Positions 1 to 64,000 of a stretch of DNA of 64,000 nucleotides are shown here, piece after piece. How positions within the stretch are numbered: the first letter of the stretch is position 1; each line of letters opens with the position of its first letter. The stretch spans positions 535,949 to 599,948 of the forward strand of contig NW_001865053.1 in the NCBI RefSeq assembly GCF_000002865.3, written 5' to 3'. A model generated the notes under the pieces. The model had not been told where the DNA came from, searched no databases, and saw only the letters and a program-made list of their open reading frames with translations. Position numbers and translations under genes: made by a program. The stretch comes from Monosiga brevicollis MX1. Its lineage: Eukaryota; Opisthokonta; Choanoflagellata; Craspedida; Salpingoecidae.

Positions 1-819
1 GGTTTGCGTTTGAATGCCTACCGTACATGGAATTCGAAGAGGAGGGCGTTGTCGTGCGTCAGCAGCAGCGATGGCGCCGTTGAGTGAAAACAACACACAG
101 CACATGGTACCTTTCTGAACATCAATGACGAGCATCATCAAGTCGATGATTTGAGCGCCGCCAATAATGGTTTTGATGAGCGATGCATGGCCGGGGCAAT
201 CAACCAGCGTGACTTGCAGCAGCTCCTTGCCCGGAACTGTGGCCACGCAGAGGTGAGAGGGGTGCGTCGTAGGGTCAAACGTGCCGTGAAGAGCAGCAGA
301 CTAAGGGAGCGCGTGTACCTTGCAAATGGGCGGGTAGGGGGAGCATGAACGATGAAAATCCTAGGGGAACCATTGAGGTTTGGGAAAACAGCGACGAGCC
401 AAAGTGTGAGCAGACAAGTCACCCACCCTGAGCCTTGGTTGTTGGCCTGGCGCATAGGTTCTTCACAAACGCGGTCTGGCGTGCAGTCCAGCGCAAACAG
501 ACGAGTGCAAGGCAGGGGTCGAAACATGTGACATACCCAAGTCCAAGGTGATGCCGCGGGCTTTGCTCTGTGGATTTTTGTCAAAGGCAGCCGTGGAGGC
601 GACGGTGCTGAGCGCTTTGGCTTTTCAAAGAGGCGATGACAAGACGGAGTGAGGACAGCTTGCGTCAGATGTAGCTCAGCAAATCAAATGACAAAGCCAT
701 ATCCTTCTCGTACCAAGCGAAGTCTTCCCGCTATCCACATGACCCAAGACACCGACGTTGAGATTCAAGATGGCCCCGGGATCCACCCCGGCCGTCTCTG
801 TCGCCGCCGCCGCCGCCAT
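1..819 (-). CDS. EEFSEC: Selenocysteine-specific elongation factor, 5' exons (partial)
   Basis: GTP-binding factor that brings Sec-tRNA to the ribosome at UGA codons. Minus-strand exons read as 819-714, 620-537, 236-111 and 17-1 (running off the window), with matching phases. The start at 819 gives a short Ala-rich leader, then NVGVLGHVDSGKTSLAKALS (G1/P-loop), the switch I region KARGITLDL, the G3 motif LVDCPGHASLIKTIIGG and AQIIDLMMLVIDVQKG. These match the EEFSEC/SelB GTPase domain and differ from EF-Tu/EF1A, for instance in having DCPGHAS. The segment after ITLDL is shorter than in animals, so a small exon between 536 and 237 may have been missed. Only about the first 110 residues lie in the window. 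It implies that this organism decodes selenocysteine. Confidence 0.9.
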
Positions 820-1574
820 GTCTCTCGCAAAATTTGCGGACACCCGGCAACAATAATCTGACAATAAATTGTCAGCAAAACACCACACGAGCCAACCTGT
901 CCTTTTTGTCATCCATCGTCATTGTCATGGTTTCTCCCGTGGTTTCGTGTCATGTTGTGACAAGTTTTTCTTCTTTCCTTTGTGTGTGTGTGTGTGTGTG
1001 TGTGTGTGGTGTCATTTCGAATAATACTGATGCATCACATCACCATGACCCTCCCTTAACACCTGAACACCTTCTTCTCTCAGTCCCGAAGTTTTATTGC
1101 GACATTGCGTACACGGCTGCCTCTGCCTTAGGGAGACTGCTACTGAATACACCTCCCCCCGCCATGCCTGCCTGCTGTGGGCTGGCGCAGCTCCCTGGCT
1201 GGGGATGTGGCTTTGCTCATTGAGCATCATCACGACGCAGTCTGGAAGGAGCTGGTCCAATCAGTCGGGGAGGGTTGTCTGCCAGAGCAGATCGCCTCGT
1301 GCTCGGCAGCAGGACTGACTGAGCCCTGTGGGCAGACACAGTGGTGGATAGGGGGAGAACCGGACGCAGCTGCAGATTTTCCGTACACACCGTGTCGTGA
1401 GAGCCTGGTTGGTTCCACCTCATCAATTCCTTCTCCGCTGCTCCTTGGCTACCTCGTGGTCCAAGGTGCAGGATGGCGCTTCAAGGACGCATTTTTCAAC
1501 AGCTTGGTCGAGTCCGAATCAAGAGCCACCTGTCGCTTGCTACTGCTCTTCGCCACCTGCACTTGACTTCAGCC
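820..1574. other. Shared 5' spacer between divergent genes
   Basis: This spacer lies between the start codons of EEFSEC (minus) and the flavin reductase (plus), so it must hold both promoters. It contains a (TG)n microsatellite at 981-1008. No TATA box or other core element is obvious. An in-frame upstream ATG at 1473 would add 34 residues to the reductase (see that entry); otherwise I see no gene. Confidence 0.6.
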
Positions 1575-3360
<1,786 letters not shown>

Positions 3361-5034
3361 GCCCGCTGTTCAAGGGCTGTGCTGCGTAGCGCTGTTTATG
3401 GCGCGATCTTGCCCCCTCCTCGCGAGCCACCACCTCAATGTGAGAGAGGGACTTGACATGTGGGCCCTACATACACACACCCGCCTGGCGCTTCTCTTCC
3501 TCTTCTATACGATGATTTAAAAAATTGATTCTAAGAGCATCAGTCTTCTTCCACCCATGACTTTATGGCTTTGCCTTTTGGCGCGATGTGATGATGGCTC
3601 CCAGACTGCGCCGAGATTAGCAGACTACGGAAGACTGCAGAAGACTGAGCCAAGCCAAACTGTCAGGCTGGACATGGTGCATGTTTGTCAACGTGTGCAT
3701 GCCGTCAGGTGTTGGTAGCACACGTGTGGCTCAATCAATCATCACGTGTGATAAAACCATAAGACACTCAAGCCAACAGCGTCATCCATGTGTAGCTGGA
3801 CACCAGTACTATGTGTGGTAACCCCGTAGACCAAGTAGATTTATCTGACATCCTCACCAATTGTGTGAGGGCTTGCGCCATCCCAAGTGACCACGCCATC
3901 ACATAGAGCGTAGAATATGCCACACCACTATCGTCGATGGCAGTGGCAGCGGCAGCGGCAGTGGCAGTGGCAGTGGTAGTGGCAGTGGCAGTGGCAGTGG
4001 CAGTGGTAGTGGCAGTGGCAGTGATTGAGGGGTAGTGGTGGCGCGGTGGCAGTGTGTCTGTGTGCTGTGGTCCATCAGTTGATTCAAGTAGGAGAGGGAG
4101 GAGAGAGAGAGAGAGAGGGAAGCGAGAAAGATGCGATCTCACCCTCTCTCTCTCTCTCCAAAAGCTCACCCATCTCAACATGGGAAAAAAAAAAAGTCTT
4201 GTTGATGTAATAACATGGAGTAAAAGGGCAGCGGGTGAGGGGGGCGAACAAGGTGCAGCCTTAGCTACGACGTAAGAACAGTGGAAAGAAGAGGGAGGGG
4301 AGAAGGGGGAGAGCGAGGTAGCGTGCACGGGGTGAAAGCGACGGCCCCATCATTCATGATGAAGCGCCACATCACCAGCCAGGAGGAGCGCAAGTCCACA
4401 CACACACACACATTCCCTTTAGTTGGATCAGTGGACAAACGTGTGCTGACGCTTTCGATCTACGTTTGGCTCTGGTGTTTTCTTCATCTTTGATGATATC
4501 TCTGATTTGGCTTTATCCACGCGTTGCGGTGACATCGTCAGCATACCGTGTCTCTGTGATTTTACCTCTAGCTAGTGATGTCTCTGATTTTCTTCTTGAG
4601 GTTTCTTTTTCTTCTTCTTCTTCTTCTCTCTGCTGTCATTGAGGTGCGTGCGACCGCGACGACCGCGACGACCGCGATCGCCCCCCTCTCTCTTCCCCTC
4701 TCTCTTCCCCCCTTTCTTGGGTTGCTCGGTCATCTGCTTCTCTGCGCATGCTCCTTGCCTTTCTTGTTCGCGTGTTTGATGGGTCAGATCCTGACCCCTC
4801 CCCACTCGGTCCACACAAGCACAGATCATTCACAAGCACATTTACATGGGACGCTCTCTCTTGTGATCCGATCTCATTTGCTGCTCACGCCCACCACACA
4901 CATCCGATCTGCGCACGCCTCTCGCCAAAGTTCTCACCTGGCACCTGGCTTGGGTGGATGATCCCGCTAGTTGAAATTTCTGTGCCTTTGAAGAGCTTGC
5001 AATCCTTCTGACGCCGACCCCAAGCGCCGTCATC
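3361..5034. other. Intergenic spacer with simple repeats
   Basis: About 1.7 kb between the reductase stop and the first acyl-CoA synthetase. It holds a hexamer repeat (separate entry), GA/CT-rich stretches near 4096-4160 and 4590-4720, and short CA runs. Open frames here are low-complexity and show no recognisable domain. The distal part presumably contains the synthetase promoter. Confidence 0.6.
3939..4022. repeat. GGCAGT hexamer tandem repeat
   Basis: Fourteen or so tandem copies of GGCAGT with a few GGCAGC and GGTAGT variants. It lies in a non-coding spacer. Translated in any frame it gives a two-residue repeat, so open frames across it are artefacts. Confidence 0.95.
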
Positions 5035-8000
5035 ATGGGTGCCACTGCCTCAACCCAGGCCACAGGCCGTCTCATGAGCACCATCGTTCAACAGCCAACC
5101 GCAGTACGTGCGGGCCTCACTGATTTGACCACCGCCAACGCTTGAAACCTCATCACGATCTATGCAACGCGCGCCGGCGCCCGCCTCAAACGTGCGCACA
5201 GGATTCCAGCTATGTCGTGCGCCATCGCGATTTTGGCGAGAAGCTCCTGGACCACGCCATCCAGGATCGCCCCGATCTCGACACAGTCTACAAGATCTTT
5301 GCTTGGTTTGTGCCACGTCACTGTTTGACCACCCCAGCCCAGAGCTCTCCTTCCTTTCCACTCAAGTATGCCCTCACCCTTGCCGAACCTGCCCGCATCC
5401 AACCCATCTCCCTCCCAGGTCTGCCGAGGAGCGCAGCGAGCGTCCTTTCATGGGCACCCGCGCCAAGCTGAGCGATGGTTCGCGTGGTGACTACGAATGG
5501 ATCACCTATGCCCAGGCCATTGATCGTGTGGATACCGTGGGCAACGCTCTTGTAGCCGCAGGTGTCAAGGCAAACGACGCCGTTGGCGTCTTCTCCATCA
5601 ACCGCGAGGAATGGGTGACCACCCTCCTCGCCATTCAGCGCGCCGGCAGCGTCTGCGTTCCCCTCTATGACACCCTTGGTGCCGAGGCCGTCAACTACAT
5701 TGTCAAGGATGCCAAGATCGAGACTGTTCTTGTCTCGGGTGACAACTTTGACAAGGTACACACGCCGGGCCCCTCTCCTTCTTTTTCTCGCTTGGTGCAG
5801 CCACTAAGAACCCCCCCATCTCTTGATACCACTGTCGTCCTTCTCACCCCGCCCCGCCACCATTGACTAGCTGATGGAGAACATCAAGGATTGCGATGCT
5901 GTCCACACTGTCGTCTGTTTTGATACCATTTCCGATCAGCAGCGCAAGGATGTATGTCCCATACCCCGTTGCTTGCTAATAGCGAGCTGGCGATAGAGTG
6001 CAAGGGGTGGTCTCATCTCAAAGCATGCCTGGTAGGCCGAGGGACACGATCTGAAGCTTTATACCTTTGAAGAATTCTGCACCCTTGGTCGCCAAAACAA
6101 GGTGGCCCCCACCGAGCGCAAACCGGAAGACCTCATGTACAACATGTACACGTCGGGCACGACTGGTCGGTGCTCCGCCCACATGCCCCAAACCTTGCTA
6201 CCAACCAGTCTTTCTCCTTTTCCGGTCGGTCATCATGATCACAATCATGATTGTTCACGCTTGCTTTCTCAGGCAACCCCAAGGGTGTCCTGCTCAGCCA
6301 GCGCAACTTTCTCAGTACTGTCGGCTCGCTCTTTGCCATTGGTGTTGACATCAACGAGAACGACGTCTACCTCAGGTCGCCAAGCAGCCTCTTTCCCGCC
6401 CCGCAGCCGCCTCCCACACCCCTCCCGGCTGCGATATCCGGCAAGATGCTGTGCTAACCCACTTGATCTCGTTCCTTGCGCAATAGCTATCTGCCCCTGG
6501 CACATTGCTTTGAGGCCCTTGTGGTTATGGGCTGCATCTGTGCTGGTGCCTCGCTTGGTTTTTACCAGGGCAACGTGCGCCTCCTCACCGACGACATCGC
6601 GGCCCTGCGCCCAACCATCTTTGTTGGCGTGCCTCGCGTGTACAGCCGCATCTATGACAAGGTGCTCGACTCGCTTTCGGACAGACTTGTTCCCCTGCCC
6701 AAGTATCAATCTGCTCGAGGCGCACTCACGCCATCAACGCGATGCCATGTCTGAAATCTATAGATCCAGCAAACTATCGAGGGCTCGAGCACCCTCAAGC
6801 AGCTTATTTTCAAAACAGCCTACGATTATCAAGTATGTGCACAACGAGCACTTGCAACAAGAATAGCCAAACCCCGTTCAATCCGCTCACGAGCCTGGGC
6901 CCTGGTCTGTCCCCCTGTCGCGCCCCCCGCAGTTGGCCCATGTCAACGCGGGCACCCGCAGCGGCTTTTGGGACGCGCTCGTTTTCAACAAGATCAAGGA
7001 ACGCCTTGGCGGCCGTATTCGCATCATGGCTACTGGCGCTGCGCCCATGCCTGCGCACATCATGGACTTTTTGAAGGTTTGTCTTTGTCACAATTTTCCG
7101 GAAATCCCCGAAATCCTCAAAACTTGCCAGGGCGTCTCAATGACGATTCATCACACTCACAACGCACGCAATGGCTATGGGGTGGGTTGCGGCGCCTTCA
7201 GGTTGCCTTTGGCTGTGCCGTGTTCCAGGGCTACGGCATGACTGAAAACGCGGCTGGTGGTATGTTTCCGATCGGCCTTCCAAAGAGGGGATACTCACGG
7301 TCTTCCCTCGTGCTCTTCTTCAAACCTCTCACTCTTACTGTCACGCGCTCGTAGCCGTGGTCACTCCCGTGGATTACATCAACAACGCCGGCAAGGTCGG
7401 CGAGCCTCTGCCGGCCTGCGAAGTCAAGCTGGCTGATGTGCCAGAGATGAACTACCTCCATTCGGGTACGTGATCGTTGGTCATCGTACCTACGCTTACC
7501 AAGGGTAGCATGCCACGCATTCGACTTCCATATTACTTGGCTCATATACACTCACCTCGTGATGAAAATAGACACACCCTACCCACGTGGTGAGGTTTGC
7601 ATCCGTGGCCACAACGTGTTCCGTGGTACGTATTGAGTGTCGTGCTCAGTATCACGCGACTGGCTCCCAGCTTTGAGCCTAGCCCTCATGATCCACTCCA
7701 TGGCACAGGCTATCACAATCTGCCCGATAAGACCAAGGAGGCCCTTGATGAGGATGGCTGGCTGCACACGGGTGATATCGGCCAGTTCCTTGAGGACGGT
7801 GCTCTCCAGATCATTGATCGCAAGAAGAATATTTTCAAGTCAGTTGTCAATCTGCTTGCTCCCTCACGAGATGATCTTCAATTAGCCTTGCAACAAGCAT
7901 ATGAGCAAAACGCAGGTCTCACTTTGCAATGCATCTCCTTGACAGGCTGGCCCAGGGTGAGTACGTGGCTGCTGAAGAGCTCGAAGGCATCTTCAAGAAG

Positions 8001-8552
8001 TGCAAATACGTAGGCCAGATCTGGATTTACGGCAACAGCTTCCATACGACTTTGATTGCTGTCATCGTGCCCGACCCCGATACGATCATGCCGTGGTGCA
8101 AGGAACAGGGCATTCAGGGTGACTTTGCCACTGCCACCAAGGATGAGCGCGTCAGTTGGCCCGCCCATCAATTCCTTGTCTGGCGTGTGGTTGTCAAGCA
8201 GCCCTCACGCCGCATGTTGTGCTCGCAGGTCAACAAGCTTTTCCTCGAAGACATTCGCCGCATCGCAAAGGCAGACAAGGTGGCCAGCTTTAAAGTCCCA
8301 CAGGACATTATCGTCGAGGTAGGAACACGGTCCACTGTTCCGCGCCAGTTTCGCCTTTGGAAGCTGTTTGTCTCACCAAGAACGTTCTTGGGCTCTGCAA
8401 ATATCCAGAGTGAGATTAACGAGCTGAACCAGGGCTTCTCCACCGAGAACGACTGCTTGACGCCCACCTTCAAGCTGCGTCGCCCTCAGCTCAAGAAGCG
8501 CTATGAGAAGCAAATCGACGCCATTTATATCAAGCGTGATGGGTGCAAGTGA
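5035..8552 (+). CDS. Long-chain acyl-CoA synthetase, copy 1
   Basis: ATP-dependent fatty acid-CoA ligase (ACSL class of the ANL superfamily). Sixteen exons: 5035-5103, 5202-5305, 5419-5755, 5871-5951, 6036-6165, 6273-6375, 6487-6661, 6764-6832, 6933-7076, 7202-7256, 7355-7465, 7572-7625, 7709-7838, 7946-8150, 8229-8318, 8409-8552. They join in phase to 666 residues, normal for ACSL. Motifs: P-loop [12 protein letters not shown] (split by an intron), [56 protein letters not shown] and a C-terminal [10 protein letters not shown] lobe. The N terminus MGATAS fits an N-myristoylation signal, so the enzyme may sit on membranes through a lipid rather than a membrane helix. A paralogue faces it tail to tail at 9126-12345. 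Confidence 0.95.
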
Positions 8553-9125
8553 GCCCGTTTTCACGCCTATCAGGCCACCACATACCTCCCATCAGCCAAA
8601 AGGTCGATTTTTTGGACACAGCACAACAAACGATTTGGGTGGAAGGCTGATATTGCTTTCGCCAGCTTGGCCGGTTTTTTTTTACGGTGCTACCCCTGGT
8701 TCCGTTCCAATTTGCCAAGGTTTTTTTTTCTTTTCTTTCTCTTCATAGTTGGTTTCTCGTGACTTGCGTTTTCGTTCTTCGCTTTGATGTCTGAATGACA
8801 AATTCAGTTTTGTCTTTGGTCGAATTTTCGAATTTTCTAGTCTTTCCTGTGCGCTATTTTTTAATGAGTAGATACCTCAAAAACAAGTACAATTGGTTGG
8901 TGTTATCATTCGGTAGCAAGTGGGCACGTCATCAATGATGACCACCGGTTACAGAGGGAGAAAAAAAGTAAACGACTAGAGCAGACCTGTCACCCGAAAA
9001 GGGGGAAGAGCGTGTGACGGGCTGCTCGAGAGCAGAACCGCTCTTCCTTGCACCCAATGGGAACAGGAGGTACCTTTTTTTTATAAGCGCATGGCGCATT
9101 TCGAAAAACTAGTTTGTTCTTGGGT
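8553..9125. other. Shared 3' spacer of the two synthetase genes
   Basis: 573 bp between the stop codons of two convergent genes, so it holds both 3' ends. It is T-rich on the left part, with several T8-T9 runs. No consensus poly(A) signal stands out and no gene is seen. Confidence 0.6.
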
Positions 9126-12100
9126 TTACGGCTTGGCGGGCTTGCCATCGCGCTTCTCATAGATGGCATCAATCTGCTCCTTGTAGCGCTTGAGCAGCTG
9201 AGGCCTTCGCAGCTTGAAGGTGGGCGTGAGGCAGTCGTTCTCGGGTGAGAAGCCCTGTTGCATGTCGTTGATCTCATTCTATTGCAATGCAATTTAAACA
9301 AGGCGTGAGTGGATTCAAGCACCTGGTAGCATCGTTTTCGCTTGTGTGCCTCGGAGTCGAGGCTTGGGGCCAAGCGCGACGCGTACCTCAATGATCACAT
9401 CCTGGGGCACCTTGAAACTGGCCACCTTGTCCGCCTTGGCAATGCGACGAATGTCATCTGAGATGAGCTTTTCAACGCGCTCATCCTTGGTGGCGGTGGC
9501 AAAGTCGCCCTCGATGCCCTGCTCCTTGCACCACGGCATGATCGTGTCCGCGTCGGGCACAATGACGGCAACCAGCGTAGTGTGGAAGCTGTTGCCGTAG
9601 ATCCAGATCTGACCCACATATTTGGACTTTTTGAAGATGCCCTCGAGCTCTTCGGCAGCCACATACTCGCCTTGTGCCAGCCTAGGAAAAAAAGAGCAGA
9701 GTCAGGCGGAAGAAAAAAAGGAAAGAGGTTCAAAAGCAAGCTCTGATGAATAAGACCACCATGGAACGGAAAAAAGACCACCATGGAACGGAAAAAAGAC
9801 CAAAAAACGAAAAGGGGGCGGGACACCATCTTTTGCTGTGGCGAACACTGACTTGAAAATGTTTTTCTTGCGGTCGATGATCTGGATGGCGCCATCCTCC
9901 AAAAATTGGCCAATGTCACCCGTGTGCAGCCAGCCATCCTCATCCAGAGCCTCCTTGGTCTTGTCGGGCAGGTTATGGTAACCTTCAGGAACGGACATGG
10001 GCAATCAAGAGGCGTGAGACAGCGGTCAAACTGTCAAAACCACAGAGTGGGCGCATGGAAAAACGCAAAAGCATGCTTGGTCTTACCCGAGAAAAGGTTG
10101 GAGCCACGGATGCAGACCTCGCCGCGCGGGTAAGGCTTGTCTATTGGACGACAAAAAACAGCATCCTCGACGTTAGCTCCTCCAGAGGAAGAAGTGTGCG
10201 TGTCACAAGGGGGTGGATTGGGGCGGCACACAAATGAAGGCGTGTTTAAGCAAGAGGAGGACCGGAACGCACCGGTGTGCAGATAGTTCATGTCAGGAAC
10301 ATCGGCCAGCTTGATCTCGCACGAGGGAATGGGCTCGCCAACCTTGCCAGCGGCGTCGAGATAGCCGAGGGGAGTCACGCAAGCGGCAGCGGCGTTCTCA
10401 GTCATGCCATAGCCTTGGAACACGTCGCAGCAGAAGACGACCTTCAAAAAGTCCATAAGATGGCCTGGCATAGGGGCAGCGCCTGTGGCCATCATGCGGA
10501 CGCGGCCGCCCAGGCGCATCTTGGTCTTGTTGAAGACCAAGCTGTCCCAGACTGGGTTGCGGGTGCCGTTGCGGACATTCTCGAGCTGGTTCTTGTAGGC
10601 AGTGTCGAAAATGCTCTTCTTGACCCAGCCGGATTCCTCGACGGTCTGCTGGACCTTGTCGTAGATGCGGCTGTACACGCGGGGCACACCGGCAAAGATG
10701 GTGGGACGCAGCGTCATGATGTCGTCGGTCAAAAGACGAATGTTGCCTTGGTAAAAGCCGACGGAGGCACCAAAGCCCAGACCAGTGAGCTGCAGCAGAG
10801 CTTCCAGGCAATGGGCCAGGGGCAGGTAACTACATTGATAAGCAACGCAGCAGTGAGGCCAGCAGGTTGGACCAAGCAAAGCAGGCTGTGAGCCTTGGGA
10901 TTGGGGCTGGGAGGGCCAAGGAAGCTGTGTCCACTTGCACTCAGTCACTCTTGAGCCGACGGCATTTAGCAAGGAGGCGTACCTGAGATAGACATCATCC
11001 TCATTGAGGCGGATACCGATACCGATGATGGCACCGACGTTGGAGAGGACGCTCTTGTTGGAGAGGCGAACACCCTTGGGGTTGCCAGTGGTTCCCGACG
11101 TGTACATGTAGTAAACCAAGTCCTCGGTGGTTCGCTCCGCGGGCTCTCCGGGCTTGTCGCAGGTCTTGGCAAACTCATCCATGCTAAAGATTGTGAAGCC
11201 AGCGTCCTCGCCCTAAAACCACAAGACCATCTGAGTTACGAGGCAACCGTAGGTGCTTGATAACCCGGATATGCGGAACTAAAGTGACGACTTCAAGCAA
11301 ATGAACGCAACATAGTCGTGCATGTTGCCAGCAAAAGGTACCTTCTTGCGCATCTCGTCTGTAACAGGGTCAAAGACGATGATCGTCTTGACGCACTTGG
11401 CTTCAGTGGCATTCTCAATTAGCTGTGGATGCGTTTAAGGTGAGTATTGGCAGAAGGGCAGGTGGGCAGAGCACATTCGCGCACAGAGACATGGTGCACC
11501 AGCAAAAAAATAGGACGGACCGTGTCAAAGTTTTCCTTGGAAACGAACACGGTTTCGACACCGGCATCACCGAGGATAAAGGTGACGGCCGAAGGGCCAA
11601 GAGTATCGTAGAGGGGCACGCAGATGGCGCCTTGGCGCATGGTGGCCATGAAGCTCTTCATCCACTCGGGGCGGTTAATGCTGAAGATACCGATGGCATC
11701 CTCAGCCTTGACACCGAGCTTGTCGAGGGCACCGCCGAGCTGCTCAACCTGGGCATGAATCTCCTCGTAGGTCTCAAACTCAAACTCGCCGCGCTTGCCA
11801 TTGGGCAGGTAGCTGCGGATACCCATGCAGTCGTTCTTGGCAAACTTGACCGAGCCACTACGAGGTGACGCGCGAAAATATTATGGTGAGGCGTTCCTCT
11901 TCACCTGAACTCGGTCGGAAAGGGAGAGAGCGAGAAAGGGAGAAATAGGAGAATGCGACGAGGGGAGGGAAAAACCAGCCAGGACGAGGTGGCAGAGGAT
12001 AAAAAAAAAAAAATATCCATCTGCGGAGCAAAACAACGATGCACCCACCGCTTCCAGAGCTTCCAGACCGTGTTGATGTCGGGTTCATCCTCAAAAGGAA

Positions 12101-12345
12101 GCTCAATGAGGCGATCCTTGAAGTTGCGATGGCGCACTGTGTAGCTTGAGTTCTAGCAGGGTAGCGAAAGAAGCGATCGTTGGGAGTCGCAATGTCAGAG
12201 CAAAAGTGAGTGATCAGCAGCGCCTGGCGCTTAAATCTTCTTCTTCCTCTTGCGCCGGGCTTGATGGCTGCGCACGTACCTCAGTGGCGGGCGCCACTTG
12301 GACGCACATTTCCCTGACGGGATCAAATGAGGGTGTGTTACCCAT
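9126..12345 (-). CDS. Long-chain acyl-CoA synthetase, copy 2
   Basis: Paralogue of the gene at 5035-8552. Ten exons, minus strand: 12345-12280, 12152-12049, 11857-11521, 11422-11342, 11212-10983, 10829-10273, 10140-10087, 9982-9853, 9681-9387, 9278-9126, giving 668 residues in phase. Exons 2, 3 and 4 have exactly the lengths of those in copy 1 (104, 337 and 81 bp), showing common origin. It lacks six introns present in copy 1: one inside the [11 protein letters not shown]-loop, four consecutive ones in the middle, and one near the C-terminal lobe. Motifs: [57 protein letters not shown]. The N terminus MGNTPS again fits N-myristoylation. The C-terminal third is nearly identical to copy 1, while the middle has diverged. 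Confidence 0.95.
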
Positions 12346-13544
12346 GGTGACTGTATTTATGGTTCTGCGGGAAAAATAGGAGCCTAGTGAGAGTATGGTG
12401 CTTTGGCAATCGGTCGCGGCCAGTGTTTGAGGCAGGGAAGAGAGAGGCGGGGGGTGTTACAGCCGCAAAAAGGGATTCATGGAGCCATTGAAACCCCACC
12501 CGCACAAACAACAACATTAAGCACAGCCAAGGCCAAACGCAACCCGCCCACAAACGCGCAGTCACAGACACAGAAGAACACGAGCAAGCAGCTCGCGTGC
12601 TCGCAACATAGGTGTATGACCGCGCCACTCGCCCTCTCTCACGAAGCCCCAACACTTGGCTGCGACCGCGCAAGCGGCCAACGAGGGAGGAATCGGGAGT
12701 GCACAAGAAAACACAAGCAGGCACTCGGCATGCCCTGTCTGGGTGCGGAACTACCATGGGCCCGGAGCCAGAAGCCCTTCCCGACCGACGTTGGGCCTTG
12801 AAATCAGGGGCGACGCACACCAACGGCACTGACGCACCGATCCATCCAATAACAACACACAACGCAACACAGTGCAGTTGGAGCCGTTGAGCAGCCTGCC
12901 TGCCTCCCCTTGTCTCTTTGGGATCATCCCCGATCCTTTCAGCGCACAGCAGCAGCAGAGGAGTACCCTTTGTGCCAAGAGGCGATGCCTTTCAAATGCA
13001 ATCCAGTTGAATATGGCCACTGGCGATGAGGGCTGGCGCTGCCGTTTTACCTCCAAAAACTGATTTGCAAGCAGATAGAAAAATGAGAAAGAGTCGAAAC
13101 CACGAGAGATTCACAACACGTTCACGTTGGCAGACTTGGTGCACGGGTTTGCACAGAAATCGAAGTAATTCAAACCATAATATTATGCATATAAGTGATA
13201 GTTTGAGAAGAAAATTATCGGGTTTGTGTAGATGAGTGATGAACTTTGCGTGTGATGAGAGAGAGAGCAAGAGCAAGAGAGGGAGAGAGAGAGCAAGAGA
13301 GAGAGGTGGAGGTGTAATGTGTAACATCGGTAAGACTTGGGATGCGCCATGCTGACAAGGGCAAGAACGATCGCAGGTGCAAAACGCGTGCTGCTGGACC
13401 TGCTCAGCTTGTTGTAAAATAGCTATCGGTTAGAGCAGGCTTTTGGGGGTAAAATGATACATAATGTGTCAAGGCATTGTCAGCAAATTTGACCGTTGCA
13501 GTTTATCGGTTTTAATTTTTGTCGGTTTGCTCGACTCAAGAGCC
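12346..13544. other. Shared 5' spacer between divergent genes
   Basis: 1.2 kb between the starts of synthetase copy 2 (minus) and TIPIN (plus), expected to contain both promoters. There is a GAGAGA-type purine run at about 13257-13312 and a more AT-rich patch at 13145-13240. No convincing coding exon. Confidence 0.55.
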
Positions 13545-14533
13545 ATGGTGGAAGCGACATCGCAGCGCCCGCTCGTGGGCACGGGTGACTATCATGATGA
13601 TGCCATGTCTGAGGATGAAAGGTCCGTTGGCTAGCCACGCTGCCCGACCCCACCCGACGCCTAGCCCGCGCCTGCTGCGGTGCAGATGGGGCTCTGTGCA
13701 CGCCAGACAACTGATTCAAACATCTTGGTGATTGAATTCATAGAGACGCCATTGCTGCCGCTCAAAGAGATCCATCCCTGGCTGATGAGAGCGCCGACCC
13801 CGGTGCCACAACTGGAGCAGCTCCCACGAGTGAAGCCGCCACTACCGCCGCTGCCCCGCCCAAGCGTCACGTCAGCAAACGTCCGACGCTCAACGTAGAT
13901 CGGTGTGCCCTTTTTTGCTCTGGCAAAGCCTCCTAGTACTCGTGCCGTTTGTGTTCCGTCGGTTGAATCCTCTTACAGAGTGTGTTGTGCTGCCTTCACG
14001 CACGTCAGCCTGCTCAACGAGGAGACGGGCCTGCCAGTTCTCGCCCAAACCTTTCCGAAACACGTTAAATTTGTACACAAGCGCGGCCACGAGGTCTGAC
14101 AATCTCGATTGCCAGCTCCTTTGCCAGCTGAAACTGTTCTCATCCTGAGTACTGTGCGGTCTGGATGGATGTGCTCATGTGCTTGATCATGCTCACGGTG
14201 ATGACAGACACACAATCTACGCATCTTGATGAACCACTATGAACAATGGATTGATCACTTGATGCCCTCCATGGCCATTGACGATGCCGTCGAGACAATT
14301 GAAAAGCTCGGGCACAAAATGCGCGTCAAGGTTAGCGACCCCGACGCCAAGCCTGCATCTGGTGCCATCCTCCTCTCACTTTGACCTTTGTATGCTTTAT
14401 ATGGGTGGGGATTGATAGGACTATGTGCAACACTTGCGCATGGACGCCAGCATGACTGAGGAGGAGCGACAGATCGCTGCGCGCCAAGGTATGGGTCGGA
14501 ACAAGGTCGTGAACACAGTCACTTGTGACTGCC

Positions 14534-14597
<64 letters not shown>

Positions 14598-15188
14598 GCC
14601 TCTCACGCCACTCTGGCTCCTGCTTAGCCCAAGAAGAGGCAGAGGCCGCCGAGGAGTACTTTGCAGAGCAGCCTGACATGGACGATGACAGTGATGGGGA
14701 CGCGCCTCTCCCCGTGGATGCGCCGCGATCGGCTCCAGCACCCTCACAGCCTGCAGACGAGGTCGACAACGACGACTTTGAAGCTCCCATGCTGTCCACC
14801 AATACTGCCACGCCCGCGACGCAAGCGACACAAGCGATGCCGACGACACAGACGACACAGACGGCACCGGCCACACCAGCGACGGGCACCGGCGCAGCAG
14901 ATGCTCGTCCCAACCGGGAGCGCAGTGCTGATCCCGACGACGAGCTGGACCGGCTCTTGGCCGAAGAGGAGGAGGTGCGTTGCCCCAGCCCTACTCCTTT
15001 CGAGTTAACTTGGCTGAATGAGCGTGTGAAGCAAAGCATGCATAGAGATGGGCGAGGTTGAGGAACAGTGCCTGCACACCTTTGGTGGTGGCCAAGTTCG
15101 TAGTCACCTCACGACTCATTCTTTCTTGATCTCGCCCTAGTTTCACCGCCAAATGGCCATGGAGGATGGCCCCGAACCCCCCTTTTAA
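13545..15188 (+). CDS. TIPIN: TIPIN / Swi3 replication-fork protection protein
   Basis: Homologue of TIPIN/Csm3/Swi3, the partner of Timeless in the fork protection complex (nuclear; S-phase checkpoint, fork stability). Exons 13545-13621, 13744-13902, 14009-14093, 14208-14330, 14419-14488, 14628-14974 and 15141-15188 join in phase to 302 residues. The Swi3 domain spans about residues 72-150: KRPTLNVDRLLNEETGLPVL, FPKHVKFVHKRGHE, then ILMNHYEQWIDHLMPSM and the DDAVETIEKLGHKMRVK helix, the order seen in TIPIN. The N terminus is low-complexity Ala/Thr-rich. The C-terminal region is acidic and Thr/Ala-rich and ends with LDRLLAEEEE, as expected for the disordered tail. Intron 5 holds a long (TG)n repeat at 14538-14595. 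Confidence 0.9.
14538..14595. repeat. (TG)n microsatellite in TIPIN intron 5
   Basis: About 29 uninterrupted TG units just downstream of the exon ending at 14488. Its length is likely polymorphic. In frame it would encode a Cys-Val run, which is spurious. Confidence 0.95.
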
Positions 15189-15747
15189 GCTCGCTTCCGT
15201 GGTCGCTGTCGATTTTACCGCCATTTCTGCTCGCGTCTTACTGTTTGCTTTTTGTTTGTTTCCCATCAATCTTGTCTTCAACCTCCTTGTTCTTTCCTGT
15301 CTCCTCGTTCCCATATTGCCGTTGCTGCCCTCGTTTAGTGGCCAAAAGCACCCTGGCCCGTTCGCGCTGTGCGCGATTCGCACCAAAGTCTTCCCCAAAT
15401 ACAACACCTGTTGACAACTGCTGTTACAAGACTGTCAGACAATTCAATTCAAATGCAATCACCTTTGTTCCCGCTCTGTCTCCGTCTCTATCTCTGGTTT
15501 TCTACCGCTTCTCACCTTTATCTCTGGCCGTATGGTAAAAACGCTGCCAAAACGGTTCCGATCACTCATGCCCCCCACCTCTCCCTCTATCTGTCTTCGT
15601 CTTTCTGTGCGTCTCTCTACCTCTCTCCACACCCGCGTGCCACTTTGCCGCTTCTTCTTCTTTTTTCTTCTTTTTGCGTTTGCGCAGTCGTCTGTGCGCT
15701 GTGTTAGCTGATTTGCCCGACGCTCAACAGTTTGGAAACCCAGCAGG
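15189..15747. other. Intergenic spacer, pyrimidine-rich
   Basis: 559 bp between TIPIN and TIM44 on the same strand. It is strongly CT-rich on the plus strand (TCTCT and CTTCTT runs from about 15450 to 15690), as in many spacers of this window, and presumably holds the TIM44 promoter. No gene seen. Confidence 0.55.
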
Positions 15748-17904
15748 ATGGCCATGCGTCAAGTTGCCGCCGCCACCACGCCGTCCACGCTGGCATGCTG
15801 GCTTGCTCAGCCTGCCGCGCGCCGCGCGCCAGCTTTTGTTGTGGCCGCCGAGCGCGTAGGTCCCTCGTTCACCCGCTGGCTCGGCCAACACCACCCCGAG
15901 CTGCGGCGGGGCCTGTGGTGACGGTTGCCTGTTCCCAGTGCTATTAGTTCAAGCCCTTCATCTCCATTCATTCCGCTCACCCTTCCCTTTCCCTGCTTCC
16001 GCTACACATGCAGCGTGCTCTCGCGCATGCTCGTCCCGCACATGCCGAGGAGGAGCCTACCGCAGAAAAGAAGGCTAAAAGCGCCGAGAAGGCCACCCGC
16101 AGCCAAGTTGGCGGCCCTATCGGGCAGCTCATCAAGGTTTGTTTGCTTTTTACGCTCTGATGTGTCCTGATTTGAGGCTCAGGTGAACGACCTCTGCCCG
16201 GCTTTATGGATCATTTATTGTGCTCGGCACATTTTGCTCGGCACAGGCCTTCAACTGGGTCAAAGACCAGGTCACTGAGGATTCTGTTCACTACGAAAAG
16301 TCCAAGGCTTATCAAGCACCAGTGGACCGTCGCCGTTCTAGCATCGAAAAGCCTAGCGAAGCTTTCCAGGCCAACGAGTACGCCGCTTTTTTTCCTTTTT
16401 TTTTTTTTTTTGTTCCCAACTTGGCACTTTGTGACAGAGTCAACTGATGCAGCCTGATTTTGATATATCCTATCCCGACCTCTTCCCTATTCCTTCATAG
16501 GGATGAGACTGGCATCGTTATGCACAAGGAATCTCGTTGGGAGTCTCAGTGGAACAGCTTCAAGGAGAACAACCCCGTCCTTAACCGTGCGTTGACCTAG
16601 ATCATCTCAGCCCGCCAGCCCGACCCAGCCTGCCAGCCTGACTCACCCTACTCACGCGCTTTCTGCCTGTCAGGTATTTTTGATCTGCAAATGAAGTATG
16701 ATGAGAGTGATAACGTCCTTGTGCGCGGTGCACGCAGCGTGACGGACACTCTGACTGACCGTCTCGGTACGTTTGTCAGCCCCACCCCCTCCCAAGCCGC
16801 CGGGCGCGTGAATCGCTCGCCACTCTTTTTTCATCCAGTCTATCCCTCAACCGACTCGCATAGGCCAAGTCTTTGAGAATGACGAGAGTGGCGCCGTTCT
16901 CGCTGAAGTGCAACGTTTGGACCCAACCTTCGACCGTCTTGCTTTCACGCTCCACTGTGAGAAGAAGGTCATCCCTGCCGTGCTCGAGGTACGCGGTCCA
17001 AGCTCTACCCCTGACTCAGTCCCGACTTGACTGACTTGCTCCTTGACGAATGTGCGCCTTCATGTTCAAAAATCGCTGCGTTGTCTTACCACCCACTTCT
17101 GCCTCTCCCCGCGCTCCATCGGCACAGGCATTTATTGCCGGTGACAAGGAGGTTCTGAAGGAGTGGTGCGCCGAGGTCTGCTTCAACAACATGGCCGCGC
17201 AAATCGACGTCAGTGCTCCATTTTCCCGCTCTACCATTTACACGCGGTTGCATACTCGCCATCCACGGAGCATGGCATATGCGCACAATCATGTCCGGTC
17301 CTCCCCCCTCTCGCTCCCCTCTCTCACGTTTTTTTTTTTCTGGCATGTTAGCAACGCGAGGCGTCGGGTATCATCTACGAAGCTCGCATTCTCGACATTG
17401 CTGACGTGGAGGTGAGCCGAGATATTTTTGCCTCTTTCTTTCTATATCTTTGTTGAGCGCCGCCGCGCCTTCGTTCTCCGTCGACCCCTCACGCACCCTT
17501 GCTCATCTTCATCTAACATCGTCAGTACATCACGGCGCAACGCATGGACGAAGGACCTGTCCTCGTCTTTGTCTTCAATGCCCAGCAAACCCACTGCATC
17601 CGTGACCGTACCGGTGCTGTTGTTGAGGGCTCTGAGGTGCGCACATGCAATATACACGAAAGCCGTATCCCTCGTATACTTTCCACTCTACACCCATGCA
17701 TTCACGCTCAGCATGACCCTGATCAACGTGCTTGCGCGTTGTGGATACTCATGGGCCATTTCTGTCCTTTTTTTCTCCATTTAGGATAACATCCAGCAAT
17801 CAATGTACATGTTTGCTATGCGCCGCAACCCGGCCATCTTCGACCCGAAGCTGGCATGGCAGGTGCTCGAGATGAACCTGGTCAACTCTACTCCCGTCTG
17901 GTAG
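15748..17904 (+). CDS. TIMM44: Mitochondrial import inner membrane translocase subunit TIM44
   Basis: Matrix-side scaffold that tethers the mtHsp70 import motor to the TIM23 channel. Ten exons: 15748-15855, 16014-16136, 16247-16377, 16501-16586, 16674-16766, 16864-16988, 17128-17208, 17352-17411, 17526-17636, 17785-17904, joining in phase to 345 residues. The N terminus is rich in Arg and Ala without acids (MAMRQVAAATTPSTLACWLA..), a plausible mitochondrial presequence. Family signatures: QMKYDESDNVLVRGARSVTD, the C-terminal domain with LDPTFDRLAFTLHCEKKVIP, LKEWCAEVCFNNMA, YEARILDIADVE, EGPVLVFVFNAQ, and a final DPKLAWQVLEMN before the stop. It is shorter than human TIMM44 (about 450 residues), mainly in the N-terminal coiled region. 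Confidence 0.95.
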
Positions 17905-18235
17905 AGCAAGCCCCAATACGTAGTTACGCTGGCTGTTTGCTTCGTTTGATGATGTGGTTTATCAGTGAAGTGCAGCGCGTTCCACCCCTCCCTACCACTG
18001 ATACATTTGTCCCAGACCGTTGTTTTCATGAGTTGGCAAGGTAGTGGATGGAGGATCAACACGCCTCAAATCATAGCGGAAGAAATTTCAAACCCCAAGA
18101 GAAAAAAAAAAAATTGGTCAACTCAATTCACAATGTCAGTCAATGCCACGCGAGCTGCGGTCAATTGAGAGTAGTGCCAAGCCAAGAATCTGTCTTTTGA
18201 TTCGTGCGGGCCCAGCCATCACCCGCCCCACGCTG
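17905..18235. other. Short 3' spacer between convergent genes
   Basis: 331 bp between the TIM44 stop (plus) and the PPR protein stop (minus). It contains a 12-13 base A run at about 18100. No gene seen. Confidence 0.6.
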
Positions 18236-21200
18236 TTAGCGTCGGGGCCGTCCTTTGCGCTGCTGCTGCTGCTGTTGTTGCTGCTGCTCGTGGTGTCTCG
18301 CCGCAGCAAGCAAGACCTCTGTCTTGTCGATCCGACACACCTCAACCAAAATGTCATTCAACTCAGGGTCGGGTACGAGGCCTGCCTCCAGCATGCGATC
18401 ATACACCACCATGGCACGATCAATCTCACGGCGGCGGCCATAGTGGAAGATCATGCGCGTAAAAACCTTCAGATTTGCCGGCTCAATGGCTTCCAGGTAC
18501 TCATCAAAAGCTTGCTGCATGGCCGAAAAGTTTTCTGCTTGACCACAGGCTTCGATGAGGTGCAAATACGTGTCCTCGTCCGGCTTGAGCTGAAGTGCTC
18601 GAATCTCGTGCAGCACCCTCTGTGCACTGTCCAAATCACCCTTGGCCGCACACAAGGCCAAGGCCTGATTGCACACTCTCAAATTGGGCTGCATAAGCTT
18701 GTCTGTAAATGTGTCATGATACGTGTCCAGACCCAGCTGTACAATGCTCGAAGCCTGCTTTTCTACGTCAGCCCACACGGGGGCTGAGTGGTTCTGGCGC
18801 GCCTCGCGATATAAGGCCTCCACCATGTTGTGGCAGGCACGCAGAGCACCCGTGTAAAAGTCGAGGCCGACGGCCACTCGATGCTCCTTGACATAGGCGA
18901 TGATGTCGCGCATCTGACGTTCCATGTCTTCGCTGCTGGCAGCAATGGCCGCCATCCAGACATCGGCTGCCTGAGGGGATAGGGTCTGGCCGCGCTGAAT
19001 CGCATTGTGGATGATGTTGGCTGCCTTGTCTGGTTGACCAAACTTCAAGTGCTTACGGGCCAGCAGGGTGTGCGTGACCAGGTCGGGCTCGAGCTTATCC
19101 GACTCCATCTCGCGCAACACGCGCTGCACCCTATCCAACTGTCGGCGATTGCTGACCGCGCGAATGATGCAGTGGTAGATCTTCAAGTTGGGCTTGCTGT
19201 TGGCAGCGCGCATTTGGTCCAGCACCTTGAGGGCGGCAGTGAAGTTGCCGCTCTGCGCAAACGACTCAGTCAGAATGCTGTACGAGTCGCGAGGAGGAGT
19301 GATCCCTTGCTCGGACATGCGCGTAAAGGCATCTACCACCATGGCAATGTCATGGCTGTCCGCCACCATGCTCAAGAAGCGCATGTGCACAGGCGCCGGG
19401 AAGCGGATCTTGTGACGCATGAAAGCGTCATGCAAACGGTAGGCCGTGACGCCACGCGTGGCGCCGTCCTTCTCGCGCAGTTCATCCGCAATCGCATTCG
19501 CAACAGCGCGATAGGTCACGTCCAAATGAGGCAAAGTGAGCACCACCTCGTCCAGCAATGCGGTAGAGTCATCTCCCTCGGTGGCGAGTTGCAAAAGAAC
19601 ACCGGCGATGGCTCGGTGGCGCACATCTGTTCCCGTAGCCTTCTCCGGGAAACGCGAGCTGAGATTCAAGTAGGCATGCATCGGCGCGGCTAGGCGCCCA
19701 TGGTCAGCAGCGGGAGCGCTGGCCTCAGTTGCACTGGAGGTCTTGACTGAGGTGTTGTCGTGACGCGCCACGCTCAAGAGCAAGCTGGTCAGAGCGCGTG
19801 TAACAGCCAGCTGATCTTGACGATCAAAGGTGAGGGCATCCGATAGCGTCTAAGAGGCCAAGTTTGACACATGAGCTGTTGTGCACAGAGATCATGGTTT
19901 GGCCGCGAGACGGAGCAGGTAAGCCGGGTAGTCAACGCCTGTACCTTGCGCGCAATGGTCATCGCTTGCTTGACCACAGGCAGTGCTGTCTCAGCCACAG
20001 CATGGCAACTGGCGGCCGTCAGCACCTGGTTGAGCGGCTCGAGTATCGCGCCAACCCCGCGCCTGAGTTTCGAAGCTGACATGAGTGAACGCATGACCGC
20101 AACGGACTTAGTTCCAATGCCGCTTGGGATGAGATGTGGCTTACAGGTTTTGTTTCTCCGGATCGAGGTGGCGCTGAAGCGCTGCGTCGATCTTGGTCAC
20201 CGTTGCGGGCGCAATGGTACCAGCCTCCAGCTGCTCCAACACAGCATGGACCACTGACGCCAAAGCGTTTGTGGAAAGCTGTCCCGAGGCGTGCTAAATT
20301 GTTTGGCGCGATAGTTGTCCCAAGCACCATAGCCACAGGGACGCGTTTTGTCAGGGAAAGAAGATGAAGGTATCAACTGGTAGAATTGATGCAAATGGAA
20401 TGCTTACGGGTGAGGCAATGGTGGTGAATTTCCTGTGCACAGACCTTGGAGACAAACTCTTCCATGAGTTGGGTGCGTGCTTGCGCGCTTGGCAGGTGCT
20501 CCAGCGCCGCGCAGTACCAGGCATTTCTATATTGACAAGCACCGTGAGACAGGTGGCACCCAGCTTGCGCTCGCTCCAACAAAGGCAAAGGCGACTGACC
20601 GTCGCTGGGCATTGAGCTTGATTTTTCGCTGCTCAAGGCTTTTCAGCAGACTTCCCACGAGCCCGGGTTGCTGTGCATCCACCAAACGCGCCACGAGGCT
20701 ATCTAATGCGCTGGCATCGGAAGTGGCTAGAATTCCAATGGCCTAAAAGGAACAAGGCGACAACGGTGAATGCCAGCGCCCATCCGGTGAGGGTCAAACG
20801 CATGTGATGACTGACCAAATTGAAGGCTTCCGTGGGAGAGTGCTCGGCGACACAACGAAGCACATGTTGATGCGTTTCGGGCCAGAGCGCCTCCTGCACA
20901 CGATCGGCTGGCTGGCTACGGGCAACGAAAGCCCAACAGAGGAAAACCCCGACGAGGTGATCGAGTGAGGTTGCTCGTGAGGAAGAGCCTGCTTGGTTGG
21001 CCTTGCATGCGGGCCAAAGGATCAGCAGAGAGTTGATAGGAACGATGACATACCGTTGCAAGAGCTGGAGGAGGTGCATGACGCCACCGTAGTCGTTGCG
21101 GTGTGCCACGGCATTGAGCAGAAGCGCAGCTACCTGCACCAGGTAATCGACGGGCTTACCATCGCTGCCTGCAGCCACGGCAGCCAGTTGAAGACGCTCG

Positions 21201-22309
21201 ATGTACTCCACAATCTCTGGGCCTACAGGCAAGAGCATGTTGACGGCTGGGCGGAGCAGGGCGGCATCGGTTTCGCAACGGCACGCATGGGCCGCTGCTG
21301 CAATGGCAGCATCAACGTCTGGGGCGGCAAAATTGGCATCGCACAAATGGAGGGAATGGGCAACCGTGGCCATCCATCGCGCATCAGCGCGAAAGTCAGA
21401 GCGGACACCGGGCATGTCAAAGAGCTCGCGGGGCGCCAGGGTCATGAGTAGGATGTCATGCTGCACGGCAGCGCGCAGCATTTCCGCGATGAGGGGAAAG
21501 GCGTGTTCTGGACTGCTGTAGGGCAGTGCCCGAAGCAAGAGACCAAAAAGGGGCCGCCAGCGCACGTCAGTCGCAGCCTCGGGGGCCTTAATTGCACGTA
21601 AAAGATGCCGGCAGAAGACGGGTACCAGGTGCACAAGGGCTGAGGCCTGGAGGACAATCGAGGGTTGCTGGCTGTCTGAAATGGCTGTGCCCTTGGATCC
21701 GGCCAGTTCAAAGAGCTGGCGGCTGCGGCGTGAGGGCTGAACGCCGTGAAGTGCGTCTGGTGTAAGAGCGGGAGCTTTCTGGCGCAAGAACACAAACTGG
21801 GCGGCCGTGGTCGATGAAATGTGGGACGGGGTGGTGTTTGAATTGGAGAGGAGGAGCTCAGCGGCCAGGCGAACCATGCGCTCGCGAGTGTCGGCGTTGA
21901 GGTGCTCCAGATAGCGTTCCAGGGCCGGCAGGCGGTCAGCATCGGGCTGGTTGGACACGATGTTGGCGGCAGCAAGCAGGTGCAGTTCATCCGGTACGGA
22001 TACTTTCAGACTTTCAAGTTCGTGGCGCAAATCGAGCGCGAGGTTCATATCAATCACCGAGAGGCGTGCATAGAGCTCTTGCAGGCGTGCCACGGGCACG
22101 GGCCGAGCCGCTGTCAACGAAGCGGCGCGTTGGCGGATGGCGGAAACAAAATCCTCGTCCCTGAGTGCCTCGGCCACAGTGGACTGATGGCGATGGTATC
22201 GAGGGCGAGCCTGACGTAGAGGCTGCGCCAGTGTGTCAACAGTCTGCCGATGACGGGCCAGCCAAGCCCGACGCGCTGCCACCCGGGCAGCCACACCCGG
22301 ACGCCACAT
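18236..22309 (-). CDS. Mitochondrial pentatricopeptide-repeat protein
   Basis: Predicted organellar RNA-binding protein. Exons (minus) 22309-21054, 20915-20816, 20742-20600, 20526-20445, 20293-20145, 20062-19945, 19849-18236 join in phase to 1153 residues. The start at 22309 gives an Arg/Ala-rich leader (MWRPGVAARVAARRAWLARH), a typical presequence. The C-terminal half holds PPR-type helix pairs, for example DAFTRMSEQGITPPRDSYS, ALKVLDQMRAANSKPNLKIY, VQRVLREMESDKLEPDLVTH and later VLHEIRALQLKPDEDTYLHL, VYDRMLEAGLVPDPELNDIL. The N-terminal roughly 550 residues are helical and Leu/Ala-rich with no domain I recognise. The C terminus ends in a poly-Gln run from a CAG/CAA repeat (near 18257-18290) followed by KGRPRR. 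Orthology to a named PPR protein (PTCD or LRPPRC type) is not established. Confidence 0.85.
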
Positions 22310-22878
22310 CCCAACCACTGCACGCCTCCCACCCCCTTCAATAAAGAGAGAGAGAGAAAGACGGGGAGAGAGAGAGAGGAGGAGGGAAGAGGGAGGGAGA
22401 GAGGGAGAGGAAAAAACGGCGAGATGAGACCGCCCCGCCGCCACAGACCACCAGAGGATGCCTTGGGTCAAATGCAATTTTCATCTCTCTCGCTCTCCTC
22501 TCTTCGTACCACATGCCCAAAAAGCTGACATTTATGCAAGATCTCCTCTCTCCTCTCTGGTGCATGGATGTATTTTACTTTTTGCCTCATCAAGGATGTT
22601 CCAATGCTCGTAAGAGGAGCGAAGGGCGAGGTTGTAATGCAGCTTCACGAGTCAATTTAACATCAGGGGGCGGGGGGGCGCTGGCAGTAGAATAGATATA
22701 AGAGGAGACATGGTTCGAGATCAATCATCAGATGGTCGGTTCAGGCGAGCAGCACGCCGCACACGCCCCGTCGGCAAATACATTTACATTGAGCCAGGCT
22801 TGCCCAAATTGTACGGCAGGCGCTAGGTACAAGGGCCAAGGTGGCCAAAGTCAGTCATCAACACAGCCCAAGCAGCAT
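22310..22878. other. Intergenic spacer upstream of the PPR gene
   Basis: 569 bp holding the PPR gene promoter and the 3' end of the next minus-strand gene. GA-rich tract at about 22347-22416, and a G-rich run near 22666-22680. No coding exon recognised. Confidence 0.55.
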
Positions 22879-25179
22879 TCAAAACTGCGGCTCGCAGTGC
22901 TTGGTGCGAGTGATCTTGCGACGATCATGCATCACTTGGAAGGCCTGCGCATTCTCGTTGATAATGTGAAGGGTAAATTTGTTGCCATCAACAGCGAGAG
23001 CCGGAGGCACATCATATCGCAGGCAGGCCATGGCACCCAGGCCAGATTCCACCTGCAAAGGACCAGCCACCACGTCCGAATCCAGCTCCAATTGGACGGT
23101 CATCTGTTTCCTCGAGTCTTCCGAACGACGCACGCAAAACTGGAAAGTGTGCCCTTGCGCGCAATCCTGCTTGAAGCGGAAGCCCATGGTGCGATCATCA
23201 TCGAAGAAGGACTTCACTCGGCGGCTTGGGCAGCTGCAGCTCGCCACACCATCCTCACTGCTTGTCGTCGTCGTCGTCGTCGTCGTCGTCGTTGTTGTTG
23301 ACTGAGCGGTGGTCGACTTGGTAGTAGTAGTGGTGGTAGTAGTAGTAGTTGTGGTGGTGGTGGTCGACTTGGTGGTTGTCGGTAGGGACATGCCAAAGTG
23401 CCCTGAACCTTGGACGGTGTACTGGCCCAGGCTGCCATAGGCCGAGGGGTAGTATGTGCCATCACCATCACCCCACACATAGAGGTAGTACGTGCCGACC
23501 TGGGCCGAAAAAGAGATTTCTGCATTGGTTTGGCCATTTCGAGCGTCGGCCGCCACCACAGAACCGGCAGCATTGCGCACTTGAACGGCCACATCCAAGT
23601 TGTTCCCGTTGATGTTGCCGCCGCTGTACCAGGGGTTGACGCTCAGGGTCACAATACCCTGGTCCACGACGGTAAAGCGCCAAACATCGACGTCGTCCTC
23701 CTCGGTGATGATACCCGATGCCTGAATGGTAGACGCGTCCACGACTGTCATCACGGCGGCAGAGTCAGCCGTTTCACCGGCTTCATCCTGGCGCAAACTG
23801 AGAAGCGCCTCGATAATGTAAATGTCGTCCTCATCATTCGCACTACCAGTTACGCCGTTGAGGCCCTTGGACCATTGCGTCACCGACTTGCTGTACGGGG
23901 CGCCCATGATAGGCCCCCAGGAAGTGGGGTCACTACTCGAGCCTACGCCCGTGAAGTAACCCTCTCCTTCGCGCCTGTCATGCGGGAGTCCGAGGTTGTG
24001 ACCAATCTGCGGCGTGACCAGCTAGTATGAGCCATTCATGGAATGACAATGGAAAGCGAGTCCAAGGCTGGTCCGCTCCCCCCCACCCATTCCAAAAGGA
24101 AAAAAAAAAAAAAGGAAAAAGAAACGAGAGAGGAGAGAGAAAAACACGAGATCAAAAGGCTGGAGCGGCGCACCTCATGACTGGAGGCTTCAGCAATGGT
24201 CTTGGAACCACCCAAGTTGTCAAAGTAGACTGCGTCGTATGTGACGTGCAGGAAAGCAAACTGAGTGAGCGTCGCAGGAACGTATGTGTGGCAACATGGC
24301 AACATGACTCCAAAGACATACCAAGAGCAGGCGAGTAGTAGGGCTGGTAGTACGAGGTGCCAAAGACGCCGACAAAGGCGACGCCACCAGCACTGCTGCC
24401 GTGGGGCATGTAGCTACCGTCCCGTTGTTGCCGGGAGGTAATCAGGCAGCGTGTGGTTCGCGATCCAAACGAGCTGGGTTCGACGGTGGTAACATCGACA
24501 TCAAAGGGGGCAAAATCCTCCGCAACGCGACCCCACACATCAATGATGTTGGCCGTTTCAACAGCTGAGAAGCTTTTCGCATCTCCATCGAGATTGTAGG
24601 GCTTTGCGTCAAAACCTCCAGCCCAGCCATAGCCATAGTCGGGTTGTTGGTGGCCATCAAAGTCGAGGTAGATCACATTGGGCGCCCCTGGCTTGCTGTG
24701 CAGGAGGGGCAAACCTGACCACGACCACAAGGACCACAAGGATCACCGTGAGCACTATTCTGACACTGGCCTTGAACACAAAGAGACACTCGACAGGACA
24801 TGCAAGCAAGGTAGAGGGACGATTGTAATGTCGTACCATCGCTGCGGTAGGCGGAGGCCTGTGCGAGCAGAGAGCGACGCTGGCGTGGGCCATGCTCGCT
24901 GGCTTTGGCTTGCGCAGCCATCTCGTCAGCATCGACCGTGTCGACAATCCGGAACATGCCCCAAGCATCCAGTTCCAAGTTGGAGCCATCTGCCGTGTCA
25001 ATGTGCACGCGCTCGAGCTGGCGAGCCAGCTGGTTGTGTGCGGCCCGTGACAGCCCCTTGAGCTGCTGTACCTGATCGGCCGCCAAGTAGTTCTCAATGT
25101 TGTCGGTGGTCAGGCGTGAACTGGCCAGAGTGCATGCCAGCCCAGCCAAGAGCAACAGCTGGCTCAGCGTGGCGCGCAT
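22879..25179 (-). CDS. Secreted metzincin metalloprotease 1 with Thr-rich linker
   Basis: Exons (minus) 25179-24837, 24714-24322, 24229-24174, 24006-22879, in phase, 639 residues. Signal peptide MRATLSQLLLLAGLACTLAS, then a pro-region of about 90 residues and a catalytic domain beginning near IYLDFDGH. The zinc site HEIGHNLGLPHD (about residues 263-274) is split by the last intron after HE. It follows HExxHxxGxxHD with a Met-turn in GPIMGAPY, so it is a metzincin. After it comes a beta-sandwich of the prepeptidase C-terminal (PPC) kind (EEDDVDVWRFTV .. TYYLYVWGDGDGTYYPS). Then a Thr/Ser-rich, mucin-like linker encoded by 23262-23375, and a Cys-containing C-terminal domain of about 125 residues that I do not recognise. 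Likely extracellular. Its paralogue follows at 26215-28190 on the same strand. Confidence 0.85.
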
Positions 25180-26214
25180 GGTGGCGGTGGGGACAAAATT
25201 GCTTGAGTCGTGGACACACAACACGCCACCAGGGACAAGATGTGGAAGTTGACAGGCTTTGTCGGCGGATCAGGGGAGGGCTCCGTCGGGGAAGGTGGAG
25301 AAAAATGCCACCTGCATACACCGTCTCGGCCGATCTTTGCCATGTTTCGGGTGCCGCCGGGCCAACGGTAGGGTCACCGAGGCAAGGTAGTCACAGCGCA
25401 TGCCGTACACAGCAGGCAGGGGCTGACGCGGTCGTTAACCGAAGGCGGGACACACACACACACACTCAAGCGGCAACTTTGCTTTCCGTGTCTTCATTGA
25501 CGGAGAACACGCGTCCTCGAGCTACTACACTGGGTGTCTCGTGCTGGAAGCACGGACATAACCAGCGAGCAAAGAAAAAAAGGCCGCGAGCTCTGATCTC
25601 GTCTGGGAACAAATGGCGTCCAATTCTTTGGTGCAGAAGGCGAGGTGCCACCGTTGGCGTCACATAGATCGGGACAACCCCCGACAAACTTCAGCCCTCG
25701 TGTCTACAAACGGGTTGGTTTTTAAGTCTGAAGGCCATCACCCAGCATCCTCATCGTGTCAGCCCGTCAGGTACTGTCGGGCTCACACAGTCAATTCTCT
25801 CGTTGATCGCGTCTGCCTATCTGCTTGATCACATTGCATGCATGCATTTAGACTTGGGATGTAGATGCATGCATGCTTGGCCCCGATCAGTTCTGCTCTC
25901 TCACATGTGTCAGAATCCCGAGCATGGGAGTGAACATTGGATGTGAATGAGCCGGTGATGTGAGCTTGAGGACTTGGAGAGCGGCGTGAAGTCCGGCAGG
26001 TTTGAACCATCGATTAACTCTTTGTGTAAAACTGCGGGCGAGTGCATCCCAAACGACTTTATACATTCGATGCTTCCGGCTCTCGCGCGGAAAGATTTTC
26101 CCCAGTTAGCTTCAGCACATACTGTTACTATGTAAACACGCCCACCCGCATGCTCACACCGAGCAAGGGCTTGGCATTTGTCTTTCGTCCGACAACTGCC
26201 GAATCACATGCCAG
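25180..26214. other. Spacer between the two protease genes
   Basis: 1.0 kb between the start of protease 1 and the stop of protease 2, both on the minus strand. Short CA run near 25451-25463, and repeated GCATGCATG motifs at 25836-25875. No coding exon recognised. It should hold the promoter of protease 1. Confidence 0.55.
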
Positions 26215-28190
26215 CTACAGGGAGACGGCGACAGTGTAGGCGCCGAGGCTACCATAGTCGGAAGGATAATAGGTGGGGTCTCCTGTGCCCGTGACAAACA
26301 CGTAGTAGGTGGCTGCAGCAGGCGCAGTAAAGGTGACTTGAGCAAAAGTTTGACCGCCACTGGCTTGCGCCGCCACCGTAGCGCCTGCCGCTGTTTGCAC
26401 TTCCAGGCCAACATCCAAGTTGTTGCCGTTGGACTGTTCAACGTAGTTGGGATCCACGCGCACGGTGGCTGTGCCTGCGGCTGTGAGGTCAATGCGCCAC
26501 ACATCTACATCATCAGAGGTGCTGATATAGCCTTGCGCCGTGCCCTCGTTGGCCGTGAGGGTGAGAAGGGATGCAGTGGCGATTGTGTCCCCTTCCTCGT
26601 CCGAACGATGATTTAGGAGATTGGCAATGATGGCAATATCATCCTCGTCATTCGCGCTGTCAGCCACCCCGTTGAGGCCTTGCGACCATTGGGTCACAGA
26701 CTTGCCATAGGGTGCGCCCATGATCGGCCCCCAGGAAGTCGGATCGTTGGAGGAACCAATGCCGGTAAAGTACCCTTCGTTGCTGCGGCGGTCGTGTGAT
26801 AGGCCAAGGTTATGGCCCACCTCGTGGCTGGCGGCGTCGGCAATGTTCTGTGGGTCGCGGGCAAGGTTGTCGTAGTAGACCAGGGCAGGCGAGTAGTTGG
26901 GGTGGTAGTACGAGGTGCCATACACGCCTACGTAGGCCACACCACCGGCACCCGCTCCAGAGGGCATGTAGCTGCCGTCTGCCTGAAACTTTGAAGTGAT
27001 CAAGCAATGTGCCGTGTATTGGTCAAAGGACGCCGGTAGCTCTATCATGGGGGATTGATGGCACGCGGCAAAGTGATAGAAGTGACATGTGTGAGTAAAA
27101 GGACTGGCAGCAAACCCAGTTTCTGGACTGGGCTGTCCACCAGGAGATGGCAAGCCGCTCCAGAGGGCATGTAGCTGCCGTCTGCCTGAAACTTTGAAGT
27201 GATCAAGCAATGTGCCGTGTATTGGTCAAAGGACGCCGGTAGCTCTATCATGGGGGATTGATGGCACGCGGCAAAGTGATAGAAGTGACATGTGTGAGTA
27301 AAAGGACTGGCAGCAAACCCAGTTTCTGGACTGGGCTGTCCACCAGGAGATGGCAAGTGGACGTGAGACAGACCAGTGGTAACGTCGATGTCAAAGGGGG
27401 CAAAGTCCTCGGCCATGCGCTCCCAGATTTCAGTGAGTGCCAAGACCTCGTTTGCATTGAAACTGGAGGTGTCGCTATCCAAAGAAAAAGGAAGGGCCTC
27501 GAAAGCAGGCCACCCGTATGAGCCCGCCGCCTGAGAATGTCCATCGACATCAATGTAGAGCACATGGGAAGATCCGGGCTTGCTATGCAGTTTGAACACA
27601 TCTGCACAAGGAATCAGAACCAGGGCATTCGGGTCAGGGTAGGGTGTGCCAAGTTCTGTTCAGGGAGAGGCATGGCGAGTAACAGCAACGCTGACTTGAC
27701 ATGATAGAGGCGACGACATACCAAACTCAGTGGTTGTCGTAGTGGTTGTCGTAGTGGTTGTCGTAGTGGTTGTCGTAGTTGTGGTGGAAGAGGAGGAGGA
27801 TGAAGTGGTGGTGGTGGTGGGTGGGCCATTGTTGTCATCATCGTCGTCTCCAAACAGCCAGCCAAGGAAGCGGCGCTGGCGGACAGCAGCCTGCAAATCC
27901 CAGTTTGGATCAATGGGATCCTCAATGCGGAAGAAGCCAAGCTTGTCAAAGACCATGAGCTTGAGATCGTCGACCTCCACATTGACCTTTTCCAATTGAA
28001 TCTTGAGATTCGCTCGAGAAGGGGAGCCCAGCAGCGTGCTGAGCAAGGGTAAGTCGAGAAAATCGGCAATGTTGTCGATGGTTACGCGTTGAGTCCCGTC
28101 GCGTACGGGCGCGCCGTTCGTGCTTAGAACGCACACCATGGCCAGGATGCAGCCAAGGCGGGCCAAGCTTGATCCCACTGTCATGGTCAT
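26215..28190 (-). CDS. Secreted metzincin metalloprotease 2 with Thr-rich linker
   Basis: Paralogue of protease 1. Exons (minus) 28190-27722, 27601-27374, 27041-26215 join in phase to 507 residues. Signal peptide MTMTVGSSLARLGCILAMVC.., a pro-region, then a Thr/Ser tract (encoded by 27725-27830) placed before the catalytic domain rather than after it. The catalytic domain starts at HVLYIDVDGH. The zinc site HEVGHNLGLSHD (about residues 305-316) and Met-turn GPIMGAPY are intact. A PPC-type beta domain ends the protein (SDDVDVWRIDL .. TYYVFVTGTGDPTYYPSDYG). Unlike protease 1 it has no further C-terminal domain, and its last exon has no intron in the zinc site. A 203-bp tandem duplication covers most of intron 2 and the first 90 bp of exon 3 (see the repeat entry). 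Using the inner acceptor keeps the frame; using the outer copy leads to an early stop. Confidence 0.85.
26952..27357. repeat. 203-bp direct tandem duplication in protease 2
   Basis: Bases 26952-27154 are repeated at 27155-27357, apparently without a mismatch. On the gene's strand each unit carries the downstream part of intron 2, the acceptor and the first 90 bp of exon 3. The outer copy (27155-27357) has an acceptor but runs straight into duplicated intron sequence with no good donor. Read as exon it reaches a stop. The identity implies either a very recent event or an assembly error. Confidence 0.95.
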
Positions 28191-29754
28191 GTTGCAGCCC
28201 GTTCGATTTGAGAAGGCCCAAAGGCGGCGAGCAAGAGAGAGTGCAGGGTGCACCCTGAACGCAAAAGTGAAAGAGGCCCCAGTGAAGGAGGATGGGAAAA
28301 GTAGAAAAATGCCACCCAGATCCGAGATTGAGTCTATTGAACGGTCGTGACTGGCCAGAGACCCCGGACCCCGGACCCTGGACCCCGGACCTGGCAGCCT
28401 TTGACCAGGTAAGGTGTGCAGCCCCAGTCTGAGGCGTGCAGCCTCGGTCCTCCCATGGCACCCATCGTTAAATATCAAACTGAAATAAACGATATGACAT
28501 TGCGAATCTCCGCTTCTCGAGCGCAAGTTTGACAGGCGGCGTCGCGAAACAGTGAGGGGACACCGCGAAGCAGGGCGGGACTCAAGCATATCCACGCCGA
28601 TTTCCCCATGTTTATTCCCACGTCCCACACGTCCATGTACGTTGTGGCTGGTGTCCCATGCCGAGCAAACTTTGCATCTGTCAGCAAAGAACGAAATGAG
28701 TCACCCCCGCGCCGCACCGCGTGCTCCAAGCTCGACTGGTCCACCCTCCTCGCCGCTGCGCTGCCGCCTGATTTGTTGTGGACGCTTCGCCAGGGCACAT
28801 CTTAGCGTTTGGCCACTACTTGGTCAACCCTGGTGGTCCCCGCGCCCACCCTTGACCTGAGCAATCGTCAAGGAATTAATTGTCCGCCAGCCTGCTTTGA
28901 CGTGTCCCTCGAGCTTTTGGAAACGAACAATTGACTCTTGTAAGCGTGCAGTGGGCGGGCATGCTCCGTACCGGCTTGAAACGTCCCCACCCATAGCAGA
29001 CAGATCCCACCCCTGCATGCCGCCGGTTCCCTAAAGCACGCTCTTTTCAGACACAATTTCACATGTTGACCCCATTGACATGCATGCTGTTAGCAAAAAA
29101 AAAAAAAAGACTTTCGGCGTCATCACTTTTGGTGTTGGGTGACGTTGATGCCTTGAATGCCAAAAAAATGAGGACAAGGGATGCTGTGTGATCGTCGACC
29201 AGTAATCAAACAGAAGAAAGAATGACCTATGGATGACAAAAATTAACTTTTTTTTTGGTATGGCAACCTTCTCTGCTGTGGCTTCTTCCATAACCAGTTT
29301 GATGGCTTCCTGAGCTTGGATGGCTTTATGGCGCTTCATAGATGGCACCTTCCATCTGGATATGAGATTAATTAACATCCGGAGTGCACATGCAAGGGGA
29401 AGACCAAAAGGAAGGGTTGTCTGTTCCCAAATGCTACCCCAGACACTCCACTGTGAACCTTGGCACAAGGCCTGGCATTGAGGCATTGCAAGGCAGCGCA
29501 GGGTGAGGATCAGACCGACCTCATTGACGGACCCACTTGATGTCTGTGGCAAGGTGCGCGTCTCGAGTGCAAGGGGAAGACGAATAAATTAATGCACTCT
29601 GCGTTGGTCCCAATTGCTGTTGACATGTGAATATGTGATTGAATTTTTCCAATGAGAACCAAGATCCCATCACTACATGCAACTGGAACTAGATCCGGAA
29701 CATATTGACATCCAGGGCAAGTGCGACTAAAACCAGCTCATAAGTCTGCCGGAC
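28191..29754. other. Intergenic region, mostly unassigned
   Basis: 1.56 kb between the start of protease 2 and the stop of the WDR7-like gene. It contains a short GACCCCG-type repeat at 28359-28393 and an A13 run at 29095-29108. A minus-strand open stretch near 29255-29385 encodes a helical, charged segment (KRHKAIQAQEAIKLVMEEAT) that could be an exon or a relic, but no gene can be built around it. Confidence 0.5.
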
Positions 29755-31931
29755 TCAAGCATCAATGACGTGTTCGATGCCCTCGCCCACAGTCAAGCGT
29801 GCACTTTTGTCGTCTTGATAATCGAGACGAATCGAGTTCAGAACCTATCACAAAGCGGTTCCGGTGTAAGAAACCGAAAGGCGGAAAATCCCCAGTGTTT
29901 TAAGAAGAGGGCTGTCCAGCGAAATGTCAAGCATCGCACCTGGCGCATCGGCATCTTTGAGATGGCGGCGTCCTGAATTGTTGCCTCCTTAACTAGCTTG
30001 CATGCACCGCCTCCCAGAATGCCAAACATATGGTGTGACAAGTGCCAGAAACGAACGCAGCGATCTGCCAGCGAGAAGGTCACCAAGTGCTTGCACTTGG
30101 AATCCAAGGCCACAGCTGTGGCCGCATGCTCGTGCGCCACAAACTCCTAAAAAGTTGAACGAACGTCCAAAGAGGAACAAAAACGAAGGCAAACATCAGA
30201 GGCTAGTCTTACACAAGGTCCATCAACTTGTGATTGTGCGTTGAGACTAAAATTGTGCAAGATTAAGGAGTGACGTACATGCCACAGAGCGCCGTTCTTG
30301 CCGTCGTAAATGGCCACCGAACCGTCGGTCAGGCCCACCACAACACCTGAAGCGTTCATGGACGCACCGACCGTGCAGTGAGCGAGCATGTCAGAGTAGA
30401 GATGGCACTGCCTGGACTAGCATTCGATCACTCGATCACTCACGTGCCACGCCGTTGGCACCAGAAGCAGACTTGACATCTAGCATGGGATAGACCGATT
30501 TCATGTCCATCAGCATGGCTTGGGCCACCTGGCAAAGTAGCGTAGGGAGGAGGCACGGAAATGAGCATCCTCGATAAGCAAACAATCCACAACCCAGGCT
30601 CCATGCTACCAGGCAATGCCACTTGATCTCACCGTTTTACAAGCATCCTTGGAAACGTGGTCGGATGGGTTGAGCGTGTGAAGAACCACATCGACCACCT
30701 TGCTCAGCTGAGGGATGAGCACCACAGGCCGCTCCTGGACCATTCGCCGAAGCACCTGCCATACGGAACCACCACCCGCAATCCCGACGTGAGACGGTGC
30801 GCACCAAGCCGGAACGCAGAAGGGAAGCAGGAGCGCAGACCGACGGAGAGCACATCAAGCAATGATATGAAAAAGTAAGACGTCGTGGCCCAGGCCTGGA
30901 TACCAACAACCAATGTCATGCCTGACGCCTTTGGCAGCTCACCTTGAGTGTGCCCTCGGGATAGCCACCCTGCTGTGACTGGTGCATGAGATAACCCACT
31001 GCTGAAGCAAAGGCGACAGGACAATCTTTTGCAATTGACCCCAGCGCCTAAATCAAGCATGCCGCTGAGACAATACAAAGTTCTTCAACACTGCAAGGAC
31101 TGTACTCCACCCCTGCGATTTGTGCATCTGGAAAAGTACTCACATCGTTGCAGGCCTTGGCCAAACGAGGGTGGCCTTGTGTAGTCAACATGACCAAAAA
31201 GCCCATGACCTTGAAGGTCTGAAAGCCTTCCAACAGTTGAAAGCTTGTAAAGGCAACCGCCATAGCCATGGTCGCTTGACACCGCTGCGATATGCCTATA
31301 GCCCACGAGAGATGATAGAATAAGGACATGGTTTTGAAAAAAAATGAACTCGCGCCAGCACGTGATTGTGCTCAGAGCCCTCGGTCGTCGTGTGAGAGTG
31401 CGTTGTGCATCGGTTCCATGGGAGGGGCGCAGCTTCACAGCGTACCAGCGCTCGTGTCTTCCAGCAAGTGTTGCAGCACGTTGTAGAGCTGAGACAAGAG
31501 CTCTGTTGGGACCGCCCCTGGTTGCAGGTGCGTCAAGATACATAACAACAATATGCTCTCCGCCTCATCATCTGTAATGGGTCGGTAGGAGGAAGGCACG
31601 TCACCACGGAGCTGTGCCAGCAGCTTCTTGACCACAGCATTCTCCACCTGTAAAAAAAAAAAAATCAGGAGGGGGCGTCAGGCGGTGAAAATATCGCGAG
31701 GCGGACGCTTTGCGGCGCAGCGTAGGTTGCTTAAACGCACCGAGCGAAAGCTGTCGAGCATGAGCATGTGCGCAGCCTCCAAGAGATCAGAGCAGCGATG
31801 CTGCCAGTATTGGGCCAGCATGCGAACATCACGCGGAGGCGCGTTTTGATGTAGATCGGAATGCACTGCATAAAGCGACGTCACTTGCAGCCACAAGGCC
31901 TCCAGACGCCCGTCCAAGGCTGCACGCTGAA

Positions 31932-31991
<60 letters not shown>

Positions 31992-34900
31992 AATAACAAG
32001 GCTCAAACAAGTCAGTTTGACAGCGTGCAGAGCCTGGTCGCACATCTAAATGTCACGGCTTAAGATCCCAGCCCCCGCATGTAGCACCAACCGAGCGCGC
32101 GTGCGTTACTGAGCAAATTGCCATGAGCCGTGTGGTGCTCTAATCCACATCAAGGCAGGGGCAGGTCATGTGAGTTAACAAAAATTCAGAGAATGCTTAC
32201 CGCTGTGCCTTTAACGGTTTCAGTATTGGACTGGCCGGTCTCATGCTTACCAGCGCCGGGGATAGCTGCCACGCCCGCTTGAGATCTTGACTGGGCAACA
32301 ACAGGCTCATGCGGTCGCCGCGGCCTAGGAACGTGGCCAGAGCCATTCGTCAGCTAGCACAACAATAAACAAGCAAAAAAGGGATTCATACACAGAGCCA
32401 TCCGCACCAATTTGGCCTATAGTCAACCCTGTGGCTGGGCCTAATTGCTTGAGCTCGGCCAAGGTGCCATGCAGCACTTGCACAGTATCGTCCCATTCAA
32501 TGAGCATGGATACAACGCAGTCAAGCAGTACGCCAAGCTCGACTCGGTGCCGCTGCGCGCTCCTATATTCCAGCAAGAGGCTTGGTGAGCACTAGGCCAA
32601 ACCCCCACTACACCAATTTGCATCGAGAGGCAGGGTCTAACATACCGATCGCGCGGACCACGAGCAAAAAGGGCATCAATCACCTCCACTAAACGCTCAA
32701 TGTCTAGAATGGTCGTCAGCAGCTATTGGCTCACCATACACGTTGGGGTGAGGAGAGGCATCGCATGACCCATCCGAGAGTAAATCGAGCCGTCGGCGCC
32801 CAATGCACGCACCAACGAGTTGGGCTTAGCCTTGAGTCCTAGTCGCACCACAACTGGAGCTAGAATGTATGGCTCAGCGCGTGGCCGAGTGGATCGTTGA
32901 CCAATTTCAAAGATGTCTCGGGCCGTCTACCAACGAACAATGTCATTGACCGCATGTATCAACATATTCATATGTCGCCACCATTATAGACCAGGGCATG
33001 GGCGAGCTCGGGAAGGAAAAAAAGCACGTACTTTGCCAGCGGCCGTGCTCTCGAGCTGCGTCGACGACAGCTGCCAAATGTACACCATCCCATTGTTGCA
33101 CTCGACCAACAAAAAGTCATCCTCGGCCATCCAGCGCAGACGCTGTCGCCACCACCCATCACAAAGTGGACACGCGATGTGAGATACACGTCTTTTAAAT
33201 ACACGTGTGCGCAAGAAGGGAGTACAATCAGCATCTTTGAGCCATGAAAGATACAAAGCTTAAAACAAAGAGGGACAGACGCACCGAAATGGGGTAGGCA
33301 TGCCCAGCCAATCGAGCAGCACAGATGCCTTTGTCAATGTCGTAGATACAGACAGAGTTGTCGCCGTTGATGGCGGCCACACAGTTGCGCCAGCGTGGGA
33401 GGAGCCCCTCGTGGGTATTGCTTAGACGCAAAATCTAGTGTGGGGGCAGCCCAGACAATCGAACAATTCCACCAGAGCCCAAACATGAGGACTGGGTGTG
33501 GAGGGTGGGCCAAGGAGCAAAGGAGCCAATCAGTCAGACGAACTGAGACGCACCTCTCCCGCTTGGTTGGCTAGTCGATGGATGAGCGTGCCAGTCTCAA
33601 CATTCCAGACGCCAATGGTGCAGTCTGTGCTGCCCGTCACCAGCAATGGGCGGCCAGGCCGTGGTACCAACATGCATGTGACAGCACCTATAATCGACCG
33701 CATTGTACCGTCAAATCACAGGTTTTTTTTCCAAAATGCACGACAAAGTTGCGCCAACGTCACAAGATGAAGGCTGACGACTTGCCGGTATGAGCAGCAA
33801 AGCGGCGAGGAGGCGCAAGCTTCAAAGTGTTCCAGTGCACTCGGGCCTGTGGTGCTCCGATATTTCTGTAAAGAATGTGGGATACGATTGTGGTCCAGTT
33901 GAGTCATGAGCAACCCGTGGCAAACCCCGACCCAATGCCGAGCGGGAGGGGCGGATGGTTGACATACTGGAGTAGCATGGCCAACAGCGAGCCGATAACA
34001 ATATGTCCGGTATCAGTACCAAAACACAAGAGGGGGTTCACCTCACTCTCCACGGCGACGGTCGTAAAGCAGGTCATGCTGTCACCCGTCTTGAGCCACT
34101 TGAAGCCATGCTGAAAGTCTATATCAAAGGGCAGACTCGGCGGCATGAGGTGCGATCAATCCCTCGAACATCATCCTAATGGCTCGCAAATGGTTTCGGC
34201 CTTACTCTTCCAAGCGTCGCTCAGCGATCCCTCGGCAATCACATCATTGTCAGATACGGCCGCAGCCTCGGTCGCTGGCTTGCTGTCCCTGGAGATTATC
34301 CATTTTGCAAACCACCAGACAGGCGACACCACTCCGTGTGAGTCTCATATCTGAGCAGGAGGGAGCTTTTTGCGTATAGGATAGGAACAATGATCCAGGC
34401 GATTGGGCAGGCTTGGCTATTGAGACGCACAGTGAAGTGTTGGGCTGAGCACCTCGGCTTACGATCCGGCCTACCGTAAACAAATGCCCAGACGAGGTTA
34501 GTGCGCGACTCCCGAAAAAAAAAAAAAAAAAATAAATAAATAAATAAAACAAAACAAAAACAAAAAAAATCAAAGAGTGGTTCTGGCATGAGCCTGCGCA
34601 AACCGTCACACACCGCGCCGAGCGGCCACCAAATCAAGACAGGTTGATCCCACACGGACGTGTCCATCCCCATGGCTCGTGGCGACCAGCCATCTATTGA
34701 AAGTCAAGCGCATGACTCGTCATGAGCAGCCTGGGTCGACGACAACTAGTGGTGTCAACAAAGGCTACCACATAAACTGACGGTTCAGACGGGGCGCGTG
34801 CCGCAACGACGGTGATCTGTGTGCCTGGAACGTTGTCCTAAGTGGTTGTCAAATGTGAAATGAGACCATCTGGCATGGGCAAACCTTTGGTGCTGATGGG

Positions 34901-35186
34901 GACCAGAGCACACACACCCCTACCTGGCGAAAGTCGGTAGTTTCGGAGGCAATGGAAAGCACGGCAAAGTCTTCGTGCAATTCACAAGGTCGACCAGACG
35001 ACCGTGCTTGCTGCACGCAGATCCAAGGCAATGAGTGCGAAAAGCGTCTGAGGTTTCTTCGGCCTGAAAAGGCTTGGATTCGATAATACAAGGATACGTA
35101 CCTGCTGCCCCACGATGCGAACGAGATCTGCTTGGAAGTGAGGACTCTTGCCCACAGGCAACTGATATCGATGTACATGGTTGCTC

Positions 35187-35240
<54 letters not shown>

Positions 35241-36952
35241 TCGATGAAAGAAGGAGGCGCGGACACGCTGCTGTTGGACACGCACCGCAAACAAAATCCA
35301 ACACAACAACAACAACCTCCGACCACCCCCCCCCCCCCCCCCCCTAAATAAAAGAAAAAACTGTGGTCTGGGCAGCCTATCAAGTAGGCTTTGATTTTGG
35401 CCCCTCGCCCCGACTCACCGCGGTCCAGCACAAGACACTGCTTCCCTGTGCAAAGCGTGCGCCCAACCAAGCGCCATCGTTCATGCCAGGGGTGGGGATG
35501 GTGCACGCGGCAGCAAGGTCTGGCATGGTGTAAATCTGGAAATGGAGTGGCGGTCTCAATGTCAGCAGGATCGCGTGCCGGACTGGGCCGTGACGACGGT
35601 CGCAGAGAAGGGCAGACCTGAATTTCTTCCTTGGTCACAACCAGGAGGGTAGACTTGTTGTGAGGGTTCCAGGCAATGGCGCGCACACCGCGACAGCGCA
35701 GGCGCACGTAGTCCAGGGGCTGTGTCTCTCCTCCATGAAAAGTGCTGGCAATCATGAAAGGAAAGGTAAGGACTGAGTCAAACTAGTCAACGAAAAGAGG
35801 CTGACCATGGTCGAACCTGTGAGCTGCAGGGAAGAGGGCCAACACGCCCGAAGTCGTAACACCTGCAATGGCATCCAGGGCGCCTGCGGATTGTATCATT
35901 CCGTTTGAGTATGATGGGTGTAGACGCAAGCTGAGTGAGTTGGTGGGACTGCAACTAGGGCGAGCCCAAAAAGGGGAGCTTATCACATGCAGTATGCAGT
36001 GGCAGGGTGCAGGTGTAAAGCGAAGAGTGGCCCACCTTCGCCGTTGGCTATTTCGACATGGCAGCTGCAGGAGTACCACTCTGGCTGATCGGCTAGACTG
36101 AGGTGGTGGACAATGCTTCCTGAAGTAAGCTCAAGGATTGCAATATCATCAAAATGGCCTGCCAAGGCGGCAAAGTGTCCATTGCCCAGCATCTGCACAT
36201 GTTCCACATTGTCAATTCAATCATGAGGTGGTGGGTGGGTCAAGATGGATGTCAAAGAAATAACCGGACAAACAAATCTCACCGTGACGCTGGTGCACGA
36301 GCCCTCGAGTAAATTAGGGGAGCTAGACACGACGCGACCGTCGCGAGGGTCCACCACAAAGATGGAGCTGGCATGGAGGAGGCATGACCAACGATGAGTG
36401 GGCTTGACGCAAAGGACAGGCGTGCTTGGAAGAGATGCCGCTCGTCTTACCCATCGGCTGTGGTGCACATGACTGCTGACTCGCGCGGGCGGCCCTCCAG
36501 ATCTGGATGATGGTCATACCAGCAGTCTGAGATGGTCACGACGGCATCTGTGCCCAAGATGACAAAGCTCAGGGGCACTGTCTGTGCCCGTGCGAGCAAG
36601 GTTGTGAAAAGAAGTGAGGCCACGAAAGCAAGGCTCAAACAAGTGCATGGCACTGCGTCGCTGAAGAGCGCTTAAAAGACGCACCTGGTGTGCATCGGCA
36701 TCGAGGGACCATGTACAGAGCTAAGAACGTCTCAGGCATCATGCAGGGGGAGGGGGCGAGGCGTGAGCATGTGGTTCCTGCCTCAAGACAGCGTGAAACT
36801 GGCTCCAATACCTGGCCAGTGTGGCTGCCAGTAATGATGAACTTGCGATCATGTGTCACGGTGAGGGCAGACACGCGATGCACTGGAGGCGTGGCCGCCC
36901 ACAGTGTCAGGGGCACCTTCATGATGCTCGGCGGCGCAAAACCGTCTACCAT
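29755..36952 (-). CDS. WDR7: WDR7 / rabconnectin-3 beta-like WD40 protein
   Basis: Large intron-rich WD40 protein like WDR7, the beta subunit of rabconnectin-3 that regulates V-ATPase on endo-lysosomal membranes. The first exons are phase-consistent: 36952-36812, 36720-36685, 36581-36451, 36367-36283, 36192-36036, 35883-35817, 35744-35618, 35535-35419, 35185-35102. The last two are 30146-29940 and 29844-29755. I did not resolve every middle exon. The N terminus (MKVPLTLWAATPPVHRVSAL, FIITGSHTGQ) parallels the WDR7 start with its first WD repeat. The middle contains LAQYWQHRCSDLLEAAHMLM, like the WDR7 segment before its helical region. The C-terminal repeats (VVVGLTDGSVAIYDGKNGA, HEHAATAVALDSKCKHLVTF, VRFWHLSHHMFGILGGG) match the last WDR7 blades. 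An upstream in-frame ATG at 37039 is possible but adds a hydrophobic leader odd for this cytosolic family. Confidence 0.8.
31936..31987. repeat. 52-base poly(A) tract in a WDR7-like intron
   Basis: Uninterrupted A run (T on the coding strand) just upstream of an acceptor, where it acts as an extreme polypyrimidine tract. No SINE or LINE body adjoins it on either side that I can recognise, so it is listed as a homopolymer and not as a retroposon tail. Confidence 0.9.
35191..35235. repeat. (CA)n microsatellite at a WDR7-like intron acceptor
   Basis: About 22 CA units that end a few bases before the acceptor of the exon starting at 35185 on the minus strand. The coding strand therefore reads (TG)n then TTAG. 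A C20 homopolymer follows at about 35325-35344 in the same intron. Confidence 0.9.
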
Positions 36953-38075
36953 GACATGTATGAGACGAGGCAAAGGAGCGGCAATAAGCAGGAACAAGAA
37001 TTGCAACCCGGCACAGCGTGGCCAGAGGATGCTGCGCATGATGCACGCTCGGCCGGTGCTTGACTTCGTGTCTCCTCCATTCTGGCGACGTACCTAAAGT
37101 GAACGATCAATGCACGCCACGTCTTACTGTCTTGACCCCGCCTCGTAACCACAACCCACCAACCGCGTATGCTTAGTCTCCTCAAAACAGCATCAAGAGC
37201 CAGAGTCCAAACACCCAAGTGACCCCCGAGCGACCGAGCAAAGGGCCAGTCCAGCCAGGCAGCAGGAGCAACTGTGTAGTGTGTGTGTGAGAATCTCTCT
37301 GTGTGTGAGAATCTCTCTCTCTCTTTCTGTCTCGCCTCTCTCTCCTCTCTCTCTCTTACCACTTCTCTCTCTCTCTCTTTATTTCTCTCTGACCAAACCA
37401 ATTCACTCTCTCTCTTCTCTCTGTCTGCTATCTGGTGTGTTTGCTTAAAATAACTTATACACCTTGGATCTAAATAAGCGTATTGTCATCAAATGATGTT
37501 TTTTTTCTTTCTTTCTCCTTTTGTTTTCCTCAAGAGTAGTGACGACGACGCGACGACGACGACGACGCTGCCGCTGACTCTCGGTGTTGTTGGTGAGTGC
37601 GTGTGCGGAGCTGTTGTAGGGGAGCTGTCGGGTGTCGAGGGGCTGGGGTTGATGCGGTGGTGGTGCATCTGAGGCGGAGGAGGGAGAGGAATGCCTGGTA
37701 GATGGTGTAAATCGTGGCAAAGGGCGGGGTTGCAACACCTGCGGGCTCATGTTTGCGATTGTTGTGGCAGAGTCTTTGAACCTCCCGTCCTCTTTGAGCT
37801 CCCTCGCCTTGATCCCGTGCTTGCGGTATATGCTGGCCGTGTTTCCAGTAGCCTTGAGCACATCCAGTTGCTGTTCTCGCAAACAGGCGGCCAAGTCGGC
37901 GCCGTCTCTCCTGAAGCGCGGCCCACGGGACCGCCCAGCATCTGCACATGGTCTCATGTGTGGGTAATGCCCAGACAAAGTTTCGAGCCTTGGGCACTCG
38001 AGTGGCGACCACCGTTGCTCCTGTTGGATGCGCTCCCTTCTGTGGCTGTTTGATTTCTCGCCTTGCTCGACAAAC
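36953..38075. promoter_or_regulatory. Bidirectional 5' region of WDR7-like and SEMA receptor genes
   Basis: Head-to-head genes leave 1.1 kb that must hold both promoters. CT-rich runs lie at 37300-37425. A GAC/GACGAC repeat lies at 37540-37566. Part of it is covered by a minus-strand open frame listed separately. I see no TATA box or recognised factor sites. Confidence 0.5.
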
Positions 38076-38077
38076 AT
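37445..38077 (-). CDS. Uncertain ORF opposite the SEMA receptor 5' end
   Basis: Open frame of 210 codons if started at the ATG at 38077, which overlaps the SEMA receptor start codon on the other strand. The central part (LREQQLDVLKATGNTASIYR .. GIKARELKEDGRFKDSATTI) looks like helical coding sequence. The ends are low-complexity: Pro/Ser/His-rich, then an Arg run from a CGT repeat, then Lys-rich. No known domain. It could be an exon of an unmodelled gene or a chance frame in GC-rich 5' DNA. Confidence 0.25.
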   Translation of the reverse strand: MFVEQGEKSNSHRRERIQQEQRWSPLECPRLETLSGHYPHMRPCADAGRSRGPRFRRDGADLAACLREQQLDVLKATGNTASIYRKHGIKARELKEDGRFKDSATTIANMSPQVLQPRPLPRFTPSTRHSSPSSASDAPPPHQPQPLDTRQLPYNSSAHALTNNTESQRQRRRRRRVVVTTLEENKRRKKEKKHHLMTIRLFRSKVYKLF

Positions 38078-41000
38078 GAAGAGACGTTCCTGGTCAGCGG
38101 CGGTCGTCCTCGGGGCCCTTGTGACGGCCCTGCTCACCGCCTCAGTACGTGCCATCACTTCAAACCCCCGGCATGCCGACAGACACAGACATACACCTTA
38201 TCTTCTTTCAAAGGCCCTGCGTCCGCTTGAAGCTCACCGCCACCACCGCTATCCTACCCTCTCTACAGCCCGTCGACGCATACTCGACTGGGGTACCCGA
38301 GAGCGTGTGTGAGCTGGGTCTGATCCCTCGCTCACACGCCCCTCTGGAGACGCGCGAGCTCTCGGCAGTTCCCTTCAACATTAGCCTCCAAGGCCTCAAC
38401 ACACACTTTATCATCGACGCCTACCACCCAGACACAACCTATGACCGTGCGGCCCGCCCTTACTCGCTTGCTCGCCCACCATGCTTGGCCAACACGTTTC
38501 CAACTTACTGCCGTCATTTGCCCTCCTGACTGCTCAACCCTCCTGCCTGCTTGGGCCTTGTGGGAAAATGCAGTCAACCTGCGCTCCTTGACGCGTGAGC
38601 AACTCATGTCAGCCTGGCTCATCCACGATCTCTCCGGCTTTCCCAGCTTCCGTGAAGCCAATCGCACCGATCCCGGTACGATAGGTGCATGCACGCGTCT
38701 TGTCATTGCTGTGTGTCTCCGGCACACCGGTGCTTCACCTCAACCCGTCATGTATGGCGCGTGTCGCGAACTTTGGCTCCAAGGACCTCCATCTTACCGC
38801 TGACATGATCTGCCATCCTAGATGCTGAGTTCCCCGATCTCGTCTCCAACTATCTTGCACCAGCGGATCAATTGCGCTGCAATGGATCAGCTGTTTCACA
38901 TCGCGCCGAACCCGGGTTCTTGGATCGATCGCGCATGTTTCAATGGCTTCGCTTCTCCGTGCGCAGCCCTCCCGCGACCGAGGCGCCAGAACTGTGGCGC
39001 TTTCGCATCACCATGATGTTTATGCGTCCACAAGGCCTCGGCTATGAACTAACGCCCATCAATGCCACCACCAAGCTACCCCTTAACCAAGACAGTTTCA
39101 TTGTCAAGTTTGTCGTGCCGCGCTATCGAGCCCCAGCTGCCCCGACATGCCTGACAGAGACTTCTTTGGTCTGCACCGTCTTGAATACTCGACGCCGATG
39201 CGACGCCGTCAAGCTGGCTCGCTGCTCGGGCCGCGTCCAAGCTGCCACCGAGCTGAATGACACGGTACTTTTCGGAACAGCTGACCATATTGTGGAGACC
39301 GACCCCACCATGACCAGTGTTCATCGCACCACCACCCACGACCTGGGCCTGGTGCAACATATTGACGTGGTACGCCTCGCATCTCCAGTGGCTTGACAAC
39401 ACCAATTCCGCCTGTGCTGCACTTCACAGATTCTTTGCAACTTTGCGAGTGGCAGGTGGACCAGAACGACCCATTCGCCTGTGGCTTAGGTCAAGGGGTT
39501 CCAAGATGTCGCAACCTCCAGCTCAACTCATCCGACCTAGCGCTTGCCAACCCCTCTTGGATGGGAACAAGCGTCGTTCCCCGCATGGCCAATTACACGG
39601 GTGCCCTCCTTCGAAAAGGTGACCGCCTTTTTGTCGGACATAGCCTCAACGAGGTGCCCGGCTATCGAAACCCGGCCACGGTACTTGGCGAAGTTCGCAT
39701 GCAGGATCGCTACACCAACTGGGTGTACAACTACAGCTTCAAGGACTCGTCCTCCACCTACCTCTTCAACAATCTTCATCGCTCCATCAACACGCAGGCC
39801 GATACACGTGGAGGGTGGATCTATCAACCGGGATCAACCACACCTTGGCGAATGTCCAACTTCCACGACATCTGGGCGCGCAACGGCTACGTGTACACCA
39901 TCAGCACACTTTTTGACAATCTGTACCAAGTCTATCGCAACATTGCCACCCGCGTCTGCGAGGATGAGGGGTCAGCCGGCCCACCACGCGGTAACTACTA
40001 CCGCAGTTTTGTGCGCACCGACGTGGTGTGTGCCAGCCCGGATGGGTCCTTCACCCTGGATACGCTGGTGTCTGCCCATGCTGCTCGCCAAGAGCCCGGT
40101 GCTGGTGTCGACCCCAACGTCTACACCCTTTTCACTGGGCCCACAGGATTTGGTATTTGCGCGTTCAACTACACGAACCGTAGCGGCATTGACTACGAGA
40201 TGGCGTATCGCATTGACACGACTGCCAACCCCAGTTTCCGGCTCGGCCTCTTTGATGCCGTGCCCTTCAGCTGCGACCGTGACGACGTGCTTGCTCTCAA
40301 TTTGTACCGGCTTCGCAATGAAGGGATGGACTCGGACCCCCTCCGCGATGGCTACGTTGGTTCCCACCCACCCCTCTTCTTTGAAAAAACAGCCAATAAG
40401 CCGCTCAAGTTGGCGACCATGACCCTACCCATGCCCGGAAATGGCTTCCTGGATCTGGTCGCTGTTCTCTTCAACAACGGTCGACTCAACCGTTATGCAC
40501 TCTCCAATGCCCGCGACGCTCTCCGCCTTTATGAGTCTACCGACCTATCGCTGACAGGGACGCCAATGTCTTTGCAGGCCCTGCCCAAGCTACGCCGCTT
40601 GCTGGTTTCCAGCGACGAAGAAATACTCAACCTGCCGTTTGCTGGCTGCGAGCGCCATGATACGTGCAATGATTGCATGCACAGCCTGCACCCGGCGTGT
40701 GGCTGGTGCTCGACCACTGCTACGTGCGCCACGTTTGAGGACTGCCAGCACAACAACAGTGCCTGGCGTTTGGCTCAAGCGAGTGCCGACGGCACCTGCC
40801 CCGCCACATTTGATCAAATCACGGTTGCAGTACAAGAGCGCGGTAACACGTCGCTCCTTGTGCATTACGAGGCCGGCTTTGCCGCTGCAGGCGCCGATTC
40901 CTCTGCAACAGATGTACACGTCCGCAGCTCAAGTATCTTGGTCAACGGAATGGTTTGGACATCTGTCAGCTGGAATCCCAACGCCAGTACTGCCAGTGGC

Positions 41001-42128
41001 ACCGCACTGGTCTCAAATCTGCAACCCGCTTTGACCTATCAGCTGCAAGTGGATCTGCACACCAACGGCGGTGTGGTGAGAGGAGAAACGGTGAATGCCC
41101 GGACCCGCATGGGTCGTCCATCAACGCCATTAAACCTGACCGCCACGGCGATATCCGCAACGGGCATCACATGGTCATGGCGTCCACCGCTTCAACCGCG
41201 TGGCAACCTCAGTCACTACGACCTTTGGCGCAACACTACGCGTCTGTGCTGCGCCGATGCGGACACGACGACGTTTACTGACTCAGGGCTGACACCCTAC
41301 ACCCATTATGTGTACTCGCTAACCGCAAGCACAGTGGACGAGCAAGTTGAACTCACAAGCCCCAGTGCCGTGGCTTACATCCAAACGCTGACCGCCGTGC
41401 CTCCACAAGCCGCTGTTCCAGTCGTATCTGCCATCACTTCATCATCTGTACGCTTCTGTTCCCTACCAACTATTGCTCCTACTCACTGTTCGTACTGGGC
41501 CATGCATGACTGTTCAAGGGCACCCTCACCTTCACCTTGCTGACAGGCTATTCTGGCGTGGAACATGACTGCGGGGATCAATGGTCCCATCACCAGTCAT
41601 GAAGTCTATCTCAACAGCACACTCGTGTTCTCATCGGCCCTTGACCCCACGGCTACATCCTATTCTCTGGCTGGCTTGACAGCGCAGACAGTCTATGCTG
41701 TGCGTGCACCCCGTCATTGACTATGCAGCTGGCCCTGGTATCTCTTCAACTCACAAAGCCACGTGTCATAGGCCACAATCGTCGCCCGCACAACTGCCGG
41801 TCCCGGGCTGCCATCCAGTGCCGCCATTTTTACCACGCTGCCCAAGGCCTTGCCGCAGGTCACCAACATCTCGGTCGCCGACTCAGCGGAAGGTGCCAAG
41901 GTTCGTAGTGCTACTCGACCAGATGCTCCGAGTCTGCGCAAGAACGTATGTCCTTTCTTAGTATGATGTTTTTTCGTGGTGCATATTTGCTCAGATTGTC
42001 TGGGTGTCGCCGGACCCTTCTTTGAGCTCGGCCGTAGCGTTCGAGGTATGCAAACTCGCAACGATTCGTCGCGTCTTCTGATATTTCAGGACCGTGGCAG
42101 AGCCGCCATGTTGTTCCGGGATGTGTTC

Positions 42129-42200
<72 letters not shown>

Positions 42201-45200
42201 GATTCAACGCCCCATGCTGATGAAGATTGTCAATGTAGGTGGTAGCGTCTTACAATAGTGGCAGCTGGGTGTCGCTGGGTACCACTTTAAGCCCATCATT
42301 TATTGATACGGGCCGGCCTGCGTGCAGCGTCATCCAGTATCGGATACGTTTGGTGGGTTTAAAGCAACAAGGGCCGCTGAGCCCACCTGTGAGCCTGGCG
42401 AGTGAGCCTAGCGTGCCTTTGGCACCAGCTGCGCCCTACCTGGTGGGCACCGTCGTGCAGGGCAATGGCGTCCTGGCTTGGAATGCCACAGTGTGCGGCC
42501 TTGTGCGCTATGTGCTTCTACAACGCCTCAATGGAGGTGACTGGACGGAGGTGAGATGCGCCAGCCAGAGGTGGTTTGATTGGTGTGGGAGGGGCTCAAT
42601 GTGTTTTTAATCAACCCCTCCCCTCCCCACACTTTTCTTTTTGTTTGTTTTCGTTTGCATCGCTCATATCCTGGCCGGCCTGACTTGCCGAATGCGTTCG
42701 TGGGTGGATTTGCTGGACAAATTCGGCTAGGTCTGCTGCACCGGTTTGAATCGGTTGCGTCCGCTGTACGAGTTTTCTGGGCTGGCCTTGGGAGCGGGCG
42801 TCGAGTGGGCCCTGCGACTTCAAGTTGAACGCTTTGCAGTGCTCGAGTCATCGCCCACTAGTATCGCACTTGCCATGACCCTTCCTGACGTACCAACCCA
42901 AGTATGCATCTCAAACGCTCGCCGAGAAATGCATTCGTGCGCACTGATTGTTGCTTACCCTTCATGCACGGGCTTCCCCCNNNNNNNNNNNNNNNNNNNN
43001 NNNNNNNNNNNNNNNNNNNNNNNNNNNNNNTGTACTTAGCCGAGCTCACTGAGTGCAAGTAGTGTGGCAGCTACGTCGCTCCATCTACTTTGGACTGAAC
43101 CAGCGCCTGAGGAAATGGTCCTCTCAACACACATTCAAAGGAACGGCAGTGCCGTGTGCTGCAACGAGCAGAACCAGTCTTCATTTGTAGACTCTGGACT
43201 AAATCCGTTCACCACATACAGCTATCGCCTGCGTCACCGCAATGCTCAGGGGTATGGTGCCTGGACTAATTTCTTTACCGTTCAGACGGCGCCTGCGCCG
43301 CCCTTGGACGTTCGCCCTCCAGAACTGGTGGCGGTAGGTTTTTTTCTCTTCATTTCTCCATCGTATCGCCGATCTGAACTTGTGCCCAGGCCAAAGCTAC
43401 ACTCCTTCATGACTCATTTACTGGCATGGATAGACGGGTCCCTATACGCTCGAGTTCCGCGTGCCGTTGGTATCAGAAACGAGGGGCCCCATTCTCCTGC
43501 GCCGCGTGGATCTGTATGACGATGACCTGGATCAGGTTATTGCAAGCGTGACTTTGGATGCCACTCGCAATGCCTACTTTGAACAACTCGAAGCGGGTAA
43601 GCGTTGTGCTTGCTTGCGTGCTCGACCCACCAGCAGAAGCCTGCTCTCGCTCACGGCAATGCCCAACTTGCCAAATCAATGTTTGAAATTTTTGAACTTT
43701 TTGTTCAAGCGCACGGCTACTATACACGATTCGTTGTGGCGGTGGATGCACTGGGCGTGCAAGCAACAACTAGTGGCAACTCTATTGTCGCCTACACCGA
43801 GTACGACCGGACAAGCCGGCCCTTGGAGTCCAGCATCGTGTCATACAAACTCGATCGTGCCTTCAGCGAGACCCTCTATGACGAAGCCAGCGGAGCCTTT
43901 TCAGCTTTGGCGCACGAAGTGAACCAGTCCATCACGGCGCTATTCTCATCCACGATTGGAGACCAACACGTGCGTCAAGTACGTTTCAAGCCAGGCAGCA
44001 TTGTAGTGGGCGTTCTTCTAGAAACAATGGCTGGGCCACCGCTAGAGACAGTTTTGACTCAGCTTCGGGCAGCAATCAGTGATGGGTCCCTCCAGAACGA
44101 CATCAATACAGGCAGCTATGCACGGCTGCCAGACGACACGAATCTTGAGACTGCTTTTGGTGCACCAACAACCACGCCCGCGACTGTGCCTACGACTGCA
44201 TCAACTTCAACTACCACAAATGTTCCTACTTCACGTTCTGACTTGCCCTCAGATTCCTCAACTTCCAAAAGCGCGACCTCGGCATCAGAGCCTGAATCCA
44301 CCGCTACGGCGACGACAACAACAGTCGCCGCCACCACGACTACTACAACTACTACAACAACTACAACTACTACTACTACTACTACTACTACGACAACTAC
44401 TACACCGATGCCTTCAACCAGCTCAATACCCAGCCAGAGCGGAACCACCTCAGCAGTTGATACGACGTCACTACCAATGGGCAACGGGCAAACAGCGGGT
44501 AGCCAGAGCTCGCAGGCTGGCCTTGGCGGGCCTGCAGCCATTGCTGTGATTTGCAGCTTGGCTGTGGCCATTCTCATCTTGCTTGTGGTCCTGCTGGCTC
44601 AACGTCAACGTCTGAAACAAGCTACCTCCAAGGCGGGATTTGGTATGTTGTGTGCTGTCGCCTGACTTGCATGATGGTGCCTGTGTGTCCTCATTGCCTT
44701 TTTTTTCCCATGTGACCCGTCCTTTCTTAGCGGCCAACTTCACGTACACACCCTCAGCTTCGCCAGAGAGACCATCGTCCATCGCGATGGCTCACTTTGG
44801 GTCCGAGCCTTCCATGGACTTGGTTGAGGAGCAGGCTGATTCGGGATATCTCCGCCTGGGAGGTGCTGATGAGAGCTTGCACGAGGAGGAGGGAAATGCC
44901 AATCACGACCAGCCCTACATTCGCTCTGGCTCGCGCTCTTCTGTTCTCTCCAACAATTCTTTGCTAGAGGACATTGCTCTCACGGAACAGAAGCTCAACC
45001 AAGTTCATCGTATGCGGGCAAGCGGGCAAATGGTAGGTGCTTGATGATGACCAAAGGCGAAGCGGAAATGCTTGTTTGGCGGGGTCGTTGTTTGTTTGTT
45101 TGCTTCTTTCTAACTGAGCGTGCTGTGCCACAACTATGTTAGGATATCGCATCCGTTGACTTTTCGGCATCTAGCACAATGAAGAGTCACTACCACCGCA

Positions 45201-45205
45201 AGTAA
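38076..45205 (+). CDS. SEMA-PSI-FN3-SEA single-pass receptor
   Basis: Large predicted cell-surface protein. Exons 38076-38144, 38269-38446, 38574-38675, 38822-39369, 39450-41447, 41547-41699, 41772-41945, 41995-42045, 42239-42550, 42731-42901, 43040-43333, 43434-43596, 43710-44642, 44731-45032, 45143-45205 join in phase to 1836 residues. Signal peptide 1-23; a sema-type propeller to about residue 690, with the YVYTISTLFDNLYQVYRNIA-RVCEDEGS block, RTDVVCASPDGSF and GFGICAF typical of SEMA; a PSI module (CERHDTCNDC .. CGWCSTTATC) at about 698-745; several FN3 domains, some usherin-like (NGSAVCCN .. YTHYVYSLTA); a SEA-like domain at about 1455-1535 (VRFKPGSIVVGVLLE); a Thr-rich stalk; a membrane helix at about 1677-1702 (AAIAVICSLAVAILILLVVL); and a 134-residue tail with Tyr sites such as DSGYLRL. 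There is no kinase or plexin GAP domain. Confidence 0.85.
42129..42199. repeat. (CA)n microsatellite in a SEMA receptor intron
   Basis: About 35 CA units in the intron between the exons ending at 42045 and starting at 42239. Long enough to be unstable. Confidence 0.95.
42981..43030. other. Assembly gap (50 N)
   Basis: A run of N inside intron 10 of the SEMA receptor (42902-43039 by my model). The round size suggests a placeholder, so the true length is unknown. A small exon, for instance part of an FN3 domain, could be hidden here. The flanking phases already match without it. Confidence 0.98.
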
Positions 45206-45831
45206 TCTAGCTCCCGCCCAATGAAGCGTGGGACCACCCTGCCATCTTAATCACGTCGTCTCTTTTGAGTTTTTGCATCTAATTACGGGCGAGTCCGCTT
45301 AATTGTGTCGAATGTCAAACCTCTTCCTTTTTTTAATTGAATCATGCAAACAAAATCGATTGAATTTTGTGGTAGTTTTGTGAAAATGCGGTATATTTAT
45401 TCACCTTGAAACATCAAAGTTTGCCTCAAAATCAGATCGTTGCTGCCTCGGTCGCCCAGTCATTTCCTTACTCCCGCCGTCATGATAACTCTGTTGTGTG
45501 AAAAGATGAATTGCGTCGATTAGGAAAGATAACAATGTGAAAACCAGCGACAGAGGACAGTAAGACGGCGAACAAGGATTATGAAAGAGGAGCCGTCCAT
45601 CAATCCTACCAAGACACACACTCGGGTGTGTGCCAACGCAGAGCACTGGCCGCGCGAGGCTCAGCGGTAGCTCACATGATTGACCACGAAGCATATACAC
45701 GCACACACGCACGCACACACGCACACGCAAAGTAGAGGCTAATGTAGGATAAAAATTTTGAGAAAAGAGGCTGAGCACATTGAGGCCGCGCGCTCGCCGG
45801 TTGAACGCAAGTGGAGAATGCTTGACGCGAC
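45206..45831. other. 3' spacer between convergent genes
   Basis: 626 bp between the SEMA receptor stop and the W2-like protein stop (minus). AT-rich at 45300-45420, CACACG runs at 45695-45730. No gene seen. Confidence 0.55.
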
Positions 45832-46693
45832 TCAGCTAGAGCTTTCCGGGTCCGAGTCGTGGTGCTCCGGAACCTCAAGCAGGCGATGAATAGCGTCTTC
45901 CTCGTCCTCCTCGTCATCCGAGTCGGCGACAGAAAGGAACCATTCGGCAATGCCGTCGAGGGCCGAAGTCAAGGCGGCTGACTCGGCGTCTGAGAGGTGC
46001 TTGGAGATGTTGCAGCCAAGCTTGTGCCAGCGCAAGACAATCGAGTCCTCGATGGCACCACGGCGGTAGAGGTCGGGAAGGAGACGCACGTAGACGGGAA
46101 TGAGAGTTTCAATAGCATCCTGGATGCGACTGTCGTCGGCACTGCTGACAGAGTCATCACCAAAGAGAGGTGGAATGAGTCCCGACTCGTTGGAGGACGA
46201 GGAGGGATGGGCGGCTCCGCAGGCAAGGAGGGCAAGTTTGTTCATGGCCTCGCTCGAGTTGCGTTTGGCGGGCGCCGTGCGGTTATGGAACATCTTTTCA
46301 AGGCAATGGAAAAAGTTTTGTTGTGCACGAAGGTAGTTGCGGGCGGAGCGTCGTTGCTCCTTTTCGTGGGTGATGAGGTCTGTCAAAAAGTCGGTCATGT
46401 CGAGTAGTACGCTGGGTTCGATGACTGCAGCCCGAAACAGCGCGCGCACGCATTTGTTGCCACTATAGCCAAACCGCTCCTGGAGCGTCTGGATAGTCAG
46501 AGCGACCTGCTGCCCGTCGGCGTTGTGATCTATAACATGGCATATCGGCGCCATTATTGTGAGTGAGAGGGTGCGACGACCGGGAGAGGAAGAGGGAGGT
46601 GCTGGCTTGGCACGGATTTTTAAGGCACGCACCGCGAATTGTTTCGCGAATCTCGAGCGACAGTCGTCGAGGGACAAAGTCGGTCTCGTCCAT
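45832..46693 (-). CDS. W2-like (eIF5 C-terminal type) domain protein
   Basis: Two exons (minus) 46693-46633 and 46529-45832, in phase, 252 residues. The start MDETDFVPRRLSLEIRETIR is followed by helical sequence (ALTIQTLQERFGYSGNKC, FLTDLITHEKEQRRSARNYL). The C-terminal third (VRLLPDLYRRGAIEDSIVLR, then a Trp-His pair, a helix and EWFLSVADSDDEEDEEDA) resembles the W2 domain of eIF5, eIF2B-epsilon and BZW proteins: a leucine-rich helix, an acid-then-Trp motif, and a terminal EWL-acidic tail. It lacks the eIF2-beta-like N-terminal half of eIF5. If the match holds it could bind eIF2 or eIF3 and regulate initiation. The assignment rests on short motifs, so a different helical protein remains possible. 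Confidence 0.55.
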
Positions 46694-47154
46694 TCTTGTC
46701 GGTGTCGGCGGCGCCTGGGCCACTCAAAGCGCTCAGAAAAGGGCGCTCGTGAGCGCTGGGTTGAGCTGAGCTGAGTGCCTGGGGGTGGGCTGGTTGATGG
46801 TCAGAGAGGTAAGTAGGTACCGAAGGTCGGATCAGCAAAGATGCACCACGAAGCTGGAAGATGAAGAATAGCAGCAGCAGCAGCAGCAGCAGCAGCACTT
46901 ATTGCGCGACGGGAAGGCGGCCAGAAGCACTCGCTGTCCTATTCAACAAAGGCGGAGCTAATCCAGCCAGTCTCGCTGACGACGAGCGAAAAGCAGAGAG
47001 CTTCGCCAAAGACCAATAGCAAGCCGTGCCACCGCGATGAAGAAACAGGCAAGCAGCAAAGGCGACGCAGCAAGGGCGACGCAGCAAAGGCGGCGGGGGT
47101 GACGAGGCAGCCAAATGTGCAATGACGAGACGACAACGCCGCGCACAGAGAGAG

Positions 47155-47188
<34 letters not shown>

Positions 47189-48646
47189 CTGCAGGAGAGA
47201 GAGAGAGAAAGAGAGAGAGGGGGCGGTGTTGGTTGTGGTGGTGAGGCGAAAAGAGAAACACACTTCCAGCTCCACCAGCACAAGCTAAGATAAAAGCCAG
47301 ATCAGAGATAATGCACAGCTCTCAATCGATGCGGTCGGAACGAGAGAGACACCGCCAAACCCCACACGCATGAGAAAGAGAGAGAGAGAGAGAGAGACAC
47401 ACACACACACACACACACCCTTGAGCTAAATGGTTTAAAAGTGTGACCAAGTGTAACTGGGGGAGTTGGGTGAGGAGGAGTCGGAGGAAAAAATGAGGGT
47501 TGGGTTGGGTTTGAAATGGCAGTCGGGTCTGGCAGGCTCGTGGTGGTAACGGGGTGACTGCTGGTGAGGCCGTGGGATTCAGGGGAGGGCTACAGGTTGA
47601 TGATGACTGGTACAGCTCTATGTCTATGTCTTGCCAGTGCCACCCCTGAATATCGCTTGGTCGCTGACGATTGGGTGTATGACCGCTTTCCCTTTTTTTT
47701 TTTTTTTTCCGTGTGAGATTACACACTTGGCTTAGCACGAGGATCAGATGGGTGGCGGGTCCTCCCCAGCCTCGATCCAAGGCATACTTGCCCGTGAAAT
47801 CCGCCTTGCTCCTTCATGGCGGTCACGATGAGCTTGGGCATAGACGGGCCCTGGAGGAGACCGGACTGAAGGGGGTGATGAGATGACATGATCACATCAG
47901 TCTGATGTGTTGCACACGCAACAGTCCCTTCCAACAGCATCACCGGCCTGCAGCCGCACGCTTCGACATGACTTGTAATGATGATAATATTTTAGCACAC
48001 GGTCGTCCAAGGCACCGAGCTGATCGCTGTCAGGGTGCATTGAACGACCAACTCAGAAGCTTAAAAGGCGTCAACAACGTTGCTTTTCATACCGAGTGTA
48101 TGTATGGATGATTTCGATATGTCACGTAGGGGGAAACTCAAGAAGATGGGGATGACGACGACCAGCGAAGACAAGTTTTGGCGTTTGGGGATCAACACCA
48201 AGACGTCGTCAGCCCTCTGAGCCGCAAGTTGGAAGTCGACTGATCCGTCGCGACGCCAGCAAGAAAGCCCGACGCCGCGATACAATCGCGCTCTGGTTTT
48301 GCTGCTCTACCACTTGTTGTTGCAAGTCCTGCCCTGACAAGCCTCTCACCGAGTTCCCTCCCACACCACCCAATTCCCAGGTCACAGGTAGATTCCTGCA
48401 GCATTGAGACTGGACGCTTACAGCCCTTTGTGTGGTGTCAAGCTCTTGGTGCTCAAACACTGCGAATGAGGACGTTGAAGCGATGATGATCACGACGACT
48501 CTCTTTCGTTTGATTTGTTGTTTTTCGAAAATATGACGCCTGGTCTCAGCTGCTCGGAAAGGGGCATGTTACTTGATCCGTGGGCGTTGCATTTGAGCTC
48601 GTTTTGGGTCCGTTTAGTACGCTCAAGGCGCTCCCGTGGTGGCTGC
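46694..48646. other. Intergenic region, possible unmodelled exon
   Basis: Nearly 2 kb. Simple repeats: GCA triplets at 46868-46897, GA runs at 47148-47185 and 47370-47395, CA at 47396-47419, a T17 run at about 47692-47708. A minus-strand stretch at about 47755-47880 reads in a plausible coding style (GPSMPKLIVTAMKEQGGFHG then a GTATG donor), but I cannot attach other exons. The 5' part serves the W2-like gene; the right end is the 3' side of the CARP-SEC-C gene. Confidence 0.45.
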
Positions 48647-50815
48647 TTAGGCGGGCACACCGACGCCGCAGCACTTTTTGTACTTGCGGCCTGAGCCACA
48701 AGAGCAGGGCTCATTGCGACCCACCTGCGCACAACCAAAAGGTGAGGGCGTTAAAACGATTGGAATAGACTGAATCTGAGAAAGCACGTATGCATGCACA
48801 AGCGCACGCGCGCACACACACATGCGAGTGCGCAAGCGAGTGCGCTCAGGCGAGCATCTCCAATAGCACCAAGCACCAACGCCACGTACCCGGACCTCCT
48901 CCGTTCGCTTGTTGGGGAGATTGATGCCCATCTTCTCGGCCATGGCCTTCAAATTGCGCTCCTGGCGTGCCTCAAAGGCATCCTTCTCACGCTTGGTCGT
49001 GGGAAAGCCGTTGGGCAGACGAATGACTTTTTCATTGACCAGCTTGTTGTTGACAAAATGAAGCTATGCGTCCCGCCCAATCAAAAGACAAGAGCAGCCA
49101 TTGGTCAAAGCGGTTGGGCCATGCGTGCAGGTGTGCACACGCCAACGAGGCCAGTTCACACACACACACACACACCTTGAACTGAGAGCGCTCAATGTGC
49201 AGGTCTGCGTAATCCTCCTGCATGTCTCCAAAGCCCGTCAAGATGGTGTCGTCACTGTCGCCAAAGGCCATGCTCAAGCGATGGCAGCCGGCCCAGATGA
49301 TGCATCTGACGCACACAACCGAGTGGGGGCATGAGATGAGACCGACGCGCGTCAACTGAATCACGCAGCGCACGTTCACACGTGCTAGCGAGAACGGAAA
49401 CACAGAGGGGCTCTGCCGGTGTATGTGATGCTCGCAGCGCTATACAAAAAGGACAGCCGCGTACCCAAAATGCTCCTTCTGGTCAAACTTCAAACTCAGG
49501 TCCGACGACATATCCAGCTGCATGGTGCCAATCTTCACCTTGAACGACGCATCAATGTTCTCGCACTTGTACATTTCCACCATGTGTGTGACAATCTGTA
49601 GAAATGGCGCAAGAACGAGCCATTTAATCACCGAACCAACAGAAGCTAGCGCCTCACTCTCTTTCCTTCGCACTCAACCCGCAGTGCGTCTGTCAATTCC
49701 AGACCAAGGCTCCGTATTGCCTGATAAACAGACCCATACAACCATGCGGACTGACCTTGGCGTTACAAGCCAGCTTGATGTTGGAGCATGATTGGACAAA
49801 GATCTTGGTGGACAGCGAGTTGATCTCAAAAGTGCAGTTTTTGCAGTTTGCCACAATAAGCGTGGCACGGGGATCGACATCTCCTGGGTTGATCACGCTA
49901 AGCATCAAGAGCGCATTCCGCCATCACATGAGAATGCGCCTTGCTTGGTGGTAACCTCTGTCTGGGACAGTGAGGCGTTTTTCTCGAGGGGAAAAAAAAA
50001 AAAAAGGGTGACCGATTTATCGGGCTCAAAAAAATTCAAACGCACATCTCCTTGTCGACGAGACCCGAATAGACCTTTGAATCCTTGGATTTGGCCGCAC
50101 CCAACATGGCCTGCATCTTCTTGACATCCTCCTTGGACATCTCCTCACCCTCGGTGTCCGTTTTAGCGCTCGATGTACCCACCTACACCAAAATTGGCCC
50201 ATCGACGCGTGTACAGAACCGGGTGAGTTGCAAGACCAAGGCGCGAGTCGAGTGATGTTTAGAGTGATGTTCAGGTTACCTTGACAGCAGCCGTGGCTGC
50301 GGTGGTTGACACATCTTCCGTGGTGGTGGCGTTGATGCCCTCCTTGCCCAGAACGCGGGATTGTTTGTCTAAGATTGGATCAGGCCAAGCGTGCAAGCCG
50401 TCAGCTATGCTTAAGCCAAAAAAGGGGGTGCCGAGTGGCGTATGCTTGGAAGCTGGAGACCCAAAAGCAGAAACCAACCCCAGACGGTACCGCGCACTTG
50501 CTCTGCCTGCAGCTCGGCAAGACGCTGCTCAATGGCATCAACAAAGCCCTCCTGCCAACGTCAAACAATGGGCCGAGCATGAGTGCTAGAAGGCTGGCAT
50601 GTTTTTCTGCTTTGGAGCAGCGCAATGCATCAATATGAACGGCACAAACATACGCCTTGTTCTGCGGTCTTTTCAGCCTCGGCAGCCTAAAAGTATGCCA
50701 GACAAGGACCACAAACGACGAGTGATGCCTCTGCAAAACGAAGGCACTCAAAAGAGGGCGCAAGGTCACCGCGCCACCGTACCGTGGCTGTCGCCTTGGG
50801 ATCCTGATCCGCCAT
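48647..50815 (-). CDS. CARP-domain protein fused to a C-terminal SEC-C zinc motif
   Basis: Ten exons (minus): 50815-50783, 50686-50654, 50551-50491, 50368-50280, 50182-50065, 49883-49756, 49595-49465, 49305-49176, 49063-48890, 48724-48647; in phase, 324 residues. The N terminus is charged and helical (AAEAEKTAEQGEGFVDAIEQ). The central part is a beta-helix like the actin-binding C-terminal domain of cyclase-associated protein and tubulin cofactor C: TLIVANCKNCTFEINSLSTK, KIFVQSCSNIKLACNAK, VEMYKCENIDASFKV, MQLDMSSDLSLKF, HIERSQFKLHFVN. It lacks the CAP N-terminal domain and WH2. After a helical linker it ends in GRNEPCSCGSGRKYKKCCG, a textbook SEC-C (SecA C-terminal) zinc motif with CxC..CC ligands, encoded by its own last exon. 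The donor at 49175 lies inside a (GT)n run. Function unknown; an actin or tubulin link is an inference. Confidence 0.85.
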
Positions 50816-51187
50816 GATGAGCTGGGTCTGTTGCACGCACGACAAAAAAACTTGACCTACAGCCCGGTCCACAATCATGTTTGCAACCAAAGGTGAGCGA
50901 TGGAGAGAGATACGTCGTCGTACAGAGCCTGCCCTGCGAGCGGCTAGCGATCAGCTGCCACATCACGCTTGGGCCAGTCCCGCCCCCCTTTGGACGCTTG
51001 CCTGAAACCCGGCGTAACTTTGCAGGCAGCCCATTCAAATTGCAACCAGTCCCCCCCCACCCCCTCTCCCTCATGCATGCACCGTTGTAGTCGCAGCCCT
51101 GCTAGGCGATACCCGCCCCGCCGTCGCCCCGACCCCTGACCCCTCCTCCGTTTCGATCCAGCTCATTCATCTCACACACACACACAC

Positions 51188-51230
<43 letters not shown>

Positions 51231-51431
51231 TGTGTGAACAACAATAGGAAAATCAGCCAAAATGATCAAAAAAATCTTTCTTTCCGTATGCGGTGCTGTG
51301 TGTCAGATCCGGACCAAAGTTGGCTCATGGAGTGGGAAGTATGTTGACAACAGCTGTTGTAACATCATCCGCTAACTACCTGATGTCATTGTATCGCGGC
51401 AACCTCAACCCTCAAACATTCACAGCGTGTT

Positions 51432-51472
<41 letters not shown>

Positions 51473-51849
51473 TCTCTCATCTCTCATAAATTTCAAGCAT
51501 CGCCGTCATCGTCGTCGTCGTCGTGTATTCAGTCGGTGTCCTCACGAGCTTGGGACGGGTGCCTGTCTTCTTGGCTTTACGTGCGGGTGTGGAGCTTGCG
51601 TGGGATACGAGGATTGATTGGAGGGACGCTTGGGGGTGGGATCGGCTGCCCATACCACGTCCCGTCGGCGTCACGAGGAGGGCGTTCTTGAGGCACACTG
51701 CTAGCGCCTTGCGAGGCTGACAGACCGTCACGCGCCCCGCACTACTGGTTGTCCCTGCCTCGCTTTTATCGTGCAGTGGAGGTGCGCGGTTCGCTCTTTC
51801 GGTGTTGTCCCCGGCTAGCTGTTCTCTCAGCTCAGCCAGAACCAGCGCC
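50816..51849. other. Shared 5' spacer between divergent genes
   Basis: 1.0 kb between the CARP-SEC-C start (minus) and the RA protein start (plus), so it holds both promoters. Notable are (CT)n runs at 51188-51223 and 51431-51470 with a short CA run before the first, and a GTC repeat at about 51505-51523. No coding exon seen. Confidence 0.55.
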
Positions 51850-53110
51850 ATGACCAGTTTGGAAGCTTTCAAGAACAAAAGCCTGCATGACCCGGGTACC
51901 CTGCTACCTTCGCCCTCCAAGGCTTCTGTCGAAGATACCCCCGTCTCTTTACGCATCTTTGCAGGTTTGTGACCCCAGCCGTTGCTCAAGTCAAAACCAA
52001 CCCAACCACGGACCTTGACCCGAAGAGCATTGGCTCGACACGCATACACCCTCACCCCATCAACACGCTTCTTCTTCTTCTTCTTCTTCTTCTTCTTCTT
52101 CTTCTTCTTCTTCTTCTTCTTCTTCTCCTCCTCCTCCTTCTTGTTTTGCACGCCTAGGTGATGCCATGGTCTCGCCAGGATCCACCTACAAGGCCATTTT
52201 GGCCACCCCCTCCACGTCAACCACCGAGGTACCGGACCTGCTGCCCAGCAAGCTTCCACAGTGCATATAAATTTCACACTTATGTACAAGCACCGTCGTT
52301 CTTAGCGAAGACGGCATCTTGCCCGATCGACTCATCCCACTCACCGCACCTTTCGGCTCCAACAAAGGTTATTCGCCGCGCGCTCGAGCGCTATGAGTGC
52401 AGTGAGGATCCGGCACTCTTTGAGCTGCATTTTGTGCGCTTTGATGAGAGGACCGGCAAGATTGCTAAACAGGGATCCTTAACTAAGCTCCTACTTGGCC
52501 CCACTTCGGATACTCAAACCTGCATCGTACGTCTCCTTCAGGCTGGCCAAGGGTCTGCTTCACTACAACACAGTCATCAACAAATGCCTTCGACTCTTCT
52601 GCTCTTCTGGATCCCCCCATTAGGTGCTTGAGGATGACGTCAAGCCCGTTCTCGTTGCCGAATGGTACTCATCAGAGACCCGCCGGTTCGTTGCTCGTCC
52701 CATCCAAGGCCTCTGCCGCAAACCACGCGGTTCCGTGTGGCAACACCCGCGAGGCAAAAAAAGACAAACTTCTCAACTTCGCCCTGAGCTCATGACTTGG
52801 CACATATGTTGTTGTGCATGTTGTTAGATTTGAGCTGGCGCGCAAGCCAGCCTCCAGCGCGCCAACGCCTGAACGGGGCATGCGTCGCAAGACATCAATG
52901 CTTTCCTTCCGCCGCAAACGCCCGCCGTCCCGTCCCAACGCCTTTATGGCCGTGGCCGAGGCTGGGGTTGACAACACACGCCGTCATTCCCAGGAAATGT
53001 CTACCACGCCATCGGCCTCACGACCGAGTCCCGGTGCCATGCTGGCCGCGCCAGCCACCCCACAGAGCTTAACAAAGCGCCCCTCGGCGCGGTTTGAGAC
53101 GGATCTGTAA
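51850..53110 (+). CDS. Ras-association (RA) domain protein
   Basis: Exons 51850-51964, 52158-52228, 52368-52526, 52624-52685, 52828-53110 join in phase to 229 residues. A ubiquitin-fold RA-type domain spans about residues 30-145: VSLRIFAGD (first strand), a YKAILATPSTSTTEVIRRAL segment leading into the helix, LFELHFVRFDERTG, then LEDDVKPVLVAEWYSSETRR and RFELARK as the last strand. This is the layout of RA domains that bind Ras/Rap-GTP. The tail is basic and Ser/Pro-rich (RRKTSMLSFRRKRPPSRP) with possible phosphorylation sites and no catalytic domain. It may be a small adaptor; which GTPase it binds is not visible. Intron 1 carries a (CTT)n repeat. Confidence 0.75.
52069..52126. repeat. (CTT)n repeat in RA gene intron 1
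   Basis: About 19 CTT units immediately upstream of the acceptor at 52157, serving as its polypyrimidine tract. Length variation could affect splicing. Confidence 0.9.
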
Positions 53111-54236
53111 TTCTGCAACGACCTCGCCCCCTCTTTCCGAACTGTCTTGGTTTCGTGGGGCTCCATCTTTTTGATGATTGTGTCCTTTGATTTTGCCTCC
53201 TCCTCCCGAACTTTTGACCTTACCTTGTGCTGTCGCTCGTCGAATGTGTGATGTGATACCTTTCTCCACCTTGCTGGCTCGCACTCTTTTGAGTCCGAAG
53301 GGGGCACCCATGTGGGCTTCTGTTTTCATCGTCTGTATGTCCATCGCCCATCCTTCTGCCCATGTATCCAAGGTTATCCAACCTGGGCTTTGCCCCACCC
53401 GATGCAGCGCTTATGCGCATGGTACATACATACTAGGCTTTTTGATCCCAAAAATTGATCCTGTGTATCCCGTCCCCCTGCGCTCTCCCAACGACCTGAT
53501 TGGCTTGCAGCGCTTGCATGCAAAAGCACTCTCGAAATGAGGGAGGGACAGCCGCCGGTAACGGCTCATTTGGAGGAAACAGCATTGAAGGACAGCAGTT
53601 TAGAACAGTCTGGCAAAAATGTTTGCCCTGGTGAGCTAAACTCCGGCTTTTGGGGCACTGGAGGAAGGAGATTGAATTCAGAGTGAAAGGGGGTGTTTCT
53701 TTTGGGGAGGTGGATGGGAAAAGAAGAGGTAGAAGGCACGGCAGACGAATGGACAGAGATACAATGACAGGTATGCATGCACCTGGTGCCAGAAGGACAC
53801 AAAGAAGTACATTAACATGTAAGCTCGTCACGCCACCATGGTCCTTTCCAAAGTCCGTACGACGGACCAGTTGCAGGAGAGAGACGCCAGCAATGAAACC
53901 TAAACACACCCTGTTGCCTCAAAGGCGACAACCCGTGGGGAAGGTCGCCAAGGCTGGGCAACAGAGAAAAGCACACGCACGGGAAAGAAAACGAGGAACA
54001 AAGAGAAGAGAAGAGCATCGCTCCCTTGGACATGGATCACGCAGGCGGGCAATGTCAACGCCTTTGGCTGGACACATTGTCACGGTTGCCGTGTTTGGTG
54101 CGCGGGCAGGCGTCTAAAAGCATTATCCCCTTCTTCTGCGTCCAGGAGGTGGCGCGATCCAAGAAAGACAAGAACAGGCACATATGCAAACGATCAACAA
54201 AGGAGGAACAATCGATCGTTGGCAAGTCAACGGGCT
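53111..54236. other. Intergenic region, nothing recognised
   Basis: 1.1 kb between convergent coding ends (RA protein plus, Rab21-like minus). The open frames are Arg-rich, without domains. No repeat of note. Confidence 0.5.
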
Positions 54237-54568
54237 TTAGCAGCATCCATCACCAGCTGCCGCCTGCGCAGAGGCGCCACCGTCTTCCTCCACCTCAACA
54301 CGGTGTGGATCTCGTCGTCGACGCCCAGAGTCCGTGGTACCGTGCTGTGCGAGCATGGCTGCAAACGTGGCCACGGCAGTGCACGAAAAATAAGCGGTGA
54401 GGTGCAGCCAGGGTTGAGTCGGGCAAAGGAGATGCCCGCGAACAGAGACGAGGGCCAGGCCAGGAACAAGGGCACACACTCTTGGTGAGTTCCTTGAACA
54501 TTTCTTCAATGCCTTTGTTCTGTTTGGCCGATGTTTGAAAGTGGACGGCACCCACTGACGCGACATAG
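54237..54568 (-). CDS. Rab21-like GTPase, C-terminal exons only
   Basis: Two joinable minus-strand exons, 54568-54480 and 54358-54237. The first encodes YVASVGAVHFQTSAKQNKGI then EEMFKELTK, matching the last strand, the G5 motif (TSAK) and the final helix of Rab21 (Rab5 group, early endosome). The second starts with TMLAQHGTTDSG and ends in a variable tail finishing GDGCC-stop, a double-cysteine geranylgeranylation site. The upstream acceptor at 54570-54569 is good, so more 5' exons should exist. I could not find the P-loop, DTAGQE or NKxD exons on this strand up to about 56 kb. It is either a fragment left by duplication, a gene with a distant or rearranged 5' part, or an assembly misjoin. 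Confidence 0.6.
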
Positions 54569-55523
54569 CTACAACGGCCGAACAGAGGAAAAATGAGACC
54601 CGAGTCCGGAGGCGTTGGACGCAGAGCGGCAACACTCCCACACTCCGGCGCGCATCCCGTGGTGCGCGCGCCCGGGTGTACATGACTTGATGTTGTGGAA
54701 AACTCGCGCTGCGAAGCTTGGCTTGCTGGATCTTGTTCATCAGACGTGGCAGCCAGTTGTTGTACGAGTCGCAACTGCCTCTTCTTGCGGTGCGATGGCT
54801 GCAGCTCGTGGCTGTGCTCTCTCCAATCATCTGCTGGGTTAGCGTTTGGTTGCCCTATGGTTGCTGACACGCCAGAGGGGAGCACGGTGACTGCAGCAAA
54901 GGTCACCGCAGTCTTCCCTGGCAGCCGATCCTGGCCTCGCGGATCCATAAAAGTCTGGAAGCCGTTTTTGTGAAATCTATTTCAATGCCGCGCACAAACA
55001 GTGAGGCGTTTCCAACATCGCGCGCACAGCAGTGCGATGTGCTCCACGACAAGCTGGAGTCCTAATGTAGGCATCCTACCTTTGATCTCTGACGATGTGG
55101 CTGATCCTGCGACGTTGGATCCAACGGCGCTGCATTGCGCATGGCGGCTGCCATTGGCGGAGGTGTGGGCGTCAACGGAGGCTCACCGCGCCACGTGGCA
55201 AACGCATTTAGCACCTGCCTGCGCCTGACGCGACGTTTACTGACTGGCTGATTCTGATTCTGGTGTCGCGCACGTCAGTGACGCCTCGTGCCAAACGAAA
55301 AACCGTCTCTGGGGGCCGTGGGATCGCAAGGTGTCGGCGGCGAGTGGTTGAGCATGTGCACAGCAGCAGCTGCCTCGGTCTGTGTGGACAACAGAGGCTC
55401 GCATGTTGGGCATATGGACAGCAGCAGCTGCCTCAGTCTGCGTGGACAACAGAGGCTCGCGTGTTGGGCATATGGACAGCAGCAGCTGCCTCGGTCTGCG
55501 TGGACAACAGAGGCTCGCGTGTC
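54569..55523. other. Region upstream of the Rab21-like exons
   Basis: About 1 kb with open frames on the minus strand but none with Rab G-motifs or other domains that I recognise. The right end holds the 58-bp repeat array listed separately. Confidence 0.45.
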
Positions 55524-55527
55524 TTAG
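55357..55527. repeat. 58-bp tandem repeat, about three copies
   Basis: Units begin with CAGCAGCAGCTGCCTC at 55361, 55419 and 55477, period 58, nearly identical (a few transitions), with the last unit incomplete at about 55527. As 58 is not a multiple of three, each unit is read in a different frame, so a coding role is unlikely. It starts just beyond the stop of the small minus-strand gene at 55524-55970. Confidence 0.9.
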
Positions 55528-55970
55528 ATGCGGTAGCTCCAGAGCTCGATGTAGCAGCTGGCGTGTTTGATGGCATGGGATGCTGTGGTATGCTGTGGCA
55601 TGGCTGCCGCAGACGTCTGTGGTGCAAGGGCGCCAACTGTCACAGCTCGTGCTGGAGGTGCGAGCTGTGCAGATGCCTCGTTTGTAAATGTTATACCTGT
55701 GTCCAAGTAACAGCGTCAGCAAGGGGCTGGGCGAGATGCAGAAGGTTGAAAGTACCAAAAAAAAAACATACATCCGGATACACAGCCAGCATCGACAAGA
55801 GGCTTACCGGCGCAGGTGATAAGCAGCTCATGCGTCTGTGAGCAGACGCTTGTCAAGGAATGAACGGACTTGTTTGCATCAATGTCGTTGGAGACAGGTG
55901 TGCACTTGTCCACGACAGCCAAGAGCTTGGCCAATGATCTGTTGGCCTTGGCACCCTGTGCACTCGACAT
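55524..55970 (-). CDS. Small two-exon gene of unknown function
   Basis: Exons (minus) 55970-55808 and 55696-55524 join in phase to 111 residues. The first exon encodes an amphipathic helical stretch (ANRSLAKLLAVVDKCTPVSN, VHSLTSVCSQTHELLITCAG). The second is Ala/Thr/Pro-rich and ends SCYIELWSYRI. Splice sites are good (GTAAG donor, ACACAG acceptor). In-frame ATGs further upstream (56027) add a hydrophobic stretch encoded across an A8 run and are less likely. I do not recognise the family. The first exon has the length and feel of a short coiled-coil or BLOC-type subunit, but that is only an impression. Confidence 0.45.
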
Positions 55971-56185
55971 CGACGAAATTACAATTACAAAAAAAACGTT
56001 CTCGACCACTGTGAGACCCGCCATCATCTAATTTTAGCGCATAAGCAGCCGTTGGAAATGGCGGGAAAGATTTGTCGACTTGCATTTTTCTTCTTCTTCT
56101 TCTTTTTTTTGGGGGTTTTTCTTGGTTTTTTTTTTTTCTTTTTCTTGGAAGGGGTGTGGGGCGTTGCTCTTTGGCATCCCGCATC

Positions 56186-58575
56186 ATGGACGATCCATCG
56201 GATGACCTGCAGCGGTTGCATCTTGTGGAAAGAGCCACTGGGCAGTTTGAAAGCGAAGGGCAAGCCACCCAAAGTGAGCCTGAAACGCGCCGAGCCGAGC
56301 AAGCAACCGAGGACGAAGAGCGCGCAGAGCCAGCAGCCGAAGTGCGCGCAGAGCCAGCAGCCGAAGTGCGCGCAGAGCCAGCAGCCGAAGCACACGAAGA
56401 CGAGCTAGCAATCGAAACTGCTCGGCTGAAAGCGCGCGAAGCCGAGCTCGAAACTGCGCGGCTGAACGCCGAAACTGCGCGGCTGTACGCCGCAGCGCGC
56501 GAAGCCGAGGCCGAAGAGCGCAAAGCCGAGCGCCTCGAAAAGAAACGGACGTTGTGCAGTGAAAAGGTTTGTCGTGCTCCGTCTCGCTGTGAGACCACCT
56601 ACCACCTCTGCGCACGCCAGCCTCACTTGATCTGCGTTCACTAGATCGCAATTTTGGAAAACATCTTTTGCGGCCTCACTACGACCCACACCATGGCCCT
56701 GCGAAAGAAGATGATGGCATTCAATGATGATCAATTTCATAACTTTGTCGTCTGTCTTATCAACAACGAAACCTCACCCCAGACGATGAAGAAACATTTT
56801 CCCTTGAAAGGTGTGTTTGACGTTGTGTGTCACCCATTCCAGGTCTGCTGTCGGTCATTGTTGGGTGCACCTGCATACAGTTGGTGAGCCACCGCACTCA
56901 CATGACCGTCTTTGATTGCACGTGTGCAGGCTTTACGTGGCAAACAAGAGAATCAGTTGCTAACGCGATGCCCTCAGTAGCGCCCTCATCTACCCCGACT
57001 CTGACCGATGCATATGAAAAGCTCGGTTGCATCGTCGCAGAGCTTCCCTGCAGTCACCACTACTACGCAGCGAAAATCGTCAAGCACATCGATGAGCTTT
57101 GCGCGGATGACAAGCGGACGATCGACAAGAAGTTGATCGAAGACCTCAAGTGGGCGGTCGATGTTGAGCGACATTCCCGATTGCCTCAGCTCCAGCAGGA
57201 GAGCGACATTTCTTCCCGATTGACTATCGTGCTGCAGCACCACTTTGGCCTGGACTTTGTCCATCAATATTCGATTGGCGACAAGAACACCCATGTCGAT
57301 TGGGCGGGCTTTGACCAGAACCACCACGTTGTTGTCATGGGCGAGTGCAAAAAGGACAAGCAGCCTTTCCATCAATATGGAGGACAGGTTGCCAATGAAC
57401 TCGAGCGACTGGGAGCCATTGCTACACGGTATGAGAGCGACAGCGAGTCCAATGGACTGGATGGCCGGAAGTCCACAGAGTGGCCCATTGTCAACATCAA
57501 CGTGGTGGGAGACCATGTGAGCGCATACCTGGTCTTGACGATTTCTGGTGAGCGCTGGGCGGCGGTCGAGGAAGTCTTACCATCATTTCTGCCATCACTT
57601 GGGGTTGACAGTGCCAACAAAAAGAAGAAGTATTCCGGAGTGTTTTTTTTGCGCCTCGGGTGTGCAAGCTTGTACAAAAATTCGAGGCAGGTCGAGTGCA
57701 TCTTGCAAGCGTGCAAGGAGTTTGTGCTTGGTGATCAGGCAAGCTTGCTGGCTGACGCGCAGAAAACAAGATCGCGGCCATTCTTGCCTCGACAACCATT
57801 TCCTTGCCCTTTTAAGGACCTCTGCGAGAAAGATTTGCAATTGCACAAATCGTTTGGTCCCAGCGTGCAGGTCTACAGCGACGAGAAGCAACTCAAGGTG
57901 TTGTACAAGCACTTTGACTACTGGGGTCGCTTGCCAGGCCTCTGCAGTGCTTTGAGCAATGGCTTACGTGCCGCAGATTGCCGCCACCCGCCCGACGGCC
58001 GAATCCTGGAAAAGCTCGCTCAACTGGATGTGACGGGCTCCTTCTATCAGGAGTGGAAGGTGACGAAGCTTGCAACTGCCGTGCATGTGCTCAGCTACCC
58101 TTACGTGGAGCTGGCGCCCCCCAGCAAGCTCGAGCAACTGGCCCAGGTCATCCGCCAATTGGAGGCCATACACAGCGTTGGCTTTGTGCACGGCGACATT
58201 CTCCCTCGCAACATTCTTTTTTGCAGTGCCTGGGAGGGGCATCCAGCGGCCTTTCTCATTGATTTTGATCTCGGCCGGTTTCTCGACGACAACCCTGTCT
58301 ATGTCTGCAATTTTGCCGTGGAGGCGGGGGCGCTGAAGCCGTATCGTCACAAGGGTGCAGTGCCAAGTTCGAGGATGTACAAGAAGCACGATGGTTTTGC
58401 TTTGGCACGTGTCATGGAGGGCTTTTTAGAGGATGACGACTCTCGTCAGAAGCTGGTGGCTGCGCTGGAGGAGCTTAGCTTGGCTGACGCTGCCGATCTG
58501 TGTATGAAGTGCAAGCTTTTGTCTGAGTTTAAGATTTCTGTGCCGGGCAAGGCGACCGGAAGTCCTCGTAAGTGA
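56186..58575 (+). CDS. PD-(D/E)XK nuclease-like plus protein kinase-like fusion
   Basis: Three exons, 56186-56566, 56645-56810, 56930-58575, in phase, 730 residues. Residues 1-127 are very acidic with three exact 8-residue repeats (AEPAAEVR type, 24-bp DNA units at 56320-56391), then an ETARLxA coiled coil. Residues 250-350 look like a PD-(D/E)XK nuclease fold: helix SDISSRLTIVLQHHFG, HVDWAGF (Asp about 302), then VVVMGECKKDKQ with the E-x-K pair (about 320). The C-terminal 250 residues are kinase-like: VLYKHFDYW, then FVHGDILPRNILF (catalytic Asp and Asn, about 602-607), LIDFDLGRF (DFG-like, about 627) and a short C-lobe. The order nuclease then atypical kinase resembles Crinkler-type effectors and fungal FunK1-like kinases. 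Key residues of both parts appear present. Function is inferred from fold only. Confidence 0.7.
56320..56391 (+). repeat. Three 24-bp coding repeats
   Basis: Three tandem units starting GCGCGCAGAGCCAGCAGCCG, identical except for the last base of the third, in frame in the N-terminal acidic part of the nuclease-kinase gene. The identity at synonymous sites points to recent expansion. Confidence 0.95.
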
Positions 58576-59050
58576 GCCAACTCAAGGGTGTGTTTGCCGA
58601 TCTTGACCCAATTTCTGTCCACGTTTTTCTGTTAAAGCCGTGTTATCATGTTTTGACTGCGCGTTGTATTGAAAGCTGACTGCATGAATGAAAGCCATAC
58701 TTCTTCACTCCCAAGAGGCAGCCTACCAAATTGATTGTGCCAAGCAGTGCGCCTAATGCAAACACTGTAGCTGCTAGCAGCCGCAGACCAATCGATCTCA
58801 GATCCCGACACCACGATACCTTTGCAATTCGCTCCTGTTGCGCCGAAGCAGCGGCACCGAGCTTGATCGCTGTCGGAACCTCATGGTGCTTTGCTCACAC
58901 ACACACACACACATACAATCGTCAGTGCGAGCGGACACACTTTACAACGATGCGGGCCGTTCCTACTCAACCCTGTGCCCGTCCTTGGCAAACGCCAGCT
59001 GACTTGGTCTTCCTGCTTCTAGTGCGACTACTGCGCTTCACATCCGTTTC

Positions 59051-59126
<76 letters not shown>

Positions 59127-59772
59127 CTACTGTGCTCCCTTTAAAAAAATTAAAAAAAACAGTCTTGACGAAGCCTTGATAATTTCTTATACAACCCCAA
59201 TCAAACGAACAGGGTGAAATCACCACAAAAAAAGCCAATTTTTCGGGGACGTGGTGACGGAAGAGTGTTGGTGTGGCATTTGCAAATCAGGAAGGAGCTC
59301 GGGTCAGGAAGGAGATCGGGACGGGTACATGGTGGCTCCATCCTGGCATGTGGATGCTCTGACTAGGGGGGGTCTTGTGCCAGTGGAAGCTGTCAAAGGT
59401 TTCCTCCCACCCACGTCGAATTGGCATTCCTCCAAACGGCAAATCAGCAGCACCATTCGTCGTGCGTGGGCTTGCGCAGAACGGATGTTCATCAGCGCCT
59501 TGTTCAAGTGGCGGTGCTTGGGGGTTTAACTCTTCTATCGCACCTGCTTGCCGACCACGGCACGCTTTGTCCGCCAACGTGCAACCAGGCAGCACCGGGC
59601 TCTGGGTGCAACGTGGCGTGCAAACCGATCCGGTCGTTGGTCCTGGCCCCATGCACTTGTCACGCGGTGACCAATCTGGAAGGAAGCTAGCCGACTTCTG
59701 ACGTCTAGCCAGTTGCCCGTGCCCTAGACACCACACCTCTCCCAGCCGTACTGCAAGCCGTGACCGCTGCCC
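58576..59772. other. Intergenic spacer with CA repeat
   Basis: 1.2 kb between the nuclease-kinase gene and Spire, both plus strand. A (CA)n run covers 59053-59123 and a shorter one 58897-58912. No coding exon recognised. It should contain the Spire promoter. Confidence 0.55.
59053..59123. repeat. (CA)n microsatellite
   Basis: About 35 uninterrupted CA units in the spacer upstream of Spire. Confidence 0.95.
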
Positions 59773-62374
59773 ATGACAATGGAGGACGATCCCTCGGTAT
59801 CCCTGTGGACCATCCTCCTCAACCTGGGCTCGGCATTGGCTGAGGAACAGCTTTGGGCCTTGGCTGAGAGCGCAGCCGAAGCGCTACACACCCGTGGAAA
59901 TGATCTGGGCCTGCCCTCCAAAGATGATATTGCCACTTTTGTTTTGACGCCATACAGCCTACATGTTCTGGCCTCGGGCGCGATCAACCTGACAGGTCTG
60001 CGTTGCCCTGCTGCCTCGCACCCGCCAGCAAAATTCCAGCCACTCAAATATGTCGCACAACCCCCAACCCCCCTGATTGTGCAGATGATGTGGCCCCAGC
60101 TGACTTACGCGATAAGTGCTTGGCTGATGAGGTGAAAGAAGACATGGCGCTGGAAGCTGACGCGCTCAAGGTAGAGCTCTGCCAGCCGCCCGCGCGTGAT
60201 GGGTTCACCTTTTTCCGATTCGTAACAACTCTCGCCTCTGGTCCTGACTTGCTGCGTGAAAACGGCACAGACACATGTGTACGGCCTGGGTGCAACCCTC
60301 TTCATGGCTGCCGACTACGGCCTGTCCGATCAAGAGGAGCCGGAACTCTCGTCGGGTAAGCTGCACCCTCGCCGTCAAGCGCAAAGCATGGGCCGCTTTT
60401 GATCAATGGCTGTTCATTTTCCTGGACTTGCCTCCACTCTTCACTGGACTTCATCATGGCTCCATTCTTTAGATATGGAAGCCTTAATTTCCGCTATGAC
60501 AGACGACGAGGTTGTCGATCGCGCCAGTGTGGATGAAGTCCTCCAGGTACACCCCGCTTCCAAGGCGTCGCACGATCAGCCGATTTGAGCTATCTTCTTG
60601 CACTCTTCCACGCACAGTCCAGCTCAAGGGTTCGTGATTGCATTGGCATGGCTGTTGCCGCGACTGATGCAGGATATACGGCAAATGAGTACTGCTCATG
60701 GACGCACAGCCACGCATATTCTCCAACAACTCTATCAACTCGCCCAGCGTGCAAGCCAGGTAGAATGCAATTGCAATTATCTCGTCCCCGACTTTGTTGG
60801 TCTTGGCAGCAATCAGCAGCTCAAGCTTCGTGCTACCCTTTGTTTTATGGGCATGTCAGGTGCCGGGGGATGCCTCAGAAATCCCTGCAGCCATGGACCC
60901 CCCTCCATCATCCGACACCACTGGCTCTGGCGACATACATGCATCTCTCATGCAAGAAATCCGAGGCAATGGCTCGACCCGCCTTCGTGATGTAAGCTAT
61001 TTTTTTCTTTTCCTTTCTTTTCTTTTAAGCTCCGAAGGATTAGGGCCCACTTGTGCTTGCGATGTGCTCTGTACGTACCTGTTGTTCATGTTGACTCTTG
61101 TACACGCCTGTCGAATGAATGAAACGCATGAACAGGCTCAGCAGCGCATCCTCGACGGGCCAGACCCCTATGTGACACCACGCGAGCAACTTCTCGAAGA
61201 CATTCGACGCTCCTCCCGTGCAACGCTTCAGAGCCTTCCATCGTATGAGGCTTTGCCTGTCCCTGCTGACGCGACCTCGGACGAAAGCGCGCCCACCCGG
61301 CGTACCGTCAACGGCCGAGCAATCCTCCCGCTTCGACTCTCCACAGAAAGTGCCGAGGACGATCTCTCCGACTTGTTGGGCGACTGGGACCCTGCCGCGC
61401 AGGTGCAACTAGCTTTTGCGGCAGAGGCTGCCGTGGACGACGCTGCGCGGTTTTTGGACGATGTGCAGGACGAGGCGAATTCCGGTAACGGCTCTGAAGA
61501 AGGGCGGGGGCGAGCGTCAAAGAGCGGCGCTGACTCGACCCCACCGTCATCAATGCAGCAGCGCGCCGTCCTTCAGGTGGACGAGCCCGAGCCTCTCTCC
61601 GAACCCCAAAAGCCGTCAGTGCCCTTGCATCGCCCCCTTTCCCGCCCATAAGCGTGATGGCCGGTGCCTTGGCATGCAGAACTTTTCTCGCATGTTTCCT
61701 TGTTTCCTCACCTCTCGATCAACTCATTTTGCAACATTACTTGTTCGTGTGCGCAGTACTTTTGTGGGCTTTGGAGATTTTGAGCACATCAATAAAATGC
61801 TTTTCAAGGCGGAATTGGACGAGTTACAGGATACGGACCCAAAGGCGGTATGTCTCTTCTGTCTCCCACTCCCGTTCCTTCCCCTCTCTGTGGACTACTC
61901 GTACTTTACTTGTGTGATGCCCCTTCTTTCTCTGCATCGTTGCCCGATACAGTACGCAGCGATCAACGCCAACAAACTCTGTGCTGTCTGCCTGAAGCAG
62001 CGCTTCACGTTTTTCATTCGCGCCCGCTTCTGTGAAATGTGCCAAAGACCAGTTTGCGGGTACGATGGGTGCATGCTGCCGAGGCGCCAGTCTGAAAAAA
62101 AAAGATATCTTTTGAACACCCTTTTGCTGTGATTATGTTGTGGCTCACCTTGGTGGTGATCCCCGCTTGTAGGCAATGCTGCAGCCAAGTACCGCTGCCA
62201 CAGCACATGTGCATGGGTACGGGCGGTAGTCCGATATCTAGCCCAGCTATGCGACGAAAGCTCCCAGTAAACGGCCGCGTATCAAACGATTCGAATGCGT
62301 GTTTACGTGCCCTGCTTTGCCGCGAATGTCGGGGGAGCGTCGGTGGGGCTGTCCTTTCCCCGGGGCACAAGTAA
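59773..62374 (+). CDS. SPIRE: Spire-type actin nucleator (KIND-WH2-Spire box-FYVE)
   Basis: Homologue of Spire, which nucleates actin with WH2 repeats and works with formins through KIND. Exons 59773-59995, 60085-60170, 60271-60355, 60473-60546, 60673-60759, 60860-60991, 61136-61614, 61757-61847, 61953-62059, 62173-62374 join in phase to 521 residues. KIND domain about 1-185: VSLWTILLNLGSALAEEQLW and HVYGLGATLFMAADYGLSDQ with the acidic EEPEL. WH2-like motifs: SLMQEIRGNGSTRLRD (about 212-229) and REQLLEDIRRSSRATLQS (about 245-262). Spire box: INKMLFKAELDELQDTD. FYVE-like zinc domain: LCAVCLKQRFTFFIRARFCE, MCQRPVCGQCC and the late CLRALLCREC pair. Human Spire1 has four WH2 repeats and about 750 residues; here only two are evident. 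Confidence 0.85.
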
Positions 62375-62854
62375 TAGCATGTCTAATTAACATAAATTGC
62401 ACTCACCTTCAGTCGCTTTGATCATTCTGCTTCCGGTGAGGCAAAGGTGGACCTGTTATAATACACATTGTATTTTGATACTATAAAACGTTGAAAAGAA
62501 GAAGGGTCATAAAAAAGATAAAAAGAGGCCCATTAAAAGACCACAACTTGCCTAACTCGATCCCAAATGAATGCAGTTAGACTAGTCCCACTTGACTTGT
62601 TGCTGGTCTCAAACCCGTAACGCCAGCCGCCGGCAGCTGAGAGGAAAGTCACAACGTCGTCGTGAGTGTTTGGAAATCAAGGAACCCACCAAAAATTAAT
62701 CAACCACTTTGACATCAATTCGGAGTTTAACATGAAAATGCTCACAAGACAAATTTACGAGACGTCGTTATTGTACAAAGCTCTACCAGAGTGCGTGGAG
62801 CGCCTCGGTCAAAATGGCAGCCAACATAGCGCCCTGCCATCCACCCACAGCTAG
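62375..62854. other. 3' spacer between convergent genes
   Basis: 480 bp between the Spire stop and the acidic protein stop (minus). It is AT-rich at 62450-62540. No gene or RNA recognised. Confidence 0.55.
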
Positions 62855-63632
62855 TCAATCATCTTCGGTAGCGACAGTCGGCTCAATCGCGTTGGTGGGT
62901 GGCTTAAACTCTGCCACGGTCGCACTGCTCATGTCTGGGTCCCCGTCTGTTGCTGGCGTTGAAGCACTATCAAGCGCACCCTCGACCGGCGAGTCATGTT
63001 CATCAAGGAAATCTTCATCGTGGTCAAAGTAGCCATCGCTTTCAGCATCCTCCTGGTCATACTCGTCTTCATCTTCCTCGCCATACTGGTCTTCGTCCTC
63101 ATCTTCGTCATACTCCTCGCCATCCTCGTCTTCGTCATCGTCGTGCTTCTTGGTCCTGCCTGCAGCACGGCCAAAGGCGAGCGGTGATGCCGCATCACCA
63201 AAGTCAGCGCGCGCCAAAGCTGCCAAGTCTGGGTTTTCTGCCAGATCCAAAGCCATCTATGGAGCACCATACGAATCAGATCAGATTATTCACACAAGAA
63301 GGATTCAGCACGCACGGTTGCAGGTCCATTTGCATGTGCGCTGGAAGACCAGCCAGATGATTGGTCGTGGCTGCGCGCTATATGCACGTACCGACTGCGT
63401 CAACGCATCGAGAGCGTCGTTGTCAAGGCGAAAGTCAGCTGGCAAGTCATCCAGGGTTATGTCGAAGAGTCCTCTCTGTACGCCATCAGGAGCTCCATCA
63501 CTCATGGCCTCGGCGGAGTCTGCGCCAGACTCTTCGCCCAGCTCGCTTTGCGTCAGTTGATAAGATTCGGCCCGCTTGCGAGCTGCTTGCATGGCACCAG
63601 AGAGCTCTCCGACCTGATCATCCTCGTCGTCC

Positions 63633-63669
<37 letters not shown>

Positions 63670-64000
63670 CGTCATCATCCACATCATCATCCACATCATC
63701 ATCGATATCATCATTGACATCCTCATCGTCCTCATTCGCTTCATCGTCGTCATCGTCATCGTCATTGTTGCCATCAAAGTTGTACTCACAATCCTCATCC
63801 ACCCCTTGGTCATTGCCCGACCTGCGCCAAGCCTCTTCTACTACATCGTCAAATTCCGAGTCAGAAGCATCGTTCTGGGCACTGGTGTTGGGACGCGATG
63901 AACCCTCAGCAGTAGCCGAGCCCGTCCCGGACAAGGCCACGCGACGCTCCTCAATCAACGTCTGATAGCGGCGAATGCGCTCCTCACGCAAGCGCTTCAT
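62855..64000 (-). CDS. Very acidic protein, runs to the window edge
   Basis: Exons (minus) 64000-63392 and 63256-62855 join in phase (donor after CAGTCG, acceptor CATAG). An ATG sits exactly at the window edge (64000), and the real start may lie further out; about 336 residues are visible. It begins KRLREERIRRYQTLIEERR, then Ser-rich sequence, a nearly pure Asp tract with scattered Asn, Val and Glu encoded by a GAT/GAC repeat at about 63634-63775, a helical LDDLPADFRLDNDALDALTQ segment, the segment ENPDLAALARADFG, a basic RTKKH and a second Asp/Glu/Tyr run. Such acid runs occur in histone chaperones and nucleolar proteins, but no family domain is recognised. Confidence 0.65.

Follow-up and report, generated by a model that had tools for sequence, protein, structure and literature searches.

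A multi-copy family of probable Crinkler-RHS-like genes in Monosiga brevicollis combining a candidate nuclease region with a kinase-like domain

Introduction

Proteins of the CR class (Crinkler-RHS-type) have become known above all as plant-pathogen effectors. In section 11 of PMC5289972, which deals with Zhang et al. 2016, the combination of a REase with a kinase accounts for about one-sixth of the CR C-termini. The same source reports CR proteins from free-living eukaryotes, describes some of their headers as unrelated alpha-helical domains, considers that the REase may be under the control of kinase or NTPase parts, and notes that the cell death caused by CRN8 was abolished by changes in the REase and not by changes in the kinase.

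The window, that is, the whole stretch of DNA that was analysed (64,000 nucleotides of Monosiga brevicollis MX1), contains a gene that has in common with the CR proteins a nuclease-like domain and a kinase in one protein, placed behind a variable N-terminal part, and a multi-copy condition; the occurrence in a free-living eukaryote and a header of its own, helical by eye, are also in line with the section cited above. It differs in possessing a charged, coil-like stretch and an own header of about 55 amino acids instead of a recognizable Crinkler Ubl header, and in an insert within the kinase of one of the two Monosiga subfamilies. The Crinkler (CRN) Ubl/LFLAK header, PF20147, gave no match in the window protein at E <= 10; the genome-wide search with this profile carries no information, as its controls were equally silent. 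The likeness to Crinkler-type effectors proposed in the initial annotation therefore holds for the REase-kinase combination, which PMC5289972 describes in its section on CR proteins, and not for the header. Membership of the CR class is not proven, because the Crinkler header was not detected and the likeness is one of architecture and not of direct homology comparison with a CR REase. On the other hand, the proposal of an undescribed system was too strong, since REase plus kinase is a CR C-terminus already described in that source.

Gene structure and N-terminal part

Positions 56186-58575 of the forward strand correspond to a single gene of three exons, which after GT-AG splicing is translated into a protein of 730 amino acids with an open frame up to the stop codon (Table 1). 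The start and end of the gene, as well as the union of the nuclease-like and kinase-like parts in one frame, were thus correctly annotated. The segment HVDWAGF..GECKKDK maps to aa 304-326 and HGDILPRN..DFDLG to aa 603-631.

Table 1. Features of the REase-kinase gene and its surroundings in the window.
Feature	Position	Strand	Description
Exon 1	56186..56566	+	aa 1-127; charged, acidic, tandem repeats; coiled-coil-like by eye
Intron 1	56567..56644	+	GT-AG; same sequence in copies A1, A2, A3
Exon 2	56645..56810	+	about aa 128-182; header of ~55 aa, ends PLKG; helical by eye
Intron 2	56811..56929	+	GT-AG; same sequence in copies A1, A2, A3
Exon 3	56930..58575	+	aa 183-730 and stop; nuclease-like and kinase-like domains
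PD-(D/E)XK-like region	57028..57735	+	aa 216-451, segment used as AlphaFold input; core about aa 263-345
Predicted nuclease motif D306 ... E321-x-K323	57298..57351	+	conserved motif
E273	57199-57201	+	predicted nuclease residue
Q335	57385-57387	+	predicted nuclease residue
Protein-kinase-like domain	57796..58572	+	aa 472-730; profile matches, conserved residues
K509	57907-57909	+	predicted kinase catalytic Lys
Kinase catalytic loop HGDILPRN	58189..58212	+	aa 603-610
Metal-binding motif DFDLG	58261..58275	+	aa 627-631
Kinase C-lobe patch	58255..58524	+	aa 625-714; 11 nonsynonymous and 2 synonymous differences from A2
Duplicated segment, second copy on contig C37	53553..58917	.	5.4 kb, 94% identity, (CA)n run at end

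The acidic, repeat-bearing N terminus was confirmed: exon 1 is acidic and charged, with a 24-bp tandem repeat (3.2 copies, 56314-56390) and 21-bp repeats at 56449-56530, the assignment as coiled coil being made by eye. The length of this exon varies even among the near-identical copies A1 (the window copy), A2 and A3. The 5' part was viewed in 15 copies, 14 of which present coil, header and catalytic exon, with a variable number of coil repeats; no header was seen in the 5' part of the remaining copy, A7. The exon-2 header recurs in both subfamilies, A and B. The subfamily-B rows are only 11-17% identical to the window header but agree with it in position and end motif; the name header is given for its position, no Pfam family being convincingly matched. 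A known adaptor domain was considered for it and discarded, as Pfam gave four weak matches, each in one or two of 11 members.

Two further observations concern this part of the gene. Copy B1, on contig C19, shows two header-like stretches in different frames in its 5' part, perhaps a local duplication of coil and header. Upstream of the window gene, a 58-bp tandem repeat of three copies is located at 55347-55522.

The kinase-like domain

The kinase segment of the window protein passed the Pfam cut-offs of APH (PF01636; 24.9 bits, cut-off 23.2) and Kdo (PF06293; 21.8 bits, cut-off 21.3), while Pkinase and Pkinase_fungal stayed under theirs; with the whole window protein as query no kinase family exceeded its cut-off. 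PHROG 2361, annotated as 'serine-threonine kinase', was matched by five of nine members (E 7.3e-7), and weak matches to kinases were obtained in the PDB. The residues of the protein-kinase-like superfamily (catalytic Lys, Asp and Asn, and the metal-binding Asp) are present: K509, H603, D605 and D627 occur in 13/13 aligned copies and N610 in 12/13. In the seven aligned copies of subfamily B, a charged low-complexity insert lies between the catalytic loop and the DFD motif.

Profile matches and conserved residues agree with the kinase-like domain of the initial annotation, but its closer affiliation to FunK1 was not upheld. Pkinase_fungal/FunK1 (PF17667) shares the kinase-like fold and was weakly matched around the catalytic loop in eight of nine members; however, it reached 19.8 bits against a cut-off of 24.1 in the window member, no better than Pkinase, APH or Kdo. 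With Kdo/WaaP and APH the window segment shares the catalytic core, slightly over both cut-offs, but these matches cover the catalytic stretch only and there is no sign of a sugar- or antibiotic-kinase context. Judged from its sequence, the domain is kinase-like and not specifically FunK1.

The nuclease-like region

E273, D306 and K323 are present in 13/13 aligned copies, Q335 in 12/13 and E321 in 11/13, with D in its place in one more (B5). The motif was put into a rule (E, D, hydrophobic run, (E/D)xK, Q) with the sequence already known. The first form of this rule was matched by A copies only and failed on all subfamily-B rows, after which it was loosened once. Eight of nine aligned copies fit the looser form, a number that none of 10,000 column shuffles attained (maximum 6). 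In a single sequence such a pattern is no rarity: 979 of 20,000 shuffles of the window sequence contain it, about 1 in 20.

When the nuclease part was searched against Pfam, the window member matched no family and there were three weak matches, each confined to a single member; PADLOC and PHROGs each yielded one weak match, again to a single member, and the PDB two weak ones (E 0.47 and 1.6). The best NCBIfam match was a hydroxylamine reductase model (E 8.1e-4, two of nine members), echoed by the PDB match at E 1.6; both were judged to be due to chance and this identity was rejected. AlphaFold was run twice on the single sequence, with poor pLDDT values of 36.8 and 45.8. The second, low-confidence model shows a helix at 269-288, strands at 295-297 and 314-323 and a helix at 329-356, which fits in part the expected alpha-beta-beta-beta-alpha-beta order; a strand at D306 is absent from both models, and a Foldseek search with the second one gave no match at E <= 0.001. 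The dN/dS of the core (aa 263-345) was 0.26-0.41 in six pairs of subfamily A and 0.57-1.00 in five pairs of subfamily B, so that those B pairs show poor constraint on the REase core.

From its conserved motifs, the region is probably a PD-(D/E)XK-like nuclease. The core proposed in the initial annotation was thus sustained by motif conservation across copies, but not by profile searches or by AlphaFold and Foldseek, which gave no confident nuclease fold. The missing strand at D306 in both models and the weak constraint of the REase core in subfamily B weaken this assignment, and with it the explanation that we prefer for the family (see below), and strengthen to the same effect a different one: that these genes are a kinase signalling family, whose N-terminal alpha/beta region is a binding module and not an active nuclease. 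The want of a nuclease family match in PDB, Pfam, PADLOC, PHROGs and NCBIfam, the low-confidence models and the replacement or loss of residue 321 in one copy each are in its favour. We consider it unlikely, as D, (E/D)xK and Q are kept across both subfamilies at a PD-(D/E)XK-like spacing that column shuffling did not reproduce.

Copies in the Monosiga genome

The genome searched comprises 39.5 Mb in 57 contigs; in agreement with its attribution to M. brevicollis, a 41-aa Unc18-type peptide encoded in it matches PDB chain 2xhe_A, the UNC18 of this species, in 41 of 41 residues. In this genome, the window protein as query detected at least 18 loci and a fragment on C2, and a subfamily-B query found the same places; all counts of loci are lower bounds. 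Subfamily A comprises eight loci (C42, the window copy; four on C50; one each on C37, C56 and C47) and subfamily B ten (two each on C19 and C31; one each on C13, C42, C43, C40, C52 and C34), and a tree of 13 copies divides the two with 100/100 support. The paralogue count that had been suggested as a test of the annotation thus revealed a multi-copy expansion with variable N termini.

Not all copies are intact in this assembly: exon 3 is interrupted by in-frame stops or frameshifts in A7, A8 and B9 and by in-frame stops close to its start in A5; assembly gaps affect B6 and B10. The count of catalytic residues therefore comprised 13 of 18 loci, leaving out A7, A8, B9, B6, B10 and the C2 fragment, with A5 counted only from about aa 258 on; the alignments named A1 and A2 hold nine of the 13 rows. 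Copy B3 lacks E321, Q335 and N610, three of the ten predicted catalytic residues, with both domains hit, as expected if both sites are catalytic and B3 is decaying.

No close relative was confirmed in viral contigs, in phages, or in bacterial and archaeal genomes searched with the nuclease alignment. Fifteen plasmid records matched weakly (E 0.02 to 0.9), all of them inside the kinase part. Among the literature matches listed, judged by titles and beginnings of abstracts, none dealt with this REase-kinase family of Monosiga, and passages of PMC3482391 and PMC3886924 do not describe it either; Zhang et al. 2016 may already list these genes.

Divergence, recombination and duplication

Within subfamilies, dN/dS was 0.4-0.6 in 31/36 pairs and below 1 in 35/36; the pairs outside 0.4-0.6 are close copies (A1-A2 0.81, A1-A3 1.16, A2-A3 0.39, B2-B4 0.81, B4-B5 0.66). 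Such values indicate an evolution that is constrained but fast. The introns of A1, A2 and A3 are identical (0/197 positions differ). In exon 2, on the other hand, the counts of nonsynonymous and synonymous differences are 12 and 0 for the window copy versus A2 (Fisher p 2.2e-6 against introns and synonymous sites), 11 and 0 for the window copy versus A3 (p 8.9e-6), and 3 and 0 for A2 versus A3 (p 0.21); the comparison internal to exon 2, 12 changes in 132 nonsynonymous sites versus 0 in 33 synonymous sites, is a small one. At kinase aa 625-714, A2 and A3 show no differences from each other, and a comparison of either one with the window copy gives 11 nonsynonymous and 2 synonymous changes (p about 3.5e-4). 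Both patches were picked by eye after inspection.

This clustered amino-acid change suits diversifying selection or gene conversion. Positive selection as the sole cause is not claimed, given the small counts and the exchange between copies visible in a mosaic: the sequence of copy B2 is (nearly) that of B4 as far as roughly the kinase catalytic loop and (nearly) that of B5 beyond it, so that exchange between copies swaps kinase halves.

The match of the duplicated segment on C37 (Table 1) and that of the C50 copy, which shares 56011-58917 with the window, end at the same (CA)n run. The upstream pieces 54013-54344 and 55405-55608 were found downstream, and not upstream, of the C50 copy, and therefore their order has been rearranged. 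Beyond the gene, the next stretch of the window (59776-62132) matched a FYVE-like zinc finger weakly, under the cut-off (E 0.046), and its start resembles by eye a Spire-type KIND domain, for which Pfam gave 0 families.

These results bear on the possibility that the genes belong to the biology of mobile elements, being cargo or remnants of TEs, or selfish nuclease genes, with no role for the cell. The copies are dispersed, A5, A7, A8 and B9 are decayed as described above, and the CR section of PMC5289972 gives as the presumed source of CR nucleases prokaryotic proteins that are associated with transposable elements. Nevertheless, introns are retained in A1-A3, which favours segmental duplication at the DNA level over retroposition, and the two duplications, of different lengths with one common edge at the (CA)n run, look the same way. 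The two block ends that were tested lack inverted 9-mers; the genome contains eight RVT_1 and five rve matches, the nearest listed of which is at least 31 kb away from each of the 19 family places, or there is none on the contig; and dN/dS below 1 in nearly all within-subfamily pairs speaks against genes of no use. We regard this origin as quite unlikely.

Proposed function

On balance, we favour the interpretation of the gene as one member of a CR-like REase-kinase family of conflict proteins in Monosiga, probably acting inside the cell; its mode of action is plausibly that of a CR REase-kinase protein. The mechanism that we infer, together with the predicted nuclease fold on which it depends, would be as follows. 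The variable charged N terminus would oligomerise the protein, and the fast-changing header and kinase C-lobe would meet a trigger, target or inhibitor. The kinase, with ATP, would then license or restrain the nuclease, a step taken from the CR literature as presented in PMC5289972, after which the PD-(D/E)XK domain would cut invading or cellular nucleic acid. In a more specific and rather doubtful version, the family would constitute an intracellular immune or self-killing nuclease system, with an oligomerising N terminus, a diversifying sensor formed by header and kinase C-lobe, kinase-gated DNA cleavage, and variety generated by recombination among about 18 copies. The headerless copy A7, a clustered change possibly due to gene conversion and the lack of a Crinkler header count against the conflict interpretation.

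Intracellular conflict is the most likely use, more likely than secretion. It is improbable that the protein is secreted and acts in prey, competitors or hosts in the manner of oomycete effectors. Secretion is unsupported because no hydrophobic N-terminus was seen by eye in the window protein; this protein also gave no Crinkler header match, and Monosiga lives by bacterivory and not by parasitism. The CR-effector-like architecture and variable N termini would agree with secretion, and the absence of a signal is compatible with export, since, according to the CR section of PMC5289972, Zhang et al. ruled out the signal peptides of classical CRNs.

Significance

The genes described here are a real and expanded family whose copies recombine, present in a free-living protist and of an architectural class that was already known. 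The header and the kinase C-lobe patches are concrete targets for testing the proposed function. If the interpretation favoured above is true, the presence of such a recombining and rapidly evolving REase-kinase family in a bacterivore that lives freely would suggest that CR proteins have a role in defence or intracellular conflict beyond parasites too, and in a lineage close to animals.
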